Of a stretch of DNA of 64,000 nucleotides, positions 1 to 64,000 are shown piece after piece; the stretch's first letter is position 1; every line of letters begins with the position of its first letter. Source of the stretch: Halopiger aswanensis (GTDB lineage Archaea > Halobacteriota > Halobacteria > Halobacteriales > Natrialbaceae); contig NZ_RAPO01000003.1 of NCBI RefSeq assembly GCF_003610195.1, positions 248,001-312,000 of the forward strand. The letters are read 5' to 3'. A program made the translations under genes and the position numbers. Under the pieces are notes generated by a model. It was given only the letters and a program-made list of their open reading frames with translations. It was not told the origin of the DNA and made no database searches.

Positions 1-2289
1 ATTCTCGTGTTGACCGTCGTCCTGCTCGGTGCGGGCTATTTCTCGTTTACGCAAGCCCAGGCGAGCGTCGAGGGGGACGCGGAAGAAACCCTCCTCAACG
101 CCGCGGAACGCGAAGCCGATGGGATCGACAAGTTCGTTCAGGATCGGAACGACAACACCGTGGAGATCTCCAATAGTGTCAATCTCGCTAACGCGGACAA
201 AAGCCAACTTCGGGCGTCGTTACGGACGTACCGCGAGGCGCTCCCGGACAGCGTCCACGCGATCCACTACTACAGCATGGAAAACGACGAGATCGTGGTG
301 AGCACGCAGTTCAACGAGGAAGGCGACACGGTCGATGAAGCGACGCGTCCCTGGGCGGTCGATATAGACGCGTTCGACTCGAGCGGCGACGTGCGCTCGT
401 TCGAGCCGTACGACGTCGACGGCGAGAAGCGGATCGGGTTCATCAGCCCGGTCGCCGGACAGGACGACCACGCGATCGTCCTCGTGATCAATCTCGGGGA
501 GCGCAGCGAACTCCTGACGTCGCCCATCGACGGCGGCGAAATCGAGGTCGTCGCGACGGACGGTCAGATTACGCTCGCCGAAACCACAGGGACGATCCTC
601 AACGAATCGTTCCTGATGGGAGAACTGCCACACCTGGAGGAAGGCGCGCTGCACCCCCGCGTCGATCAGGTGACGGCCGAAAACGACGTCGTCGGGGACG
701 ATCAGGTCGTCGTGGCGACGGTGCCACTCCAGGAGAAAGACTGGGCCGTGACCGTCATCGCACCCCACAACGAGGTGTTCGATACCGCCAGCGCGGTCAA
801 CCGGAACATCCTGTTGCTGATCGGGATCTCGATCGTCGGCTTCGTCGGCGTCGGCGCGGTGATCTCCCGGGACGTCAACAACTCCCTCGAGGAGATGACC
901 GGCTACGCGGAAGCGATCGAGGATGGGGACCTCGAGGTCGACATCGAACAGTCCCGGACCGACGAGTTCGGCCAACTCGCCGGCCTGTTCGCGCGGATTC
1001 GGGACACGCTGCAGGAGCGGCTGACCGAAGTCGAACAGCAGGCCCAGGAAGCAGAACAGGCCCGCGAAGCGGCCGAGGAATCGAAGGCGGAAGCCGAGCA
1101 AGCCAAGGCCGAGGCCCAGGAAGCCAAAGCGGAAGCCGAAGCCCTGAGCCAGCACTTAGAGGAGAAGGCCGACGAGTACCGGGAGTCGATCGAAGCCGCC
1201 GCGGACGGGGACCTCACGCGCCGACTCGAGACGGCCAGCGAGAGTCAGGCGATGGCCGAGATCGGCCAGGCGTTCAACGAGATGCTCACGGACATCGAGG
1301 CGATGGTCGTGCGCATTCAAACGGTCGCCGCCCAGGTCGACGAGAAGAGCTCCGAGGTCACCGCCTCCACCGAAGAGATTCGCGCCTCGAGCGGCGAAGT
1401 CGCCGAGAGCATCGAGGAGATTTCGGCCGGCGCGGAAACCCAAAACGAGAAGCTGACCACTGCGGCGGCGGAGATGAGCGACCTCTCGGCGACCGTCGAG
1501 GAGATCGCGTCCTCCTCGAACACCGTCGCCGAACAGGCCGATCAGGCCGCCGAACGCGGCGAAGAGGGGAAGACGGCCGCGAGCGACGCCGTCGAGCAGA
1601 TGGACCAGATCGAATCCAAGGCTGTCGACACCGCCGAGGAGATGGCCACCCTACAGGAGGAGGTCGAACGCATCGGCGAGGTCGTGGAACTCATCGACCA
1701 GATCGCCGAGGAGACCAACATGCTCGCGCTGAACGCCTCGATCGAGGCCGCGACCGCCGGCGAGGCCGGCGACGGATTCGCGGTCGTCGCCAACGAGGTC
1801 AAATCCCTCGCCGAGGAGACCGCCGAAGCCACGGAGGAAGTCGAAGACCTCGTCGAAACCGTCGAAGCGTCGACCGAGTCCGTCGCCGACGACATGTTCG
1901 AGATGCGCGACGGCATCGAGGACGGCCGGGAGACGATCGATCGGACCGTCGACACCCTCGAGTCGATCGTCGACTCGATCGACGACGCCAACGCGGGTAT
2001 CCAGTCGATCAACGACGCGACCGACGATCAGGCCGACTCCGCACAGGAAGTCTCCTCGATGGTCGACGATATCGCGGCCGTCAGCGAACAGACCGCCGAC
2101 GAGGCACAGAACGTCTCCGCGGCCGCCGAGGAGCAAACCAGCGCCATCAGCCAGATCTCCGACAGCGCCGAGTCCCTCTCGGAGCGCGCCCAGGAACTGC
2201 AGTCCCTGACCGCGCACTTCGAAACGGAGGCGGACGACGACTCGACCGAGTCGGCCGACTCGGAGACGCTCGTTGCGGTCGACGACTGA
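1..2289 (+). CDS. Methyl-accepting chemotaxis transducer (Htr/MCP), 5' end cut by window
   Basis: Membrane chemoreceptor that would signal to CheA/CheW. The frame is open to base 1 and begins inside the first membrane helix, so the true start lies upstream. Numbering from the GTG at base 7: extracellular sensor region to about residue 265, second membrane helix 266-288, HAMP 288-345, an Ala/Glu-rich coiled coil to 385, a second HAMP-like segment (GDLTRRLE) to 440, and the cytoplasmic signalling domain 460-735 with the hairpin tip [15 protein letters not shown]. The C-terminal tail is Ser/Asp-rich. No che genes are visible nearby, so the ligand cannot be inferred from context. Family call is firm; ligand unknown. 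Confidence 0.93.
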
Positions 2290-2407
2290 CGGGCGCGGTC
2301 CGTTTCACGCGGGGCCGGTACATACCGTCGCGCACTCGAGAATGACGCGCCGGCGGCGGGATGAAACACAACCCTTAAGTCTTTCACCGGGAAACGACGT
2401 ATTGCAA

Positions 2408-2480
2408 GCCCGGGTGGTGTAGTGGCCCATCATACGACCCTGTCACGGTCGTGACGCGGGTTCAAATCCCGCCTCGGGCG
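2408..2480 (+). tRNA. tRNA-Asp (GTC)
   Basis: The 73-base cloverleaf has acceptor arms GCCCGGG and CTCGGGC (one G-U pair) and a G discriminator, as expected for tRNA-Asp. The anticodon loop CTGTCAC gives GTC, and the T-loop is GGTTCAAATCC. No CCA is encoded and no intron is seen. A CCTTAAG box lies about 33 bases upstream. Confidence 0.97.
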
Positions 2481-2778
2481 TCTTCTTCCGAATTCACATC
2501 CGCCAGCGGGGCGTCTCGCGCTGAACGATGCGTGAATTCCGAGACTGGTGACGAAGGTATTTGAATAGTGGGCGGCGTCGCTGCATCCGGCGTTCAACGC
2601 CCGTCTCGACGGTTTTCGAGGATCCGGTATCGGTCGTGAGCGGCGCTGCTCGTACTTCTACTGCCGGTTGCAGCGTTCGATCACGCACCGCCAAGATCGA
2701 CGCACGGCGTCCGATCAACTTACGTACCGGTCGCGTCATCATTCGAGCGCGAATCACACGTCGCCCCCGACCGATCCT
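2481..2778. other. Intergenic region, no gene seen
   Basis: About 300 bases between tRNA-Asp and the next regulator gene. Open frames here lack a plausible start and resemble nothing known. The 3' part presumably holds the promoter of the regulator at 2779, but no strong TATA box is evident. Confidence 0.5.
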
Positions 2779-4911
2779 ATGACGAACTCGATTACCGTCC
2801 TCGTCGTCGACAACGAGCCCGGCTTCGCGACACTCGCCAAGGAGATGCTCGAGCACGAGCGCGAGTCGATCGACGCCGTCCCGGCGACCAGCGCCGACGA
2901 GGCCCTCGAGTTGCTCGACCAGCGCGCGATCGACTGCATCGTGAGCGACTACGAGATGCCGGCGATGAGCGGTCTCGAGCTGTTAGAGCGGGTTCGCGAG
3001 GACGACCCGGATCTCCCCTTCATCCTCTTTACCGGGCGCGGTTCGGAGGAGGTCGCCAGCGAGGCGATCGCCGCGGGCGTGACCCAGTACCTCCAGAAGG
3101 GAACCGGCGACGAGCAGTACACCCTGCTGGCCAACCAGATCACGAACGCCGTGTCCCAGTACCGGGCCGAGACGGAACTCCGGGAGAGCGAACGCCGCTA
3201 CGAGCGGACGCTGACGACGCTCCACGAGACGACGCGGGACCTGATGCGAGCCGAGAGCAAGACCGAAATCTACCGGTCGGCGGTCGACACCGCCGGCGAC
3301 ATCCTCGACGTGCCGCTGGCCGTCGCCTACGCGTTCGATCCGACCGACGGCTGCCTCGAGCGCGCGGCCGCGACCGACTCGCAGACGCTGGCCGAACCCG
3401 TGACGACGATGCAACGCGGCGAAAGCCGAGTCTGGAACGCGTTCTCGGAGGGCGACAGCGCCTACTACGAGGACCTCGAGTGCGACGACGTCCCGGAGGC
3501 TGCTCGGGACGTGGAACCGTCGCCACAGACCGACCGCGGCCGGAGCGAACTGATCGTCCCGCTCGGCACCCACGGCGTGCTGATCGCGCGGACGGAGGAC
3601 GCCGACGGGTTCGACGAGATGATGACCGAACTCCTGCACATTCTGGCGGCCAACACCGAGGCCGCGCTCGACCGGGCCGAGCGGGAGCAACTGCTCCGGG
3701 ATCGCGACCGGACGCTCACCCGGAAGAACGAGGAGTTGACGCGGCTCAACCACATCAACGAGATCGTTCGCGAGATCAACCACGGCGTCGCGCAGGCCGC
3801 GACGCGCGAGGAGATCGAATCGATCGTCTGCGAACGCCTCGCCGACACCGACCGCTATCGCTTCGCCTGGCTCGCGACGACCGACGACGAGCCGCCCGAA
3901 CCGACCGCGTGGGCCGGCGTCGACGCCACCTACGTCGATCGAATCCGGGACGGCGGGGCGTGCGCACCCGAAATCGAACTCGTGGAGGAGACGCTCGAGG
4001 CGAACGGCGTTCGGGTCGTCGAGAACGTCCTCGAGGCCGACGCCTGGAGCCAGCGTCGAAAGGAGGCGCTGACGTACGGCTTCCAGACGGTGCTGGCGGT
4101 CCCCCTCGTCGACGACGAGCGACAGCACGGCGTGCTGGTCGTCCACGTCGGCGGCGTCGACGCGATCGGCGACGGCGAACGCGACGTGTTAGGCGAACTC
4201 GGCGAGACGATCGGCCACGCGATCCGGTCGGTCGAACGGACGCGCGCGCTGTTGACCGACAGCCGGCTCGAGCTCGAACTCCGCTGTACGGATCCGCGGC
4301 TGTTACTTAACCGACTCACCGAGCGCGTCGACGCCCCGATCGCGCTCGAGGGAGTCATCGACCGCGGCGACGAGATCGTCGCGTTCGTCAGCGCGCCGAC
4401 GACGGCGGCGATCCCCGAACTCGTCGCCGACAAAGCATCGGTCACGAGCGTCTCGGCGGTCAGCGACGGCGACGACGAGTCCCTCTTCGAGGTGACGGTC
4501 GAACCGACGCCGTTCTTCGAGATCCTGCGGGGGTACGACGTCGCGTTGCGAACCGCGGTCGGCGAGAGTGGTGCGACGACGCTGACGCTCGAGGTGCCCC
4601 AGCGCGTCGAACCCCGGTCGCTCGTCGAATCGATCGCCGAGGCCTATCCGGAGACCGAACTCGAGGCGCGCCGCGAGACGACGACGCTCTCGGCCCGCCA
4701 GCTCGATACCCACCTCGAGGAGCAACTGACCGAGAAACAACTCGAGGCGCTGCAGGCGGCCCACTACAGCGGCTTCTTCGAGTGGCCCCGCGAGAGCACC
4801 GGTGAGGATCTGGCCGCGACGCTGTCGGTCTCGGCGCCGACTTACCACTACCACCTGCGAGCGGCCCAGCGGAAGCTGGTGTCGCTGGCGTTCGACGGCG
4901 ACTCTAGTTAA
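2779..4911 (+). CDS. Response regulator with GAF domains and Bat-type HTH
   Basis: A 710-residue one-protein signalling regulator of the haloarchaeal bacterioopsin-activator type. The receiver domain spans about residues 5-120, with acidic pocket D11/E13 and phosphoacceptor D57 in IVSDYEMPAMSG. Two GAF-like sensor regions follow (about 165-300 and 330-480), then the C-terminal HTH_10 domain (about 655-705, LTEKQLEALQAAHYSGFFEW and SAPTYHYHLRAAQRKL). I chose the ATG at 2779 because the receiver domain starts there; the upstream extension is low-complexity Arg-rich translation. No partner kinase is adjacent. Target genes are unknown. Confidence 0.9.
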   Translation: MTNSITVLVVDNEPGFATLAKEMLEHERESIDAVPATSADEALELLDQRAIDCIVSDYEMPAMSGLELLERVREDDPDLPFILFTGRGSEEVASEAIAAGVTQYLQKGTGDEQYTLLANQITNAVSQYRAETELRESERRYERTLTTLHETTRDLMRAESKTEIYRSAVDTAGDILDVPLAVAYAFDPTDGCLERAAATDSQTLAEPVTTMQRGESRVWNAFSEGDSAYYEDLECDDVPEAARDVEPSPQTDRGRSELIVPLGTHGVLIARTEDADGFDEMMTELLHILAANTEAALDRAEREQLLRDRDRTLTRKNEELTRLNHINEIVREINHGVAQAATREEIESIVCERLADTDRYRFAWLATTDDEPPEPTAWAGVDATYVDRIRDGGACAPEIELVEETLEANGVRVVENVLEADAWSQRRKEALTYGFQTVLAVPLVDDERQHGVLVVHVGGVDAIGDGERDVLGELGETIGHAIRSVERTRALLTDSRLELELRCTDPRLLLNRLTERVDAPIALEGVIDRGDEIVAFVSAPTTAAIPELVADKASVTSVSAVSDGDDESLFEVTVEPTPFFEILRGYDVALRTAVGESGATTLTLEVPQRVEPRSLVESIAEAYPETELEARRETTTLSARQLDTHLEEQLTEKQLEALQAAHYSGFFEWPRESTGEDLAATLSVSAPTYHYHLRAAQRKLVSLAFDGDSS

Positions 4912-4982
4912 TTAGTACTCCAATCGAGAAGGTGCTAAATAGATAGAAAGTATATTTAACCCCGATCAACCCGTACGAAGAA

Positions 4983-5060
4983 ATGGCGATCTGCGATAGG
5001 CTATCGCCACCCCCAATCCCCCACCCCCACTTGCTTCGGACGACTCGTTCTCGAGCGTAG
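4983..5060 (+). CDS. Possible 25-codon leaderless sORF or small RNA
   Basis: A strong TATA-like box (TATATTTAAC, 4951-4960) sits 27 bases before an ATG that opens a 25-codon frame ending in TAG. The first codons also form an inverted repeat, TGGCGAT (4984-4990) with ATCGCCA (5003-5009), followed by C-rich sequence. The promoter spacing is right for a leaderless transcript. The peptide resembles nothing I know, so the product may be a small RNA instead. Confidence 0.35.
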   Translation: MAICDRLSPPPIPHPHLLRTTRSRA

Positions 5061-5104
5061 CGGCTGCGTCGCGAGCGTGCGCGCGAACTCGTTTTGAGAG
5101 GGTA

Positions 5105-5866
5105 CTACCGCGGCCGTGACTGCGAGTCGATCGCGTCGTCCCACTCGATCCAGTCCTGCTCCCAGCCGCGTCGCGACTCCGCGCGACGCTGGGCGTGTTC
5201 GACGTCCTCGCGGGCCGTTCGATTGCGTTCGACGGCGCCGGACTGTTCGCCGTCCACGAGCAGCGGATCGAAGGCGACGGGACCGCGCTGCTCGCGCTCC
5301 CCGTCGGCCGTCACGACCTCGAGGCGCTGGGACTGCGAGCCCCGCGGGAACACGAGGCGGCCGTCGTCCGCCAGTTGCCTGCGCAGCGCCCGCGGCGGAT
5401 CGACGGCCGCGGCCTCGAGCAGGATGCGGTCGAACGGGGCGTACTCGGGGAGGCCGTCGGCGCCGTCGCGGCAGTCGACGAGGACGCCCTCGTAGCCGGC
5501 CGACGCGAGGTTGCCGCGGGCCTCGTAGACGAGCGGGCGGGCGATGTCGACGGCGTGGACGTTCGCGTCGCCGACGAGTTCGGCCGCGACGGCGGCCGTG
5601 TAGCCGACGCCGGCGCCGACGATCAGCACGGAGTGGCCGTCCTCGAGGTCGAGCGCCTGGAGCATTCGGGCGGCCGTGCTCGGCGCGAGCACGCGGGTGC
5701 CGAAGGCCTCGTGTTCGCGATCGGCGTAGGCGGCCCGCTCGTCGTCGATAAATTCGTGGCGGGGGACGTCTCGCATGGCGACGGCGACGGCCTCGTCCTG
5801 GAGGACGTCCTTGGCGGCGGACTCGAGGCCGTCGACCATGTCTTCCCGGAGTACCGCGGGGTCCAT
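5105..5866 (-). CDS. PIMT-like methyltransferase paralogue with altered active site
   Basis: A 253-residue Rossmann methyltransferase related to protein-L-isoaspartate O-methyltransferase, recognisable by VPRHEFIDDE near residue 35 and the SAM-binding loop VGAGVGYTAAV. Compared with its upstream neighbour at 5961, the catalytic segment TISAPHMVAVM is replaced by VLAPSTAARML, so the conserved Ser is gone, and the acidic residue before the glycine loop is missing. A charged 40-residue tail follows the fold. It lies 94 bases downstream of the canonical copy on the same strand and is probably co-transcribed. Fold is secure; isoaspartyl repair activity is doubtful. Confidence 0.85.
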   Translation of the reverse strand: MDPAVLREDMVDGLESAAKDVLQDEAVAVAMRDVPRHEFIDDERAAYADREHEAFGTRVLAPSTAARMLQALDLEDGHSVLIVGAGVGYTAAVAAELVGDANVHAVDIARPLVYEARGNLASAGYEGVLVDCRDGADGLPEYAPFDRILLEAAAVDPPRALRRQLADDGRLVFPRGSQSQRLEVVTADGEREQRGPVAFDPLLVDGEQSGAVERNRTAREDVEHAQRRAESRRGWEQDWIEWDDAIDSQSRPR

Positions 5867-5960
5867 ACTCGCGGTATTCGATCGGCGGTTATGAATGGCG
5901 CGCTTGCGCTACCCACCCTGGTTCGTGCAGTCGTGCGGTTTCGAGGTCGCGACCGTAGCG

Positions 5961-6635
5961 TTAGCCGCGCATCTGTACGAACCGAACGCCGCCGTGTTCG
6001 GTCCGCTCGAGCGACCCGTCTTCGCGCTTGTCGGCCTGCACGAGCGTCTGGTGACCGGCGCCGACGGGAGCGAGGATGCGGCCGCCGGGCCGGACCTGTT
6101 CGACGACCGGCTCCGGCAGCTCCCGCGTCGCGCAGGTGACGTAAGCTGCGTCGTATGGTGCGTGGGTCGGCCAGCCGTCGCGCCCGTCGCCGACGCGGAC
6201 GGCGACCGCGTCGTAGCCCGTCTCCGCGAGTCGCTCGCGGGCCTGCTCGGCGAGGTCCTCGCCGTACTCGACGCTGTAGACGTGCTCCGCGCCGACGATC
6301 TCGGCGGTGACCGCGGCGTGGTAACCGCAGCCGGTCCCGATCTCGAGCACCTCGTCGCCGGGCTCTAGGTCGAGTCGGTCGGCCATGACCGCGACCATGT
6401 GGGGTGCGCTGATCGTCTGTCCGTCGGCGATCGGTAGCGGCCGGTCCGCGTAGGCGTTGCGCCGCCGATCCGGCGGGACAAACTCGTGGCGCGGAACCGC
6501 CTCGAGGGCCTCGAGGACCCGGTCGTCCGCGACTCTGTGAGCGACGGTTCGGGCCATTCGCTCGCGGGCGGCTTCGTACTCGCCGTCGTCGGCATCGGCG
6601 TCGCCGTCGGGACTCGAGCGGAATCGATCGAACAT
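5961..6635 (-). CDS. pcm: Protein-L-isoaspartate O-methyltransferase
   Basis: Repairs isoaspartyl residues in aged proteins using S-adenosylmethionine. The 224-residue chain carries VPRHEFVPPD, the substrate and catalytic segment DGQTISAPHMVAVM, and the SAM loop EIGTGCGYHAAV, all canonical. I start it at 6635 (MFDRF) rather than the in-frame ATG at 6650, because a CCTATTG box lies 25-31 bases upstream of 6635, as for a leaderless transcript. It heads a probable two-gene unit with the divergent paralogue at 5105. Confidence 0.92.
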   Translation of the reverse strand: MFDRFRSSPDGDADADDGEYEAARERMARTVAHRVADDRVLEALEAVPRHEFVPPDRRRNAYADRPLPIADGQTISAPHMVAVMADRLDLEPGDEVLEIGTGCGYHAAVTAEIVGAEHVYSVEYGEDLAEQARERLAETGYDAVAVRVGDGRDGWPTHAPYDAAYVTCATRELPEPVVEQVRPGGRILAPVGAGHQTLVQADKREDGSLERTEHGGVRFVQMRG

Positions 6636-6877
6636 GCCCGAGACTAGCACGGCGCCGGCAATAGGATGTTGGGCGCGAATGCCGGCAGCGATCGAATTCC
6701 CGGCGAGACCCGTTCGGACCGTCGATACGCGAGGGGCCGATCGCCGTCGAGTGCACTCGTGCTCGCGCTCGCACTCGCCGACGCGACGCCGAGAGATGAC
6801 AGCGGCCGAACGCGATCGAGCGCGGGTAAAAAGGCCTATGTGCGCCCTTTCGAATACTCGCTGCTATCGCTCGAGAT

Positions 6878-7822
6878 ATGGATTCTCTCCGGACGCTCCT
6901 TCGCTCGCAACGGTCGCTGCTCGTCGTCCTCGCCGCGACGGTCGCCGGCGTGGCGGTCCCCCACTTCGCCGCCCCGCTGCAACCGATCATCCCGCTGCTC
7001 GTCGCGGGACTGATCTTCACCTCGTTTTACGGGTTCAGCCTCGGCGAGATGACGGGCCGAAACGCCTCGCTGCCGGTCCTCGTCTCGCTGGCCGGGCTCT
7101 ACCTGCTCACGCCGCTCGCGCTGTATCCGATCGCCGCCGCGGTGCTGTCCGGGGAGGCGCTGCTCGGCGTGTTGATCGTCCTCGCCGCGCCGCTGACCGC
7201 CGGTAGTTCGATCATCTGGACGCGCCTGAGCGGCGGGAACACGTTCCTGGCGACGGTGATCGCCCTCCTGTCGCTGTGTCTGTCGCCGCTCGTGATGCCC
7301 TCGATCGTCGCCGCGTTCGCCGGCTCGACGGTCGATATCGACGCGGCCGGGATCGTCGTCGAACTCGCCGCCATCGTCGCCGGCGGCGGCGTCCTCGCCC
7401 GCCTGGTCCCGAACGGCGCCGTCTCCGACGACCGGCTGGACGCGTTCTCCCTCGCGACGATGGGTGTCCTAATCTACGCGGGTGTCGGCGCCTCGAGCAG
7501 CTCCATCGACATCGTGCAGCTGGCATTCGTGAGCGGGCTCGCGGTGGCCGCACTGGGTCTCAGCGCGGGACTGGCATACGCGCTGTACGCACGCGGAGCA
7601 CGCAGTGACGACTGCATCACCGTGCTCTTCTCGAGTTCGATGAAGAACCTGAGCGTGTCGGTGATGGTCGGCGCGACCGTCGGCAGCGGCGCGGTGATCG
7701 CCAGCATCACCGCGTTCCACGTGGCCCAGCAGCTCGTGAGCAGTTCGCTCGTCACCCGGCTCGCCTCGAGCGGCACAGCCCGGTCGTCGGCGACCGTGAC
7801 CGCTGCTCGCGCCGACGATTAG
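6878..7822 (+). CDS. BASS-family (bile acid:sodium symporter-like) transporter
   Basis: A 314-residue integral membrane protein with about nine to ten hydrophobic helices. The segment APLTAGSSIIWTRLSGGN followed by LSLCLSPLVMPSIV matches the conserved core of the BASS/SBF fold, as does the second-half segment SSSMKNLSVSVMVG. The family imports organic anions with sodium; substrates in archaea are mostly untested. It is a stand-alone gene divergent from pcm, with AAAAAGGCCTATG about 45 bases upstream as a possible promoter. Substrate unknown. Confidence 0.82.
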   Translation: MDSLRTLLRSQRSLLVVLAATVAGVAVPHFAAPLQPIIPLLVAGLIFTSFYGFSLGEMTGRNASLPVLVSLAGLYLLTPLALYPIAAAVLSGEALLGVLIVLAAPLTAGSSIIWTRLSGGNTFLATVIALLSLCLSPLVMPSIVAAFAGSTVDIDAAGIVVELAAIVAGGGVLARLVPNGAVSDDRLDAFSLATMGVLIYAGVGASSSSIDIVQLAFVSGLAVAALGLSAGLAYALYARGARSDDCITVLFSSSMKNLSVSVMVGATVGSGAVIASITAFHVAQQLVSSSLVTRLASSGTARSSATVTAARADD

Positions 7823-7849
7823 CCGTGGAGAATCGCGGAGAAAACGAGG

Positions 7850-8518
7850 TTACCAGGCCGACCAGGCGCTGGTCGTCTGATCGTAGGCGTAGACGCGCTT
7901 TGCGTCCTTCGCGAGGACCGTGTCGCCCTCCATCTCGTAGCGGTCGCGGTCGTAACCGGTCGCGTCGTCGCGGACGACGAAGGCGTCGATCTCGATCTCG
8001 TCGTCGCCGAACTCCTCAACCGCGCCGACCTCGAACTCGTAGTCGCCCGGCACGTGGACCGTAATCGAGCGGCTGTCGTCGCGCCGGCCGTCCTGCGGGT
8101 GAACCGTGACGTTGACCGCGACGTTGTCGACCTCGCGGGTCCAGACCGTCGCGACCTCGTCGACCGGCGCCTCCTCGACGCGGCGGTGGCCCTCGAGTTC
8201 GACGCTGGTCACGCGGACGGTCGAGAGGACCTCCTCGGTCTCTAAGATGAACTCGTCGCCGACCTCGACGGTCTCGTCCTCGGGGGTCGTGACGTTCGCG
8301 GTGAAGGACTCGCCCTCCTGCGAGACGACGACGTCGAGAGTGACCTCGCTCTCCTGTTCGGGCTGTACCTTGTGGACGTGTCCGCACTCGCTGCAGCGAA
8401 CGGTGACGGTCCCGCCGCCCTCGCTGGCGGTCAGGACCTCGTGGACCGTCTCGAGCTCCGGCGAGCACGAGGGGCAGGGCGTGGGGACCCGGTCGGGGAT
8501 CTCCGATGTATCGCTCAT
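7850..8518 (-). CDS. HVO_0476-type zinc-finger protein
   Basis: A 222-residue acidic soluble protein. Two Cys pairs near the N-terminus (CPSC at 15-18 and CSEC at 42-45) form a zinc ribbon followed by a beta-rich body with two similar halves, which suggests an OB-like nucleic-acid-binding fold. It resembles the haloarchaeal family annotated as HVO_0476 family zinc finger protein; the biochemical role is not known. TGAAAAGG at 8541-8548 lies 25-30 bases upstream and fits a leaderless promoter. It converges with the BASS transporter gene. Confidence 0.8.
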   Translation of the reverse strand: MSDTSEIPDRVPTPCPSCSPELETVHEVLTASEGGGTVTVRCSECGHVHKVQPEQESEVTLDVVVSQEGESFTANVTTPEDETVEVGDEFILETEEVLSTVRVTSVELEGHRRVEEAPVDEVATVWTREVDNVAVNVTVHPQDGRRDDSRSITVHVPGDYEFEVGAVEEFGDDEIEIDAFVVRDDATGYDRDRYEMEGDTVLAKDAKRVYAYDQTTSAWSAW

Positions 8519-8614
8519 AGCACGCTCTAGACGCCACGCATTGAAAAGGCGATTGGACCGGCCTCGCCACCGCTGGTTTCGAACCGTCTCGAGTCCGAGC
8601 GGTGCGACGCGGTC

Positions 8615-9703
8615 TCACTCGCCGACGTGTGCCACCCGCTGGCCCGCGTGGACGTACGTCTCCTCGCGGGTTTCGGCCGCGGTCCGCGGATGGTCGGTGC
8701 GAACGTCGCTGAACCGGATCGGGAGCCCCATCCCGAGGAAAAAGGACGACCGATCCTGCAGGTGGAAGTGAAGGTGCGGTTCGGTCGTGTTTCCGGAGTT
8801 ACCACAGCGCGCAACCTGCTGCCCCCGTTCCACGCGCTCGCCGGGTTCGACGGCGACGCTGCCGCGCTGGAGGTGCGCCAGCACGCTGTACTCGCCGTTC
8901 TCGTGGTCGATCACGACGTGGTTCCCGAGAATGGAGCGCTGGAGCGGATCCATCCAGCCGTTCGTCCGGTGGTAGTCGCGGTGATTGTCCCGGGTGCTCA
9001 CGACGACGCCGTCGGCCGGCGCGAGGATCGGCTCGCCGAAGCAGTAGTACTCCTCGGGCGGCCCGCGCTCGCCCGCCGTCGTGCGGCCGGCCTCGTCGGT
9101 GATCACGAAGTCGTAGGCGTACCGCTGGGTGAGCAGCCCCCACGAGTGGGAATACTCCCGATCCGGGCTGCCGTTGACGACGGTCCAGGTCCCCTCGAGC
9201 GGCAGCCGGTAGTCGACGTCGCTCTCGTAGGTCTCCGCCGACGGCAGATCGCCCCGGTAGCGGGCGACGATCGGGATGTGACCGGCCAGTTGGAGCAGTC
9301 CCGTCACGAGGAGGATCGGCTGGAACTGCAGGACGAGCATCGAAACGAGGGCGCGAGCGTTGACGGCTCGATCGCCCGAATCGATCCAGTCGGTCGGTTC
9401 CACTTCGTCGGCGGCAGCCTCGGCTTCGGCGCCGGGTTCGGTCTCGGTACCGGTCGCGTTCCTCACCGCACCGTAGACGAGCCCGCCGATTCCGGCGACC
9501 AGCGGCCACAGTCCGGCGAGGAAAAAGAGTGCGAACACCTGCAGCCCCTCGAGCGGTTCGTACAGGAACCCGGGCACCGAGAGGAAGCCGAGGGTCGCGA
9601 TCAGCGTCGGGCTCGGAAAGAGCCGGCGGATACCCGACAGTCGCTCCGAGTCGTCGGCGGGTTCGGGTTCGGGATCGGGTGCGAGCGGGTGGCGCGTCTC
9701 CAT
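8615..9703 (-). CDS. Membrane-anchored M23-family metallopeptidase
   Basis: A 362-residue protein with two or three hydrophobic segments (about 35-85 and 125-145) and a C-terminal lysostaphin-type domain. Predicted zinc ligands are H262 and D266 (GNHVVID) and H312 in HLHFH (310-314), with H277 in VLAHL, so the active site appears intact. In bacteria M23 enzymes cut peptidoglycan, which archaea lack, so the target must differ (S-layer or secreted protein, or a cell-shape role). It lies between a zinc-finger gene and an ArsR-like regulator on the same strand. Fold secure, substrate unknown. Confidence 0.88.
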   Translation of the reverse strand: METRHPLAPDPEPEPADDSERLSGIRRLFPSPTLIATLGFLSVPGFLYEPLEGLQVFALFFLAGLWPLVAGIGGLVYGAVRNATGTETEPGAEAEAAADEVEPTDWIDSGDRAVNARALVSMLVLQFQPILLVTGLLQLAGHIPIVARYRGDLPSAETYESDVDYRLPLEGTWTVVNGSPDREYSHSWGLLTQRYAYDFVITDEAGRTTAGERGPPEEYYCFGEPILAPADGVVVSTRDNHRDYHRTNGWMDPLQRSILGNHVVIDHENGEYSVLAHLQRGSVAVEPGERVERGQQVARCGNSGNTTEPHLHFHLQDRSSFFLGMGLPIRFSDVRTDHPRTAAETREETYVHAGQRVAHVGE

Positions 9704-9767
9704 GCGCTGACACTTGCACCGGCGAGCGAATCAAGCTTTGGCGAAAGGAATTTCTATAGACTGTCTG

Positions 9768-10787
9768 TCACTCGTCCGTTGCAGGCTGGTCGATCTCGAG
9801 GGCGACGACCTGCGCCGTCCCGTCGATCGTCGCACGCACCTGCGCCTCGCCGACGTCGACGCTCAGTCGGACGCGTTCCGGTTCGTCGTCGGCTACGAGG
9901 ATCGTAATCTCCCCGTCGCCGCTGACGACCTCGAGGTCCCACCAGTACTGGCTGCGGATCGGCCGACCCTGCCGGTGATAGAGCGCATCGACTCGCGGAT
10001 GGGTGAACAGGACGAAGCCGACCGGAGCGTCCCACTGGGCGCCGCAGGCGTCACAGCGTGCGGTAAATCGAACGGACCGGCCGTCGACGGCGGCAGTAGT
10101 ACTGTCACCGTTGTCCGTCTCAATCCCCTCGAGGAGCCGAATCCCGGGCTCGACCGGCGAATAACACTCCGAACACGTTCCGTCCGCGACCAGTTCGTAC
10201 GACTGCACGGCGAGCGTCGTCGCCAGGTCGACGATGTCCTCGAGCGAGGCGTCGGCGGCGGCGGCGTTCGGCGGAAGCGCCCAGAGAAACAACGGGTGGT
10301 CGTTCTCGCAGGTTACCTCGAGGATACCGTCCCGGTAGCTCGCGCGGGCCGTCGTCCCGCAGCGGCCGCAGGTGCTGTCGAGGGTGGCGGGGCCGCGCTG
10401 TTCCCGGTCGGTGTAGGTGCCGGCGATGATCGCGTTGATCACCTCCGAACCGGCGTACGTGAGGCGGTAGCCGCGGTCGCCGTCCGCACCCGAGGCGGTC
10501 TCGTCCGCGTCGCCCCCGTCGTCCCCGTCGCACTTCTCGATGAACTGCCCCCGAAGCTGCTCGAGATGGTATCGGAACTGCCCGGAATCCCTGATCCCGA
10601 CGGTCTTTCGCAGCGTCGAGAACCGGACGACGGGCTCGGCGGTTCCCGTTTCCGCGCCCGCCTGCGCGTGCTCGAGAAACGCCCGCAGGATCTCGACGCG
10701 GATCGGATTCCCGAGCGCGGCGAAGGCGTCTGCGGGCTCGAGGTCGAGCCGCGATTCCTGGTCGTCCTCGTTCCGCGTGTCGGGCAT
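9768..10787 (-). CDS. ArsR-like winged-helix protein with zinc ribbons
   Basis: A 339-residue predicted DNA-binding regulator. Residues about 18-95 form a winged helix (ALGNPIRVEILRAFLEH, then FRYHLEQLRGQFI) interrupted by an Asp-rich insertion near 88-103. Two Cys-pair modules follow: CGRC with a later C, and CSEC with CDAC, likely structural zinc sites. The C-terminal third is beta-rich. CTTTAACG at 10812-10819 is correctly spaced for a leaderless start at 10787. This architecture is common in haloarchaea without an assigned regulon. Confidence 0.82.
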   Translation of the reverse strand: MPDTRNEDDQESRLDLEPADAFAALGNPIRVEILRAFLEHAQAGAETGTAEPVVRFSTLRKTVGIRDSGQFRYHLEQLRGQFIEKCDGDDGGDADETASGADGDRGYRLTYAGSEVINAIIAGTYTDREQRGPATLDSTCGRCGTTARASYRDGILEVTCENDHPLFLWALPPNAAAADASLEDIVDLATTLAVQSYELVADGTCSECYSPVEPGIRLLEGIETDNGDSTTAAVDGRSVRFTARCDACGAQWDAPVGFVLFTHPRVDALYHRQGRPIRSQYWWDLEVVSGDGEITILVADDEPERVRLSVDVGEAQVRATIDGTAQVVALEIDQPATDE

Positions 10788-10852
10788 TGAACAGGACGAC
10801 GCGCTCGAGCGACTTTAACGTTCGACGGAGAATCGAAGACAGGACGTCGACG

Positions 10853-11830
10853 CTACCGCTCGCTCGGCGTCGGCAGGTCGATCTGTTCGCCGTCGACGAA
10901 GACCGTCGGGTCGCGGACGATGCCGTCGAGGTGCAGCGGCGCTTCCGTCTCGCCGCCGATACCGGCGTTGTCGCCGATGGCGATGTGGATCGTCCCGGCG
11001 GCCTTCTCGTCCAGCAGGACCGAGCCGACGAGGTCCGTGACGCCGACGTTCGTCCCGATCCCCAGTTCCGCGAGGTTGTATGCCGCGTCGCCGACTTCTT
11101 CGGCCGCCTCCTCGACCTGCCGGCGGATTTCGTCGTCCGAAATCTCGGTGACGAGACCGTCCTCGACGACGAACTCGAGTTCCTGGCCCTCCTCGAGCAG
11201 CCCGTGGGGGCGCATCGTCCCGTCGACGACGTAGGTGCCGTCGGCGGACTCGGGGCTGATGAACACCTCGCCGGCGGGGAGATTGGAGAAGGAACCGGGT
11301 TCGCTCACGTCGCCGGTGTCGTCGAACCAGTCGCGATCGCCCAGCGTGAACGTGATGTCGGTTCCGCGGTCGGTCGTGACCCGCACCTCGTCGGCGCCGG
11401 CGACGCGCTCGAGCATGCGCTCGCACTCCTCGCGGATGCGGTCGTAGTCGGCGTCGAGGCCGGTGAGGAACACCTCCTCGGTGATCCCCGGCAGGGTCGC
11501 GCCGCGGGCGCCGGCCTCGGTCGCCTCGGACCGGGCGCGGGTGTGGCTCAGGCTCTTCGTCGTCGGCGCGAGGAAGGCGTCGGCGCCGCGCATGGCAGCC
11601 GCGACGGGTGCCGGCGGTTCGGCGCCGTGCTGCTCGCCCGGCGGATACCGGACGATCGTCGCGTCGTCGGTGATCTCGCTTGCAACTTCGTAGAGGACGT
11701 CGCCGATAGGTTCGCGCTTGTCGTCGGTGACGACGACGCAGGACTCGTCGGCCTCGAGTTCGAGACACTGCTCGACGGCCGTCCGGGCCGCCGTTCGACG
11801 GTCGGCATCTGAGTCAGCAGAATCGGACAT
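10853..11830 (-). CDS. M29-like aminopeptidase-family protein
   Basis: A 325-residue acidic soluble protein resembling the thermophilic M29 aminopeptidase family in its second half: the glycine-rich PAGEVFISPE segment, LAELGIGTN, LDEKAAGTIHIAIGDN and the closing HLDGIVRDPTVFVDG. It is shorter than typical M29 enzymes (about 400 residues), and I cannot confirm every metal ligand by eye. It starts 25 bases after the stop of the upstream membrane-protein gene; TTATG at 11852-11856 could be its own promoter element. Peptidase activity is a family-based guess. Confidence 0.78.
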   Translation of the reverse strand: MSDSADSDADRRTAARTAVEQCLELEADESCVVVTDDKREPIGDVLYEVASEITDDATIVRYPPGEQHGAEPPAPVAAAMRGADAFLAPTTKSLSHTRARSEATEAGARGATLPGITEEVFLTGLDADYDRIREECERMLERVAGADEVRVTTDRGTDITFTLGDRDWFDDTGDVSEPGSFSNLPAGEVFISPESADGTYVVDGTMRPHGLLEEGQELEFVVEDGLVTEISDDEIRRQVEEAAEEVGDAAYNLAELGIGTNVGVTDLVGSVLLDEKAAGTIHIAIGDNAGIGGETEAPLHLDGIVRDPTVFVDGEQIDLPTPSER

Positions 11831-11855
11831 GCCTCAATGTGGGGCAAGCGCCGGG

Positions 11856-12737
11856 TTATGTCTTCCCTTCGCGGGAATTCCGTTTCCGTTTCCGTTCGCG
11901 CTCGGCGGGCTCGGTCGTTCCCTCGTCGCGCGCCTGGACGGTCCGCCGAAGCGCGTCGTGGCTCTGTCCGCGCGTCGCGCCCTTCGAGAGGCGAACCCCG
12001 TCGAACGTCGCCGTCGTCGGATCCTCGCTCGAGCCGACGGAGCCGACGTGATCCATCTGATAGGCGACGTGCGTCAGGTAGCCGAGCGCGAGCGTCAGCC
12101 CGGCGAACGACGCCCAGACGCCGATCGGCGAAAGGTCGGCTGCGCCGACGCCGATCCCGACGACGACGAAGACGAACGAATCGACGATCAGCAACACCGT
12201 GATCGTGACGAGCACGTCGTTGACCGCCGTCACCGCGGCGTTGTACTCGATCCACTCGCCGTAGCTGCGCACGAGTCGCTCGGCGAACGCGGCGTCGGAA
12301 AGCGCCGCCTCGAGTGCGTCCCGGCCGACGCCGCCGCGCAGGTTCGAGGTGGTGTAGGTGACGCCGGCGATCGCCGTCGAGACGAGCATGAGGACGGCGC
12401 CGAACGCGGTGTGGGGATTGACGAACGCGCGCACGTCGATGTCGGTCTGGCCGACGACCGACAGCCCCGTGACGAAGACCCCGATGATCAGCAGGTTCGC
12501 CTTCAGAATCTCGATCGCCTTGGCGTCGATCTCTCGCAAGCGCTCGACCTGGTAGTCGAAGGTCGTCCGCGCTTCCTCGAGGGCGAGCGCGCGGGTGTCC
12601 GGATCGACGCCGCCGGGGCCGTCGTCGCGGACGCCGTCGCCGCCGATACTGCCGCTCGAGTCCCCCGCGTCTACTGCCCGGTCGTCGGAACCGGAATTGG
12701 AATCCGAATCGCTGTCGATCTCGCTCTCGGTCGCCAC
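11856..12737 (-). CDS. Four-helix membrane protein of unknown function
   Basis: A 293-residue protein starting with GTG at 12737, where an acidic Ser/Asp/Gly-rich head of about 50 residues begins. A cytoplasmic helix (TFDYQVERLREIDAKAIEIL) leads into four membrane helices arranged as two pairs (about 80-100, 112-132, 185-208, 217-238), then a charged Lys/Arg-rich tail. The frame stays open upstream, but that stretch is antisense to pgk. The helix-plus-TM layout loosely resembles membrane effectors such as SLATT or Pycsar TM proteins, but no partner gene is nearby. Function unknown. Confidence 0.7.
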   Translation of the reverse strand: MATESEIDSDSDSNSGSDDRAVDAGDSSGSIGGDGVRDDGPGGVDPDTRALALEEARTTFDYQVERLREIDAKAIEILKANLLIIGVFVTGLSVVGQTDIDVRAFVNPHTAFGAVLMLVSTAIAGVTYTTSNLRGGVGRDALEAALSDAAFAERLVRSYGEWIEYNAAVTAVNDVLVTITVLLIVDSFVFVVVGIGVGAADLSPIGVWASFAGLTLALGYLTHVAYQMDHVGSVGSSEDPTTATFDGVRLSKGATRGQSHDALRRTVQARDEGTTEPAERERKRKRNSREGKT

Positions 12738-12811
12738 TGCGAACGGATGGACGCGCTGCGACCAAGAATGTAGTGGACGATGAAATTCGAAATCGGAACG
12801 ACCGCGGCCGC

Positions 12812-14023
12812 CTACGCCTCGCGTTGCAGCACGTCGACGCCGACGAGTCCCTCGCCGGTCAGCGCGCGGACGTAGGCACCGCCGGCGACCGAGACGTGGC
12901 CGAAGTCGTCTTCCTCGAGGCCGTACAGTTCGATCGAGCGGGAGGTGTCGCCGCCGCCGATCACGGAGAAGCAGTCGGTCTCGGCGATCGCGGAGAGCAC
13001 GTCGACGGTGCCGTCGGCGAACCGTTCGTCCTCGAAGACGCCCAGTGCGCCCTTGACGAAGACGGCGTCCGACTCGCGGACGAGGTCGGCGTACTCGTCG
13101 GCGGTGTCGGAGCCGACGTCCAGGTAGGAGGTCTCCTTCTCGATGTCCGCGACCGCTTCCTCGGCGCGCTCGCCGTCGTCGTCTTCGTAGGCGAGGTCGC
13201 TCGCGAGGTGCAGGCGGTCGCCGTACTCCTCGAGAACGCGCTCGATGGTCTCCCGGTGGTCCGCCCACTGGTGGTCGAAGAACTCGGTTCCCTCGACGTC
13301 GTAGCCGAGGTCGTAGCCGTCGGCCCGGAGGAACAGTTCGCCGACGATGCCGCCCAGACAGAACCGGTCGACGGTGTCGTCGACCCGCTCGATGACGGGG
13401 ATGAGGTCCTCGGCCTTCGTGCCGCCCAGCACCATCGTGACGGGGCCGTCGAACTCTCGCTCCTGGATCGCGGAGTTTGCGGTGTACTCGGCCTCCATCA
13501 CGCGGCCCGCGTAGGCGTCCATCACGAGCGGGAAGCCGACCAGCGAGGCGTGCGAGCGGTGGGCCGCCGAGTAGGCGTCGTTGACGTAGGCGTCGAACTC
13601 GGGTGCGAGGGTCTGGACGAAGTCGGTTTCGGCCTTGACCTCCGGGTCCTCCTCGGGGAGTTCCTCGTCGCACATCCGTGCGTTCTCGAGCACGAGCACG
13701 TCGCCGCTTTCGAGGTCGTCGATGGCCGCGAGCGCGTCGTCGCCGAAGGTGTCGGCGACGAAGTCGACGTCCCGATCGAGGTGGTCCGCGAGGATGTCGG
13801 CGTGTTGCTCCAGCGAGACGAAGGTGTCCCGACCGGGTCGGCCCTGGTGGGCGAGGACGGCGATCGCGTGGTCGTCCTCGAGCAGTTCCGCGAGCGTCTC
13901 CGCGTGGCGGGCGAACCGGCGGTTATCCTGGACGACCCCGTCCTCGACGGGGGCGTTGATGTCGATGCGTACCAGTAGCTGCTGTCCTGCCTCGAGGTCG
14001 TCGAGCGTCTTGAACGTCGTCAT
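12812..14023 (-). CDS. pgk: Phosphoglycerate kinase
   Basis: Interconverts 1,3-bisphosphoglycerate plus ADP and 3-phosphoglycerate plus ATP in glycolysis and gluconeogenesis. The 403-residue length is normal. Family segments are RIDINAPVEDG (N-terminal substrate site), HRSHASLVGFP, VLGGTKAEDLIPV and the C-terminal nucleotide segment FSVIGGGDTSRSIEL. It follows gapI by 81 bases on the same strand. A TTTTAAG box at 14060-14066 offers a second promoter, so transcription may be both coupled and independent. Confidence 0.97.
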   Translation of the reverse strand: MTTFKTLDDLEAGQQLLVRIDINAPVEDGVVQDNRRFARHAETLAELLEDDHAIAVLAHQGRPGRDTFVSLEQHADILADHLDRDVDFVADTFGDDALAAIDDLESGDVLVLENARMCDEELPEEDPEVKAETDFVQTLAPEFDAYVNDAYSAAHRSHASLVGFPLVMDAYAGRVMEAEYTANSAIQEREFDGPVTMVLGGTKAEDLIPVIERVDDTVDRFCLGGIVGELFLRADGYDLGYDVEGTEFFDHQWADHRETIERVLEEYGDRLHLASDLAYEDDDGERAEEAVADIEKETSYLDVGSDTADEYADLVRESDAVFVKGALGVFEDERFADGTVDVLSAIAETDCFSVIGGGDTSRSIELYGLEEDDFGHVSVAGGAYVRALTGEGLVGVDVLQREA

Positions 14024-14104
14024 GGTGTTGATCGTAGCGAAAAGAGGGCTGCGAACGGGCTTAAAAGTTCGATAGACGGGGACGGGATGGGGCGGGGTGT
14101 CGAC

Positions 14105-15178
14105 TTACTGCGCGACCGCTTCCTCGGCGTCGACGTCGTCCGCTTCGGCGGCGACGTACGTCGCGAGGTCGAGCATGCGGTTCGAGAAGCCGAACTCGTT
14201 GTCGTACCAGGTCAGGACCTTCACGAGGCCGTCCTCGAGCACCATCGAGGCCTCCAGGTCGACGTACGAGGAGAACGGCAGGCCGATGATGTCCCGCGAG
14301 ACGATCTCCTCGTCGGTGTAGCCCAGAATGCCGGCGAGTTCGTTGTCCGCGGCGTCGCGGAAGGCCTCTTCGAGTTCCTCCTTCGTGACGTCTTCCTCGA
14401 GGTCGACGGTGAAGTCCGTGATCGAGCCGTTCGGGACGGGGACGCGGATCGCCATGCCGTCGAGTTTGCCCTCGAGTTCGGGCAGGACTTCGGTGGCGGC
14501 GATCGCGGCGCCGGTCGTGGTCGGGATGATGTTCTCGGCGGCGGCGCGGCCGCGGCGGCGCTTGCTCGAGGGACCGTCGACGATGCTCTGGGTGCCGGTG
14601 TAGGCGTGGACGGTCGTCAGCAGACCGGACTCGATGCCGAACTCCTCGTCGAGCACCTTCGCGACGGGCGCGACGGAGTTGGTCGTACAGGAGGCGTTCG
14701 AGACGATATCCTCGCCGTCGTACTCGTCGTGGTTGACGCCGTAGACGAACATCGGGACCTCCTTCTCGCCCTTCGGCGGCGCGGAAATGACGACCTTGTC
14801 GGCACCGGCTTCAAGGTGCTGGGATGCGTCGTCGTAGGTACGGAACAGGCCGGTCGCCTCGAAGGCGACGTCGATGTCGAGTTCGTCCCAGGGCAGCTGG
14901 GACGGGTCGCGCTCGGAGAGCAGTTCGATCTCGCGGTCGCCGATGTGGAGCGTGTCGCCGTCGCGGGAAACCTCGTCGAGTCGCCCGTGAACCGAGTCGT
15001 ACTGGAGCAGATACTCCATGTCGTCCGCGTCCATCACGTCGTTGATGGCGACGATCTCGACGTTGTCGTAGGACAGCGACGCGCGCAGGACGTTACGCCC
15101 GATTCGGCCGAAGCCGTTCAGGCCGATCCGAAGCGCACCGTCCGACCCCGCGCCACCGCTGTACGAATGTTCACTCAT
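14105..15178 (-). CDS. gapI: Type I (bacterial-type) glyceraldehyde-3-phosphate dehydrogenase
   Basis: Oxidises glyceraldehyde 3-phosphate to 1,3-bisphosphoglycerate. The 357-residue chain has a 16-residue Ser/Gly-rich head, the NAD-binding start IGLNGFGRIGRNV, catalytic C164 in SNASCTTN and H191 in TTVHAYTGTQ. This is the bacterial-type enzyme; in Haloferax volcanii the type I enzyme serves glycolysis and type II gluconeogenesis. CTTTAA at 15203-15208 (read on the minus strand) lies 27 bases from the ATG, giving a leaderless promoter. A TrmB-box-like site (15172-15187) overlaps the start, the position expected for repression. Confidence 0.96.
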   Translation of the reverse strand: MSEHSYSGGAGSDGALRIGLNGFGRIGRNVLRASLSYDNVEIVAINDVMDADDMEYLLQYDSVHGRLDEVSRDGDTLHIGDREIELLSERDPSQLPWDELDIDVAFEATGLFRTYDDASQHLEAGADKVVISAPPKGEKEVPMFVYGVNHDEYDGEDIVSNASCTTNSVAPVAKVLDEEFGIESGLLTTVHAYTGTQSIVDGPSSKRRRGRAAAENIIPTTTGAAIAATEVLPELEGKLDGMAIRVPVPNGSITDFTVDLEEDVTKEELEEAFRDAADNELAGILGYTDEEIVSRDIIGLPFSSYVDLEASMVLEDGLVKVLTWYDNEFGFSNRMLDLATYVAAEADDVDAEEAVAQ

Positions 15179-15187
15179 ATCCGAGTA
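15172..15187. promoter_or_regulatory. TrmB-like operator overlapping gapI start
   Basis: CACTC-ATATCC-GAGTA on the plus strand reads TACTC-N6-GAGTG on the gapI strand. The published Halobacterium TrmB motif is TACT-N7/8-GAGTA, so this is one mismatch away. It covers the predicted transcription start and ATG, downstream of the TATA box, where a bound protein would block initiation. Confidence 0.5.
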
Positions 15188-15289
15188 GTACGCGCCCCGT
15201 CGTTAAAGTTGTTGCCCCTTTCGAAACGTTGGTGAACGATCGGTATAGATCTGTCAGCATCCCGGCGGCTACCGGAAGTTTTCATACTA

Positions 15290-15308
15290 CCACATTCCTT
15301 ATATGTGG
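15290..15308. promoter_or_regulatory. Inverted repeat in the gapI-gapII intergenic region
   Basis: CCACAT and ATGTGG form perfect 6-base arms around TCCTTAT. It lies 112 bases from gapI and 130 bases from gapII. It could be a further regulator site, but it has no known motif that I recognise. Confidence 0.35.
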
Positions 15309-15362
15309 GTATCCCTTGGTGTGTACTAGTTCACACACTCCCCTATTGCGATTTGACTCGAG

Positions 15363-15380
15363 TAACTCAATTTCGAGTTA
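15363..15380. promoter_or_regulatory. TrmB-like operator upstream of gapII
   Basis: TAACTC-AATTTC-GAGTTA is a perfect inverted repeat with 6-base arms whose core, AACTC-N6-GAGTT, differs from TACTC-N6-GAGTA only at the outer positions. It lies 58-75 bases before the gapII ATG and upstream of the likely TATA element (AGTTATGA, about 15405-15412), a position suited to activation. Confidence 0.5.
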
Positions 15381-15437
15381 AGATCTATCAATTTCCTGCA
15401 AAACAGTTATGAGCGTTCGCGGTGGAGAACGATCCGT

Positions 15438-16523
15438 ATGATACGGGTCGGAATCAACGGGTACGGAACAATCGGCAAACGCGTTGCGGACGCGGTCCGC
15501 GCACAACCAGACATGACGGTCCACGGGGTTGCGAAACGGAGTCCGGACTACGTCGCAGTCGGAGCCGCGGAGGCGGACTACGCCGTCTACGCCGCCGACG
15601 CGGACCGCGCCGACGGGTTCCGTGAAATCGGCATCGACCTGGCCGGCACGGTCGACGACCTCGTCGCGGAAAGCGACGTGATCGTCGACGCCACGCCCTC
15701 CGGCATCGGCGCCGAGAATCGCCCGCTGTACGAACGCCACGACACCCCCGCGATCTTTCAGGGCGGCGAGGACGCGACCGTCGCCGAAGTGAGCTTCAAC
15801 GCTCGAGCGAACTTTGCAGAAGCCGAGGACGCCGACTACGCCCGCGTCGTCTCCTGCAATACGACTGGACTCTCCCGGTTCCTCGCACCGCTGCACGAAA
15901 CCTACGGCATCGACAAGGCCCGCGTCACGCTGGTCCGGCGGGGCGGCGACCCCGACCAGACCGGCCGCGGTCCGATCAACGACACGGTTCCGGACCCGGT
16001 CTCGATCCCCTCCCACCACGGCCCCGACGTCCAGACCGTTTTCCCCGAACTCGACATCGACACCATCGGCCTGAAGGTCCCCACGACGATGATGCACGTC
16101 CACGCCGTCAACGTCAGCCTCGCGGAGGAGCCCGACGGCGTCGACGACGTTCGCGACCAGTTCCGCGCGGAGGATCGACTCCTCACGATCCCGGAGTACG
16201 CCGGCATCGACGGCGCCGGGACGCTCAAGGACTTCGCGATGGACGCCGGCCGTCCCCGCGGCGATATCTGGGAGAACTGCATCTGGGGCGAGTCGATCAC
16301 GCTGCAGGGACGGGACCTGTACTGCATGCAGGCGATCCACCAGGAAGCCGACGTGGTGCCGGAAAACGTCGACGCGATCCGGGCGCTCACCGGACTGCTC
16401 GACGGTCCCGAGAGCCGATCGTTGACGAACGAGACGCTCGGCATCGATCTCGGTCGGCTCCGCGGCCGCGAGAATCCGACGACCGAGCAGCAAGCCGCAG
16501 AGCGAGTGTCGTCGGACGACTGA
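15438..16523 (+). CDS. gapII: Type II (archaeal-type) glyceraldehyde-3-phosphate dehydrogenase
   Basis: Archaeal phosphorylating GAPDH, 361 residues. Landmarks are [17 protein letters not shown] at the N-terminus, VAKRSPDY, catalytic C140 in [11 protein letters not shown], and the archaeal segment [15 protein letters not shown]. In Haloferax this isoenzyme works in the gluconeogenic direction. It is transcribed away from gapI across a 259-base control region. The C-terminal 25 residues are a charged tail beyond the conserved fold. The start is supported by the residue-3 beginning of the Rossmann strand. Confidence 0.96.
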
Positions 16524-16654
16524 AACGCACACTCGCAGCCGCACCGAAGCGCGCCCGCCTCGGCAGGCACAGCGACGACCCCTCGAGCACCGGCCGCCGC
16601 TCATCGATCGAAGCGCGGGGAAAGTTTTTGCACCTTCCCTTCTTATGCACACCC

Positions 16655-17056
16655 ATGCGCCGAGACGACCGCGACGAACCCTTCGACGACCTGTTTCGCG
16701 AAATCGAACGGATGATGAACGAGATGATGAACGGTGCCGACGGGAACGTCGACTTCAACACCTCGAGCAACGCTGACAGCGGCTTCGGCGCGGACACCCA
16801 CGTCGACATCCACGAGACCGACGAGGAGATCCGCGTCGTCGCGGACCTCCCCGGCGTGGAAAAGGACAATATCGAACTCGAGTGTGACGGCAAGACCCTG
16901 ACCATCTCCGCCGGCAGCGACCACCGCCAGTACGACGAGCGCGTCTCGCTGCCGACCCGCGTCAACGAACACACCGCCTCCGCAACGTACAACAACGGCG
17001 TGCTCGAGGTCGTCTTCGACCCCGCCGAGGAATCGTCCGACATCAGTCTCGAGTAA
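16655..17056 (+). CDS. Hsp20/alpha-crystallin small heat-shock protein
   Basis: ATP-independent holdase chaperone, 133 residues. The alpha-crystallin domain covers about residues 45-130 (DTHVDIHETDEEIRVVADLP, then YNNGVLEVVF with the GVL motif). The N-terminal part is Met/Arg/Glu-rich (REIERMMNEMMNG). The ATG at 16655 is chosen over an upstream TTG because AAAGTTTTTG (16621-16630) is correctly spaced as a TATA box. Single-gene unit downstream of gapII. Confidence 0.92.
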   Translation: MRRDDRDEPFDDLFREIERMMNEMMNGADGNVDFNTSSNADSGFGADTHVDIHETDEEIRVVADLPGVEKDNIELECDGKTLTISAGSDHRQYDERVSLPTRVNEHTASATYNNGVLEVVFDPAEESSDISLE

Positions 17057-17227
17057 GCGGGACGTCGCGGTCACCGTCGCGGCTGTGTGCTGCTTCGTCG
17101 GCCGGACCGCGATCGCATCGTTGCGTCACGAATTCAGTTTCGGCTCCGGCGCCGACCCGCCTTCTTCGACCGGCACCCGACAGCCGCCAGCGGACCGCAC
17201 GGTGCCGAGGCGCCGGGGGCCGAGTGC

Positions 17228-18100
17228 CTACACGTCCTCTGCAGTCGACCGAATCGCAGCCGCGAGTCGATCGTAAAAGTCCGGCTCGTACTTCGTCGCC
17301 TCGTCGATCGTCGGCCGGGCGTTCGTCTCGTTGACCACCAGCCGATCCTCGGTCTCGAGCAGATCGACGCCCAAAAACGGTATCTCGAGCTCCGCGGCGA
17401 CCCGCTCGGCCAGCTCGCGGTGCTCGTCCGGTAGTTCAACTCCTGTCGCTTCCGCTCCGCGGTGAACGTTGTGCTTCCACTGTCCCTCGGACACAGCTTC
17501 GTCAGGCAGCCGTCGCTCGACCGCACCGACGTACTCGCCCTCGAGGACCATCACCCGGTAGTCGACGGCGTCGGGCAGGTACTCCTGCACCAGAAACGAG
17601 CGGTCCCCCGTCGCCTTGTAGTCGTGAACCAGCGAGAGGTAGTCGCAGATGCCCAAAAACGAGTCGAGGTCGTGGGCCTTCGCGACCCCGACGCCCCGCG
17701 TGGTCGAGTTCGGCTTGACCACCACCGGCGGCTCGAACCGCTCGAAGACGTCGGTTAGCTCGCCCTCCGAGACGTCGTTCGAGACGTACACCGACCGCGG
17801 CACCGGCAGGTCGGCCCGCTCGAGGCGCGCGAGCACCTCGGCCTTGTTCCGCGAGGTGAGCACCGTCTCGTGGTCGTTGAGCCACGGGATCTCGAGGAAG
17901 GCGTCGGCGACGCCGCCCTCCATGAGCCGCCCGGGGTAGACGAAGCCGACGTCGTACTCGTCGGGCCCCCACGGCGGCTCGGTTAGGTCCACTACGCGCT
18001 CGCTCGCGGGCACGTGATGGACCCGAATGCCGCGCTCGGCCAGCGGCTCCCCCATCCGCTGAAACGTTTCCTGATCGTTGGCGACGGCGAGATCGATCAT
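17228..18100 (-). CDS. RimK-like ATP-grasp ligase
   Basis: A 290-residue ATP-grasp enzyme. The central domain shows PPVVVKPNSTTRGVGV (ATP-binding strand and loop), FLVQEYLPDAVDYRVMVLEG, and the metal-binding end LETEDRLVVNETNARPTID. The family adds amino acids to acceptors, for example glutamate to ribosomal S6, to coenzyme F420 or to tetrahydromethanopterin, or builds lysine on LysW. No lysW or coenzyme gene lies beside it, so the acceptor is not predictable. The ATG at 18100 is preferred to the in-frame start at 18127 because the conserved N-terminal strand starts there. Confidence 0.83.
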   Translation of the reverse strand: MIDLAVANDQETFQRMGEPLAERGIRVHHVPASERVVDLTEPPWGPDEYDVGFVYPGRLMEGGVADAFLEIPWLNDHETVLTSRNKAEVLARLERADLPVPRSVYVSNDVSEGELTDVFERFEPPVVVKPNSTTRGVGVAKAHDLDSFLGICDYLSLVHDYKATGDRSFLVQEYLPDAVDYRVMVLEGEYVGAVERRLPDEAVSEGQWKHNVHRGAEATGVELPDEHRELAERVAAELEIPFLGVDLLETEDRLVVNETNARPTIDEATKYEPDFYDRLAAAIRSTAEDV

Positions 18101-18304
18101 ACTCGACCCTCGGGAACAGAGGAGCAAAAAGGTGCTCGAGACGGGTCACGCAAGCGAGGGATACTGACTGGCACAAGTCACGACGTCGGCCGGGAGCGCG
18201 CCTCGAGCACCGTGAGAGCCGCGCGACTCGGGGGAGGGTAGGCTACCGCACTACTATCGACCGCGAGTGAGCGAAGCGAACGAGCGGGCCGACGCCTGAT
18301 GTGA

Positions 18305-18445
18305 ACGAGCGACTGCGGCGCTTGCGCCGCTACAGAGCGAGTGAACGGAAGGAGGAGTGCTTTTAATCGAAATTTTACCGAGCGTCGGTACGACGGACGC
18401 CAGCTATGCTGGCGTCGTCGAACCAGAGCGCAGCGTAAAATTTCG
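18305..18445 (-). repeat. Structured 3' element, copy 1, behind rpl10e
   Basis: A two-part palindromic element directly after the L10e stop codon. The outer stem is CGAAATTTTAC (18368-18378) with GTAAAATTTCG (18435-18445). Inside it lies GACGCCAGC-TAT-GCTGGCGTC (18396-18416). A GC-rich hairpin, GCGGCGC-TT-GCGCCGC, sits near 18314-18329, and the two parts are joined by GGAGTGCTTTT. A second copy with the same plan follows the thermosome gene. It may act as a terminator or mRNA 3' end. Confidence 0.6.
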
Positions 18446-18452
18446 TTCTGTT

Positions 18453-18983
18453 TTACGCGATCAGCTTCTCTTCGCCCTTCTCGACGACGATACGGCACGG
18501 CGGCGAGATCTTGTTGTAGGCGCGGCGGAACGCGTCCTTGGCGAACTCGGCGTCGTCGACGTCACACCAGACGGTGAAGATGCGCTCGCCCTCGTCGATG
18601 CGGGCGGCGGTACCGACGATCTTCCCGAACGCCTGGCGCATCCCGTCGGAAACACGGTCTGCACCCGCACCGGTCGCCTGCTTGTTCTCCCGGATGACGT
18701 GGTGGGGGAACTTGCGCAGGATCATCTTGTAGTTGTTCTCGCCGGCGTTTTTCAGCATGTGGCGGTTCGCCGACAGGCGCGAGGCCTCGAGCGATCCGTG
18801 ACGGATCTGGACCTCTTCCTCGGTAACGAGGCTGATCTGGATCGGGTAATCCTCGGGATCGGCGCTGATGTCGCCCATCTTGTGCTGTGCGATCTTCGAG
18901 CCCGGGATGCCAGTAATGTACTCGCGGCGGGTGTATGCCGGCTTACTGATCTCCCGGTACATGGAGGCAGGTTTGTCGGACAT
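18453..18983 (-). CDS. rpl10e: 50S ribosomal protein L10e (L16 family)
   Basis: Large-subunit ribosomal protein near the peptidyl-transferase centre. All 176 residues match the archaeal L10e family, from [20 protein letters not shown] through [16 protein letters not shown] and [19 protein letters not shown] to the closing region with [15 protein letters not shown]. It appears to be a single-gene unit. CTTTATCC (read on minus, about 19018-19026) is a likely TATA box with a short leader. The stop codon is followed after 7 bases by a strong palindromic element. Confidence 0.97.
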
Positions 18984-19185
18984 GGTGGTTACTTACGAAA
19001 ACGGAGGCCTACCGTGCGGATAAAGGCTTCGAACCGTCGCGTCCAGCAGGGCGGCTACCGAGGCAAGAACGGGGATGAAGCGTGAGAAACGGTCGCATTC
19101 TGGCGGGCGCCCGAGGTCGAACCGCAGAGAGGGGGCAGATAGGTAGATCACATGCGCGCGGTCGGGCGCGGTTACGTGTCAAAGC

Positions 19186-19431
19186 TCAGTTCGCCGCCGC
19201 AACCGGCACGTACTCCGTCTCCGTCCGCTCGACGAGATTCTGCGCCGAGAGCGCCTCGAGCACGCTCAGGATCGCCATCTTCTGCATCCCCAGCGATCGG
19301 TGCAGGTCGGTCAGCGTCGCGCCGCCGGTCGCCTCGAGGAAGAGGTAGACGAGTTTCCCCTGCGAGGACTCGAGTTCGGCGGGTAAGGGGTCGATGTCGG
19401 CCGGTGAACGCTGTTGCGTTTCTGATAGCAT
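19186..19431 (-). CDS. Small winged-helix regulator (TrmB/MarR-like)
   Basis: An 81-residue protein consisting of one winged helix: KLVYLFLEATGGATLTDLHR, then the recognition region LGMQKMAILSVLEAL and the wing NLVERTETEYVPV. There is no effector domain. I take the start at 19431 because TTATACAGG (read on minus, about 19455-19461) is correctly spaced for leaderless transcription; the longer open frame overlaps the neighbour's promoter. It is divergent from the site-2 protease gene and could regulate it. Target unknown. Confidence 0.75.
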   Translation of the reverse strand: MLSETQQRSPADIDPLPAELESSQGKLVYLFLEATGGATLTDLHRSLGMQKMAILSVLEALSAQNLVERTETEYVPVAAAN

Positions 19432-19633
19432 ACATCCACCGTCCACGAACTCCTGTATAACTCTATGGTGCAAGGTGGTTATACGGACTATTGGATAAGT
19501 ATGTGATAATATATCTTGGATCGGAGATGACCGTCCACTATTCGAGAACGAATTCCGGTGAGAGACGCCGGAACAATCAGCGAAACCGTGGGTCAACGGC
19601 GTGTTTAAGGAGCAGCCGCGGCAATCATACAGC

Positions 19634-20812
19634 ATGATGCGGAGCTTTCGGATCGGATCTCTGTTCGGGATCCCCATCAAGTTGGATTTCACGTTCCTGC
19701 TGGTGCTCCCGCTGTTCGCCTACCTCATCGGCGCCCAGATCGAGGAGGTCTCGGAGGTGCTCAACGTCGTGCTCGGCGCCGGGATTAACGTCGAGGCCGT
19801 AGCCGCGGGCGCGAACCCCTGGATCTTCGGCCTCGCTGCAGCGCTCGGCCTGTTCGTCGGCGTGATCCTCCACGAACTCGGCCACTCGCTGACCGCCCAA
19901 CGGTACGGGTTTCCGATCGACTCGATCACCCTCTGGCTGTTCGGGGGCGTCGCCCAGTTCACCGAGATGCCCGAAGACTGGCGCCAGGAGTTCACCATCG
20001 CCATCGCTGGTCCGATCGTCTCCGTGCTTGTCGGAATCGTCTCCTACGGGCTCTTCGCCGTGACGCCCGCGGAGCTAAACGGCGTCCGATTCGTCCTGGG
20101 CTACCTCGCGATCCTGAACGTCGCGCTGGCAGGGTTCAACATGCTCCCCGCGTTCCCGATGGACGGCGGTCGCGTCCTCCGGGCGTTTCTCGCCCGCTCG
20201 AAGCCCTACGCCAAAGCGACCCAGCAGGCCGCGGGCATCGGGCGGTTCTTCGCGATCATCATGGGGCTGTTCGGGCTGTTCAACCTGAACATCATCCTCA
20301 TCGGCGTCGCCTTCTTCGTCTACATCGCCGCCTCGAGCGAGGCCCAGCAGGTGACGATGAAAGCGGCCTTCCAGGACGTCACGGTCTCCGATATCATGAC
20401 GCCGGCCGGCGACCTCCACACTGTCGAGCCGGACACCTCGATCGCGGACCTGATCCAGCGGATGTTCAGCGAGCGCCACACCGGCTATCCGGTCGTCGAG
20501 CGCGACGCGTACGACGGCGACCGGCTGATCGGGCTCGTGACGCTATCCGACGCGCGCGAGATCGAGCCGGTCGAGCGCGACGCATACACGGTCGAGGACG
20601 TGATGACGACCGATCTGCAGACGATCGCGCCGGATTCGGACGCGATGGAGGCGATCGATCGCATGCGCGCGAACGATATCGGTCGCCTGCTCGTCGTGGA
20701 CGACGGCGACCTCGTCGGGCTGATCTCGCGGACGGACGTGATGACCGCCTTCGACATCGTTCAGAAGAGCGGCGCCCTGAATCCGTCGCGACCGCCACAG
20801 ACCGCGGACTGA
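19634..20812 (+). CDS. Site-2 protease (M50) with CBS pair
   Basis: Intramembrane zinc metalloprotease of the S2P class with CBS domains, 392 residues. Zinc-site motif H80-E-L-G-H84 and the distal Asp177 in LPAFPMDGGRV are intact. About six membrane helices fill the first 240 residues. Two CBS domains follow (about 250-310 and 318-375; DIMTPAGDLHTV and DVMTTDLQTIAP), which usually sense adenine nucleotides. The TTTAAG box at 19605-19610 supports the ATG at 19634. Substrates in archaea are mostly unknown; membrane-bound regulators are typical for the class. Confidence 0.92.
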   Translation: MMRSFRIGSLFGIPIKLDFTFLLVLPLFAYLIGAQIEEVSEVLNVVLGAGINVEAVAAGANPWIFGLAAALGLFVGVILHELGHSLTAQRYGFPIDSITLWLFGGVAQFTEMPEDWRQEFTIAIAGPIVSVLVGIVSYGLFAVTPAELNGVRFVLGYLAILNVALAGFNMLPAFPMDGGRVLRAFLARSKPYAKATQQAAGIGRFFAIIMGLFGLFNLNIILIGVAFFVYIAASSEAQQVTMKAAFQDVTVSDIMTPAGDLHTVEPDTSIADLIQRMFSERHTGYPVVERDAYDGDRLIGLVTLSDAREIEPVERDAYTVEDVMTTDLQTIAPDSDAMEAIDRMRANDIGRLLVVDDGDLVGLISRTDVMTAFDIVQKSGALNPSRPPQTAD

Positions 20813-20938
20813 TCGTGGACTGATCGATCCCCGGATCGGTTCAGGACTAACGAGAAAATCCGGCAAAACCGGCCGAAACCACCGTCTCGACGGCCGAGAC
20901 CAATATTCTTAACCGCGGCCGGGGCCGACGATTCGGCG

Positions 20939-21967
20939 ATGCCACCGGCCATCGAGACCGTCGATCTCGTGAAGGAGTACGGGGACTTGCGCGCCCTACA
21001 GGAGCTGTCGCTGACCGTCGAGGAGGGCGAGTTCTTCGGCCTGCTCGGGCCCAACGGCGCGGGCAAGACGACGTTCATCAATACGCTGGTCGGGCTGGTC
21101 CGCAAGACCGGCGGCGAGGCGCGAGTCTTCGGCTACGACGTCGAGGACGACTACCGCGAGGCCCGGGACGCGATCGGGCTCGCGCCCCAGGAGTTCAACG
21201 TCGACCGCTTCTTTCCGATCAAGGAGGTGCTGATGCACAAGGCCGGTTACCACGGAATCCCCGAGGACGAGGCCGCCGAACGTGCCGACGAGGTCCTCAA
21301 GCGCGTCGGCATCTACGACAAGCGCAACGAGCGCTTCGACTGGCTCTCCGGCGGGATGAAGCGCCGACTGCTGCTCGCCCGCGCGCTCGTCACCGACCCC
21401 GATCTGCTCATTCTGGACGAGCCCACGGCGGGCGTCGACGTTCAACTGCGTCACGACCTCTGGGAACTCGTCACCGAACTCAACGAGGAGGGGACGACGG
21501 TGCTGCTGACGACCCACTACATCGAGGAGGCCGAGCGCCTCTGCGATCGGGTTGCGATCATGAACGAGGGCCGGAAGGTGACCGTCGCGACGCCGGATGA
21601 ACTCAAGGAACGCGGGACCGACACCATCTCGGTGCGCCTCGAGTCGGCTCCGTCGATGACGCCCGACGTGAGCGCCGAGTACGCCCACGAGACGACGCTC
21701 GACGGCGACCGGCTCGAGGTCCGCGTCGACGACGGCGGCTCGACCGCGCCGCGGCTGCTCAACGACCTCGAGGCGAAGGGCTACGAGATCGCCGACCTCG
21801 AGATCACGCGTACGTCGCTCGAGGAGATTTTCGTCGACCTTACCCGCAGCGAGGATCGGACGGTGACGCGGTCGTCGGCGTCGTCGGCCTCGAGCGGCGG
21901 TGACGGTGACAACGAGGACGGCGAGCGCGGTGACACGGCCGAACGCGAACAGGAGGGGGTCGCCTAA
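20939..21967 (+). CDS. ABC-2 type transporter, ATP-binding subunit
   Basis: A 342-residue exporter ATPase of the DrrA-like class. Walker A is GLLGPNGAGKTTF (about 36-48), the signature is LSGGMKRR, and Walker B is LLILDEPTAGVD, followed by the switch His in LLTTHYIEEAE. A DUF4162-like C-terminal region and an acidic Ser/Gly tail end it. The stop overlaps the permease start by one base (TAATG), so the two are one operon. Substrate not predictable; lipids, drugs or polymers are typical. Confidence 0.93.
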   Translation: MPPAIETVDLVKEYGDLRALQELSLTVEEGEFFGLLGPNGAGKTTFINTLVGLVRKTGGEARVFGYDVEDDYREARDAIGLAPQEFNVDRFFPIKEVLMHKAGYHGIPEDEAAERADEVLKRVGIYDKRNERFDWLSGGMKRRLLLARALVTDPDLLILDEPTAGVDVQLRHDLWELVTELNEEGTTVLLTTHYIEEAERLCDRVAIMNEGRKVTVATPDELKERGTDTISVRLESAPSMTPDVSAEYAHETTLDGDRLEVRVDDGGSTAPRLLNDLEAKGYEIADLEITRTSLEEIFVDLTRSEDRTVTRSSASSASSGGDGDNEDGERGDTAEREQEGVA

Positions 21968-22770
21968 TGCTGTCAGTCGGCTTCCGCGCCCTCTTCCGGC
22001 GCGAGGTCCTGCGGTTCGTCCGCCGCCCGAAGAACACGTTCATGCCGCCGGCGATCACGAACGTGCTCTACTTCGCCGTCTTCGGGCTCATCCTCGGCGG
22101 CCGGATCGACGAGATCGCGGGCTTCCCGTACATCCTCTTCATCGTCCCCGGGCTCATCGTCCTGGGAGCCATCTCGAACGCCTTCGAGAACGCCTCGTTC
22201 TCGATCTTCCACGGGCGGTGGAACGAGTACATCCACGAGACGCTGACCTCGCCGCTGTCCTACGCCGAGATGGTCGTCGCCTACGTCGCTGCCAGCGCGG
22301 TCCGGGGACTGATCGTCGGCGTCATCATCGCCGTCGTCGGCCGCCTGTTCGTCCCGATCAGCATCGAGCACGGCCTGTTCCTCGTCGCGACGATGGTCGT
22401 CATTACGGCGCTCTTTGCCGGCCTCGGAATCATCGGCGGCCTCGTCGCACGGGACTTCGACGACCTGACCGTCATGAACCAGTTCATCCTCCGGCCGCTG
22501 GTCTTCTTTGGCGCCGTGTTCTACTCGCTCGAGACGTTCGAGCAGGCCTGGCAGGTCCAAATTTCGCTGGTGAATCCGATGGTCTACATGGTCGACAGCG
22601 TCCGGTACGGGCTGCTGGGCTACTCGGATCTGATCGCGGTCGGCATCCTTCCGGCTCCCTACGGCAACCTCGCCCCGCTGTTCTCGCTGGGCGTGTTGAC
22701 GACGGTCACGGCTGTCGTCCTCGCGATCGACATCTACCTGTTCAAGACCGGCTACGGATTGACAGACTGA
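21967..22770 (+). CDS. ABC-2 type transporter, permease subunit
   Basis: A 267-residue membrane subunit with six hydrophobic helices and the ABC-2 signature region near the end (LVNPMVYMVDSVRYGLLG). The amphipathic N-terminus FRALFRREVLRFVRRPKN is typical of the family. It pairs with the preceding ATPase through a one-base overlap. Substrate unknown. Confidence 0.92.
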   Translation: MLSVGFRALFRREVLRFVRRPKNTFMPPAITNVLYFAVFGLILGGRIDEIAGFPYILFIVPGLIVLGAISNAFENASFSIFHGRWNEYIHETLTSPLSYAEMVVAYVAASAVRGLIVGVIIAVVGRLFVPISIEHGLFLVATMVVITALFAGLGIIGGLVARDFDDLTVMNQFILRPLVFFGAVFYSLETFEQAWQVQISLVNPMVYMVDSVRYGLLGYSDLIAVGILPAPYGNLAPLFSLGVLTTVTAVVLAIDIYLFKTGYGLTD

Positions 22771-22850
22771 CCGAGAACCCGTCCTGCTGACTGGTTTCTA
22801 CATTGTTCTCGACGAGGACTATCTCGAGACCGTGCGTCACTGCCGAACTA

Positions 22851-23708
22851 TCAGGTCGCGATGGTAACTAGCTCCTCGCGAACCGACAACAACGTCCCAA
22901 GATGGTCGTTCTCGACGGTTCGAAACGTAACGTCCGAGCGGTCCGCGTAGACGCGCTCGACGGGCTCGAGCGGGACGTTCGAATCCGCAGTCCCGTGCCA
23001 GGCCGTCGTCTCGATAGCGGGTTCGGGGTCGGGGAGCGACCAGTCGCCGGCCAGGAATCGGGTCTCGCGGACCGCACCCGACGGCCGGCCCGCCAGTCCG
23101 GTCCGGAAATCGTGGCCGACGAGTTGTGCGGTGACGTCGTCGAGATCTCGCTCGGTAAGCTGATCGACGACGAACGGATCGCCGCGACGCTGGGCGAGCA
23201 GTCGCGAACAGCGCAACGCGATATCGAGCAGCCGGGGAAACCGGGCGAGCGACGCGAGCGGCCCCTCGCTCTCCGGCACCGGCGCGCTGACGATTCCCGC
23301 GGCGGTGACCCGGTCCGGGAACCGGTCGGCGACGGCCAGCGCCGGAGGTCCGCCGCCGGAGAAGCCGGCGACGGCGAACGACTCGAGACCCAGTTCGTCG
23401 GCGAGGTACTGGCAGTCGGCCGCCCACGTCTCGAGCGTGCCGTCGGGATGGGGATCGGAGCGGCCGTAGCCGGGGCGACTCGGTGCGATCACGCGAACGC
23501 CGCGCTGCCGAGCAGTATAGGAGAGGACCGCGCCGAGGACGCACGATCCCGGGACGCCGTGGTGAAAGACCAGCGACGTCCCGTCCTCGCGGCCGTAGGT
23601 CGCGTACGCGAGCGTGCGGCCGTCGGGGAGGTCGAGCGTCTCGACGTTCAGATCGCGATCCAGATCGAGATCGACGTCCGGCATTGAGTTCGACTGGAGT
23701 GGAAGCAT
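22851..23708 (-). CDS. Alpha/beta-fold hydrolase
   Basis: Soluble hydrolase of about 285 residues. Oxyanion-hole segment FHHGVPGS (about 49-56), nucleophile S117 in AGFSGGG, and a C-terminal His in ENDHLGTLLS complete the usual triad positions. The lid region between about 145 and 225 is short. The start is uncertain between 23708 and the ATG at 23684; neither has a clear promoter. The substrate cannot be told from sequence; esters or epoxides are common for the fold. Confidence 0.85.
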   Translation of the reverse strand: MLPLQSNSMPDVDLDLDRDLNVETLDLPDGRTLAYATYGREDGTSLVFHHGVPGSCVLGAVLSYTARQRGVRVIAPSRPGYGRSDPHPDGTLETWAADCQYLADELGLESFAVAGFSGGGPPALAVADRFPDRVTAAGIVSAPVPESEGPLASLARFPRLLDIALRCSRLLAQRRGDPFVVDQLTERDLDDVTAQLVGHDFRTGLAGRPSGAVRETRFLAGDWSLPDPEPAIETTAWHGTADSNVPLEPVERVYADRSDVTFRTVENDHLGTLLSVREELVTIAT

Positions 23709-23831
23709 CGGTAGTGGGATCGACGAACGCAGAGTGCGTCGGCGACGATGTGCGAACGTGGAAGCGGCCGGGCGAAAATAGCACCGGTTTACGAGACGGA
23801 TTCGAGGCGAGACCGCGCCTCGAGCGGTCGA

Positions 23832-24848
23832 TTACTCGCCGCGCTCTGCGACTTTGACGAGTTGCTTCCCGATGTTCTCGCCCTCGAAGAGGCCGAAGAA
23901 GGCCTCAGGCGCGTTCTCGAAGCCCTCGACGACGTTTTCACGGTAGTGCAGGTCGCCCTGCTGGATGAACTCCGAGAGGGACTCGAGGGCCTCGTTCCAC
24001 CGGTGCTGGTAGTCGCCGACGAGGAAGCCTTCGACCGTCGCGCGGGACTCGATGAGCTTGCTCAGCTTGCGCGGCCCCGTTGGGACCTCGGTCGCGTTGT
24101 ACAGCGAGATCTGGCCGCAGACGGCGACGCGGGCGTCGACGTTCAGCAATGGCCAGACGGCGTCCGTGATCGGACCGCCGACGTTGTCGAAGTAGGCGTC
24201 GACGCCGTCGGGGCAGGCTTCTTCCATCGCGGCCTCGAGGTCGTCGGTTTCCTTGTAGTTGATCGCGGCGTCGAACCCGAGGTCGTCGGTCAGCCACTCG
24301 ATCTTCTCCTCGCTGCCGGCGGTGCCGACGACGCGGGCGCCCGAGAGCCGGGCGATCTGGCCGGCGACGGAGCCGACCGCGCCCGCCGCGGCGGAGACGA
24401 CGACCGTCTCGCCGGGCGAGGGGTCGGCGACGTCGAGCATGCCGAAGTAGCCCGTGATACCGGGCATGCCCAGCACCCCGAGCGCGGTCGAGACGGGACC
24501 GAGTTCCGGATTCACGGGCCGGAGTTCGTCGGCGTCCGCGACCGCGTGCTCGGCCCACAGGAGGTTGCCGGTGACGACGTCGCCCTCGCCGAACGCGTCG
24601 GCCTCGGACGCGACGACCTCGCCGACGATGCCGGCCTGCATCGGGTCGCCGACGTCCCACGGTTCGGCGTAGGATTCCTCGTCGCGCATACGACCGCGCA
24701 TGTAGGGGTCGACGGACTGGTAGAGGGTCTTCACGAGGACCTCGCCGGGGCCGGGTTCCGGACGGTCGACGGTCACGAGATCGAAGTTCTCGCGGGTCGG
24801 TTCGCCGGTCGGGCGGCTGGCGAGTCGCCACTGTCTGGTTTCTGCCAT
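23832..24848 (-). CDS. NADP-dependent oxidoreductase (MDR superfamily, CurA-like)
   Basis: A 338-residue zinc-free medium-chain reductase that reduces enones or aldehydes with NADPH. Family landmarks are LYQSVDPYMRGRM, the dinucleotide loop VVSAAAGAVGSVAGQIA, and DVYFDNVGG-like DAYFDNVGGPITDAV, then GFLVGDYQHRW. The catalytic-zinc Cys and His are absent, as expected for this branch. The open frame continues upstream antisense to the carbonic anhydrase gene; the ATG at 24848 marks the conserved N-terminus. Divergent from the carbonic anhydrase gene. Confidence 0.92.
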   Translation of the reverse strand: MAETRQWRLASRPTGEPTRENFDLVTVDRPEPGPGEVLVKTLYQSVDPYMRGRMRDEESYAEPWDVGDPMQAGIVGEVVASEADAFGEGDVVTGNLLWAEHAVADADELRPVNPELGPVSTALGVLGMPGITGYFGMLDVADPSPGETVVVSAAAGAVGSVAGQIARLSGARVVGTAGSEEKIEWLTDDLGFDAAINYKETDDLEAAMEEACPDGVDAYFDNVGGPITDAVWPLLNVDARVAVCGQISLYNATEVPTGPRKLSKLIESRATVEGFLVGDYQHRWNEALESLSEFIQQGDLHYRENVVEGFENAPEAFFGLFEGENIGKQLVKVAERGE

Positions 24849-24997
24849 GTCGAGTCGTAGCGGTCGGCGACGGATGAAACGCGGGCTCGCGGAAGACAGT
24901 GCCGGTGCTGCGATCGACCGGCGAGCGAGCGCGCCTCGAGCGCACTCGCGGTCCACCGCCGGCCCCTCCAGCGTGGGAGCTTTTTCACTGCCGTTCG

Positions 24998-25013
24998 CAT
25001 ACGGTACCGTATG
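24998..25013. promoter_or_regulatory. 16-base perfect palindrome over the carbonic anhydrase start
   Basis: CATACGGTACCGTATG is an exact 16-base palindrome whose last three bases are the start codon at 25011. GAGCTTTTTCAC (about 24977-24988) is the likely TATA region, so the palindrome spans the predicted transcription start. This is a good position for a repressor or for autoregulation. Confidence 0.5.
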
Positions 25014-25793
25014 GCAACCGACAACGACGGCGACGATTCCGACGGAAGTGGCGCCGACACGAGCGCGCCGGCCGGCGATCCCGCCGCCGGGCCGGAGCAC
25101 GATCACGAGGTCCTCGAGACCCTGCTCGCGGGCAACCGGCGCCACGTCGACTCGCTGCCAGAGGACTACTTCAGGGACGTCCAGACGGGCCAGCACCCGG
25201 GCGTCGTCGCGATCTGTTGCTCGGACTCGCGGGTCCCGCAGGAATACATGTGGGGGGTCGACCACCCCGGCGCGGTCTTTACGCCGAGCAACATCGGCAA
25301 TCAGGTCTGGGACGAGGACGACGGCGAGCGCATCGTCGACGGCGGGATCCTCTACCCGATCCACCACACCGAGACCGCCGTCGTCGCCGTCGTCGGTCAC
25401 ACCGGTTGCGGCGCCGTCACCGCGGCCTACCGGGTCGCGACGGGCGGGGACACGCCCGGACCCCAGGGGGTCGACAAGTGGGTCGAGATGCTCGTCCCCG
25501 TCGTCGAGGAGGCCATAGAGAGCGGCGCCGTCGACGCCGACGCGGACGAGGAAACGGTCGTCAATCAACTCGTCGAGTACAACGTCAACCGGCAAGTAGC
25601 GTTCCTCCAAAACGCGGCGGACGTCCCGGACGATATCGCCGTCTACGGCTTCGTCTACGACTTCCAGCGGGTCTACGGTGATACGGATGGCCGCGCGTAC
25701 CTGATCAACGTCGACGGCGAGACAGATCCGGCGGCGATCCGCGAGCGCGTACCGGACGGCTACGAGACGGCGGCCGCCAGCTTGCTGGCCTGA
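25011..25793 (+). CDS. Beta-class carbonic anhydrase
   Basis: Interconverts CO2 and bicarbonate. Of 260 residues, the first 30 are an acidic low-complexity head. Zinc ligands are C70 (CCSDSR), H130 and C133 (GHTGCGAV), with the D72/R74 dyad present, so the site is complete. It is the first of a run of inorganic-carbon genes: a small membrane protein follows, then DabA/DabB on the other strand. An exact palindrome covers the start codon. Confidence 0.95.
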   Translation: MATDNDGDDSDGSGADTSAPAGDPAAGPEHDHEVLETLLAGNRRHVDSLPEDYFRDVQTGQHPGVVAICCSDSRVPQEYMWGVDHPGAVFTPSNIGNQVWDEDDGERIVDGGILYPIHHTETAVVAVVGHTGCGAVTAAYRVATGGDTPGPQGVDKWVEMLVPVVEEAIESGAVDADADEETVVNQLVEYNVNRQVAFLQNAADVPDDIAVYGFVYDFQRVYGDTDGRAYLINVDGETDPAAIRERVPDGYETAAASLLA

Positions 25794-25855
25794 CGACCAC
25801 GCGAGCGCGGCCGGCCGTCGACACCGTTTTACCACTCCCGGAAAACGTATCGAGC

Positions 25856-26074
25856 ATGCGTTCGCTCCTCGAGTCCGACGTCGGCTTCTACTACGCCGTC
25901 GGCGCGTTCGTCGCCGCGATCTTCGTCATCGGATTGACGACGCTTGCGGTGCTCTCGCCCGCCGGGATCGGCGCTCGAGAGCTCGGCGGCCTCGTCGTCG
26001 GCTTCCTGCTGTTCATGGTCGTCTACTTCATCTCGATTACGATCCACCAGCTCGAGAAGCGAGAGGAACTGTAA
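25856..26074 (+). CDS. Small two-helix membrane protein
   Basis: A 72-residue protein with two hydrophobic helices (about 11-33 and 43-63) joined by a Gly-rich turn, ending in charged KREEL. It starts 62 bases after the carbonic anhydrase stop. ACACCGTTTTACC (25821-25833) could be its own promoter. I do not recognise the family; position suggests but does not show a link to carbon uptake. Confidence 0.7.
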   Translation: MRSLLESDVGFYYAVGAFVAAIFVIGLTTLAVLSPAGIGARELGGLVVGFLLFMVVYFISITIHQLEKREEL

Positions 26075-26116
26075 CCGCGAGGCGACGGTGGCGGAACTGG
26101 AAGGGGAACGGAAAAC

Positions 26117-28681
26117 CTAGTCCTGCGCCGGAGCCGAAAGCTGCCCCTGACTCTGGTCCTGCTCGCGGGCCTGAACCGCTGTCTGTGACTCGGAGGCCCA
26201 CTCGAGATCGCCCTGGTAGTGGAACGCCTCGTTGTCGCGCTCCGGATCGACGACCGTCAGATCGCCGATCCAGCCGTTGTCGAGCAGTTCGGCGACGTCC
26301 TCGTGGCGGCGGAGGATCTCGGTCACGCGTTCGACGGGCGCGTGGATGACCGCCGTCAGGCGGAGCGGCTGGTGGTACGACTCCTCGTCGGAGAGTTGCA
26401 GCGACTGGAGCGGCAGGCCGGTCATCAGGTCGCCGCCGTTACCCTGGACGACGCCGACGTTGCCGAGCGCGTTCTGCGTGACCTTCGAGCCGCTGCCGTA
26501 GACGCCGTTGTCCACCGTCGCGAAGTAGTACTGGTTGTTGATCCACTGGGTGACCACCAGCGGGCCGGTCACGATCGCCTCGAGCGCCTCGCCCTCGGGG
26601 TCGGTCGTCCAGTCGTAGGAGTGGAGGAACGCGCGGCCGTCCAAGTTCTCGTCGTCGGTCAACGCGCGCGGGCCGATGACGAACGAGGCGTTACCGGCCA
26701 GCCCCCATTCGGGGCGGGTTTCCGCCCAGTCGGCGGCCTTGCGCTCGACTTCGGCGACCGCTTCTTCGGGGTCGACGTCGGTCTCGTCGGTCATCGACTC
26801 GAGGCGCTCGGCCGCCGCGCCGGCCTGGGCGCGCTCCAAGTCGGCGCGTAGCTGCTCGAGGTCCTCGCGGTGGCTCTCGGGAACCGCGCCGTCGAACAGG
26901 GTGATTTCGTCGGTCGTCGTGTTGTGCTCGCCGGCGAGGAAGACCGTGTCCTCGGGGATGTGGAAGCCGCGATCGCGGAGTTCGGCCTGCACGTCCGGAT
27001 CGTTGCAGATCGTCGCGAGGACGCGGGCGTTCGGGCCGCCGGGGTTGCCGGCGCAGGCCCCGCAATCGAGACTCGAGTCGAACGGGTTGTTCGTCGTCTC
27101 GCTCGCGTGGCCGGTGAAGACTACGAGGCGGGCGAACTCCGTCCAGCCCATGAGCGCGAAGGCGTTCTCGGCGTACTCGACTTTCTCCTCGAGGCGCATG
27201 CCCTGCGGGAGGTCGTGGTCGGCGTGGCTGTGATCGCCGTGGTCGTCGTAGTCGATCGCGGGCGAACAGAACTCGTGTCGGCTCGGGACGCGCTCATCGA
27301 CGGCGTTCTCGAGCGAGGCGATCGCCGAGGGGGCGAGCGTCCGCGCGGCCATCGCCGAGCCGTACGCGGCGCCGCCGCCCTCGACGAACGGGAAGGCGGC
27401 GACGACGTTGGCCTTGAGGCGCTTGAAGTGTTTGCGGGTCGCCGTCGCGAGGCCGGTCCAGCGGTCGCGTTTCGCCGTCGTCTCCGGTTCGTCGGGCTGG
27501 TCGACGACGCGGTGTTCGGGGTCGACGATCGGCGGACAGGCGTCGACGGGGGCGGCCGCGTCGTACCCCTGATACCGCATCGGGACGCCGAAGAAACCGG
27601 CGTAGCCGTGGGTCTCGTAGTTGCCCTGTCCCTCGATGTGGCGGCGGATGATCTCCGAGCGCGTGTCGATGCAGAACACCAGTTGGACGTCGGGCCGGGA
27701 CGGTTCGCCCGCGTCGGCGGGGTCGGTCACCGAGCCGTCGATTTGGGCGAGCAGGCGCTCGCGGTAGCTCTTCTCCCAGGCGGTGAGCCAGATTTCGGGG
27801 AGCGGCGGGTCCTCGGCCTCGCTGTCGTCGCCGGCGTTGCTCTCGTCGTTCGCAGGCTCGAGCGGCGCGTCCAGCCGGTCCGCGAGCGTCAGCCGCACCG
27901 CGAGGTACTCGCGCAGCGTGATCGGGTACTCGGCCTGCCAGGGATCGGTCTCGTCCTCGACGCGCTGCTTGATGAAGCCGGTCCAGCCCGGCAGCGCGGC
28001 GAAGTGGTGCTCGGCGATGTCAGTCCATCGGTCGTCGGGATAGTCCTCGAGGACCGCCTCGAGCGCCTCGGTCGCCGTCTCGGGCAGGTCCGAGGGGGCG
28101 TCGCAGCCGGGCACGTCGCCGTCGTATGGCGCGACCGAGCGCCAGGCGGCGTAGAACCCCTCCTCGCGGTTCGGCATCGGCCACTTGGCCTGCCCCTCGT
28201 CGAGGAAGGCGCCGAGCCACTTCGAGAGCACGCGGTCGACGGTCTCGGTCGCGTCGTCGGCCTCGGTATCGCGCTCGGCTTCGGCCGCGGCCAGCTCCTC
28301 GAGGAGCGTCTCCGGATCGCGGTCGATGCCGTGGGCCTCGAGTTCGGCGGCGAGGACATCGGGATCGATCTGGCCGCGCTCCCAGGCCGTGCGGAAGACG
28401 TCGGGGTGCGGATACCCGCGACCGCCGAACAGGCGCTCGGCGTCGTCGACGGCCCGGTGGAACGGCTGGTCCTCGAATCCCGAGAGAGGGTTGGCCGTGA
28501 CGAACGAGTACAGCGGCCAGACGGCGCCGACCCGCTCGGCCGCGCGCTCGATCGTCGCGGCGAGGGGGTCCCGATCGGCGTCAGTACCGGTCGCAGAGTG
28601 GTCCGCCTGGTCGCGTTGTTGGGGCGTCTGTTCGGCTTCCGGGTCGTTGTCGAGTTCGGATTTGGCCGTCGGCTTAGACAT
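26117..28681 (-). CDS. dabA: DabA-type inorganic carbon transporter subunit (DUF2309/UPF0753)
   Basis: Cytoplasmic carbonic-anhydrase-like subunit of the DAB pump, which couples ion flow through DabB to CO2 hydration and bicarbonate accumulation. The 854 residues carry the beta-CA-like site C337-x-D339-x-R341 (LVFCIDTRSE) and H525/C540 (FTGHASETTNNPFDSSLDC), so all predicted zinc-site residues are present. The acidic head of about 40 residues and a Gln/Ala-rich tail are halophilic additions. Its start overlaps the dabB end by 8 bases. Confidence 0.95.
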   Translation of the reverse strand: MSKPTAKSELDNDPEAEQTPQQRDQADHSATGTDADRDPLAATIERAAERVGAVWPLYSFVTANPLSGFEDQPFHRAVDDAERLFGGRGYPHPDVFRTAWERGQIDPDVLAAELEAHGIDRDPETLLEELAAAEAERDTEADDATETVDRVLSKWLGAFLDEGQAKWPMPNREEGFYAAWRSVAPYDGDVPGCDAPSDLPETATEALEAVLEDYPDDRWTDIAEHHFAALPGWTGFIKQRVEDETDPWQAEYPITLREYLAVRLTLADRLDAPLEPANDESNAGDDSEAEDPPLPEIWLTAWEKSYRERLLAQIDGSVTDPADAGEPSRPDVQLVFCIDTRSEIIRRHIEGQGNYETHGYAGFFGVPMRYQGYDAAAPVDACPPIVDPEHRVVDQPDEPETTAKRDRWTGLATATRKHFKRLKANVVAAFPFVEGGGAAYGSAMAARTLAPSAIASLENAVDERVPSRHEFCSPAIDYDDHGDHSHADHDLPQGMRLEEKVEYAENAFALMGWTEFARLVVFTGHASETTNNPFDSSLDCGACAGNPGGPNARVLATICNDPDVQAELRDRGFHIPEDTVFLAGEHNTTTDEITLFDGAVPESHREDLEQLRADLERAQAGAAAERLESMTDETDVDPEEAVAEVERKAADWAETRPEWGLAGNASFVIGPRALTDDENLDGRAFLHSYDWTTDPEGEALEAIVTGPLVVTQWINNQYYFATVDNGVYGSGSKVTQNALGNVGVVQGNGGDLMTGLPLQSLQLSDEESYHQPLRLTAVIHAPVERVTEILRRHEDVAELLDNGWIGDLTVVDPERDNEAFHYQGDLEWASESQTAVQAREQDQSQGQLSAPAQD

Positions 28682-30173
28682 CTTTGTACTCCTCCTTGTT
28701 CGTGAGGACGGTCGCGGAATCCGGCTCCGAGAGGTTCAACAGCGAGACGTAGAGGCGCTCGCTCGAGCGGTGCCACCCGAATTCGGTCGCGACGTAGGCC
28801 CCGACGAACAGTGCGGCGACGAGGCCGTGGGCGATCGTCACGTCGGTGGAGGCGTGAGTCATCGCCGAGGGGACCACCGCCGAGATCGCGTTGTACAGCA
28901 GGGCGTAGCCGCCGATCGCCGTGAGGACGACCAGCGGGACGCTGACGAATCGAACCGCCCGCGGCAGGGTCGTCCGGTTGAGGATGTCCCGCGCCGCGGT
29001 CAGCGTCGTCAGGACCACGACGAGCGTCAGGATCGTCCCGCTGTCGAAGGCCAGCCCCGTCGCCTTCCCGGTGAGGGCGCCGAAGAGCACGCCGCCGCCG
29101 ACCGCCGTGAGCAGGCTGACGACGGCGCTCGAGAAGCCGAACTCCGTGTGGCCGGCGTGTTTGGCCGTCGATTTCGGCGCCGCCTCCTCGACGACGGCCC
29201 CCGACGAGAGGAAGAGGTAGGCCTTGTAGAACCCGTGCAGGATGAGGTGGGCGATCGCGGCCGCGAAGAATCCGAGGCCGCACTGGAGGATCATGAATCC
29301 CATCTGGGCCATCGTCGAACTGCCGAGCTTGCGCTTGACGTTAGTCTGGACGAGCAACATCGCCTGACCCAGCAGGGCGCTGACCGCGCCGAGGACGACG
29401 ACGGCCGACATAATCGCGAGGTGGTCGGCGACGAGCGGCGAGAAGCGGGTCAGCAGAACGCCGCCCGCGTTGACGAAGCCGGCGTGCATCAGCGCCGAGG
29501 CCGGCGTCGGCGCCGTCATCGAGGACAGCAGCCAGCCGTGGAACGGGAACAGCGCCGACTGGATCAGCGCCGCGAGGACGAGCCCGCCGGCGGCGACGAG
29601 GCCGATCGTCGGGGAGACCGCCTCGAGGCCGCCGAGGATGCCGGCGATCGACGTCGTTCCGCTCTCCCACGCGAGTAGGGCCAGACTGCCGGCCAGCACC
29701 GCACTGCTGGCGACGAAGTACCGACGCGCCAGCGCGCCGGCGGCCTGTGCTTGCTCCCAGTCGCGAACGTGGCCGATGAGGGCGGCCATCAGCAGGCCCA
29801 TCGCGAGCCACGCCGCCGCGAACAGCGCGATATGGTCGGCCGCGGTGAGGACCATCACGACGAGCGTGAACGCAAACACGCGAGCGAAGAAGCGCTCGAG
29901 GTCGCGGTCGCCCGCCATGTAACGCCTGGAGTAGCTGTGGACGATGCCGCTGAAGAAGGTGACCACGACCCACAGCACCGCGGTTAGCCCGTCGACGACC
30001 GCGTAGTCGACGCCGGTCCACGGCTCGCCGCGCCGGATCGTCAGCGCGAGGATGCCGACGCTACAGAGGAACAGCATCCATACCAGCCGCGTCGACGCCC
30101 GGGGGACGACCGAATCGTCCGTCGTCGTCAGTTCCGAGAGTTGTGCGGCGTCGATCGAGCGTTCGTCGGTCAT
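28674..30173 (-). CDS. dabB: DabB-type proton-conducting membrane subunit (NuoL/MrpA-like)
   Basis: Membrane partner of DabA, 499 residues with about a dozen helices and the proton-channel core seen in NuoL (SALFPFHGWLLSSMTAPTPA, ALMHAGFVNAGGVLL, LGSSTMAQMGFMILQCGLG, LILHGFYKAYLFLSSG). I start it at ATG 30173, preceded by an excellent Shine-Dalgarno GGAGGTGA (30184-30191). In-frame ATGs at 30257 and 30287 lie at or upstream of the TATA-like palindrome (30261-30273) and cannot be on the message. Forms an operon with dabA. Confidence 0.93.
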   Translation of the reverse strand: MTDERSIDAAQLSELTTTDDSVVPRASTRLVWMLFLCSVGILALTIRRGEPWTGVDYAVVDGLTAVLWVVVTFFSGIVHSYSRRYMAGDRDLERFFARVFAFTLVVMVLTAADHIALFAAAWLAMGLLMAALIGHVRDWEQAQAAGALARRYFVASSAVLAGSLALLAWESGTTSIAGILGGLEAVSPTIGLVAAGGLVLAALIQSALFPFHGWLLSSMTAPTPASALMHAGFVNAGGVLLTRFSPLVADHLAIMSAVVVLGAVSALLGQAMLLVQTNVKRKLGSSTMAQMGFMILQCGLGFFAAAIAHLILHGFYKAYLFLSSGAVVEEAAPKSTAKHAGHTEFGFSSAVVSLLTAVGGGVLFGALTGKATGLAFDSGTILTLVVVLTTLTAARDILNRTTLPRAVRFVSVPLVVLTAIGGYALLYNAISAVVPSAMTHASTDVTIAHGLVAALFVGAYVATEFGWHRSSERLYVSLLNLSEPDSATVLTNKEEYKDV

Positions 30174-30183
30174 GCGTCGAGTG

Positions 30184-30191
30184 TCACCTCC
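30184..30191 (-). promoter_or_regulatory. Strong Shine-Dalgarno of dabB
   Basis: GGAGGTGA on the minus strand matches the anti-SD end of haloarchaeal 16S rRNA over eight bases and ends ten bases before the ATG at 30173. It marks this as a leadered message, unlike most genes here, and fixes the start. Confidence 0.75.
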
Positions 30192-30260
30192 GACCGGCGC
30201 GGACGGTCCCGCTTCGGGGCCGGTCCGCCCAGTCGTCGTTACCACCGCTTTGAACATCCT

Positions 30261-30273
30261 GGTTATTATAACC
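30261..30273. promoter_or_regulatory. Palindromic TATA region of the dab operon
   Basis: GGTTAT-T-ATAACC is a perfect palindrome that contains the only TATA-like sequence upstream of dabB. Transcription would start near 30240, giving a leader of about 65 bases. The symmetry could also serve a regulator such as the adjacent Lrp-type protein. Confidence 0.45.
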
Positions 30274-30484
30274 TGCTGTTCGAACAAATCGTTCGCCGAA
30301 ACCCGTGTGAAAGAACATCATGGTCTCTCGCAAGAAGTGCCGTAACCCAATCTGCCGATCCGACGGCGATCGGGAGGGTCCACCGCGTTGGAATGACGGA
30401 GACGCCGCTAACGCTGCGTTATCGGCGAAATAGGGACAGTGAGAAGAGGTATAAAAAGCGAACCGAAACCGGGTGACGGCGCGA

Positions 30485-30949
30485 TCACTCCGCGGAGAAC
30501 TCGTCGAACGAGGTCGACTCGTGACTACGTACGAGCACCTCGTCGGTGATCGTCAGCCCCATGTCCGAGAGTTCCTGGGCGATCGGCGTGATACCCCGAT
30601 CGTTCTTGACGACGGCCGTCACGAGGAGGTTCTCCTCGCCCGTCACCAACTCCTGCACCGAGACGACGCCGGGAATGTCCAGAATCTCCTCTATGTAGTC
30701 GCCCCGTTCGGGAATCGGCGCCGTACAGAAGAGCAGCATCCGGATCGGATAACCGGACTTCGTGTAATCGATGTTGGCGCTGTATCCCTTGATGACTCCC
30801 TCAGATTCGAGCCGCTGGATGCGCTTGCGGACCGTACTCGAGGACGCGTCGGTCCGTTCGGCGATCTCGCCGGAGGAAAGGTTCCGGGCCTCCTCCTGGA
30901 GCGCGTAGAGGATCTCCCGGTCGACCGCGTCGAGCTCGTACTCGGTCAT
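30485..30949 (-). CDS. Lrp/AsnC-family transcription regulator
   Basis: A 154-residue feast/famine-type regulator. The N-terminal HTH (LDAVDREILYALQEEARN, ASSSTVRKRIQRLESEGVI) is followed by a RAM-like ligand domain (YPIRMLLFCTAPIPERGDYI and VQELVTGEENLLVTAVV). The ATG at 30949 has a TATAT box (about 30971-30976) 25 bases upstream, fitting leaderless transcription. It lies upstream of dabB-dabA on the same strand, so it may control them; this is positional inference only. Confidence 0.9.
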   Translation of the reverse strand: MTEYELDAVDREILYALQEEARNLSSGEIAERTDASSSTVRKRIQRLESEGVIKGYSANIDYTKSGYPIRMLLFCTAPIPERGDYIEEILDIPGVVSVQELVTGEENLLVTAVVKNDRGITPIAQELSDMGLTITDEVLVRSHESTSFDEFSAE

Positions 30950-31181
30950 ACCGCGTCGTTTCGACCGGCGAATATAAGGGACTTCGCCTGCCTCCCGCGG
31001 GCTGGGTCCCGCGGACGGGTGCTCGCCGGTCTCGCCGAACCGGAGAAGCGCCGCGACTCGAGGGCGAACGGACGACCGCAACGAAAGGCGGAGACGGCAG
31101 CACGACGGGCGTGACACCCGGTGCGTCGGTGGTTCATGAGTCGCAGCGTTTATACGTATCCGTCCGTTCTCTTTAGAAGCA

Positions 31182-31376
31182 ATGGCGAAAGGAACCGTTG
31201 ATTTCTTCAACGACACTGGCGGCTACGGATTCATCGAGACTGAGGATGCGGATGAGGACGTCTTCTTCCACATGGAAGACATCGGCGGCCCGGATCTCGA
31301 AGAAGGGCAGGAACTCGAGTTCGACATCGAGCAGGCCCCCAAGGGCCCGCGCGCGACGAACGTCGAGCGCCTGTAA
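31182..31376 (+). CDS. cspA: Cold-shock domain protein
   Basis: A 64-residue single OB-fold nucleic-acid-binding protein, the usual size for CspA. RNP1 (GGYGFIE) and RNP2 (DVFFHM) are intact, and the ending GPRATNVERL is typical. The haloarchaeal version is very acidic. TTTATA at 31149-31154 lies 28-33 bases before the ATG. Likely an RNA chaperone. It is divergent from the Lrp gene. Confidence 0.96.
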   Translation: MAKGTVDFFNDTGGYGFIETEDADEDVFFHMEDIGGPDLEEGQELEFDIEQAPKGPRATNVERL

Positions 31377-31440
31377 GGCGGATTCGTAACGGTATCGGCT
31401 CTTGACTGCAGTATTTTACACCGGCTAGCTGCGGCTGTCG

Positions 31441-31456
31441 CGTCCCGGTCGGGACG
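31441..31456 (+). terminator. Hairpin between csp and cupin genes
   Basis: CGTCCCG-GT-CGGGACG is a perfect 7-base-pair hairpin 65 bases after the cold-shock gene. It lacks a T-tract, so a role as terminator is only possible; it could instead stabilise the mRNA end. Confidence 0.3.
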
Positions 31457-31498
31457 ACAAGTAGTAGACTTTAGTAGCGTCGCGTCCGAGGGCTGGGT

Positions 31499-31942
31499 AT
31501 GGCCGACTCCTCGTCGGAGCCCGAGTCCGAGCCGGACGCCGACGACGCCGCTCCTAACTCGGTGTCCCCAGACGCCGCTCCGGAGCCGCTGGTTCGGCAC
31601 AGCGACGACATTTCGTACGAGTCCGTCGACGCAGCCGACGGCCTCGAGAAGGGCGTCCTGATCAGCGACGAGCACGGCGCGCCCCACTTCGCGATCCGCC
31701 GATTCGTCCTCGAGCCCGGCGCCGAAGTGCCGAAACACACCAACGACGTCGAACACGAGCAGTACGTCCTCGAGGGCGAGTACGTCGTCGGCATCGGGGA
31801 CGAGGAGTACGAAGTCGCAGCCGGCGACTCCCTGCTGATCCCCGCCGGCGCGGTCCACTGGTACCGCAACGAGGGCGACGAGCCCGGCGCATTCCTCTGT
31901 GCCGTCCCGAACGGCGACGACGAGATCGAACTGCTCGAGTAG
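31499..31942 (+). CDS. Cupin-domain protein
   Basis: A 147-residue protein with an acidic head (first 35 residues) and one small cupin barrel. Cupin motif 1 appears as KHTNDVEHEQYVLEGEY, with metal-binding His and Glu positions, and motif 2 as AGDSLLIPAGAVHWYRN. Such proteins bind a metal and often a small acid or sugar; function is not predictable. CTTTAG at 31467-31472 is a plausible TATA element. Stand-alone gene. Confidence 0.88.
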   Translation: MADSSSEPESEPDADDAAPNSVSPDAAPEPLVRHSDDISYESVDAADGLEKGVLISDEHGAPHFAIRRFVLEPGAEVPKHTNDVEHEQYVLEGEYVVGIGDEEYEVAAGDSLLIPAGAVHWYRNEGDEPGAFLCAVPNGDDEIELLE

Positions 31943-32029
31943 CTCCCGGCGCCGCTCGAAGGACTGGTCACGTCCAGTGAACTGATCGTCTTCCCGCCTG
32001 CTGGGTGGAATCGCAACTACTAAACACTC

Positions 32030-32045
32030 TTTAGGCACACCTAAA
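32030..32045. promoter_or_regulatory. Iron-box-like palindrome at ABC importer operon
   Basis: TTTAGG-CACA-CCTAAA ends 5 bases before the permease ATG and covers the expected start of transcription. DtxR-family iron repressors bind sites with TTAGG/CCTAA arms. A second, equally long copy precedes the binding-protein gene. The location implies iron-dependent repression. Confidence 0.65.
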
Positions 32046-32050
32046 TACAG

Positions 32051-33160
32051 ATGGCAGGATCGCACTCGGCAGGGGCTCACTCGCCGGCCCGCGAGCAGGA
32101 GGGATGGTTCACCGGGACGCTCGTCCTGTTCTGTCTCGCGAGCGCGGTTATCACCGTCGTCGCGGGACTGATACAGGTGAGCTTCGGGTCCTACTCGATG
32201 ACGATTGGGGAGGCGTGGCGAGCAGTCGTCGATCCGGCGGTCGTGTTCAACCGGCAGGCGTGGAACGCGTTCCTGTTCGGCGGCGAACTGCCCGAAATGA
32301 CCCGGAACAACATCGTCGTCTGGAACATCCGGCTGCCGCGGGTGTTCGTCGCGATTATCGCCGGGACGACCCTCGCAGTATCGGGTGCGATCTTCCAGGC
32401 AGTGACGCGCAACGAACTGGCCAGTCCCTTCGTGCTGGGCGTGAGCTCCGGCGCCGGTTTCGCCGTGCTCGCGACGCTGGTCGTCTTCAGCGGCCTCGCG
32501 CCGTTTCTGCCGCTTATCGCCGCGCTCGGTGGGACGATCGCGTTTCTGGTCGTCTACCTGATCGCCTGGAAGGACGGGACGAGCCCCGTCCGACTCGTGC
32601 TGGCCGGCGTCATCGTCAACATGGTCTTCCAGTCGCTCCAGCAGGGGCTGTTCTTCTTCGCCGACGACATCGGCGTCGTCCAGACGGCGATCGCGTGGCT
32701 GACCGGCTCGCTGACCGGTACCGGCTGGGACGAGGTCCGCATCGCCACGATCCCGGCGATTATCGCGATCGTACTCGCGATGGCCGGCGCCCGCCAACTC
32801 AACGTCTTGCTGCTCGGCGAGCAGACCGCCCGCTCGCTCGGAATGCGCGTCGAGATGGTTCGGTTCCTCCTCTCGGGCGTGGCCATCCTGGCCGCCAGCG
32901 TCGCGATCTCCGTCGCCGGGATCGTCAGCTTCTTCGGGCTCGTCGTTCCCCACATCGTCCGCAATACCGTCGGGGGCGACTACCGGCAGCTGATGGTCGG
33001 CTGTCTTTTCGCCGGGCCGGCGCTGATGGTCGCCGCCGACGTCGGAGCGCGCCTCGCGCTCGGCGGGGTCCAGATGCCGGTCGGCGTCGTCACCGGGCTG
33101 CTCGGCGGGCCGTACTTCCTCTATCTGATGCGCAAACAGCGATCGATGGGTGAACTCTAA
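32051..33160 (+). CDS. FecCD/BtuC-family ABC permease (iron/siderophore type)
   Basis: A 369-residue polytopic permease with about nine to ten helices. Family features include IRLPRVFVAIIAGTTLAVSGA near residue 95, LGVSSGAGFAVLA, and the ATPase-contact end GIVSFFGLVVPHIVR. Members import ferric siderophores, haem or cobalamin. The stop and the ATPase start share one base. An iron-box-like palindrome at the promoter argues for an iron chelate as substrate. Confidence 0.93.
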   Translation: MAGSHSAGAHSPAREQEGWFTGTLVLFCLASAVITVVAGLIQVSFGSYSMTIGEAWRAVVDPAVVFNRQAWNAFLFGGELPEMTRNNIVVWNIRLPRVFVAIIAGTTLAVSGAIFQAVTRNELASPFVLGVSSGAGFAVLATLVVFSGLAPFLPLIAALGGTIAFLVVYLIAWKDGTSPVRLVLAGVIVNMVFQSLQQGLFFFADDIGVVQTAIAWLTGSLTGTGWDEVRIATIPAIIAIVLAMAGARQLNVLLLGEQTARSLGMRVEMVRFLLSGVAILAASVAISVAGIVSFFGLVVPHIVRNTVGGDYRQLMVGCLFAGPALMVAADVGARLALGGVQMPVGVVTGLLGGPYFLYLMRKQRSMGEL

Positions 33161-34104
33161 TGACGCAACACACCGCGAACGACACGGACGTCGACGGTGA
33201 AGTCGAGGTGACGAGGGAACGCAGGGGTACGGACACGAGTACGGAGACGGACGTCGAGACCGACCAAAACGCGGCCGACGCTGCGGAGAGCCGTAACGGC
33301 GTCAGCGTCCGGAGCGCACTCGTCGGCGACGACCTCGAGTTGAGTTACCCCGGCAGCGACGAGACCATCGTCGACTGTACGCGCCTGGACGTGCCGGAAG
33401 GGGAGATCACCGCCCTCGTCGGCCCCAACGGCAGCGGGAAGAGTACGATGCTGAAGGCCCTGTCGAAGCACCTCGAGCCCGATACCGGCGTCGTTCGGCT
33501 GCGCGGCGAGGACCTCCGGTCGTTCGATCGCCCGGAACTCGCGCGCGAACTCGGCCTCCTCTCCCAGGAGAACGACTCGGTCAGCGGGATCACCGTCGAG
33601 GACCTGGTCTATCACGGTCGCTATCCACACCGCGGTTTCTTCGACGGGATCTCGCCGGAGGACCGCGAGGCGGTCGAACGCGCCCTCGAGTTGGCAGGCG
33701 TCGAGCACCTCCGGGAGGCCGAACTCGGTCAGCTCAGCGGCGGCCAGAAGCAACTCGCCTGGATCGCGATGGTGCTTGCCCAGGACACCGACATCCTCCT
33801 GCTGGACGAGCCGACGACCTTCCTCGATCTCCACCACCAGTTCCGCGTCCTCGAGACGATCCGCCAACTGAACGAGGAGAAGGGGGTCACCGTCGCAGTC
33901 GTCCTCCACGATATCTCACAGGCCGCGCGGTTCGCGGATTATCTCATCGCGATGCGGGACGGCGAACTGTACGACTGGGGGCCGCCCGAGGAGATCGTCA
34001 CCGAGCAGTTGCTCGCGGACGTGTTCGAGGTCGAGGCGACCGTCGCCTACGATCCCGAACTGCAGGTGCTCCCCAAGCGAGCGCTGCAAACTGACACCGA
34101 GTAG
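33160..34104 (+). CDS. Iron/siderophore-type ABC ATPase (FecE-like)
   Basis: A 314-residue nucleotide-binding subunit. An acidic Thr/Asp head of about 45 residues precedes the core: Walker A VGPNGSGKST, Q-loop in LSQENDSVSGI, signature LSGGQKQLAW, Walker B ILLLDEPTTFLD and the switch in VLHDISQAARF. Translationally coupled to the permease by a TAATG overlap. Together with the binding protein at 34152 it makes a complete importer. Confidence 0.94.
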   Translation: MTQHTANDTDVDGEVEVTRERRGTDTSTETDVETDQNAADAAESRNGVSVRSALVGDDLELSYPGSDETIVDCTRLDVPEGEITALVGPNGSGKSTMLKALSKHLEPDTGVVRLRGEDLRSFDRPELARELGLLSQENDSVSGITVEDLVYHGRYPHRGFFDGISPEDREAVERALELAGVEHLREAELGQLSGGQKQLAWIAMVLAQDTDILLLDEPTTFLDLHHQFRVLETIRQLNEEKGVTVAVVLHDISQAARFADYLIAMRDGELYDWGPPEEIVTEQLLADVFEVEATVAYDPELQVLPKRALQTDTE

Positions 34105-34130
34105 GGGAAATACCGGAACCCTTTTCTACT

Positions 34131-34146
34131 TTTAGGCGAGCCTAAA
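34131..34146. promoter_or_regulatory. Iron-box-like palindrome before the binding-protein gene
   Basis: TTTAGGC-GA-GCCTAAA has perfect 7-base arms and ends five bases before the ATG at 34152. It is the sister of the site at 32030 and implies that the binding protein has its own iron-controlled promoter within the transporter locus. Confidence 0.68.
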
Positions 34147-34151
34147 GGACA

Positions 34152-35354
34152 ATGACTGACGACAGCCACCGATCGAGACGAACGATCCTTCGAACGGGTG
34201 CGACAGTTGCCGCGGCGGGCCTCATCGCCGGGTGTACGAGCGACGGGAACGGCAGCGGGAACGGCAACGGCGACACTGAAGGCGGAAACGGCAACGGGAA
34301 CGGAAACGGCAGCGGTGACAGCAGCGGTAACGGCGACAGCGACGACGGCAACGGCTCGAGCGAGAGCTACTCCGTGACGATGGAGCCGGTCGGCACCCTC
34401 GAGTTCGATTCCGTTCCGGAAACCTGGGCCGCTAACAACGGCAGCTGGGCCGACATGGGTATCGCGCTCGGCCAGCAGCCCCCCGAGGCCGTCTACCTCA
34501 CGGACCGCTATCACACGCAGTATTACGACGAGATCCCCGACGTCAGCGTCGACAAGAGCGATATGACGGCGCTCTGGGCGGACGAACTCGATCCCGAGGA
34601 GTTCATCGAACTCAGCGGCGACGTCGACATGTTCGTCATGGACCCGAACTTCCTCATCAACCGCGGGGGCTGGGACCAGGGAGATATCGACCAGATCGAG
34701 TCGACGGGGACGCCCTTCTTCGGCAACAGTATCTTCTCGCAGGACTACACCTGGCACGACTACGAGTTCCTCTCGCTGTACGAGGCCTTCGAGAAGCTGG
34801 CGGAAGTCTTTCAGGAGCAGGAACGGTACGAGGCCTTCGCGTCGCTCCACGATGAGTTCCAGGACGAAGTCGACGCTATCGTCCCGCCGGAAGACGAGCG
34901 GCCGGACGTCGCGATCGTCTGGCCGGCCGGCGACGACACGTTCTACCCCTACACCATCGGCGACGGGACGGGCTACAAGCAGTGGCGCGACCTCGGCGTC
35001 GGCGACGCGCTGGGCAAGGCGGGCGTCTCGGACTTCACCAGCGACCGCGGGACGATCGACTACGAGAACCTGCTCGAGATCGATCCCGACGTGCTCCTGC
35101 TTCGCGGCCCGAGCAACGAGTCCCTGACCGCCGAGGAGTTCCAGAACCAGGTCGTCGCGGAGATGGAAAACCACGACATCGCCAGCGAACTGACGGCCGT
35201 CCAGAACGGCGACGTCTACCGCGGCGGGCCGCTCTACCAGGGACCGATCGCGAACCTCGTGCTGACCGAGCGCGCAGCCCAGGACCTCTACGGCGTCGAG
35301 GAAGAACTGTTCGACCGACAGGAAGTCAGCGACATCGTCAACGGCGACTTCTAA
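34152..35354 (+). CDS. ABC substrate-binding lipoprotein (iron/siderophore type)
   Basis: A 400-residue extracytoplasmic receptor. The N-terminus has a twin-arginine stretch (SRRTILRTG) and lipobox IAGC with C28 as the lipid anchor. A 45-residue Gly/Asn/Ser/Asp tether with several N-G-S sequons separates the anchor from a TroA/FepB-like two-lobe fold (about 75-395; SVDKSDMTALWADELDPEEF, YENLLEIDPDVLLL). It completes the importer encoded just upstream, and its own iron-box-like site suggests extra expression of the receptor. Confidence 0.92.
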   Translation: MTDDSHRSRRTILRTGATVAAAGLIAGCTSDGNGSGNGNGDTEGGNGNGNGNGSGDSSGNGDSDDGNGSSESYSVTMEPVGTLEFDSVPETWAANNGSWADMGIALGQQPPEAVYLTDRYHTQYYDEIPDVSVDKSDMTALWADELDPEEFIELSGDVDMFVMDPNFLINRGGWDQGDIDQIESTGTPFFGNSIFSQDYTWHDYEFLSLYEAFEKLAEVFQEQERYEAFASLHDEFQDEVDAIVPPEDERPDVAIVWPAGDDTFYPYTIGDGTGYKQWRDLGVGDALGKAGVSDFTSDRGTIDYENLLEIDPDVLLLRGPSNESLTAEEFQNQVVAEMENHDIASELTAVQNGDVYRGGPLYQGPIANLVLTERAAQDLYGVEEELFDRQEVSDIVNGDF

Positions 35355-35493
35355 GCCGACGGTCCGCGACCGTCGCACGGCTCCGGTGGGCCGTCTCTTT
35401 CGCGGTTTCTCGCTTCGGTTCTCACGTCCCTACTGTAGGCACATCGCCCAGCCGAAACGACGTCACCAGCCGACGGTGACGCTCGAGAACTCG

Positions 35494-38058
35494 TTATTCA
35501 GACCACGTAAACGTGTTCGAGCCGTCGGGGTCCGCGTCCGAGTCCGTGTTCGAGCCCGAGTCAGAATCCGAATCCGAGTCCGAATATGAGTCGGGTTCGG
35601 CAGCCGATGTCGGCTCCTCAGAGGGACCGTCACCGTCGTCCGCGTTGGATTCGTCGGGGGCGTCGTGCTCGTCAACGGCCACCGCCGCGGACGGTGGCTG
35701 TGCCTCTACATCGATCACCGCCGCATCCGCGTCCGGTGTCGCCGCATCGTCGGCCGCGTCAGCAGCCGGCAACGGCGAGTCCGGATCCGCGATCGTATCG
35801 GGTTCGGCCGATACCTCGAACTTCCCGACCGCGTCGGCGAGTTCTCGAGCCTGCTCCGAGAGTGCGGTTGCGGTGTGTGAGACGTCGGTCAGCGACGACG
35901 TCTGTTCTTCGGCGGCCGCGGCGGCCGTCTGCGCTTCGGCGCTGGTCTCCTCGCTGATCGCCGTCACGTCGTCGGCCATCGAGACGATCTCCTGAGTTGC
36001 GGCAGCCTGTTGCTGGGTTGCCGAGGAGATCTGCTGGATACCGTCGTTGGTCTCGGCCGCGTACTCCGAGATTTCCTCGATCGACCCGATCGCGTCCTCG
36101 ACCGCGCCGCGGTGGTCCCCGATCCGCGCGTCCGTCTGCCGGACCACGGTGGCGACCTGCTCGGCCTGCCGGCGTACCCGCTCGAGGCGCTCCTCGACGT
36201 CGTCGGCCGCTCCCTGGGTGTCCTCGGCGAGGGACTTGACCTCGTCGGCGACGACCGTGAATCCGGCGTCCCCGGCGTCCGCGCGTGCGGCCTCGATGTT
36301 GGCGTTCAGCGCGAGCATGTTCGTCTCCTGGGCGACCTCCCGGATGAACTCGAGCAACTCGTCGATGGCGTCGATCTCCGCCTCGAGTTGCTCGACCTCG
36401 TCGACGGCGGCCGCGGCCTCGTCCTCGATGGCGTTCATGCCGTCGATGGCGCTCGTCGCCGCCTCCCGGGCGGCCGAACCGGTCTCGGCGGTGCGCTCGG
36501 CGAGCGTGGCGACGTCGGACGCGGTCGCGGCGATCTCCTCGGTCGTCGTCGAGAGGTCGTCGATCTCGCCGCCCATCGTCGTCAGTTGGCCGCTCTGGCG
36601 GTCCGCGCCGTCGGCGATCTGCTGGACCGAGGTGGCCACCTGTTCGGAGGCCGACCGCACCTCGACGACGCCCTCGGCCGTCGAGTCGGCCGCCTCGTCG
36701 ACCGCGTCGGCGAACGCCCGCGTCGCCGCGATCGTCGCCTCGATGTCGTCCATCATCGCGTTGAACTCGGCGGCGATGGTCGCCATCGCTTCGCTCTCGT
36801 CATCGGGCTCGAGCCGGCGGGTGAGGTCGCCGGCGGCGCAGGCCCGCATCGCCTCGCCGTAGTCGTCGGCGGTTTCCTCGAGGCGTCGGGAGAACGCCTC
36901 TGATTCGGAGCGTGCGCGTTCGGCTTCTTCGCGAGCCTGCTCGGCGTCTGCCAGTGCCGACTCGGCTCGCTCCCGCTCCCGTTCGGCCTCCTCGAGGCGG
37001 TCGCGCAGCGAGCGGCGCATCCGGTCGATCGAGCGGTGGAGCTCGCCGAGTTCGTCGCTGCGGTCGGATTCGACCGGCTCCGCGAGGTCGCCGTCCTCGA
37101 TGGCTGCTGCCCGCTCGGAGAGGTGCCGGAGCGAGCCGGCGGTGTTTCGTCCGACGGTCGCGCCGAGCAACAGCATGCTCCCGAAGACGACGCCGATCAT
37201 CAGGAGGATCTGATTCGAGATGTCCGACTGCAGCGAGTAGGCCTCGCTGGCGGGCACCCGAGTCGTCAGCGTCCAGTCCCGCTGGTCGGTCTCGAGGGTC
37301 GCGTAGCCGGCGACGGTCTCGGTGTCGCCCGCGTCGAACGACGTCGTGCCGGCGTCGCCTTCGATCGCCGTCGGATCGAGCGCGTCGTCCTGTAACAGTA
37401 ACGAACGGTCTCCGGCGAGGACGACCGTCCCCGACTGGTCGACGACGACCACGTCGTCGGTCGCGTCCGTCCCGATCATGTACCGCGAGAGCGACTCGAG
37501 ACCGATGACGCCGACGACCGCGTGGCCGGAGCCGCCGGGCACCTTGCTGACGACGAGCATCGCCGAGCGTCCGTCCTCGGCCTCGAACGGCTCGGAGAAG
37601 GCGACCTGCGACGACCCCTCGAGCGCGGTGGCGATCCGCTCGTCGACCGGGTCGCGTACGTTTCCGTCCTCGAGAAGCGCGTCCGTCCCGGACTGGGCGT
37701 CGACCGCGCCCGTCTCGGTATCGACGTAGTAGGCGCCGTCGAACGCCGTCCGGTCCGTCATGCGGTGGAGCGAATCGGCGACGACGATCCGGTCGTCGTT
37801 CCGAAACGCCGTCGACCGCGCGAGTGATTCGACGTATCGTTCGGTCGAGCCAAACCAGGTGTCGAGCCGCGTCGCGTCCTTCTGTGCGTCGGAAACGAGT
37901 TGGGACTCGACGTCGTCCTCGAGTTCTGCCCCCGTGTGGGCGTAGATGATGCCGCCGAAGACTCCAACGACGAGTACAACGACGACCAGTGCGGCGACGA
38001 AGCGAAGCGCGTAGCGGCGGCGAACACCCGGAACGAACTCCCACGGATTCAACGTCAT
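35494..38058 (-). CDS. Methyl-accepting chemotaxis transducer with Ser/Asp tail
   Basis: An 854-residue membrane receptor. Helix 1 (about 18-40), a Cache-like extracellular region to about 280, helix 2 (about 281-305), HAMP, coiled coil, a second HAMP-like segment ([14 protein letters not shown]) and the signalling domain with tip [15 protein letters not shown]. The last 95 residues form an acidic low-complexity tail with SDSDSDSDS repeats, which is unusual for an MCP end. I start at 38058 because the first helix follows directly; the upstream open frame overlaps the helicase promoter. Ligand unknown. Confidence 0.93.
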   Translation of the reverse strand: MTLNPWEFVPGVRRRYALRFVAALVVVVLVVGVFGGIIYAHTGAELEDDVESQLVSDAQKDATRLDTWFGSTERYVESLARSTAFRNDDRIVVADSLHRMTDRTAFDGAYYVDTETGAVDAQSGTDALLEDGNVRDPVDERIATALEGSSQVAFSEPFEAEDGRSAMLVVSKVPGGSGHAVVGVIGLESLSRYMIGTDATDDVVVVDQSGTVVLAGDRSLLLQDDALDPTAIEGDAGTTSFDAGDTETVAGYATLETDQRDWTLTTRVPASEAYSLQSDISNQILLMIGVVFGSMLLLGATVGRNTAGSLRHLSERAAAIEDGDLAEPVESDRSDELGELHRSIDRMRRSLRDRLEEAERERERAESALADAEQAREEAERARSESEAFSRRLEETADDYGEAMRACAAGDLTRRLEPDDESEAMATIAAEFNAMMDDIEATIAATRAFADAVDEAADSTAEGVVEVRSASEQVATSVQQIADGADRQSGQLTTMGGEIDDLSTTTEEIAATASDVATLAERTAETGSAAREAATSAIDGMNAIEDEAAAAVDEVEQLEAEIDAIDELLEFIREVAQETNMLALNANIEAARADAGDAGFTVVADEVKSLAEDTQGAADDVEERLERVRRQAEQVATVVRQTDARIGDHRGAVEDAIGSIEEISEYAAETNDGIQQISSATQQQAAATQEIVSMADDVTAISEETSAEAQTAAAAAEEQTSSLTDVSHTATALSEQARELADAVGKFEVSAEPDTIADPDSPLPAADAADDAATPDADAAVIDVEAQPPSAAVAVDEHDAPDESNADDGDGPSEEPTSAAEPDSYSDSDSDSDSGSNTDSDADPDGSNTFTWSE

Positions 38059-38171
38059 CTGTCTGAGGATTCGACAGTCCCTACATGTACGTTGGTAAGA
38101 GTGTTCCGTAGTGCTATATATCGGACCGGAGACGTACCTATTCGTCCGAACGACCGTAAGACGGTCCCCAA

Positions 38172-38185
38172 TCGGACCAGTCCGA
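38172..38185. promoter_or_regulatory. Palindrome TCGGAC-CA-GTCCGA upstream of the helicase gene
   Basis: An exact inverted repeat with 6-base arms, just upstream of the helicase TATA region (GAAATACC, about 38192-38199). The same CGGACCAGTCCGA string occurs in the tandem repeat at 57213. Possible shared operator. Confidence 0.4.
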
Positions 38186-38220
38186 ACCGCTGAAATACCG
38201 CGCGCCCATATTCGGCTACT

Positions 38221-40287
38221 GTGTCGAAGCAGGTTCAGCAGGTCGAAACGATCTTCTGCCACGAGACGGGTGACGATTACCTGATCGTCGTCCAGCGCGA
38301 CGGCGAGCGGCTGTTCCGGGCGAAGCTCGTCCTCTCCGAGACGTCGGCCGGTCCCCGGCCCGCCAAGTTCCGCCTCAAGCAGGGCTCGAGCGAGGAGCCC
38401 CGCCAGCCCGACGAGTTCATCGAACTCGCCCGCCGCGCCAAGCGAATCCGTATTTCCGAACAGACCTCCCCCGAGAAACGCCGCGAGTTCACCGAGATGC
38501 TCGCGGGCTACCAGCTCGAGGATAAGGCCAAGGCCGTCCGGACCTGCCGGTACTGCGCCTCCGCGGGCCGGTACTCGCCGATCACGACCGAGACCGCCGT
38601 CAAGGACGACAACGACTGGATCTGTCAGGACTGTGCGCGTCAGGAACTCGAGCGCCAGCTGTCGTTCTCGGGCGGCGGCGCGGTCACCGGCGCCGCCAAG
38701 GAGCGCCTGGAGGACCTCATGCTCGAGGTCCAGGACTTAGAGCGGATCGTCAACCTGCTCAAGGGCCAACTCGATCCCGACTTAACGAAGTTCGATACGA
38801 TCTCGGCGACGACCGACGAGATCGACCCCGTGCCGGTCGACTCGCTGAACCTCCATCCGGGCCTGCAGAACCTGCTCGAGGACCGGTTCGAAACCCTGCT
38901 GCCCGTCCAGAGCCTTTCGGTCGAGAACGGCCTCTTCGACGGCGACGACCAGATGGTCGTCTCCGCGACGGCGACCGGGAAGACGCTGGTCGGCGAGATG
39001 GCCGGCATCAACCGCGTCCTGAACGGGAAGGGGAAGATGCTCTTCCTCGTCCCGCTCGTGGCGCTGGCCAACCAGAAGTACGAGGACTTCCAGGACGAGT
39101 ACGGCCACCTCGTCGACGTCTCCATCCGCGTCGGCGCGAGCCGGATCGCCGACAACGGCAACCAGTTCGACCCCAACGCCGACGTCATCGTCGGCACCTA
39201 CGAGGGGATCGACCACGCCCTGCGGACGGGCAAGGACATGGGCGACATCGGGACCGTCGTCATCGACGAGGTTCACACCTTAAAGGAAGAAGACCGGGGC
39301 CACCGACTCGACGGCCTCATTTCGCGGCTCAAGTACACCTGCGAGCAGCGCGCCAAGCGCCGCGACGACTACGGCGGCGCCCAGTGGATCTACCTCTCGG
39401 CGACCGTCGGCAACCCCGAACAACTCGCGGACGCCCTCGAGTCGAAACTCATCGAGTTCGAGGAGCGCCCGGTGCCGATCGAGCGCCACGTCACCTTCGC
39501 CGACGGACAGGAGAAGGTCCGTATCGAGAACAAACTCGTCAAACGCGAGTTCGACACCAAATCCTCGAAGGGGTATCGCGGCCAGACGATCATCTTCACC
39601 AACTCCCGGCGGCGGTGTCACGAGATTTCGCGCAAGTTGGAGTACTCCTCCGCGCCGTACCACGCCGGTCTGGACTACAAGCGCCGGAAGAAAGTCGAAC
39701 GCCAGTTCGGCGAGCAGGAGCTGTCGGCTGTCGTCACGACCGCCGCGCTCGCGGCCGGCGTGGACTTCCCCGCCTCGCAGGTCGTCTTCGACTCGCTGGC
39801 GATGGGCATCGAGTGGCTCTCCGTCCAGGAGTTCCACCAGATGCTCGGCCGCGCGGGTCGCCCCGACTACCACGACAAGGGGAAGGTGTACGTCCTCGTC
39901 GAGCCCGACTGCGCCTACCACAACTCGATGGAGGGGACCGAGGACGAGATCGCGTTCAAGCTCCTGAAGGGGGAGATGGAGTCGGTGATGACCCACTACG
40001 ACGAGGCCGCCGCCGTCGAGGAGACGCTGGCGAACATCGCCGTCGGCGGCAAGACCGCGAAGGCGTTAAACGACCGCATGCTCGGCGAGGTGCCGACGAA
40101 ACACGCCATCGGCAAGCTCCTGCAGTACGACTTCATCGACGGCTTCGAGCCGACCCCGCTGGGCCAGGTCGTCACTCAACACTTCCTCGAGCCCGGCGAG
40201 GCCTTCACCCTCGTCGACGGCATCCGGAAGGACGCCCACCCCTACGACCTCGTCGCCGACATCGAGCTTCGGGACGACGATCTCTGA
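38221..40287 (+). CDS. Ski2-like DEAD/DEAH-box helicase with N-terminal zinc module
   Basis: A 688-residue superfamily 2 helicase starting with GTG. The first 200 residues form a haloarchaeal-type head with a Cys-pair zinc site (CRYC, then CQDC about 28 residues later). The helicase core shows Walker A SATATGKT, motif II IDEVH, motif III LSATVGNP, and motif VI QMLGRAGRPDY. It resembles Hel308/Ski2 RNA or DNA helicases; the nucleic-acid substrate is not known. GTG is supported by the TATA region 22-29 bases upstream. Confidence 0.93.
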   Translation: MSKQVQQVETIFCHETGDDYLIVVQRDGERLFRAKLVLSETSAGPRPAKFRLKQGSSEEPRQPDEFIELARRAKRIRISEQTSPEKRREFTEMLAGYQLEDKAKAVRTCRYCASAGRYSPITTETAVKDDNDWICQDCARQELERQLSFSGGGAVTGAAKERLEDLMLEVQDLERIVNLLKGQLDPDLTKFDTISATTDEIDPVPVDSLNLHPGLQNLLEDRFETLLPVQSLSVENGLFDGDDQMVVSATATGKTLVGEMAGINRVLNGKGKMLFLVPLVALANQKYEDFQDEYGHLVDVSIRVGASRIADNGNQFDPNADVIVGTYEGIDHALRTGKDMGDIGTVVIDEVHTLKEEDRGHRLDGLISRLKYTCEQRAKRRDDYGGAQWIYLSATVGNPEQLADALESKLIEFEERPVPIERHVTFADGQEKVRIENKLVKREFDTKSSKGYRGQTIIFTNSRRRCHEISRKLEYSSAPYHAGLDYKRRKKVERQFGEQELSAVVTTAALAAGVDFPASQVVFDSLAMGIEWLSVQEFHQMLGRAGRPDYHDKGKVYVLVEPDCAYHNSMEGTEDEIAFKLLKGEMESVMTHYDEAAAVEETLANIAVGGKTAKALNDRMLGEVPTKHAIGKLLQYDFIDGFEPTPLGQVVTQHFLEPGEAFTLVDGIRKDAHPYDLVADIELRDDDL

Positions 40288-40293
40288 GCGGCG

Positions 40294-40812
40294 TCAGTCC
40301 TCTTCGCTCTCGTGGTTGCTCTTGCTCTCGAGTCGGTTCAATTCGGGTGACTCTTCGGGGCTCGAGGCGGCCAGCAAGTTCTGGAGGTACCGCATTCCGG
40401 TGGCGATGGCCATCACGCTGTCCATCAGCGCCTGCTGGGACGCGCCGTCGGGGTAGATCCGGTGTTCCATCTGGAGCGTCTCGGCCTCGCGCAGTTCGCA
40501 GCCCCGGCTCTCCTCGTCGAGGAACGTGTAGAAACCGGGTGTCGTCGCGAGCACCGGGCCGATCTGACTCAACAGTTCCGCGCGCTGTTCGTCGTCGCGC
40601 ACGAGCCGTCTGGCCCGCTCGCTGTCGAGGCCGCTGCGGCCGACGACCCGGATCGGCCCCTTCGGCTCCTCCTTGATGAGATGGATCGGCAGGCTCGAGA
40701 GAGTCACTTGCAGGTTGAACTCCGTTTCCTCCTGCGTGTGGGCCGTTACGTCGTGGATGGCGTTTCGGTCGAGCCACCAGCGGACCTGTCGTTCGCTCAC
40801 GTGGGTCGGCAT
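40294..40812 (-). CDS. DUF2299-like protein
   Basis: A 172-residue soluble protein resembling the archaeal DUF2299 family (VRWWLDRNAIHDVTAHTQEE, IHLIKEEPKGPIRVVG). Members have an alpha/beta fold related to secretion chaperones or TY3-like folds, but no known function. The last 30 residues are an acidic tail. GAAAAATAAAGGG (40831-40843) gives a clear leaderless promoter. Converges with the helicase gene, with only six bases between the stops. Confidence 0.75.
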   Translation of the reverse strand: MPTHVSERQVRWWLDRNAIHDVTAHTQEETEFNLQVTLSSLPIHLIKEEPKGPIRVVGRSGLDSERARRLVRDDEQRAELLSQIGPVLATTPGFYTFLDEESRGCELREAETLQMEHRIYPDGASQQALMDSVMAIATGMRYLQNLLAASSPEESPELNRLESKSNHESEED

Positions 40813-40943
40813 GGCACGGGTACGACGCCGGAAAAATAAAGGGTTGAGCCGGCAGCAGCCGTCGTTTTGATTGTGAGCGGCTGTCTACCGGCGGAGACCA
40901 CTCGCAAATCGCCCGCCGTGTGAGCGAATCAGCGCGGGCCCGC

Positions 40944-41201
40944 TCAGGGGACGAACGCAACCCCGAACAGCGACAGCAGGATCACCAGCAGCGAGCCGGG
41001 GAAGCCCCCGATGGCGACGATAACGAGTGCGATCGGTGTGACGGCGACGTTGAGGCCGAACACCGCCTGTGCGAGGAACAGGACGAGGAGACCGACCACC
41101 GCGTTGACGATGAAGGGCCGAGCCGTCTGGATCAAGGTGGAGGCACCCAAGACGGCCGCGAGGACGAGGACCAACAGGAGGATCTCGAGACCAGTAACCA
41201 T
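40944..41201 (-). CDS. BofA-family small membrane protein
   Basis: An 85-residue, almost wholly hydrophobic protein with two or three helices. It matches the pro-sigmaK processing inhibitor BofA family (RPFIVNAVVGLLVLFLAQ, VTPIALVIVAIGGFPGSLLV). In Bacillus BofA restrains the site-2 protease SpoIVFB; archaeal members have no assigned role, although this window also encodes an S2P 20 kb away. ATG 41201 is used because the TTTTGTATC box (read on minus, about 41223-41231) is correctly spaced. Confidence 0.82.
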   Translation of the reverse strand: MVTGLEILLLVLVLAAVLGASTLIQTARPFIVNAVVGLLVLFLAQAVFGLNVAVTPIALVIVAIGGFPGSLLVILLSLFGVAFVP

Positions 41202-41283
41202 ACGCGATACTAGCGCAGGACGATACAAAACGGTTCGGAACGGAACGAAACCCTTTATGATGTCCGCCCGAAAGAGTGAGTGC

Positions 41284-41356
41284 GGGATCGTGGGTTAGCC
41301 TGGTATACTTCGGGCCTTGGGTGCCCGTGACCCCGGTTCAAATCCGGGCGATCCCA
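41284..41356 (+). tRNA. tRNA-Pro (TGG)
   Basis: Acceptor GGGATCG pairs perfectly with CGATCCC, discriminator A. Anticodon stem CGGGC/GCCCG encloses CTTGGGT, giving anticodon TGG, and the T-loop is GGTTCAAATCC. No CCA is encoded. CTTTATG about 27-33 bases upstream is the promoter element. Confidence 0.96.
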
Positions 41357-41857
41357 TATTACTGCCGCGAACAAATTCGTGAGCGGCGGCTATAGAATGA
41401 GTCCGGATTTGAATCAGGAAGTGAGGCGAGAGCGGAACGACCGTGGTTCTAATCCGAGCAAAAAGGGTATTCTCGAGCTATTTCAGTCCGAATCTTCGAG
41501 CCGGGAGGGTGGCTCGCAGGTGTGCTCTGGTGGGTGCTCGCGTGGCGGGCTGACCTGCCGTTTGGGCGGCAGGCCAATTGAGTGTGAGGGTGTAACACGG
41601 GTAAGTGCTGTCCCATCTTTGTTCGGGTTACCGGGGGCAGCGACAGGAGCGGATCGAATGGACCGGCGCTGAGACGTCCTCCGCGGCGGAAATCCGCTCG
41701 AGGCGTGAGTTGCAGCCGCCACCCGTCGGCAGATGACTCTCCCGCACTTCATTCAGGAATAGTGACGAGTACTCACGCCAGAGTCTCTCTAGACCGCTTT
41801 CCGGAATTCGTTTCTGCGAGCGCAGGCCCTTTTCACGTCACGTTCCAACCGTCGCGT
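41357..41857. other. 500-base gene-free region after tRNA-Pro with T-arm echoes
   Basis: No frame here looks like a protein. Two segments resemble the tRNA T-arm: TTCAAATCCGG on the minus strand (within 41402-41416) and GGTTCTAATCCGAGC on the plus strand (near 41443-41458). A hairpin, CCTGCCG-TTTGGG-CGGCAGG (41554-41573), lies farther on. The region may hold an integration scar or an unrecognised RNA; it also must contain the promoter of the aldo/keto reductase gene. Confidence 0.45.
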
Positions 41858-42688
41858 ATGCAGGAACCAGCCGATCCGGAGACGTGTCCGACCGCGAACG
41901 GCATGCCGATGCTCGGTCTCGGCACCTGGCAGAACGAAGACCCCGACGAGTGCGCCGACAGCGTCCGTACGGCCCTCGAGACGGGCTACCGCCACATCGA
42001 CACCGCCCAGGCCTACGACAACGAAGAGGCCGTCGGCGATGGCATCGCCGCGGCCGACGTCGACCGCGAGGACATCTTCCTCGCCACCAAGGTCTGGATC
42101 GACAACCTCGAACACGACGACGTCCTCGAGACGACTCGCGAGAGTCTCGACCGACTCGGCGTCGACTACGTCGACTTGCTGTACGTCCACTGGCCGTCCC
42201 GCGAGTACGACGCCGAGGAAACCCTGTCGGCCTTCGACGAACTCTACGACGAGGGCCTGATCGAACGCGTCGGCGTCAGCAACTTCCTGCCCGAGCAGGT
42301 CGAGGAGGCCGTCGAGATCTGCGACGCCCCGATCTTCGCGAACCAGGTCGAACTCCATCCGATGCTGCCCCAGGAGGAGATCCGCGACGTCTGTGAGGCC
42401 CACGACATCGAGGTCGTCGGCTACTCGCCGCTGGCCCGCGGACAGGTGTTCGACCAGCCCGAAATCCAGGAGGTCGCCGCAAAACACGACGTCAGCGAAG
42501 CGCAGGTCAGCCTGGCCTGGGCCCGCGAGAAGGGCGTCACCGTGATTCCGAAGGCGACCGGCGAGGAACACATTCAGGACAACTTCGAATCGCTGACCCT
42601 CGAGCTGGACGCGGACGACATCGAGACGATCGACGCGATCGACAAAACCGATCGGCAGATCGATCCCGATTTCGCCCCCTGGAACTGA
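41858..42688 (+). CDS. Aldo/keto reductase
   Basis: A 276-residue NADPH-dependent carbonyl reductase with a TIM-barrel fold. The catalytic tetrad is visible as the D/Y in HIDTAQAYDNEEAVGD, K in FLATKVWIDN and H in LLYVHWPSREY. The NADPH-binding end reads VTVIPKATGEEHIQDNF. Length is standard for the DKGR-like branch. Substrate (sugar, keto acid or methylglyoxal) is not predictable. The ATG at 41858 is the conserved start. Confidence 0.94.
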   Translation: MQEPADPETCPTANGMPMLGLGTWQNEDPDECADSVRTALETGYRHIDTAQAYDNEEAVGDGIAAADVDREDIFLATKVWIDNLEHDDVLETTRESLDRLGVDYVDLLYVHWPSREYDAEETLSAFDELYDEGLIERVGVSNFLPEQVEEAVEICDAPIFANQVELHPMLPQEEIRDVCEAHDIEVVGYSPLARGQVFDQPEIQEVAAKHDVSEAQVSLAWAREKGVTVIPKATGEEHIQDNFESLTLELDADDIETIDAIDKTDRQIDPDFAPWN

Positions 42689-42867
42689 TCGCGCCCGACG
42701 CAGTCGCCGTCACCAGCACCACTTCGCCACCGCAGTTCTCACGACGGCGGCGAGACCGCCGTCGGCTCACGGCGGATTCACGTCGCCGCTCGAGAACGGC
42801 CGGACAGTTCGTTTTTCCAGGCTACGGCTACAGATACCGAACAGCGGAGACACAGGGGAACGGCCAC

Positions 42868-43098
42868 TCAGTCCTCGGAATCGAACTCGTCTTCCGTCTC
42901 GGTAGCGGCCGGCCCACCGCCGGTCGCGTCCTCGAGTAGTTCTTCGTTGACCTTGGTGAACGTCGTACTGCCACAGCGACAGCCGTCACGTCGGCCGATC
43001 GGCAGGATCGAGCCGTCCGACAGTTCGGTCGCTGCGTAGAGTGCACCACAGTGCGTACAGGCGGCGATCATCCGATCAGGATCGTCGCGTTCGTCCAT
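42868..43098 (-). CDS. Small four-Cys zinc-ribbon protein
   Basis: A 76-residue acidic protein with CTHC and GCRCG forming one zinc site, then an acidic tail. The start at 43098 has CTATTTGC (about 43125-43132, minus strand) at leaderless spacing. The frame stays open upstream through another CNRC pair, so a longer two-zinc form starting further up cannot be excluded. Likely nucleic-acid or protein binding; function unknown. Confidence 0.65.
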   Translation of the reverse strand: MDERDDPDRMIAACTHCGALYAATELSDGSILPIGRRDGCRCGSTTFTKVNEELLEDATGGGPAATETEDEFDSED

Positions 43099-43267
43099 CG
43101 CTGCGACGTGAGAACAGCGATTGCAAATAGCTGCTGTAACGACGGGAGGAGTAGCAGCCGTGTTGTGAGTAGCGTAACAACGTTCTGCAATCTGGAATTT
43201 CAAGCGCGGGACGACAGTTTCCTGCAAGCCGAACGATTTCCGGGGAGAACTGACAATTAGACGATCC

Positions 43268-43906
43268 ATGTCGGTCCCCCGGATCGGAGTGAAACGGTGG
43301 CTGCTCAACGGGATCGTAATCACGATTCCGCTGGTCGTGACGCTCGTCGTATTGCTCGTCGTCTTCGATTTCGTCCTCGGCGTGCTCTCCCCGGTTATCG
43401 AAGGCGTGCTCTACGCCTGGCCGGACGAACCGCCGCGAGCGGTCGTGCAACTGATAACGCTTGCGTCGCTGTTCGGACTCTTTCTCGTGATCGGGTTCGT
43501 CGCGGAGTATACGCCCGGGAAGTACCTCTCTCAGCGCGTTCACCAGACGATGGAGACGATTCCCGGCGTGAGTACGGTCTACGAGAGCGTCCGCCGGGCC
43601 TCGAACATTCTCGTCGACGACGATACGGACCAGTTCAAGGAGGTAAAACTCGTCGAGTTTCCCCACCAGGGCGCGTACATGCTCGGCTTCCTCACGGCGG
43701 ATACGCCGGACGACATCGAACACTCCGTCGACAGCGATGACATGATAACGATCATGGTCCCGCTCGGACCGAACCCGACGACGAACGGCTTCGTGATGCA
43801 CATGCCCCGCGAGAACGTCCACGACGTCGACGTCACCGTGGAAGAAGCCGTCCGCTCGATCGCGACGCTCGGCGTCGCCTCGAACGGGTTCACGGAAGAC
43901 GAGTGA
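43268..43906 (+). CDS. DUF502 membrane protein
   Basis: A 212-residue protein with two helices near the N-terminus (about 15-40 and 58-80) and a cytoplasmic domain containing the family signature TIPGVSTVYESVRRASNIL and VKLVEFPHQGAYMLGFLT. DUF502 proteins are widespread in bacteria and haloarchaea with no settled function. Divergent from the zinc-ribbon gene. Confidence 0.88.
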   Translation: MSVPRIGVKRWLLNGIVITIPLVVTLVVLLVVFDFVLGVLSPVIEGVLYAWPDEPPRAVVQLITLASLFGLFLVIGFVAEYTPGKYLSQRVHQTMETIPGVSTVYESVRRASNILVDDDTDQFKEVKLVEFPHQGAYMLGFLTADTPDDIEHSVDSDDMITIMVPLGPNPTTNGFVMHMPRENVHDVDVTVEEAVRSIATLGVASNGFTEDE

Positions 43907-44242
43907 CACAGCCTAATTATTTCAGAAAGAGATACCAAAATGAATTGGCCGTACATACATAACTGAACGAACCGTATCGACATTCGTGGCCACGTGAACG
44001 ACAGGGAACCGGACAGGACACGGCGTGTGTTCCCGACAGCGGTCGGGGACGACTTGTTCGACGTGGCCCGCCCTTTCGCGGCGCCGTCGCTAGCTACCCA
44101 CCAGCGGCTCGGCCCCTCCTCGACAGAACTCGAGTCCGTACGTTAACCGGACCGCACCGAACGACGGCTGCGGCGTACTCCGCGACCAGTTTCGCCCTGC
44201 TTTGCGACCATTTATACCTATTGGCGCCCGTACCACAGTGCA
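43907..44242. other. Intergenic region upstream of mcm
   Basis: 336 bases. The first 70 are AT-rich (CCTAATTATTTCAG). A small hairpin, CCCGAC-AGCG-GTCGGG, lies at 44032-44047. CATTTATACC at 44208-44217 is the mcm TATA box at 26-35 bases before its ATG. No gene seen; open frames on the minus strand are overlaps of mcm. Confidence 0.6.
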
Positions 44243-46351
44243 ATGGCGCAGGCGCAAGCGGGTAACTCCGAACTCGTCGATTCCTTCGAGCAGTTCTTCC
44301 GCAACTACTACGACAACGAGATCAAGCAGCTTGCGCAGCAGTACCCCAACGAGCAGCGATCGCTCCACGTCGACTGGCAGGATCTCTACCGGTACGATCC
44401 CGACCTTGCCGACGACTTCCTAAACCAGCCCGAGCAACTCCAGCGCTACGCCGAGGAGGCGCTGCGACTCTACGACCTCCCGATCGACGTCAGCCTCGGG
44501 CAGGCTCACGTCCGGGTCCGGAACCTACCCGAGACGGAGTCGCCCGAGATTCGGGAGATCCGGTCCCCCGACATGAACACGCTGGTCGAGGTTCGGGGAA
44601 TCGTCCGCAAGGCCACCGACGTCCGGCCGAAAATCGAGGACGCCGCCTTCGAGTGCCAACTCTGTGGCACCCTGACGCGCGTTCCGCAATCCAGCGGCGA
44701 CTTCCAGGAACCCCACGAGTGTCAGGGCTGTGAACGCCAGGGCCCGTTTCAGGTGAACTTCGACCAGTCCGAGTTCGTCGACTCCCAAAAGCTCCGCATT
44801 CAGGAGAGCCCCGAGGGCCTCCGCGGCGGGGAGACGCCCCAGTCGCTCGACGTCCACGTCGAGGACGACATCACCGGCGAGGTCACCCCCGGCGACCACG
44901 TCTCCGCGACCGGCGTCCTCCGCCTCGAGCAGCAGGGCGACGGGCAGGACAAGTCCCCCGTCTTCGACTTCTACATGGAGGGGATGTCCGTCGAGATCGA
45001 GGAGGAGCAGTTCGAGGACATGAACATCACGGACGAGGACAAAAAGGAGATCTACAACATCTCCAACCGGGACGACGTCTACGAGCAGATGATCGGCTCG
45101 ATCGCGCCCTCGATCTACGGCTACGAGCAGGAGAAGCTCGCGATGATCCTCCAGCTGTTCTCGGGGGTCACGAAGCAGTTGCCCGACGGCTCGCGGATTC
45201 GCGGCGACCTGCACATGCTCCTGATCGGGGATCCGGGTACTGGTAAGTCCCAGATGCTGGGCTACATCCAGAACATCGCGCCCCGCTCCGTCTACACCTC
45301 GGGCAAAGGTAGCAGTTCGGCCGGTCTCACCGCCGCCGCCGTCCGCGACGACTTCGGCGACGGCCAGCAGTGGACCCTCGAGGCCGGCGCGCTCGTGCTC
45401 GCCGATCAGGGGATCGCGGCGGTCGACGAACTGGACAAGATGCGTCCGGAGGACCGCTCGGCGATGCACGAGGCCCTCGAGCAGCAGAAGATTTCGGTTT
45501 CGAAGGCGGGGATCAACGCCACCCTCAAGTCCCGCTGCTCGCTGTTGGGCGCGGCGAACCCCAAGTACGGCCGGTTCGACCAGTACGAACCAATCGGCGA
45601 ACAGATCGACCTCGAGCCGGCCCTTATCTCGCGATTCGACCTCATCTTCACGGTGACGGACCAGCCCGACGAGGAGAAGGACAAGAACCTCGCCGAGCAC
45701 ATCCTCACCACCAACTACGCCGGCGAACTGACGACCCAACGCGAGCAGATGACCTCGCTCGAGGTCAGCAACGACGAGATCGACGAGATGACCGAGCAGG
45801 TCGACCCCGAGATCGATGCCGAACTCCTCCGGAAGTACATCGCCTTCGCGAAGCAGAACTGTCACCCGCGGATGACCGAGGCAGCCCGCGAAGCGATCCG
45901 GGACTTCTACGTCGATCTGCGCTCGAAGGGAACCGACGAGGACGCACCCGTCCCCGTGACGGCCCGAAAACTCGAGGCGCTCGTCCGACTCTCAGAGGCC
46001 AGCGCCCGCGTGCGACTCTCGGATACGGTCGAAGAGTCCGACGCGAACCGGGTCATCGAGATCGTTCGCTCCTGTCTGCAGGACATCGGCGTCGACCCCG
46101 AGACGGGAGAGTTCGACGCCGACATCGTCGAGGCCGGCACCTCGAAGTCCCAGCGCGACCGGATCAAGAACCTCAAACAGCTCATCAGCGACATCGAGGA
46201 GGAGTACGACGACGGCGCGCCGGTCGATATCGTCCTCGAGCGAGCCGAAGAGGTCGGCATGGACCAGTCCAAGGCCGAACACGAGATCGACAAGCTCAAA
46301 CAGAAAGGCGAGGTCTACGAGCCGAGTACGGATACGCTGCGGACGACGTAA
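44243..46351 (+). CDS. mcm: Replicative DNA helicase MCM
   Basis: Hexameric replicative helicase, 702 residues. The N-terminal domain has a zinc site (CQLC and CQGC) and OB fold. The AAA+ core shows Walker A GDPGTGKSQ, Walker B LVLADQGIAAVDELDKM, sensor 1 LLGAANP and the arginine finger SRFDLIFT. A winged helix closes the C-terminus (about 630-700). Many haloarchaeal MCMs carry inteins at conserved ATPase motifs; this one has none. Clear TATA box upstream. Confidence 0.97.
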   Translation: MAQAQAGNSELVDSFEQFFRNYYDNEIKQLAQQYPNEQRSLHVDWQDLYRYDPDLADDFLNQPEQLQRYAEEALRLYDLPIDVSLGQAHVRVRNLPETESPEIREIRSPDMNTLVEVRGIVRKATDVRPKIEDAAFECQLCGTLTRVPQSSGDFQEPHECQGCERQGPFQVNFDQSEFVDSQKLRIQESPEGLRGGETPQSLDVHVEDDITGEVTPGDHVSATGVLRLEQQGDGQDKSPVFDFYMEGMSVEIEEEQFEDMNITDEDKKEIYNISNRDDVYEQMIGSIAPSIYGYEQEKLAMILQLFSGVTKQLPDGSRIRGDLHMLLIGDPGTGKSQMLGYIQNIAPRSVYTSGKGSSSAGLTAAAVRDDFGDGQQWTLEAGALVLADQGIAAVDELDKMRPEDRSAMHEALEQQKISVSKAGINATLKSRCSLLGAANPKYGRFDQYEPIGEQIDLEPALISRFDLIFTVTDQPDEEKDKNLAEHILTTNYAGELTTQREQMTSLEVSNDEIDEMTEQVDPEIDAELLRKYIAFAKQNCHPRMTEAAREAIRDFYVDLRSKGTDEDAPVPVTARKLEALVRLSEASARVRLSDTVEESDANRVIEIVRSCLQDIGVDPETGEFDADIVEAGTSKSQRDRIKNLKQLISDIEEEYDDGAPVDIVLERAEEVGMDQSKAEHEIDKLKQKGEVYEPSTDTLRTT

Positions 46352-46488
46352 ATCGACGCGAGCGTCGGTGCTTCTCCGTCCGTTGCTCTTTTCGCTTCGA
46401 CTGAACTGGCGCCGTCGCGACCCGGCCCGGCTTTCGCGCGGAGAATCGAGTTCGTTTCGAACCGGCGAGTCGAATCGAAGACGAGATA

Positions 46489-47403
46489 CTAGCGATCGCC
46501 GAGTTCCTCGAGCGCGGTGACCGTCGAGCGGATCGTCACGGGTGCGACGTCGGCGACGTCAGCTGCTGCTGCCTGCGTAACGGTTGGCCACTCCTCGCGT
46601 TCCTGTGTCGCCTTGTAGATGCAACCGCCGGCGACGCCGCTTGGATTCCGTCCGCCGATCCGTCCCGCCTCCGAGAGTGTGCTGGCGTGCTCGTGGGCGC
46701 GGCGTTCGACCGCGGAGCCGACCTCGAGTTGCGCGGCGTATCGGGGCAGGTACTGCGTCGGGTCGATCGGCCCGGTCGGCAGCCCCAGTTCGCGGTTCAA
46801 CGCGTCGTAGGCCGCCTGGAGTTCGTCAGCGTCAGCGCGAGCAACGGCGGTGATCTCGTCGATCGTGCGTGCGACCGACCGCGTTCGACACGTCGCGTAG
46901 ATCGCAGCGGCGGCGAACCCCTCGAGCGAGCGGCCCTGAAAGAGACCATCGGATTGGGCCGACTCGAACAGGGCACAGGCCTGTTCGCGTACAGAATCGG
47001 GCAGGGAAAGCTGTGCGTTGACGCGTCTGATTTCGGCGAATCCGTACACTTGGTTCCGTTCCGCTTTCGAGGAGATGCGTGCACGATTGTGTTCGCGTCG
47101 GAGTCGCGCGATCTGTCGTCGCTTGCGGCCGGTCAGCCTGGTCTCGTAGCTCGAGTCGGAGCCGGATCCGTAGCCGATTTCGGTCGACAGCCCCCGATCG
47201 TGGCGCGACCGAGTGAGCGGGGCGCCGGTTCGTCGACGGTCAGTATCGTCGTCGTCGAACGACCGCCATTCGGGCCCGCGATCGACCGCGTCTTCGGTCG
47301 TGACGAGTCCGCACTCCTCACAGACCGTTTCGGTATCGGTCTCGCGCAATCGACCGTTGCACTCGGGGCAGACCAACGTCGAGTTCGAATTGGAAGTCGC
47401 CAT
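46489..47403 (-). CDS. tfb: Transcription initiation factor TFB
   Basis: Archaeal TFIIB homologue that bridges TBP-DNA and RNA polymerase. The 304 residues comprise a zinc ribbon (C12, C15, C28, C31), the B-reader/linker (GPEWRSFDDDD) and two cyclin folds (about 100-195 and 200-300). Haloarchaea usually encode several TFBs with different regulons; which paralogue this is cannot be told here. TTTAAATA (read on minus, about 47441-47449) implies a short leader. Confidence 0.96.
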   Translation of the reverse strand: MATSNSNSTLVCPECNGRLRETDTETVCEECGLVTTEDAVDRGPEWRSFDDDDTDRRRTGAPLTRSRHDRGLSTEIGYGSGSDSSYETRLTGRKRRQIARLRREHNRARISSKAERNQVYGFAEIRRVNAQLSLPDSVREQACALFESAQSDGLFQGRSLEGFAAAAIYATCRTRSVARTIDEITAVARADADELQAAYDALNRELGLPTGPIDPTQYLPRYAAQLEVGSAVERRAHEHASTLSEAGRIGGRNPSGVAGGCIYKATQEREEWPTVTQAAAADVADVAPVTIRSTVTALEELGDR

Positions 47404-47616
47404 TGTGGCCTCTGGTAATTACTGATTGCTATGCAACCGTATTTAAAGTAACGGAATCGATGAAATAAATGCGTCCGGAATCGAATCGAGACTTTCTATC
47501 GGGTTCCCAGATAGTATCGAATGTCGATACTGATCGCGACATCAATCGGATCCAACAGGCAGCGCGCTGTTTTATGCCACGTACCGGTGTAGCAAGGCGG
47601 CAACAGCACGGTCAAG

Positions 47617-48384
47617 ATGACGGCGAACTATATAGAACCGTTTCGACGGCACGACAGCGGGGCGGCGCTGCCGACACTCCCACATCTCACCTCGATGACG
47701 TGGCGACACGGTCTGTTCGTCCACTGGCCGATCAGTCCCGACGCGCTCCGGCCGCGGATTCCGGACCCGCTCACGCTCGAGACGTGGGAGGGGGACGCCT
47801 GGATCAGCGTGCTCCCGTTCGTGCTGGTCAACGTCGGGGTGCGGGGCTCGCCGTCGACGACCAGAATCGCCGTTCCCGAGCTGAACGTGCGGACATACGT
47901 TCGGTACCGAGACGACCCCGGGCTCTTCTTCTTCAGTATCGACGTCGGCAATCCGCTCGTTGCGGCCGCAGTCGGGCAAACACGCCTTCCCGTCTACTAC
48001 GCGCAGATGCACGTTAGCGGCAGCGAATCCGGGATTTCGTTCTCGAGCCGTCGGACTAACGTCAACCCCGCGACCGCGGGGGAACCGGCCCGTGAGTCGG
48101 GCTGGTTTTCCGCAACGTACCGGCCCGACGGCGACGTATTCAGGCCCGAACCGGACACGCTCGAGTACTGGCTGACGGAACGGCGACGGTTTTACGCACC
48201 GGCGAACGGCAACACCCTGACGGCCGAAGTGTCCCACGAGCCGTGGCCGCTACAGCCGGCCGAGGTGACGATTCACGAGAACACGATGTTCGAGGCCGAC
48301 GGGCTTCCGGTGCCGACGGAGTCGGCGATCGCGTACTACTGCGACGAACTTCCGATGACAGGATCGATACCGCGCCGGCTATAA
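47617..48384 (+). CDS. DUF2071 (YqjF-like) protein
   Basis: A 255-residue soluble protein matching the DUF2071/YqjF family: TWRHGLFVHWPISPDALRPR, the LPFVLVNVGVRG strand, ELNVRTYVRY and FFFSIDVGNPLVAAA. The fold resembles acetoacetate decarboxylase, but the enzyme's catalytic Lys context is not obvious here and no activity is known. Divergent from tfb. A TTTTATG element about 42-47 bases upstream suggests a short leader. Confidence 0.85.
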   Translation: MTANYIEPFRRHDSGAALPTLPHLTSMTWRHGLFVHWPISPDALRPRIPDPLTLETWEGDAWISVLPFVLVNVGVRGSPSTTRIAVPELNVRTYVRYRDDPGLFFFSIDVGNPLVAAAVGQTRLPVYYAQMHVSGSESGISFSSRRTNVNPATAGEPARESGWFSATYRPDGDVFRPEPDTLEYWLTERRRFYAPANGNTLTAEVSHEPWPLQPAEVTIHENTMFEADGLPVPTESAIAYYCDELPMTGSIPRRL

Positions 48385-48474
48385 ACCGACCGCCAGGTTT
48401 CGGATCGAGCCATCGATCGGGAACGATCGTCAAATTTACTTCGGACCGTAGTTAACTTTTACCACAGTCTACAC

Positions 48475-49917
48475 ATGCCATCACTACTGACTGGCGACGC
48501 CGCCGACGAGCGCAACTCGTTCGTCTACGTCGTGGCGGCGTTGGCCGCACTCAACGGGCTTCTGTTCGGATTCGACACCGGGGTTATCTCCGGTGCGATG
48601 TTGTACATCCGGGAGACGTTCGAACTGGCGACGGTCCTCGGGATTTCGCTGAACCCGTCGCTCATCGAGGGAGTGATCGTCAGCGGCGCGATGATCGGCG
48701 CGATCCTCGGCGCCGCGTTCGGGGGACGACTAGCCGACCGACTCGGGCGCCGCCGACTCATTCTCGTCGGCGCCGTGGTCTTCTTCGTCGGCTCGCTCAT
48801 CATGGCGATCGCCCCGACCGTCGAGATCCTTATCCTCGGGCGCATCATCGACGGGATCGGCGTCGGCTTCGCTTCCGTCGTCGGGCCGCTGTATATCTCC
48901 GAGATTTCCCCGCCGAAGATCCGCGGCTCGCTGGTCTCGCTGAACCAACTCACCGTGACGACCGGCATCCTCATCGCCTACGTCGTCAACTACGCGTTCT
49001 CGGCGGGCGGCGACTGGCGCTGGATGCTCGGCCTCGGCATGCTCCCCGCAGCAGTTCTGTTCATCGGGATGCTCTTCATGCCCGCAAGCCCCCGCTGGCT
49101 CTACGAACAGGGCCGCGAGGCCGACGCCCGTGAGGTGCTGGCTCGCACCCGCGTCGACCACCAGATCGAAGACGAACTCCGCGAGATCAAAGAGACCATC
49201 CGCACCGAGTCGGGTACGCTTCGCGACCTGCTGCAGCCGTGGGTTCGGCCGATGCTGATCGTCGGCGTCGGCCTGGCCGTGTTCCAGCAGGTAACCGGCA
49301 TCAACACGGTCATGTACTACGCGCCGACCATCCTCGAGTCGACCGGCTTCGAGGACACCGCGTCGATCCTCGCGACGGTCGGCATCGGCGTCGTCAACGT
49401 CGCACTGACCGTCGTCGCGGTCCTGCTGATCGACCGCACCGGCCGGCGGCCGCTCCTGTTGACGGGGCTGGGCGGCATGACCGTGATGCTCGGCGTCCTC
49501 GGCGCCGCCTTCTACCTCCCCGGCCTCTCGGGGGCTATCGGCTGGATCGCGACCGGGAGCCTGATGCTGTACGTCGCCTTCTTCGCGATCGGGCTCGGGC
49601 CGGTGTTCTGGCTGATGATCTCCGAGATCTACCCGATGGAGTTCCGCGGGACCGCGATGGGCGTCGTCACGGTCTTAAACTGGGCCGCGAACCTGCTCGT
49701 CTCGCTGACCTTCCTGCGGCTGATCGACGTCTTCGGCCAGTCCGGAACCTTCTGGCTGTACGGTGCGCTGTCGCTAGCTGCGCTGGTGTTCTGTTACCGG
49801 CTGGTCCCCGAGACGAAGGGTCGCTCGCTCGAGGAGATCGAGGCCGACCTGCGCGAGACGGCGCTGGGTACCGACGCCGGGCGTGATTCCACGGCAGCGG
49901 TCGAGGGCGACGATTAA
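48475..49917 (+). CDS. Sugar porter of the major facilitator superfamily
   Basis: A 480-residue twelve-helix symporter. Sugar-porter signatures are GFDTGVISGAMLYI in helix 1, GGRLADRLGRRR, ASPRWLYEQGRE before the central loop, QQVTGINTVMYYAPTI, and PETKGRSLEEIE at the end. Substrate probably a hexose or pentose. TTAACTTTTACC (about 48451-48462) is the promoter region. It fits the glycolytic genes in this window, but no sugar kinase is adjacent. Confidence 0.95.
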   Translation: MPSLLTGDAADERNSFVYVVAALAALNGLLFGFDTGVISGAMLYIRETFELATVLGISLNPSLIEGVIVSGAMIGAILGAAFGGRLADRLGRRRLILVGAVVFFVGSLIMAIAPTVEILILGRIIDGIGVGFASVVGPLYISEISPPKIRGSLVSLNQLTVTTGILIAYVVNYAFSAGGDWRWMLGLGMLPAAVLFIGMLFMPASPRWLYEQGREADAREVLARTRVDHQIEDELREIKETIRTESGTLRDLLQPWVRPMLIVGVGLAVFQQVTGINTVMYYAPTILESTGFEDTASILATVGIGVVNVALTVVAVLLIDRTGRRPLLLTGLGGMTVMLGVLGAAFYLPGLSGAIGWIATGSLMLYVAFFAIGLGPVFWLMISEIYPMEFRGTAMGVVTVLNWAANLLVSLTFLRLIDVFGQSGTFWLYGALSLAALVFCYRLVPETKGRSLEEIEADLRETALGTDAGRDSTAAVEGDD

Positions 49918-49990
49918 CGGCGAAAACTGAGTCCCTATTTTTCGGTGTCGCTCGAGATGTTCACTGCGAGTAGCGATTCCGAGAGCGGCC

Positions 49991-50986
49991 CTACCGCTGG
50001 CTCGTGTCGATCATGCCGAACGCGTAGCCGTCGTCGGCGTCGCTCGCGTTCTCGTAGACGACGCGGGCCGCCGCAACGTCCTGGATCGCGAGCCCGGTCG
50101 AGTCGAAGACGGTGACGCCCGTTTCGTCCGTACGACCGTCCTTGGCGCCGACGACGAGTTCGCCGATCTCCGCGTAGATGTCCTCGTCGGTCAGCACGCC
50201 CTCGCTGTAGGGGACGTTGATTTCGCCGGAGTGGGTACACTGCTCGTGATCGTCGATGACGATCCGGGCAGCCTGCAGCAGGTCGTCCGCGAGTTCGTGT
50301 TTGCCCGCGGCGTCGGCGCCGATCGCATTGATGTGCGTGTGCTCGCCGACGTCGTCCGGTCCCACGATCGGGTCTCGTACGGGAGTGACCGTCGAGAGGA
50401 CGTCGCAGTGACCGGCCTCCGAAATCGAACCGCCGCGGACATCGAACCGGTCCTCGTAGGTTTCGACGAACCGCTGAACCCGTTCTTCGTCCTGATCGGC
50501 GACGACGACCTCCTCGATCTGCCGGACCTCGCTGATCGCCTCGAGTTGCGTGTACGACTGGACGCCGGCCCCGACGAGACCGAGGCTCGAGGCGTCCTCG
50601 ACCGCGAGGTAGTCGGTGGCGACGGCCGCGGCGGCGCCGGTGCGTTTCATCGTCAGCGCGGTGCCGTCCATGATCGACAGCGGGGCGGCGGTCTCGGGAT
50701 CGGAGTAGATCATCGTTCCCAGCACGGTCGGCAGGTCGTGCTCGGCGGGATTGTCGGGGTGGACGTTGACCCACTTGACGCCGGCGGCGTCCCAGTCGCC
50801 GGTGTCGAGGTAAGCGGGCATCGAGCGGAAGTCGCCGTTGTACTGGGGCAGTTCGATGTAGGACTTGGCGGGCATCTGCGTGTCGCCGCGTTCGAAGGCG
50901 CCGAAGGCCTCCTCGACGGCGTCGATGACGGCGGCCAGTTGCGCGTGCTCGTCGACGGCGTCGCTGTCTAAGAGAAGCGTATTCAT
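49991..50986 (-). CDS. Ornithine cyclodeaminase / alanine dehydrogenase family protein
   Basis: A 331-residue NAD(P)-dependent mu-crystallin-fold enzyme. Substrate-site residues occur in FRSMPAYL and AAGVKWVNVHPDNP; the K in GVKWVN and the segment LTMKRTGAAAAVATDYLA are family hallmarks. The nucleotide loop is LGLVGAGVQSYTQL. In haloarchaea and Archaeoglobus related proteins act as alanine dehydrogenase, others as ornithine cyclodeaminase; sequence alone does not decide. Convergent with the sugar porter. Confidence 0.92.
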   Translation of the reverse strand: MNTLLLDSDAVDEHAQLAAVIDAVEEAFGAFERGDTQMPAKSYIELPQYNGDFRSMPAYLDTGDWDAAGVKWVNVHPDNPAEHDLPTVLGTMIYSDPETAAPLSIMDGTALTMKRTGAAAAVATDYLAVEDASSLGLVGAGVQSYTQLEAISEVRQIEEVVVADQDEERVQRFVETYEDRFDVRGGSISEAGHCDVLSTVTPVRDPIVGPDDVGEHTHINAIGADAAGKHELADDLLQAARIVIDDHEQCTHSGEINVPYSEGVLTDEDIYAEIGELVVGAKDGRTDETGVTVFDSTGLAIQDVAAARVVYENASDADDGYAFGMIDTSQR

Positions 50987-51441
50987 ACTGGCAAATATCG
51001 CGGGAAGCTACTTAGGCGTCGTGAATCGACGGCGACGGACAGCAGATACGCGGCTCGAACGGGGATCGATCCGATCGGACTCGAGAACGGGACGAGATGG
51101 GTACGAGGAGGACGGATCGGGAGCTACGACGAGTGTCGGAACGAACGGCGAAACGGCAAGAGATGGGCCGACTCGATGGCGATGCGAGCGGTAGCGTGGA
51201 CGGCCTCCCGCTCCGTATCACTCGGTGAATCGTTCCTCGAGTCGATCGTCGGCGAGTGAGCGGTTCGGAGAACCCGAACGGCGCCGTTCACTGCGAGCGC
51301 CGAGGGCGCTCGCAGGCCGACGAGCGACCGGAGCGCGGCGCCATGCGCCGCGCGGCGGGAGCGAGGAGTGCTTTTGGTCCAGGTTTTACCGAGCGAACGA
51401 GCGAGCGGCGTGAGCGAGTGAGCGCAGCGTAAAAGCTGGGC
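50987..51441. other. Hairpin-rich intergenic region
   Basis: 455 bases without a credible gene; the open frames are Ser/Arg low-complexity. It contains CTGCGAGCGCC-GAG-GGCGCTCGCAG (51291-51315, perfect 11-base arms) and GCGCGGCGC-CAT-GCGCCGCGC (51333-51353, perfect 9-base arms), then the structured element described at 51333-51439. Confidence 0.6.
51333..51439 (-). repeat. Structured 3' element, copy 2, behind the thermosome gene
   Basis: Same plan as the element at 18305: a GC-rich hairpin (51333-51353), the linker GGAGTGCTTTT, and an outer stem CCAGGTTTTAC (51379-51389) with GTAAAAGCTGG (51429-51439, one mismatch). It begins two bases after the thermosome stop. Relative to copy 1, several stem bases have changed on both sides so that pairing is kept. 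Confidence 0.6.
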
Positions 51442-53118
51442 TTACATCATGCCGCCCATGCCGCCGCCCATACCGCCCATGCCGCCCATGCCGCCGCCGG
51501 GGCCGCCGGGCATCTCCTCGTCGTCGTCGTTGTCCTCGACGGCGAGGTCGCCAGCGGCGATGACGTCGTCGATGCGCAGCAGCATGACGGCGGCTTCGGT
51601 GGCGGACTCGATGGCCTGGGTCTTCACGCGCAGCGGTTCGTAGACGCCTTCCTCGGCCATGTCGATGGTGTCGCCGGTGTAGGCGTCCAGGCCGGCGGAC
51701 TCGTTGCCGCCGTCGTGGTCCGCGCGAAGCTCCACGAGGGAGTCGATGGGGTCCAGCCCCGCGTTCTCGGCCAGCGTGCGCGGGATGACCTCGAGCGCGT
51801 CCGCGAAGGCCTCGACGGCCAGCTGTTCGCGGCCGCCGACGGAGTCGGCGTAGTCACGCAGCGCGAGCGAGAGGTTGACTTCGGGTGCGCCGCCGCCCGC
51901 GAGGACCTTGCCGTCCTCGAGGGTGGTGCGGACGACGCCCAGCGAGTCCTCGATGGCGCGGTCGATCTCGTCGATGACGTGCTCGGTGCCGCCGCGGAGG
52001 ATGAGGGTGACGGACTTGGCCTCGTCGACGTCCTCGACGAAGATGCGCTGGTCGCCGGCGATCTCCTTCTGGGCGACGGAGCCGGCGAAGCCGAGGTCGT
52101 CCTCGCTCAGGTCGTCGACGCTGGTGACGGGCGTGGCGCCGGTCGCGCGAGCCAGCTGGGTCTGGTCGCTGGACTTGACGCGGCGGACGGCGATGATGCC
52201 CTCCTGGGCGAGGTAGTGCTGGGCCATGTCGTCGATGCCGCCGTCGACGAAGACGACGTCGGCGCCGACTGCGGCGATGCCCTCGGCCATCTCCTTGAGC
52301 TGCTGTTCCTCCTGCTCGAGGAACTGCTCGAGCTGGTCGGGGTCGGTGACGTTGACCTCGGCGTCGATCTCGGTCTCCTTGATCTCGAGGTCGCCGTCGA
52401 TGATCGCGACGTTGGCGTCCTCGGCGAAGTAGGGCATGCTGTCGGAGACGCGCTCCTTGTCGACGATGACGCCCTCGACGAGCTCGGAGTTCTCGACGGA
52501 GCCGCCGACGACCTTCTCGACTTTGATGTTGTCGGTGTCGACGCCGTCCTCGTCGGCGACGGACTGGACGGCCTCGACGACGAGGTCGGCCAGCAGGTCG
52601 CGGGCGTTTTCGGCGCCCTTGCCGGTCATCGCCGTGGCGGCGATCTGGTGGAGGATCTCGTCGTCGTCCTCGTCGACGTCGATGGCGATCTCCTCGAGGG
52701 CCTCGGTGGCTTCCTCGGCGGCCTGGCGGTACCCCTGCGCGAGGGTGGTCGCGTGGATGTCCTGCTCGAGGAGTTCCTCGGCCTGGCTGAGGAGTTCACC
52801 GGCGACGACGACGGCGCTGGTGGTGCCGTCGCCGACCTCGTCCTCCTGGGTCTCCGCGACTTCGACGATCATGTCGGCCGCGGGGTGGTCGATGTCCATC
52901 TCCGAGAGGAGGGTGACGCCGTCGTTCGTGACGACGACGTTGCCCGTCGAGTCGACGAGCATCTTGTCCATCCCCTTCGGACCCAGCGTGGTCCGGACGG
53001 ACTCGGCTACGGCCTTCCCGGCCTGGATGTTCATCGACTGAGCGTCTTTCCCGGAGGTCCGCTGGCTGTCCTCCGAGAGGACGATAAGGGGCTGGTTGCC
53101 CATCTGCTGTTGTGCCAT
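51442..53118 (-). CDS. thsA: Thermosome subunit (group II chaperonin)
   Basis: ATP-driven protein-folding chaperonin, 558 residues. ATP-site motifs include [22 protein letters not shown] and [15 protein letters not shown]; the later [13 protein letters not shown] segment also matches. The C-terminus is the Gly/Met repeat tail typical of thermosomes and GroEL. The ATG at 53118 is chosen because CTATATAAACC (53145-53155) lies at promoter distance. Haloarchaea carry two or three paralogues; the subtype is not assigned here. Confidence 0.96.
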
Positions 53119-53315
53119 AGTCGTCCGAAGGATTGATTGTGATTCTATATAAACCTTTTGCACCAGCCGGCTTCGAATCGCCAGACGTGGCGCGATCGGT
53201 GTGTGACAGCGGACCAGCCCATCATTTATGATGGCTGCCGTTGTGCGAGGTCGGCAGGCTGCCGACCGTCGTTCGCAACCGGCCGTCGAGTACCGTCCAC
53301 GCAGGATACGAACCG

Positions 53316-54296
53316 CTATACGGACGGGGTGTGCCAGGTGAGTCGGTAGTAGTCACCGTCGTCCCAGAGGTACAGTCCGTAGCCGAACATCCACTGGTCG
53401 GCCGCCTCGTCCTCCGCTGTCTCTCGGAGCAGATTGAGATACCGACTGAGTTCGTCGTACCGTTCCTCATCGTCGGCTCTGGCGGCGAACAGTCTGCCGT
53501 CGTTCGCATGGAGTTTCTCGAGTAGTTGCGGAAGAACGCGGGGCAACTCGTCTGCAGTGAGCGCGTTGCGGTCGAGCGCGTACTCGGTGAACGACTCGGG
53601 GTCGTCCGCGATCCGCTCGGCGGTAAGTCGCACGTGTTCGACCCGTGCCGTCCGTTCGTCGCCCGCCGTCAGTTCGACGTAGTCCCCCTCGACCTCGAGG
53701 TACCGCTGCGTGACGCCGTCGAGGAGCATCGAGTTCGCCTCGTGCTCGGGATCGTGATAGCCGACGACGACCGAATCGCTGAAGAAAATCAACCCCTCCG
53801 TCTCCTCGGAGAAACTGAACGCCTCGTGGAGCCGCCACTGGTCGGCCGGTGGGAGGTCCGCGAACGACAGCACCGCGTCCTCGTCGTCGGGAGAAACATC
53901 GTCGGGGAGGTTGTTGATCCGCGATACCTCGTACTCGGGCCCAGTGATCCGGCCGGCGGCTAGCACTGTCTCGTCGATTCGGTAGATCTCGCCGCCGGCT
54001 CGGTGATACACCGGGTCGTGCCGGCGGGAATCGACCACCTCGAGGTCGATCGGCTCGAGTTCGGCCTGTTCGCCGTCACGGAGGCGATAGATCAGCTCGG
54101 AAAGGTACGGGGAGGGAACGAGATCGTCATCGGTCACCGTCGCCCGATCGGTGACGTCCTCGGCGATCGCGTCGACCTCGACGGGTTCGAGCGCGATTTC
54201 GATTTCGTCGGGGTCGGGGTCGAGTCTGTCTGCACAGCCGGCGAGCGATGCGAGGACGCCAGCGGGGACGCCGGTCAGTAGTGCGCGGCGGCGCAT
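53316..54296 (-). CDS. Lipoprotein of unknown function
   Basis: A 326-residue exported protein. The N-terminus [20 protein letters not shown] has a lipobox LAGC, with Arg-rich lead suitable for Tat export. The mature part is acidic with no family I recognise; it contains [14 protein letters not shown] and a Trp/Tyr-rich end ([20 protein letters not shown]). GTTTATAC (read on minus, about 54317-54324) is correctly spaced for leaderless transcription. Stand-alone gene. Confidence 0.75.
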
Positions 54297-54443
54297 ATCC
54301 CCGATTCATGTAAGTAGTATAAACTCTTTGTGTACGACGACCGTTCGGACGCGAGAATAGTGATCGACAGCGGTTCGACACTGACCCGGTCAGGACCGAA
54401 GCAGCTCCGACAAGCGGCGATAGCAGCAAAACCGGGTCGGCGA

Positions 54444-55001
54444 TCAGGACTGCCCGCCGGGGAACCGGTGGTACTCCATCCCCTGGTGTTTCATCTCGTT
54501 GTGTCGCTCCTCGAGGAACGAGTAGACGGCCCCGTGTGGTGCGCCGTCGAGCAGCATCTCGGCGGCGCTGCGGACGGCGTCGACCTGTTCGGGCGTGCCG
54601 ATGATGCCCAGCGTCGAGCCGTAGATGACGACGTCGGCGCCGGTGAGTTCCTCCATCAGTTCGCGGGTGCGGCCCTCCTCGCCGATGAGCCGGCCCTTCT
54701 GGCGCTTCATGTCGTTTTTGTTGCGCGACGCGGCGTCGATGTCGACGACGTCGAACAGCATCATCTCGTCCTCGAGGAGCCGCATCGCGTCCTCGGGGGC
54801 GAAGCCGCGACCGATCGCGCGGACGATCTCGGGGCCCTTGAGCCCGAGCACGGGATCGCCGACGGTTTCGACGGCGACGGAGCCGTTCTCCGAGTCGATG
54901 TCGAGTCGCACCTCGGCCTCGGCCTCGATTTCGCGCATCGTCTCGCCACCCTCGCCGATGAGAACGCCGATTCGGTCCTGCGGAATCTTCACGTGTTGCA
55001 T
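54444..55001 (-). CDS. KH-domain RNA-binding protein (Pno1/Dim2-like)
   Basis: A 185-residue protein with two KH domains (GVLIGEGGETMREI near residue 12; GRLIGEEGRTRELMEEL near 105). It corresponds to the archaeal Dim2/Pno1 family, which works with Rio1 and Nep1 in small-subunit rRNA maturation. In many archaea it adjoins rio1 and eIF1A; here rio1 is 4 kb away with three unrelated genes between. Confidence 0.92.
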   Translation of the reverse strand: MQHVKIPQDRIGVLIGEGGETMREIEAEAEVRLDIDSENGSVAVETVGDPVLGLKGPEIVRAIGRGFAPEDAMRLLEDEMMLFDVVDIDAASRNKNDMKRQKGRLIGEEGRTRELMEELTGADVVIYGSTLGIIGTPEQVDAVRSAAEMLLDGAPHGAVYSFLEERHNEMKHQGMEYHRFPGGQS

Positions 55002-55102
55002 ACGGTACGGTACTGGCTGGTCGAGGTTAAGACCTTGGTCCGGACGCTACGGGATGCTCCGGCGGTGACGCGGTGTGACGACACGCGACACACGGCCGGC
55101 GG

Positions 55103-55633
55103 TTACGCCTCGTCTTCGCCGCCGACCTCGTCCTCGAGGACCGACCGGAACCGCACCGATTCCGAGAGCGTGTCGACGATCGCGACGGTGCGGTGCTCGT
55201 CGGGGATCGTCGGGAAGTGGCCGCCGGGGTTGAGTACGGTCGTCCGGCCGTTCTCGGTCAGGTCGCGCTCGTGGTGGTGGCCGTAGCAGACGAAGTCGTA
55301 CGCCTCGGCCACCGCGAGCGCCTCGACTTCCTCCTTGGACTCGCCGTGGAGCACGGCGAAGGAGAGCCCGTCGAACTCGAGGCTCGCGAACCGGCCGTGG
55401 AGTTCGCTCTCCGAGCCGAGGTCGTCGAACGCCGCGTGGAGGCCCGCGATCTCGCCGTCGTTGTTCCCGAGGACGCCGTGGACCTCGAACGCCTCGAGGG
55501 CTGGCAGCAGCGGCGGGGCGACGAAATCGCCGCAGTGGACGACGATTTCGACGCCTTCCTCCGCGAAGATCGCTGCCGCTCGTTCGGCCGCCGCGACGTT
55601 GTCGTGGGTGTCGGAGATGATGCCGACGTTCAT
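55103..55633 (-). CDS. YfcE/MJ0936-type metallophosphoesterase
   Basis: A 176-residue calcineurin-fold phosphodiesterase. Metal ligands are visible as D8 and H10 (IISDTHDN), D36 (HCGDFV), N60 (GNND) and later His residues in VLHGES and CYGHHHER. Members hydrolyse phosphodiesters such as cyclic nucleotides in vitro; the physiological substrate is unclear. Probably transcribed with the KH gene 101 bases downstream. Confidence 0.92.
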   Translation of the reverse strand: MNVGIISDTHDNVAAAERAAAIFAEEGVEIVVHCGDFVAPPLLPALEAFEVHGVLGNNDGEIAGLHAAFDDLGSESELHGRFASLEFDGLSFAVLHGESKEEVEALAVAEAYDFVCYGHHHERDLTENGRTTVLNPGGHFPTIPDEHRTVAIVDTLSESVRFRSVLEDEVGGEDEA

Positions 55634-55731
55634 ACGCGACAGCGCGCGGGCGAACCACTAATTCGTTCGGGAGTCGCGGCTCGAGGACGAGCGCGGTCGC
55701 GGACGGACCTGAGCGGTCGTCCGCCGACCGC

Positions 55732-56976
55732 TCAGTACTGCGGCGACGGCACCCCGGCCCGCTCGAGCGCCTGCCGACGTTCCGTATCGGTGAGTCGGTA
55801 GGGCTCGAGTACCGATTCCAGGTCGCCCAGTTCCGACCGGCGCTGGTGGTGGTCCTCGAGGAAGTCGGTGATGCGCTCGATCGCGAGTTCCTTCAGGTCG
55901 CCGCTGAGCAACGCTCCCGAGCGATACCGCTCGGCGATATCGGCGAGCGCGTCGTCGTCCGGTTCGAAGAAGAACCGGAGGTACTGGAAGGGGACGTCGA
56001 CGGTCGGATCGCCGCCCTGCTCGCGGTGCTCCTCGAGCGTCGATCGGCCGCCGGTGTAGGCGTGGTTCCGGATCGTCTCGGCGACCGTCTCGGGATCGTC
56101 GGTGAGTTCGATCGACGGGGCGTCGCCGGAGGAACTCAGCTTCCCCGGCCCCTCGAGGCTCGGGAGGAATCGCCCGAGCAGGGCGCCCGGCTTCGCTACG
56201 GGCAGGGCCTCCTTGGCCGCTACGTCGCGACAGATCCGGACGTGAGGATCCTGATCGACGGCGATGGGAACCAGCGTCGGCTGGCGGCCGTCGACGAGTT
56301 GCGGCAGCAGGAGGTGGGTCGCCTGCACGGCGGGGTAGAACTGCAGGCCGACGGTGTCCTGCTCGCCGTAGACGGCCTCGACGGTCGCGGGCGTGAGGTG
56401 CTTCGCGAGGCGAACCGCGATCGGGTATATCACGTCCGCGTCGGCGGTGTCGACCACGATCCGCGTCCGCTCGGGATCGAAACCGACTGCGAGGATATCC
56501 CGGAGGTTGTCGCGGGTATGCGTCCCGATCGATTCGAACGACTGCTCCTTCGCGAGGAACTTCTCGTCGTCCGAGAGCGGAACGTAGACCGTCGCACCCG
56601 TCGCTTGCTGGAAGCGCTTCGCGAGGTACAGCGGGAAGACGTGCCCGAGGTGCATCGGTCCCGACGGGCCGCGGCCAGTGACGATCGCGTGCGGCTCGCC
56701 GGATTCGGCGGCCTCGAGGTAGCGATCGACGTCCCGGCCAGCGTAGAACGTTCGGCGACGGAGCATCGGCTGATCGGGGAAGCGGGCGATCTGGTCGTCC
56801 GTGAGGGGGTCGGCGCCGAAGCGCTCGAGGAGTTTGTCGTAGCCGATCTCGCCCTCGACGGCGTAGGGGGTGACGGTGAACTCACCGTCGGCCCGTTCGG
56901 CTCCGTCGGCGCGTGCGGCGGACTGGTTCGAAGTCGGTTCGGCGTCGTTCGGTGTGTCGTCGGCGTCGTCGGACAT
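55732..56976 (-). CDS. trpS: Tryptophan--tRNA ligase
   Basis: Class I synthetase charging tRNA-Trp, 414 residues. The HIGH motif reads PMHLGHVFP and the KMSKS motif GKLSSSGD. The archaeal/eukaryal-type core includes VPLSDDEKFLAKE and TLVPIAVDQDPHVRICRD. The N-terminal 35 residues are a halophilic acidic/Ala-rich head. I start at the ATG 56976; the open frame upstream is GC-rich translation without homology. Many haloarchaea have a second trpS. Confidence 0.95.
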   Translation of the reverse strand: MSDDADDTPNDAEPTSNQSAARADGAERADGEFTVTPYAVEGEIGYDKLLERFGADPLTDDQIARFPDQPMLRRRTFYAGRDVDRYLEAAESGEPHAIVTGRGPSGPMHLGHVFPLYLAKRFQQATGATVYVPLSDDEKFLAKEQSFESIGTHTRDNLRDILAVGFDPERTRIVVDTADADVIYPIAVRLAKHLTPATVEAVYGEQDTVGLQFYPAVQATHLLLPQLVDGRQPTLVPIAVDQDPHVRICRDVAAKEALPVAKPGALLGRFLPSLEGPGKLSSSGDAPSIELTDDPETVAETIRNHAYTGGRSTLEEHREQGGDPTVDVPFQYLRFFFEPDDDALADIAERYRSGALLSGDLKELAIERITDFLEDHHQRRSELGDLESVLEPYRLTDTERRQALERAGVPSPQY

Positions 56977-57309
56977 TCGTCTCGAGAGAGGGGACTGCAG
57001 CGGCTGGCGAACGGTACGGACCGAAACGAACGGAGGGAGCGGTCGCCGCCGCAGTCGACGGGTTAGGCCGCGTCGCCCGCCGCGCCGATACTGTCCGCTC
57101 TCGAGGGGGCCAGCCAGCGCCACCGCCACTCGAGAGCGGCCGTCATCACTCGTCAGTTCGAACGGGATCTAATTGAACGTTGCGCCGGTAGCGGACGGGT
57201 ACGGCGTCGTCCGGACCAGTCCGATCGGGAGGACCAGTCCGATCGGGAAAATAGGACAACGTAAAAACATTTCAGCAGATACATTACTCCGCTCCGGAAG
57301 AGGCCGCGT
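56977..57309. other. Divergent intergenic region of trpS and the nucleotidase-like gene
   Basis: 333 bases. Its 3' part has the 18-base tandem repeat (57213-57248), an AT-rich stretch (GGGAAAATAGGACAACGTAAAAACATTTCAG begins at 57245), and the nucleotidase promoter. No gene seen. Confidence 0.6.
57213..57248 (+). repeat. 18-base tandem direct repeat upstream of nucleotidase gene
   Basis: GGACCAGTCCGATCGGGA occurs twice in perfect tandem (57213-57230, 57231-57248). Each unit contains GGAC-CA-GTCC, the core of the palindrome also seen at 38172. It ends 61 bases before the ATG at 57310. It may be a duplicated operator. Confidence 0.65.
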
Positions 57310-58947
57310 ATGGCCGAGGGAGAGACTCCGGAACTCGAGCGGCGTCGACTATTGACAGCGTTGAGCGCCGTCGGGACGGCGGCGCTGGCCGGTTGCTCGA
57401 GCGAGGAGACCGAAGCGGACGAACCGAACGAGAACGAAACGGACGAGCAGGACGGCACCGAGTCGGAACAGGACGAAACCGGCGACGGTGCCGAGGAGAC
57501 GACGAGTCTCCGACTCCTCCACGACACGCACTTCCACGGGAAGTTAGGCGATTCCGAAGAAGCCCTGAACGTCGCGAACTACTTCGGCCTGATCGAGAGT
57601 CTGCACGACGACGCGGACAACGCCGTCGCGGTCGGCAACGGCGACGATCTGCACATGTCCGTCGAGTCCTCCGTCTTCGACGGCGAGCACATCGCGTCGG
57701 TTCTCAACGAGAGCCCGATTTCGTACAACACGATCGGCAACCACGAGTTCGACGCCGGGCCCGAGAGCCTGCGCGAGAACATCGCCGCCAGCGAATTTAC
57801 CTGGGTCACCGCGAACGTCCTCGAGGCCGGCACCGACGACGCCTTCGCCAGCGAGGCGGGCGCGACCCGATATGCGATCGAGGAAATCGGCGGCGTGCAG
57901 GTCGGCTTTACCGGCTTCGCACCCGCGGATACGCCCGACGTAACCTCGGTCGGCGACGACGTGGACGTCCTCGAGCCGACCGCTGCCGCCGAGGAGGTCG
58001 TCGCCGACCTGCGGGACGAGGGCGCCGACGTGATCGTCGTGCTCTCCCACATCGCCAGCCCCGCAGCCAGAGAACTCGCCGCCGCGGTCGACGGCATCGA
58101 CGTCATCGTCGGCGACCACGCCGCGTACGTCGCGGACGAGGCCGAGGAGGTCGACGACACGATCCTCTCGTTCGTGGGCGACGAGTTCGACTACGTCGGT
58201 CAACTCGACCTCGAGGTCGCGGACGGCGACGTCACCGACTACGCGTTCGAGCGCCACGACCTCGCGGCGCTCGTGGAGGACGGCGAGGTCGAACCTCACG
58301 GGGAGATCGAATCGCTGCTAACCGACTACGAGTCGCAACTCGAGGCGGAACTCGACGAAGTGATCGGCGAGACGGCGGTCGATCTGGACACACGACGGGA
58401 AACGGTCCGACAGGGGGAATCGAATTTCGGCAACTGGCTGACCGACCTGATTCGCGAGGACGTCGACGCCGACGTCGCGATCCAAAACGGTGGCGGCATC
58501 CGGAGCGACCAGCTGTACGAGGCCGGCGAGATCACCCGCGGAATGATCGTCGACATCCTGCCGTTCCCGAACTACACGACGAAGCTCGAGGTCTCCGGCG
58601 AGGAACTGAAAGCGGCGATCGAGCACGGCGTCGGTGCGGTCGAGGAGGGGCACGGCCGCTTCCCGCAGGTCAGCGGCCTGTCGTTCGCCTACGATCCCGA
58701 CGCCGAGCCGGGCGAGCGCGTGCAGGAACTGACGGTCGGCGGCGAGCCCGTCGACCTCGAGGCGACCTACGAACTCGGGACCAACGACTTCGTCGCGGGC
58801 GGCGGCGACGGCTACGAGATGTTCGCGGAAGCAGACGTACTCGTGCCGTCGGACGAAGGGACGCTGCTATCGGCGCTCGCGACTCAGACGATCGAGGACG
58901 AAGGAACGATCGCACCGGAAACAGCGGGGCGGATCGAGACGGTCTGA
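57310..58947 (+). CDS. 5'-nucleotidase-like metallophosphatase lipoprotein
   Basis: A 545-residue exported phosphohydrolase of the UshA/5'-nucleotidase type. The signal has RRRLLTALSAVGTAALAGC with the lipobox Cys near residue 29, then a Glu/Asp/Thr-rich tether. The calcineurin domain shows LLHDTHFHG, GNGDDLH, GNHEFD, LSHIAS and VGDHAAY. The C-terminal 5'-nucleotidase domain (about 350-545) has ESNFGNWLTDLIR, IQNGGGIRSD and NDFVAGGGDGYEMF. Likely salvages extracellular nucleotides for phosphate or nucleosides. Confidence 0.93.
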   Translation: MAEGETPELERRRLLTALSAVGTAALAGCSSEETEADEPNENETDEQDGTESEQDETGDGAEETTSLRLLHDTHFHGKLGDSEEALNVANYFGLIESLHDDADNAVAVGNGDDLHMSVESSVFDGEHIASVLNESPISYNTIGNHEFDAGPESLRENIAASEFTWVTANVLEAGTDDAFASEAGATRYAIEEIGGVQVGFTGFAPADTPDVTSVGDDVDVLEPTAAAEEVVADLRDEGADVIVVLSHIASPAARELAAAVDGIDVIVGDHAAYVADEAEEVDDTILSFVGDEFDYVGQLDLEVADGDVTDYAFERHDLAALVEDGEVEPHGEIESLLTDYESQLEAELDEVIGETAVDLDTRRETVRQGESNFGNWLTDLIREDVDADVAIQNGGGIRSDQLYEAGEITRGMIVDILPFPNYTTKLEVSGEELKAAIEHGVGAVEEGHGRFPQVSGLSFAYDPDAEPGERVQELTVGGEPVDLEATYELGTNDFVAGGGDGYEMFAEADVLVPSDEGTLLSALATQTIEDEGTIAPETAGRIETV

Positions 58948-58980
58948 GGCGGTCGGTTCTGCCGGTAGTGACTGCCGTCG

Positions 58981-59856
58981 TCAGTCTCGAGACGGATCCG
59001 GTTCCGGACTCGTGACGAACTCCAGCAGGTCGTCGGGATCGGTCTCGAGTCCCTGCCGGGAGAAGAAGCTCGCGACGTTCTTGCAGTCCCGTTCCAGGAA
59101 GTCGCGGCTGTTGGGGTGGTGGACCGTAACGGCCTGCCCGAGGTCGATCACCACGAGTTGGCCCTCGTCGAAGACGACGTTGTACTCGCTCAGGTCGCCG
59201 TGGATCAGGCCGGCCGAGTAGAGCCGGCGCATGTACTCGCGCATGACCTCGTAGGCGGTCTCGGGGTTCTCGATATGGACCTCGCCGAGTCGCTTCGCGC
59301 GGCCCTCGGCGTTGCCGATGTACTCCATGACGAGGACGTTGCGCTCGGACGCGATCGGTTCGGGGACGCGGACGCCGGCCTTCTTCGCGCGGCGGAGGTT
59401 CGCCAGTTCCTTCTTGGTCCACGCGAGGACGACGTCTTTCTTCTTGCCGCCCAGGCCCTCGAACCGGGGGTCGCCCTCGAGGTAGTCGCGCATCTGCCGG
59501 AAGTTCGAGGCGTTGATCCGGTAGATCTTCACCGCGACCTCGCGGTCGTCGCCCAGCGCGTGGTAGACGTTCGCCTCCTTGCCGGTCGAGAGCGGGCCGC
59601 CGAAGGCCTCGACGTAGCCGTCCTGGACGAGCTTGTACAGCGCCGCGAAGGTGGCGTCGTCGAACACCGACTGCTCGACCTTGAACTGGTCGGCGTCCTT
59701 GATGCGCTCCTGAAACTGGTTGAACTCGCGGTCGCGCTTGCGGGCGATCCTGTCGGCCTCCGTATCGGAGACGTCGATCTCCTCCCACTCGTCGCCCGGC
59801 GTCTCCGCTTCCTCGAGGTCGACCAGTCCGTACTCCGTGTCCGATCCCTGTCCCAT
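58981..59856 (-). CDS. rio1: Rio1 atypical protein kinase
   Basis: Ribosome-biogenesis ATPase/kinase, 291 residues. The P-loop region is STGKEANVY, the catalytic loop HGDLSEYNVV, and the metal-binding loop VIDLGQAV, all diagnostic of Rio1. It acts in small-subunit maturation, with the KH protein at 54444 as a likely partner. GGTAAAG about 25-30 bases upstream of 59856 is a possible promoter element. Convergent with the nucleotidase gene. Confidence 0.96.
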   Translation of the reverse strand: MGQGSDTEYGLVDLEEAETPGDEWEEIDVSDTEADRIARKRDREFNQFQERIKDADQFKVEQSVFDDATFAALYKLVQDGYVEAFGGPLSTGKEANVYHALGDDREVAVKIYRINASNFRQMRDYLEGDPRFEGLGGKKKDVVLAWTKKELANLRRAKKAGVRVPEPIASERNVLVMEYIGNAEGRAKRLGEVHIENPETAYEVMREYMRRLYSAGLIHGDLSEYNVVFDEGQLVVIDLGQAVTVHHPNSRDFLERDCKNVASFFSRQGLETDPDDLLEFVTSPEPDPSRD

Positions 59857-59931
59857 CTACCGGGGTGTAGGAGTCGCGACGGGTAAAGTGCTGGGTCCCG
59901 ACGCCGACGCGCCGTTACCGGACCGATTGTG

Positions 59932-59943
59932 GTTCACGTGAAC
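59932..59943. promoter_or_regulatory. 12-base perfect palindrome between rio1 and nhaC
   Basis: GTTCACGTGAAC is exactly symmetric and lies 75 bases from rio1 and 69 bases from the antiporter gene, upstream of both TATA regions. Candidate operator; no known regulator can be named. Confidence 0.4.
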
Positions 59944-60012
59944 ACGTCGAATACCGAGACGAGAATGGCGCTACTTTTGTAATCGCTGTCGCAAGCACGG
60001 GTACAGAGTAGC

Positions 60013-61476
60013 ATGGGATTAGATTTCACACCGAAGACATACGACGAAATTCCAGCGGACAAGCGGCCGTCTCTGGGAGAAGCGCTCGTTCCGATCGCCG
60101 CGATGTTGCTGTTCCTCTCGGTCGGAATGATCTACCTCGAGATGGACCCCCAGATGCCGCTGCTGTGGGGGATCGCCTTCGCGGGGCTGTTCGGCCGGTA
60201 CTACTTCGGCTACGACTGGGAGCAACTCTACGACGGGATCGGCCGGAGCATCCTGATGGGGCTGCAGGCCATCCTCATCCTGTTCGTCATCTACATGCTG
60301 ATCGCGTCCTGGATCGACTCCGGGACGATCCCGTCGCTGATGTACTACGGGCTCGAGTTCCTCTCGCCGCAGATTTTCCTCCCCTTCACGATCATCATCT
60401 CGGCGGTCGTCGCCTTCGCGATCGGCTCCTCGTGGACGACGGCCGGGACGCTCGGCGTCGCGATGATCGGCATCGGGAGCGGCCTGGGGATTCCGGAGCC
60501 GATGACGGCCGGTGCCGTCCTTTCCGGTGCGTACACCGGTGACAAGAACTCGCCGCTCTCCGACACCACGAACCTCGCCGCCGCAGTGACGAACACGGAC
60601 CTGATGGACCACATTCGGGCGATGCGCCCCGGTACCGCGATCGCCTTTGGGATCTCGCTGGTCCTATTCGTCCTGCTGGGGCTGAACGCGAGCGGGACGA
60701 TTCCCGCCGACCGCATCGCCGAGATTCAGGGCGGGCTCTCGAGTAGCTACGCCGTCTCGCCGTTTACGTTCCTCCCGCTCGTGTTGACGTTCGCGCTCGC
60801 GTTTTACGGCCTCCCCGCGCTGCCGTCGCTCGGCGCCGGAATCTTCGCCGGCGTCGCGGTCAGCACCGTCGTCCAGGGGACGGGCTTCGCCGCCGCCTGG
60901 AGTGCCGTCCACTACGGGACCGAACCCGAGACGGGCGTCGACCTCACGAACGAACTGCTCGCGAGCGGCGGGCTCGAGGGCTCGATATGGGTCGTCTCCA
61001 TCGTCGTCGCGGCGCTGGCGCTGGGCGGCATTTTGCAGGAAACCGGCGTGCTGGCGTCCATCGCGTACCACATCGGGCGGGCCATCAGCAGCGTCGCCGG
61101 TCTGACCGCCGGGACGGCCGTCGGGACCATCGCGATGAACTTCTTCTCGGCGGAACAGTACATGGCGATCGTCGTTCCCGGAATGACCCTCCAGAATCTG
61201 TACGACGAGTACGACCTCGAGAGTCGGAACCTCTCGCGGGCGGTCGAGGCCGCCGGGACGACGACCTCGGCGTTCGTGCCGTGGGGCTCCGGCGGAGTCT
61301 TCATGGCCTCGGCGCTCGGCGTGCCGGTGATCGAGTACGCACCCTACTACTTCTTCGGCATCCTCTCGCCGCTGGTGCTGATCGCGATGGGCGCGACGGG
61401 CTGGGGAATCTTCTACAAGGACAGCCCCGAACGGGACGCCCCGGTGGGAGCCGCATCGACGCCTGCCGAAGACTGA
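60013..61476 (+). CDS. nhaC: NhaC-family Na+/H+ antiporter
   Basis: A 487-residue membrane transporter with about eleven helices. The family core is AIGSSWTTAGTLGVAMIGIG, then GAVLSGAYTGDKNSPLSDTT, and the symmetrical second half GTTTSAFVPWGSGGVFMA. NhaC proteins exchange Na+ for H+; some homologues exchange amino acids or malate. The ATG follows TTTTGTAATC (about 59975-59984). Important for sodium export in a halophile; substrate assignment is by family. Confidence 0.93.
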   Translation: MGLDFTPKTYDEIPADKRPSLGEALVPIAAMLLFLSVGMIYLEMDPQMPLLWGIAFAGLFGRYYFGYDWEQLYDGIGRSILMGLQAILILFVIYMLIASWIDSGTIPSLMYYGLEFLSPQIFLPFTIIISAVVAFAIGSSWTTAGTLGVAMIGIGSGLGIPEPMTAGAVLSGAYTGDKNSPLSDTTNLAAAVTNTDLMDHIRAMRPGTAIAFGISLVLFVLLGLNASGTIPADRIAEIQGGLSSSYAVSPFTFLPLVLTFALAFYGLPALPSLGAGIFAGVAVSTVVQGTGFAAAWSAVHYGTEPETGVDLTNELLASGGLEGSIWVVSIVVAALALGGILQETGVLASIAYHIGRAISSVAGLTAGTAVGTIAMNFFSAEQYMAIVVPGMTLQNLYDEYDLESRNLSRAVEAAGTTTSAFVPWGSGGVFMASALGVPVIEYAPYYFFGILSPLVLIAMGATGWGIFYKDSPERDAPVGAASTPAED

Positions 61477-61540
61477 CCGACGGGACGACACGCGTCTCAC
61501 GTCGGCGCGGACTTTTCCCCGCTCGCGACGTACTGCGTGC

Positions 61541-61591
61541 ATGATCGACCAGCGCGAACGCGAACGACGACTGCCGGAGGAGCGCCGATGA
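61541..61591 (+). CDS. 16-codon leader ORF coupled to ferredoxin
   Basis: ATG at 61541 begins a 16-residue, Arg/Glu-rich frame (MIDQRERERRLPEERR) whose TGA overlaps the ferredoxin ATG (ATGA at 61588-61591). ACTTTTCC near 61511-61518 lies about 27 bases upstream, so a leaderless message would begin at this ATG. The ferredoxin ribosome-binding site lies inside the small frame. Translational coupling is inference. Confidence 0.5.
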   Translation: MIDQRERERRLPEERR

Positions 61592-61992
61592 CGGAGTACG
61601 ACGTCATCCTCGAGTGGCCGGACGGCCGAACCGAAACGATCGACGCACCGGAAAACGAGTCGGTCCTCGACGCAGCCCAGCGGGCCGGCGTCCGGTTGCC
61701 GTACGACTGCCGGAAAGGGACCTGTATCACCTGCGTCGGTCGGTTGCTCGAGGTCGACGGCGACGACGCCGGAGACAACGAGGCGACGGACGAGGATTCC
61801 GACGCGGACGGCGCGGTCGGCTCCCCCAATCCCGCCGACGCGTTCGCGTACCGACGGTCGCCCGCGGCGCTTACCGAGCGCGAGCAAACCGACGGCTACG
61901 TCCTGCTGTGTATCGCCCAGCCGCGGGCCGATTGCCGCCTCGAGGTCGGTCCCCAGATCCGCGCACAGGTCGGCGACAGTCCCTGGGCGTAG
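61588..61992 (+). CDS. 2Fe-2S ferredoxin (plant type), first copy
   Basis: A 134-residue electron carrier. Cluster ligands are C-RKGT-C-IT-C (about residues 38-46) and the late Cys in VLLCIAQPRADC. Between them is an acidic insertion typical of haloarchaeal ferredoxins. GGAGG (61576-61580) lies seven bases before the ATG, so this gene is SD-led. It stands 83 bases before the SBP56-like gene, and its closest relative in the window is the ferredoxin just after that gene. Confidence 0.94.
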   Translation: MTEYDVILEWPDGRTETIDAPENESVLDAAQRAGVRLPYDCRKGTCITCVGRLLEVDGDDAGDNEATDEDSDADGAVGSPNPADAFAYRRSPAALTEREQTDGYVLLCIAQPRADCRLEVGPQIRAQVGDSPWA

Positions 61993-62075
61993 TTCTCGCG
62001 GCGGCCCTCGGTCCTTCTCGGTCCCGACGGACCACCCCGGACAGACTTATCTACTGCTTCGTGGTCGGTACTAGT

Positions 62076-63485
62076 ATGAGTGACGCTAGCACACCCGGCG
62101 ACGCGGAACCGGAGCCGGAACACGACCACGAGCACCACCACGACCACGAGGGGCCCGGCTACGCGACGCCCCAGGCCGCCATCGAGGAGGGAGAGCGGGA
62201 GAAACTCGCCTACGTGATGAGCCTCTACGTCGGCACGGACGTCGACGCTTCGGACTTCGTCGCGGTCGTCGACCTCGATCCCGAGTCCGAGACGTACTGC
62301 GAGATCGTCGACCGGATCGAACTGCCCAACCGCGGCGACGAACTCCACCACTTCGGGTGGAACGCCTGCTCGTCGTCGTGTCACATGGAGGGCCTCGAGC
62401 GCCGGCACCTGATCGTGCCCGGCCAGCGCTCCTCGCGGATCCACGTGATCGACGCGGCGGACCGACGAAACCCGGAACTCGAGACGGTCATCGAACCCGA
62501 GGAGGTCTTCGAGTACGACCTCTCGGCGCCCCACACCGTCCACTGCATCCCGGACGGCGAGATCCTCATCAGCATGCTCGGGGACGCCGACGGCGACCTG
62601 CCGGGCGGGTTCCTCGAGCTGAACGACGACTTCGAGATCGAGGGACGGTGGGAGCCGCCGGGCGAGATCGAGATGAACTACGACTACTGGTACCAGCCCC
62701 GCCAGAACGTGATGGTCTCGAGCGAGTGGGCCGCGCCCAAAACCTACTACCCGGGCTTCGACCTCGAGGACGTCGAGGAGGGCAACTACGGCCACCAGCT
62801 TCACTTCTGGGACTGGGAGGACGGCACCGTCGAGCAGACGATCGACCTCGGCGAAGAAGGACTGATCCCGCTCGAAGTCCGGTTCCTCCACACGCCGGAA
62901 TCGACCCACGGGTTCGTCGGGGCCGCGCTGTCGTCGAACATCTTCCACTTCTGGCGCGATCAAACGGGCGAGTACCGCGCCGAAAAGGTCATCGACTTCG
63001 AGGATCGCGAGCACCCCGACTGGGACATGCCCGTGCCCGCACTGCCGACGGACATCCTGATCTCGATGGACGACCGCTACCTGTTCGGCTCGAACTGGCT
63101 CCACGGCGACGTCTGGATGTACGACATCTCGGACCCGGCGAACCCGCGGCGGGCTGACTCGCTGTCGGTCGGCGGCACCTTCGGCGACGTGCAGGAGGTC
63201 CAGGGCCGGGAACTGTCCGCCGGACCGCAGATGATCCAGCTTTCGCTGGACGGCGAACGGCTCTACTGGACGACCTCGCTGTTCTCCTCGTGGGACGAGC
63301 AGTTCTACCCCGAGGAGGGCGAGCGGGGTTCGGTGATGCTGAAAGCCGACGTCGACCCCCGAAAGGGGACGATGGAACTCGACGAGGACTTCCTCGTCGA
63401 CTGGGGCGAGTGTCCCGACGGGCCGGCTCGCGCCCACGAGATCCGGTGGCCGGACGGCGACTGCACGAGCGACGTCTGGCAGTGA
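62076..63485 (+). CDS. SBP56 / methanethiol oxidase-like protein
   Basis: A 469-residue beta-propeller-type protein of the selenium-binding protein family. Human SELENBP1 and bacterial MtoX oxidise methanethiol to H2S, H2O2 and formaldehyde, and MtoX is a copper enzyme. The family region GDELHHFGWNAC-SSSC is present, as are HTVHCIPDG, GYGHQ-like NYGHQLHFWDW and RFLHTPESTHGFVGAAL. The His-rich head (EHDHEHHHDHEG) could bind metal. CTTATC at leaderless distance supports ATG 62076. Activity here is inferred from family. Confidence 0.93.
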   Translation: MSDASTPGDAEPEPEHDHEHHHDHEGPGYATPQAAIEEGEREKLAYVMSLYVGTDVDASDFVAVVDLDPESETYCEIVDRIELPNRGDELHHFGWNACSSSCHMEGLERRHLIVPGQRSSRIHVIDAADRRNPELETVIEPEEVFEYDLSAPHTVHCIPDGEILISMLGDADGDLPGGFLELNDDFEIEGRWEPPGEIEMNYDYWYQPRQNVMVSSEWAAPKTYYPGFDLEDVEEGNYGHQLHFWDWEDGTVEQTIDLGEEGLIPLEVRFLHTPESTHGFVGAALSSNIFHFWRDQTGEYRAEKVIDFEDREHPDWDMPVPALPTDILISMDDRYLFGSNWLHGDVWMYDISDPANPRRADSLSVGGTFGDVQEVQGRELSAGPQMIQLSLDGERLYWTTSLFSSWDEQFYPEEGERGSVMLKADVDPRKGTMELDEDFLVDWGECPDGPARAHEIRWPDGDCTSDVWQ

Positions 63486-63489
63486 GCGG

Positions 63490-63873
63490 ATGGGCGACGA
63501 GACGCGGCGCCACGACGTCACCCTCGAGTGGCCCGACGCCGACCGCGAGCGGCGGACGATCCGGATCGGCGAGGACGAGACGGTCCTCGAGGCCGCCGAG
63601 CGCGCCGACATCGCCCTGCCGTTCGGCTGTCGGACCGGCGCCTGCGGCACCTGTACGGGGCGGTTGCTCTCGAGCAACGGTAACGGAGACGCCGACGAGG
63701 GGACGCCCGACGTCGCCGACGCCTTCGCGTACCGGCGGCCGCCGCGGGCGCTGAAGGAGCGCCACCGCGACACCGGCTACGTGCTGCTGTGTATCGCCGC
63801 GCCGCGGACCGACTGTCGAGTCGCCGTCGGCTCGAGCGTCCACGCCGAACTGGTGGAGAATCCCTGGAAGTAG
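63490..63873 (+). CDS. 2Fe-2S ferredoxin (plant type), second copy
   Basis: A 127-residue ferredoxin beginning four bases after the SBP56-like stop, so certainly in its operon. Ligands are C-RTGA-C-GT-C (about 47-55) and the late Cys in VLLCIAAPRTDC. It is clearly paralogous to the ferredoxin at 61588, sharing DAFAYRR and GYVLLCIA. A pair of ferredoxins around one enzyme suggests that electrons leave or reach the enzyme through them. Confidence 0.94.
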   Translation: MGDETRRHDVTLEWPDADRERRTIRIGEDETVLEAAERADIALPFGCRTGACGTCTGRLLSSNGNGDADEGTPDVADAFAYRRPPRALKERHRDTGYVLLCIAAPRTDCRVAVGSSVHAELVENPWK

Positions 63874-63919
63874 CGAAACGACGGACCGACGGCGGCGTCG
63901 GCCGCTCGGTCTCGAGTCG

Positions 63920-64000
63920 TCACGCGACGGGCAGCGTGAACGAGAACGTCGAGCCCTCGCCGGGTTCGGAGTCGACCCAGATCTCGCCGCCGTGGCGCTC
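63920..64000 (-). CDS. Histidine kinase, C-terminal end only
   Basis: The minus strand gives 26 codons ending in TGA at 63920-63922 and runs off the window. The peptide ERHGGEIWVDSEPGEGSTF and the ending SFTLPVA are the G2 box and last strand of a HATPase_c domain. It is therefore the 3' end of a sensor histidine kinase whose body lies beyond the window. It converges with the second ferredoxin. Confidence 0.88.
   Translation of the reverse strand, partial: ERHGGEIWVDSEPGEGSTFSFTLPVA

Follow-up and report, generated by a model that had tools for sequence, protein, structure and literature searches.

The window analyzed in this study comprises 64,000 nucleotides of Halopiger aswanensis (contig NZ_RAPO01000003.1, positions 248,001 to 312,000) and harbors three consecutive genes on the forward strand. 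The first of them, Fd1 (61588..61992, ATG at 61588), encodes a plant-type [2Fe-2S] ferredoxin of 134 aa and is followed by the gene of an SBP56-family protein of 469 aa (62076..63485, ATG at 62076) and by a second plant-type [2Fe-2S] ferredoxin gene, Fd2 (63490..63873, 127 aa), whose ATG at 63490 is located four bases past the SBP56 stop. All three reading frames and their coordinates, as given in a preliminary description of this region, hold after refinement of the starts, and so does the paralogy proposed there for the two ferredoxins, which are about 55-56% identical and both exhibit the plant-type C-x4-C-x2-C...C motif. Fd1 and Fd2 matched the Fer2 domain (Pfam: PF00111) with 55 and 54 bits, respectively, and carry the four cluster cysteines, which are retained in ~98-99% of the dereplicated SBP56-linked ferredoxins, whereas against the housekeeping haloarchaeal ferredoxin Fer model (NF041393, cut-off 150) they reached only 34-38 bits. 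In addition to the two ferredoxins, the neighborhood of the window SBP56 includes a long convergent ORF reading as a PAS-domain histidine kinase and an NhaC-type Na+/H+ antiporter (60013-61476) located between a RIO1 kinase and Fd1. The antiporter is found likewise in about a dozen Natrialbaceae loci and is missing from others, so we read it as a mobile or lost neighbor.

The gene-neighborhood analysis was performed on 293 Halobacteriales genomes, 99 of which harbor SBP56, and gene calling on stretches of ~17 kb around 107 SBP56 places recovered 106 full-length SBP56 genes. In 101 out of these 106, a homologous ferredoxin gene lies on the same strand no more than ~160 bp downstream, mostly overlapping the SBP56 stop or starting within 20 bases of it, an arrangement that is far beyond chance. 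Clustering of all neighboring genes revealed the ferredoxin as the only constant neighbor of SBP56 in haloarchaea; a wider operon was considered and rejected, because the remaining neighbors (RIO1, NhaC, LigA, and ribosomal proteins with NDK) vary by family and look like chance synteny. All five SBP56 genes lacking the ferredoxin are second copies from Natrialbaceae and fall into a single group. The linkage was also observed in the reverse direction, since the window Fd2 used as a query against 72,556 plasmids matched six records, in five of which the match lies beside an SBP56 gene; the sixth is a linked-type ferredoxin on a plasmid of Natronococcus sp. AD-5 (L350:2935-3315), with no SBP56 within 3 kb. 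Fusion of ferredoxin and SBP56 into a single protein was not found among the loci examined.

Several individual haloarchaeal loci showed additional features. In one of them (L171; G051 C1 814231-817301), SBP56 is present in two pieces ~1.7 kb apart, as if from an insertion. A membrane protein of ~230 aa with HxxxE motifs (HRVIEGG, HVALETA) is encoded 3' of the SBP56-ferredoxin pair, or of a ferredoxin-less SBP56, in about 16 haloarchaeal loci from several families (L113:9724-10428 and 16 homologues, e.g., L104, L145, and L166); the 234-aa protein searched against Pfam produced no match, and a ZIP-like permease for metals is one possible identity. The pair of Natronorubrum aibiense is followed by a gene for an FAD oxidoreductase of the Pyr_redox_2 family (L205:6820-7872), possibly acting as a ferredoxin reductase or in sulfide handling.

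The preliminary description had regarded both ferredoxins as dedicated to SBP56 and had called for a search for their co-occurrence with it in haloarchaeal genomes; this expectation stands for Fd2, given the 101 linked loci, but not for Fd1. Outside Natrialbaceae, Fd1 was found upstream of SBP56 at a single locus, which belongs to another family, and at least ten genomes contain Fd1 without any SBP56 (G036, G071, G112, G122, G179, G189, G232, G235, G246, and G279). In the ferredoxin tree, the Fd1 proteins form one clade (support 98) adjoining the Natrialbaceae Fd2 (93), and Fd1 therefore looks like a duplicate of Fd2. The SBP56-less genomes keep Fd1 in a slot between the RIO1 kinase and LigA, the same slot that in the window also houses SBP56 and Fd2, and in one genome (L172) a remnant of SBP56 is retained there. 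The persistence of Fd1 in these slots, in combination with this remnant, suggests that SBP56-Fd2 was lost repeatedly while Fd1 was kept, and we propose that Fd1 acquired or kept another role. Upstream of the SBP56 start, the A+T content of 93 aligned regions peaks between -29 and -26, and a TTWW motif was present in 38 of them, compared with 8/93 in a control stretch; the window sequence displays a TATA-like box, TTATCT (62047..62052, forward strand), 24-29 bases 5' of the start codon. Positions -29 to -26 are the usual place of the TATA box for a leaderless haloarchaeal transcript, and SBP56-Fd2 thus looks like a separate transcription unit with its own TATA box. Being a family-restricted duplicate that survives without SBP56 and precedes the SBP56 TATA box, Fd1 was accordingly rejected as an equal partner in a three-gene block.

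The window SBP56 protein aligned with its Pfam family (PF05694) at 667 bits over profile positions 2-452 of 453, against a cut-off of 34, and its AlphaFold model, predicted with moderate confidence (pLDDT 67, pTM 0.76), matched the beta-propeller 2ECE of Sulfolobus tokodaii, the one relative with a solved structure that sequence searching retrieved, with a TM of ~0.8. The most pronounced conserved feature is a set of six residues, H91, H92, H153, H156, D203, and E267, which correspond to H73, H74, H137, H140, D189, and E252 of human SELENBP1; mutation of these abolishes the activity of the human enzyme (PMC10362175), and all six are invariant in the alignment of 194 ferredoxin-linked SBP56 proteins. 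Three cysteines, C98, C157, and C463, were conserved in 194, 194, and 193 of these 194 sequences, respectively, the sole exception being a gap in its row, and these correspond to the three cysteines reported as required in the cluster 1 methanethiol oxidases of Rhodobacteraceae (PMC10936201); the window protein exhibits DGDCT in place of GGDCT. The N-terminal tail (62076..62150; codons 1-25), which precedes the GPGYA motif, is rich in His, a feature that is conserved, with at least four His ahead of GPGY in 82 of 95 haloarchaeal proteins; in the bacterial homologues a CC motif occupies the same position. The suggestion that this tail could hold copper is consistent with such conservation, and a metal-loading role is our inference; in human SELENBP1, selenite is bound mainly by Cys5/Cys8, close to the N-terminus (PMC10362175). 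The protein scored 127.6 bits against the MtoX model NF052453, far below its curated cut-off of 650, and no SCO1/SenC or MauG genes adjoin the SBP56 gene in the window.

Beyond the haloarchaea, close SBP56 relatives followed by an annotated 2Fe-2S protein were detected in plasmid records of Phaeobacter and Paracoccus, and scanning GTDB genomes with a bacterial-type query yielded 80 loci, all of them (80/80, a count that depends on their selection by similarity to a ferredoxin-linked query) with the order SBP56-ferredoxin-CoA_binding_2. These loci spread through SAR11, SAR116, Rhodobacteraceae (roseobacters), Granulosicoccaceae, Acidimicrobiales, and other taxa. The CoA_binding_2 protein (e.g., L227:9718-10601) is encoded twice in many SAR11 genomes, and upstream of the pair in the same SAR11 locus we found ergothioneine-type genes (L227:2373-4552), namely EgtD and an EgtB-like start recognized by eye. 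In broader samples, taken from one alphaproteobacterial class and from the phylum Actinomycetota, the ferredoxin occurred only with SBP56 members of one superclade, and none of the 35 sampled rows outside it had a ferredoxin beside SBP56. This superclade comprises all ferredoxin-linked SBP56 proteins with an SH-aLRT of 97, in a tree built by a quick method whose long branches outside the superclade limit the detail; on the same tree the linkage label requires 3 changes, against 37 in shuffles. Distances between SBP56 proteins correlated with those between their ferredoxins (r 0.94 overall, 0.58 in haloarchaea, and 0.84 in bacteria, with a shuffle mean of 0), a correlation that partly reflects shared organismal descent. 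The SBP56-ferredoxin pair of haloarchaea and bacteria thus has a shared ancestry, with an identity of ~55% between the two SBP56 branches. Most actinobacterial members of the superclade (L197, L314-L321, including Rubrobacter), like the Natrialbaceae paralogue group described above, are without the ferredoxin. The window SBP56 itself belongs to the ferredoxin-linked superclade and is probably a cytoplasmic methanethiol oxidase.

The bacterial pair is often found in clusters resembling the DMSP demethylation pathway, the end product of which is methanethiol (PMC5739008). Downstream of the pair, Phaeobacter inhibens P30 encodes a CoA-binding protein, a rhodanese, an MBL protein whose best match is a sulfur-transferase/dioxygenase model (persulfide-dioxygenase-like), an enoyl-CoA hydratase, an acyl-CoA synthetase, and a DmdA-like protein; the last scored 377 bits against the NF009133 equivalog, below its cut-off of 410, while being the top hit among GcvT-like models (next 236). 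About 11 of the 80 bacterial loci, from several classes, contain high-scoring DmdA-like genes near the pair, and 39/80 contain an enoyl-CoA hydratase gene, including cases in SAR11 where it lies directly upstream. In Paracoccus seriniphilus, the third gene encodes a PpoB2 copper chaperone, and a formaldehyde-removing S-(hydroxymethyl)glutathione dehydrogenase is encoded close by. No methanethiol-producing gene adjoins the haloarchaeal pair, and a search for methionine gamma-lyase in the window's genome gave no match above the model cut-off.

Taking these observations into account, our leading, still tentative, reading is that SBP56 and Fd2 form a two-component cytoplasmic oxidase of methanethiol (or small alkyl thiols), in which the ferredoxin donates electrons, most likely in turnover. 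In such an enzyme, the conserved His/Asp/Glu residues of the beta-propeller would hold copper, methanethiol would be bound via the C-terminal cysteine C463, and an O2-dependent C-S cleavage would release formaldehyde together with sulfur in reduced form, either sulfane sulfur or sulfide. Electrons from Fd2 would enter the propeller at a copper/O2 intermediate or a cysteine persulfide, and the net products would be H2S and water, not H2O2; we infer the substrate in haloarchaea, the copper, and both the direction and the purpose of the electron transfer. The charges of the partners differ, with a median of +1.9 per 100 aa for the linked ferredoxin against -4.5 for SBP56 in bacterial loci, and -2.8 against -13.9 in haloarchaeal loci, which fits docking. 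A more specific and bolder version, which we consider rather unlikely, would turn the entire cytoplasmic clade into two-component methanethiol monooxygenases driven by ferredoxin (CH3SH + O2 + 2 reduced Fd + 2 H+ -> HCHO + H2S + H2O). If true, haloarchaea and the dominant DMSP-degrading plankton (SAR11, SAR116, and roseobacters) would share a beta-propeller copper oxygenase that receives its electrons from ferredoxin, and reports of H2S would be reconciled with those of no H2O2.

Second to electron supply in turnover we rank a reactivation analogous to that by XylT-type ferredoxins, in which SBP56 would use O2 alone and the ferredoxin would re-reduce an over-oxidised copper center or cysteine; it is less probable in our judgment, yet the evidence fits both readings alike. 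A precedent is provided by a plant-type, net basic ferredoxin encoded in the same operon as the oxygen-using catechol 2,3-dioxygenase (PMC2590616 and references therein), and the linked ferredoxins described here are likewise basic in bacteria and far less acidic than their SBP56 in haloarchaea. The assayed methanethiol oxidase of Roseobacter denitrificans OCh114 (RdMTO), which yields sulfane sulfur and no H2O2, and related enzymes degrade methanethiol in vitro without ferredoxin (PMC10936201), so the ferredoxin is not strictly required; its loss in some lineages also fits an accessory role. The near-universal tight linkage across archaea and bacteria, however, exceeds what would be expected of an accessory. 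The slow turnover of RdMTO was considered as a sign of the missing ferredoxin and rejected, as other enzymes in the same study were about as slow (PMC10936201).

A role of the ferredoxin in maturation, that is, in building the SBP56 cofactor by copper loading or by formation of a tryptophan-derived quinone, stands behind these readings and appears improbable. It would parallel the mtoX clade, whose SCO1/SenC and MauG neighbors accompany a proposed TTQ cofactor (PMC5739008), and it would agree with the conservation of four tryptophans (W205, W218, W341, and W406) in 194/194 ferredoxin-linked proteins and with the copper chaperone following the pair in Paracoccus, but the human and Rhodobacteraceae enzymes are active when obtained from E. 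coli without such partners (PMC10362175, PMC10936201).

Electron flow in the opposite direction, with SBP56 passing methanethiol electrons to the ferredoxin in place of O2 and needing neither O2 nor H2O2, is also quite unlikely, although a dedicated redox carrier does adjoin an oxidoreductase. Plant-type ferredoxins have potentials of about -0.3 to -0.4 V and we estimate the thiol/aldehyde couple at about -0.2 V, so that electrons would have to move uphill. The characterised SBP56 enzymes, moreover, consume O2 (PMC5739008), and the bacterial hosts are largely aerobic marine plankton. Both the O2 requirement of known family members and a ferredoxin potential that is probably too low count against electron acceptance; the aerobic hosts and the use of O2 also leave the anaerobic thiol oxidation envisaged in the preliminary description unsupported. 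The H2O2-free reaction considered there fares better in one respect, given that H2O2 was not found with the related Rhodobacteraceae enzymes (PMC10936201), which would also suit electron acceptance, but those enzymes worked without a ferredoxin, so a reaction of this kind does not need one. Finally, we consider it very unlikely that haloarchaea use the pair for a different substrate, be it a thiol or a compound of selenium or sulfur, with methanethiol oxidation confined to the bacterial branch. The divergence between the branches, the lack of a methanethiol-producing neighbor in haloarchaea, and the several alkyl thiols accepted by SELENBP1 (PMC10362175) speak for this reading; the conservation of all catalytic residues and a ferredoxin partner that is the same by descent speak against it.

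The preliminary description had stated that no system with this layout is described, which agrees with the searchable literature: the word ferredoxin does not occur in five methanethiol oxidase papers (PMC5739008, PMC10936201, PMC7157515, PMC9769926, and PMC12262181), and no publication on SBP56 in haloarchaea, or on a selenium-binding protein with ferredoxin in Halobacteria, was found in the open-access journal literature. The enzyme family is already known, and the new part is the conserved ferredoxin partnership. Electron handling in this family is disputed, with H2S and H2O2 (PMC5739008, PMC10362175) reported against sulfane sulfur and water (PMC10936201), and a ferredoxin that co-evolved with one enzyme clade offers a direct route to testing it. 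SAR11, SAR116, and roseobacters possess the same gene pair, and in these bacteria DMSP-derived methanethiol belongs to the marine sulfur cycle; ferredoxin-free assays may consequently have missed the native reaction. The occurrence of SBP56 in about one third of the sampled haloarchaeal genomes suggests thiol removal as a trait of these organisms.

Among known systems, the XylT-type ferredoxins (PMC2590616) resemble the linked ones in being small, of the plant [2Fe-2S] type, and encoded beside one oxygen-using enzyme, although the partner that they reactivate is catechol 2,3-dioxygenase and not SBP56. Human SELENBP1 (PMC10362175), a copper-dependent thiol oxidase, shares with the window protein the six activity residues and the presence of metal- or selenium-binding residues near the N-terminus, but it is without a known ferredoxin partner, and H2O2 and H2S are among the products described for it. 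MtoX of Hyphomicrobium sp. VS and Ruegeria pomeroyi (PMC5739008) belongs to the same SBP56 family, with conserved His ligands and a methanethiol pathway context that is likewise common to the ferredoxin-linked clade; it is, however, periplasmic with SCO1/MauG neighbors, whereas the window protein has an acidic, His-rich start and a ferredoxin neighbor instead, and the two lie on separate branches of the SBP56 tree. RdMTO, from cluster 1 of Rhodobacteraceae (PMC10936201), shares the cysteine motifs GWNAC, HTVHC, and GDC with the window SBP56, which differs from it by the ~55% identity to the bacterial branch and by the His-rich tail where bacteria have CC. According to the mutant numbering in that study, the cysteine spacing is 61/305 in RdMTO and 64/316 in RlMTO; in our alignments, a 61/306 spacing occurs in 86 ferredoxin-linked bacterial SBP56 proteins and 64/316 solely among ferredoxin-less bacterial proteins. 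By its spacing RdMTO most likely belongs to the ferredoxin-linked clade, and it is most likely a ferredoxin-linked enzyme that was assayed without its predicted ferredoxin.
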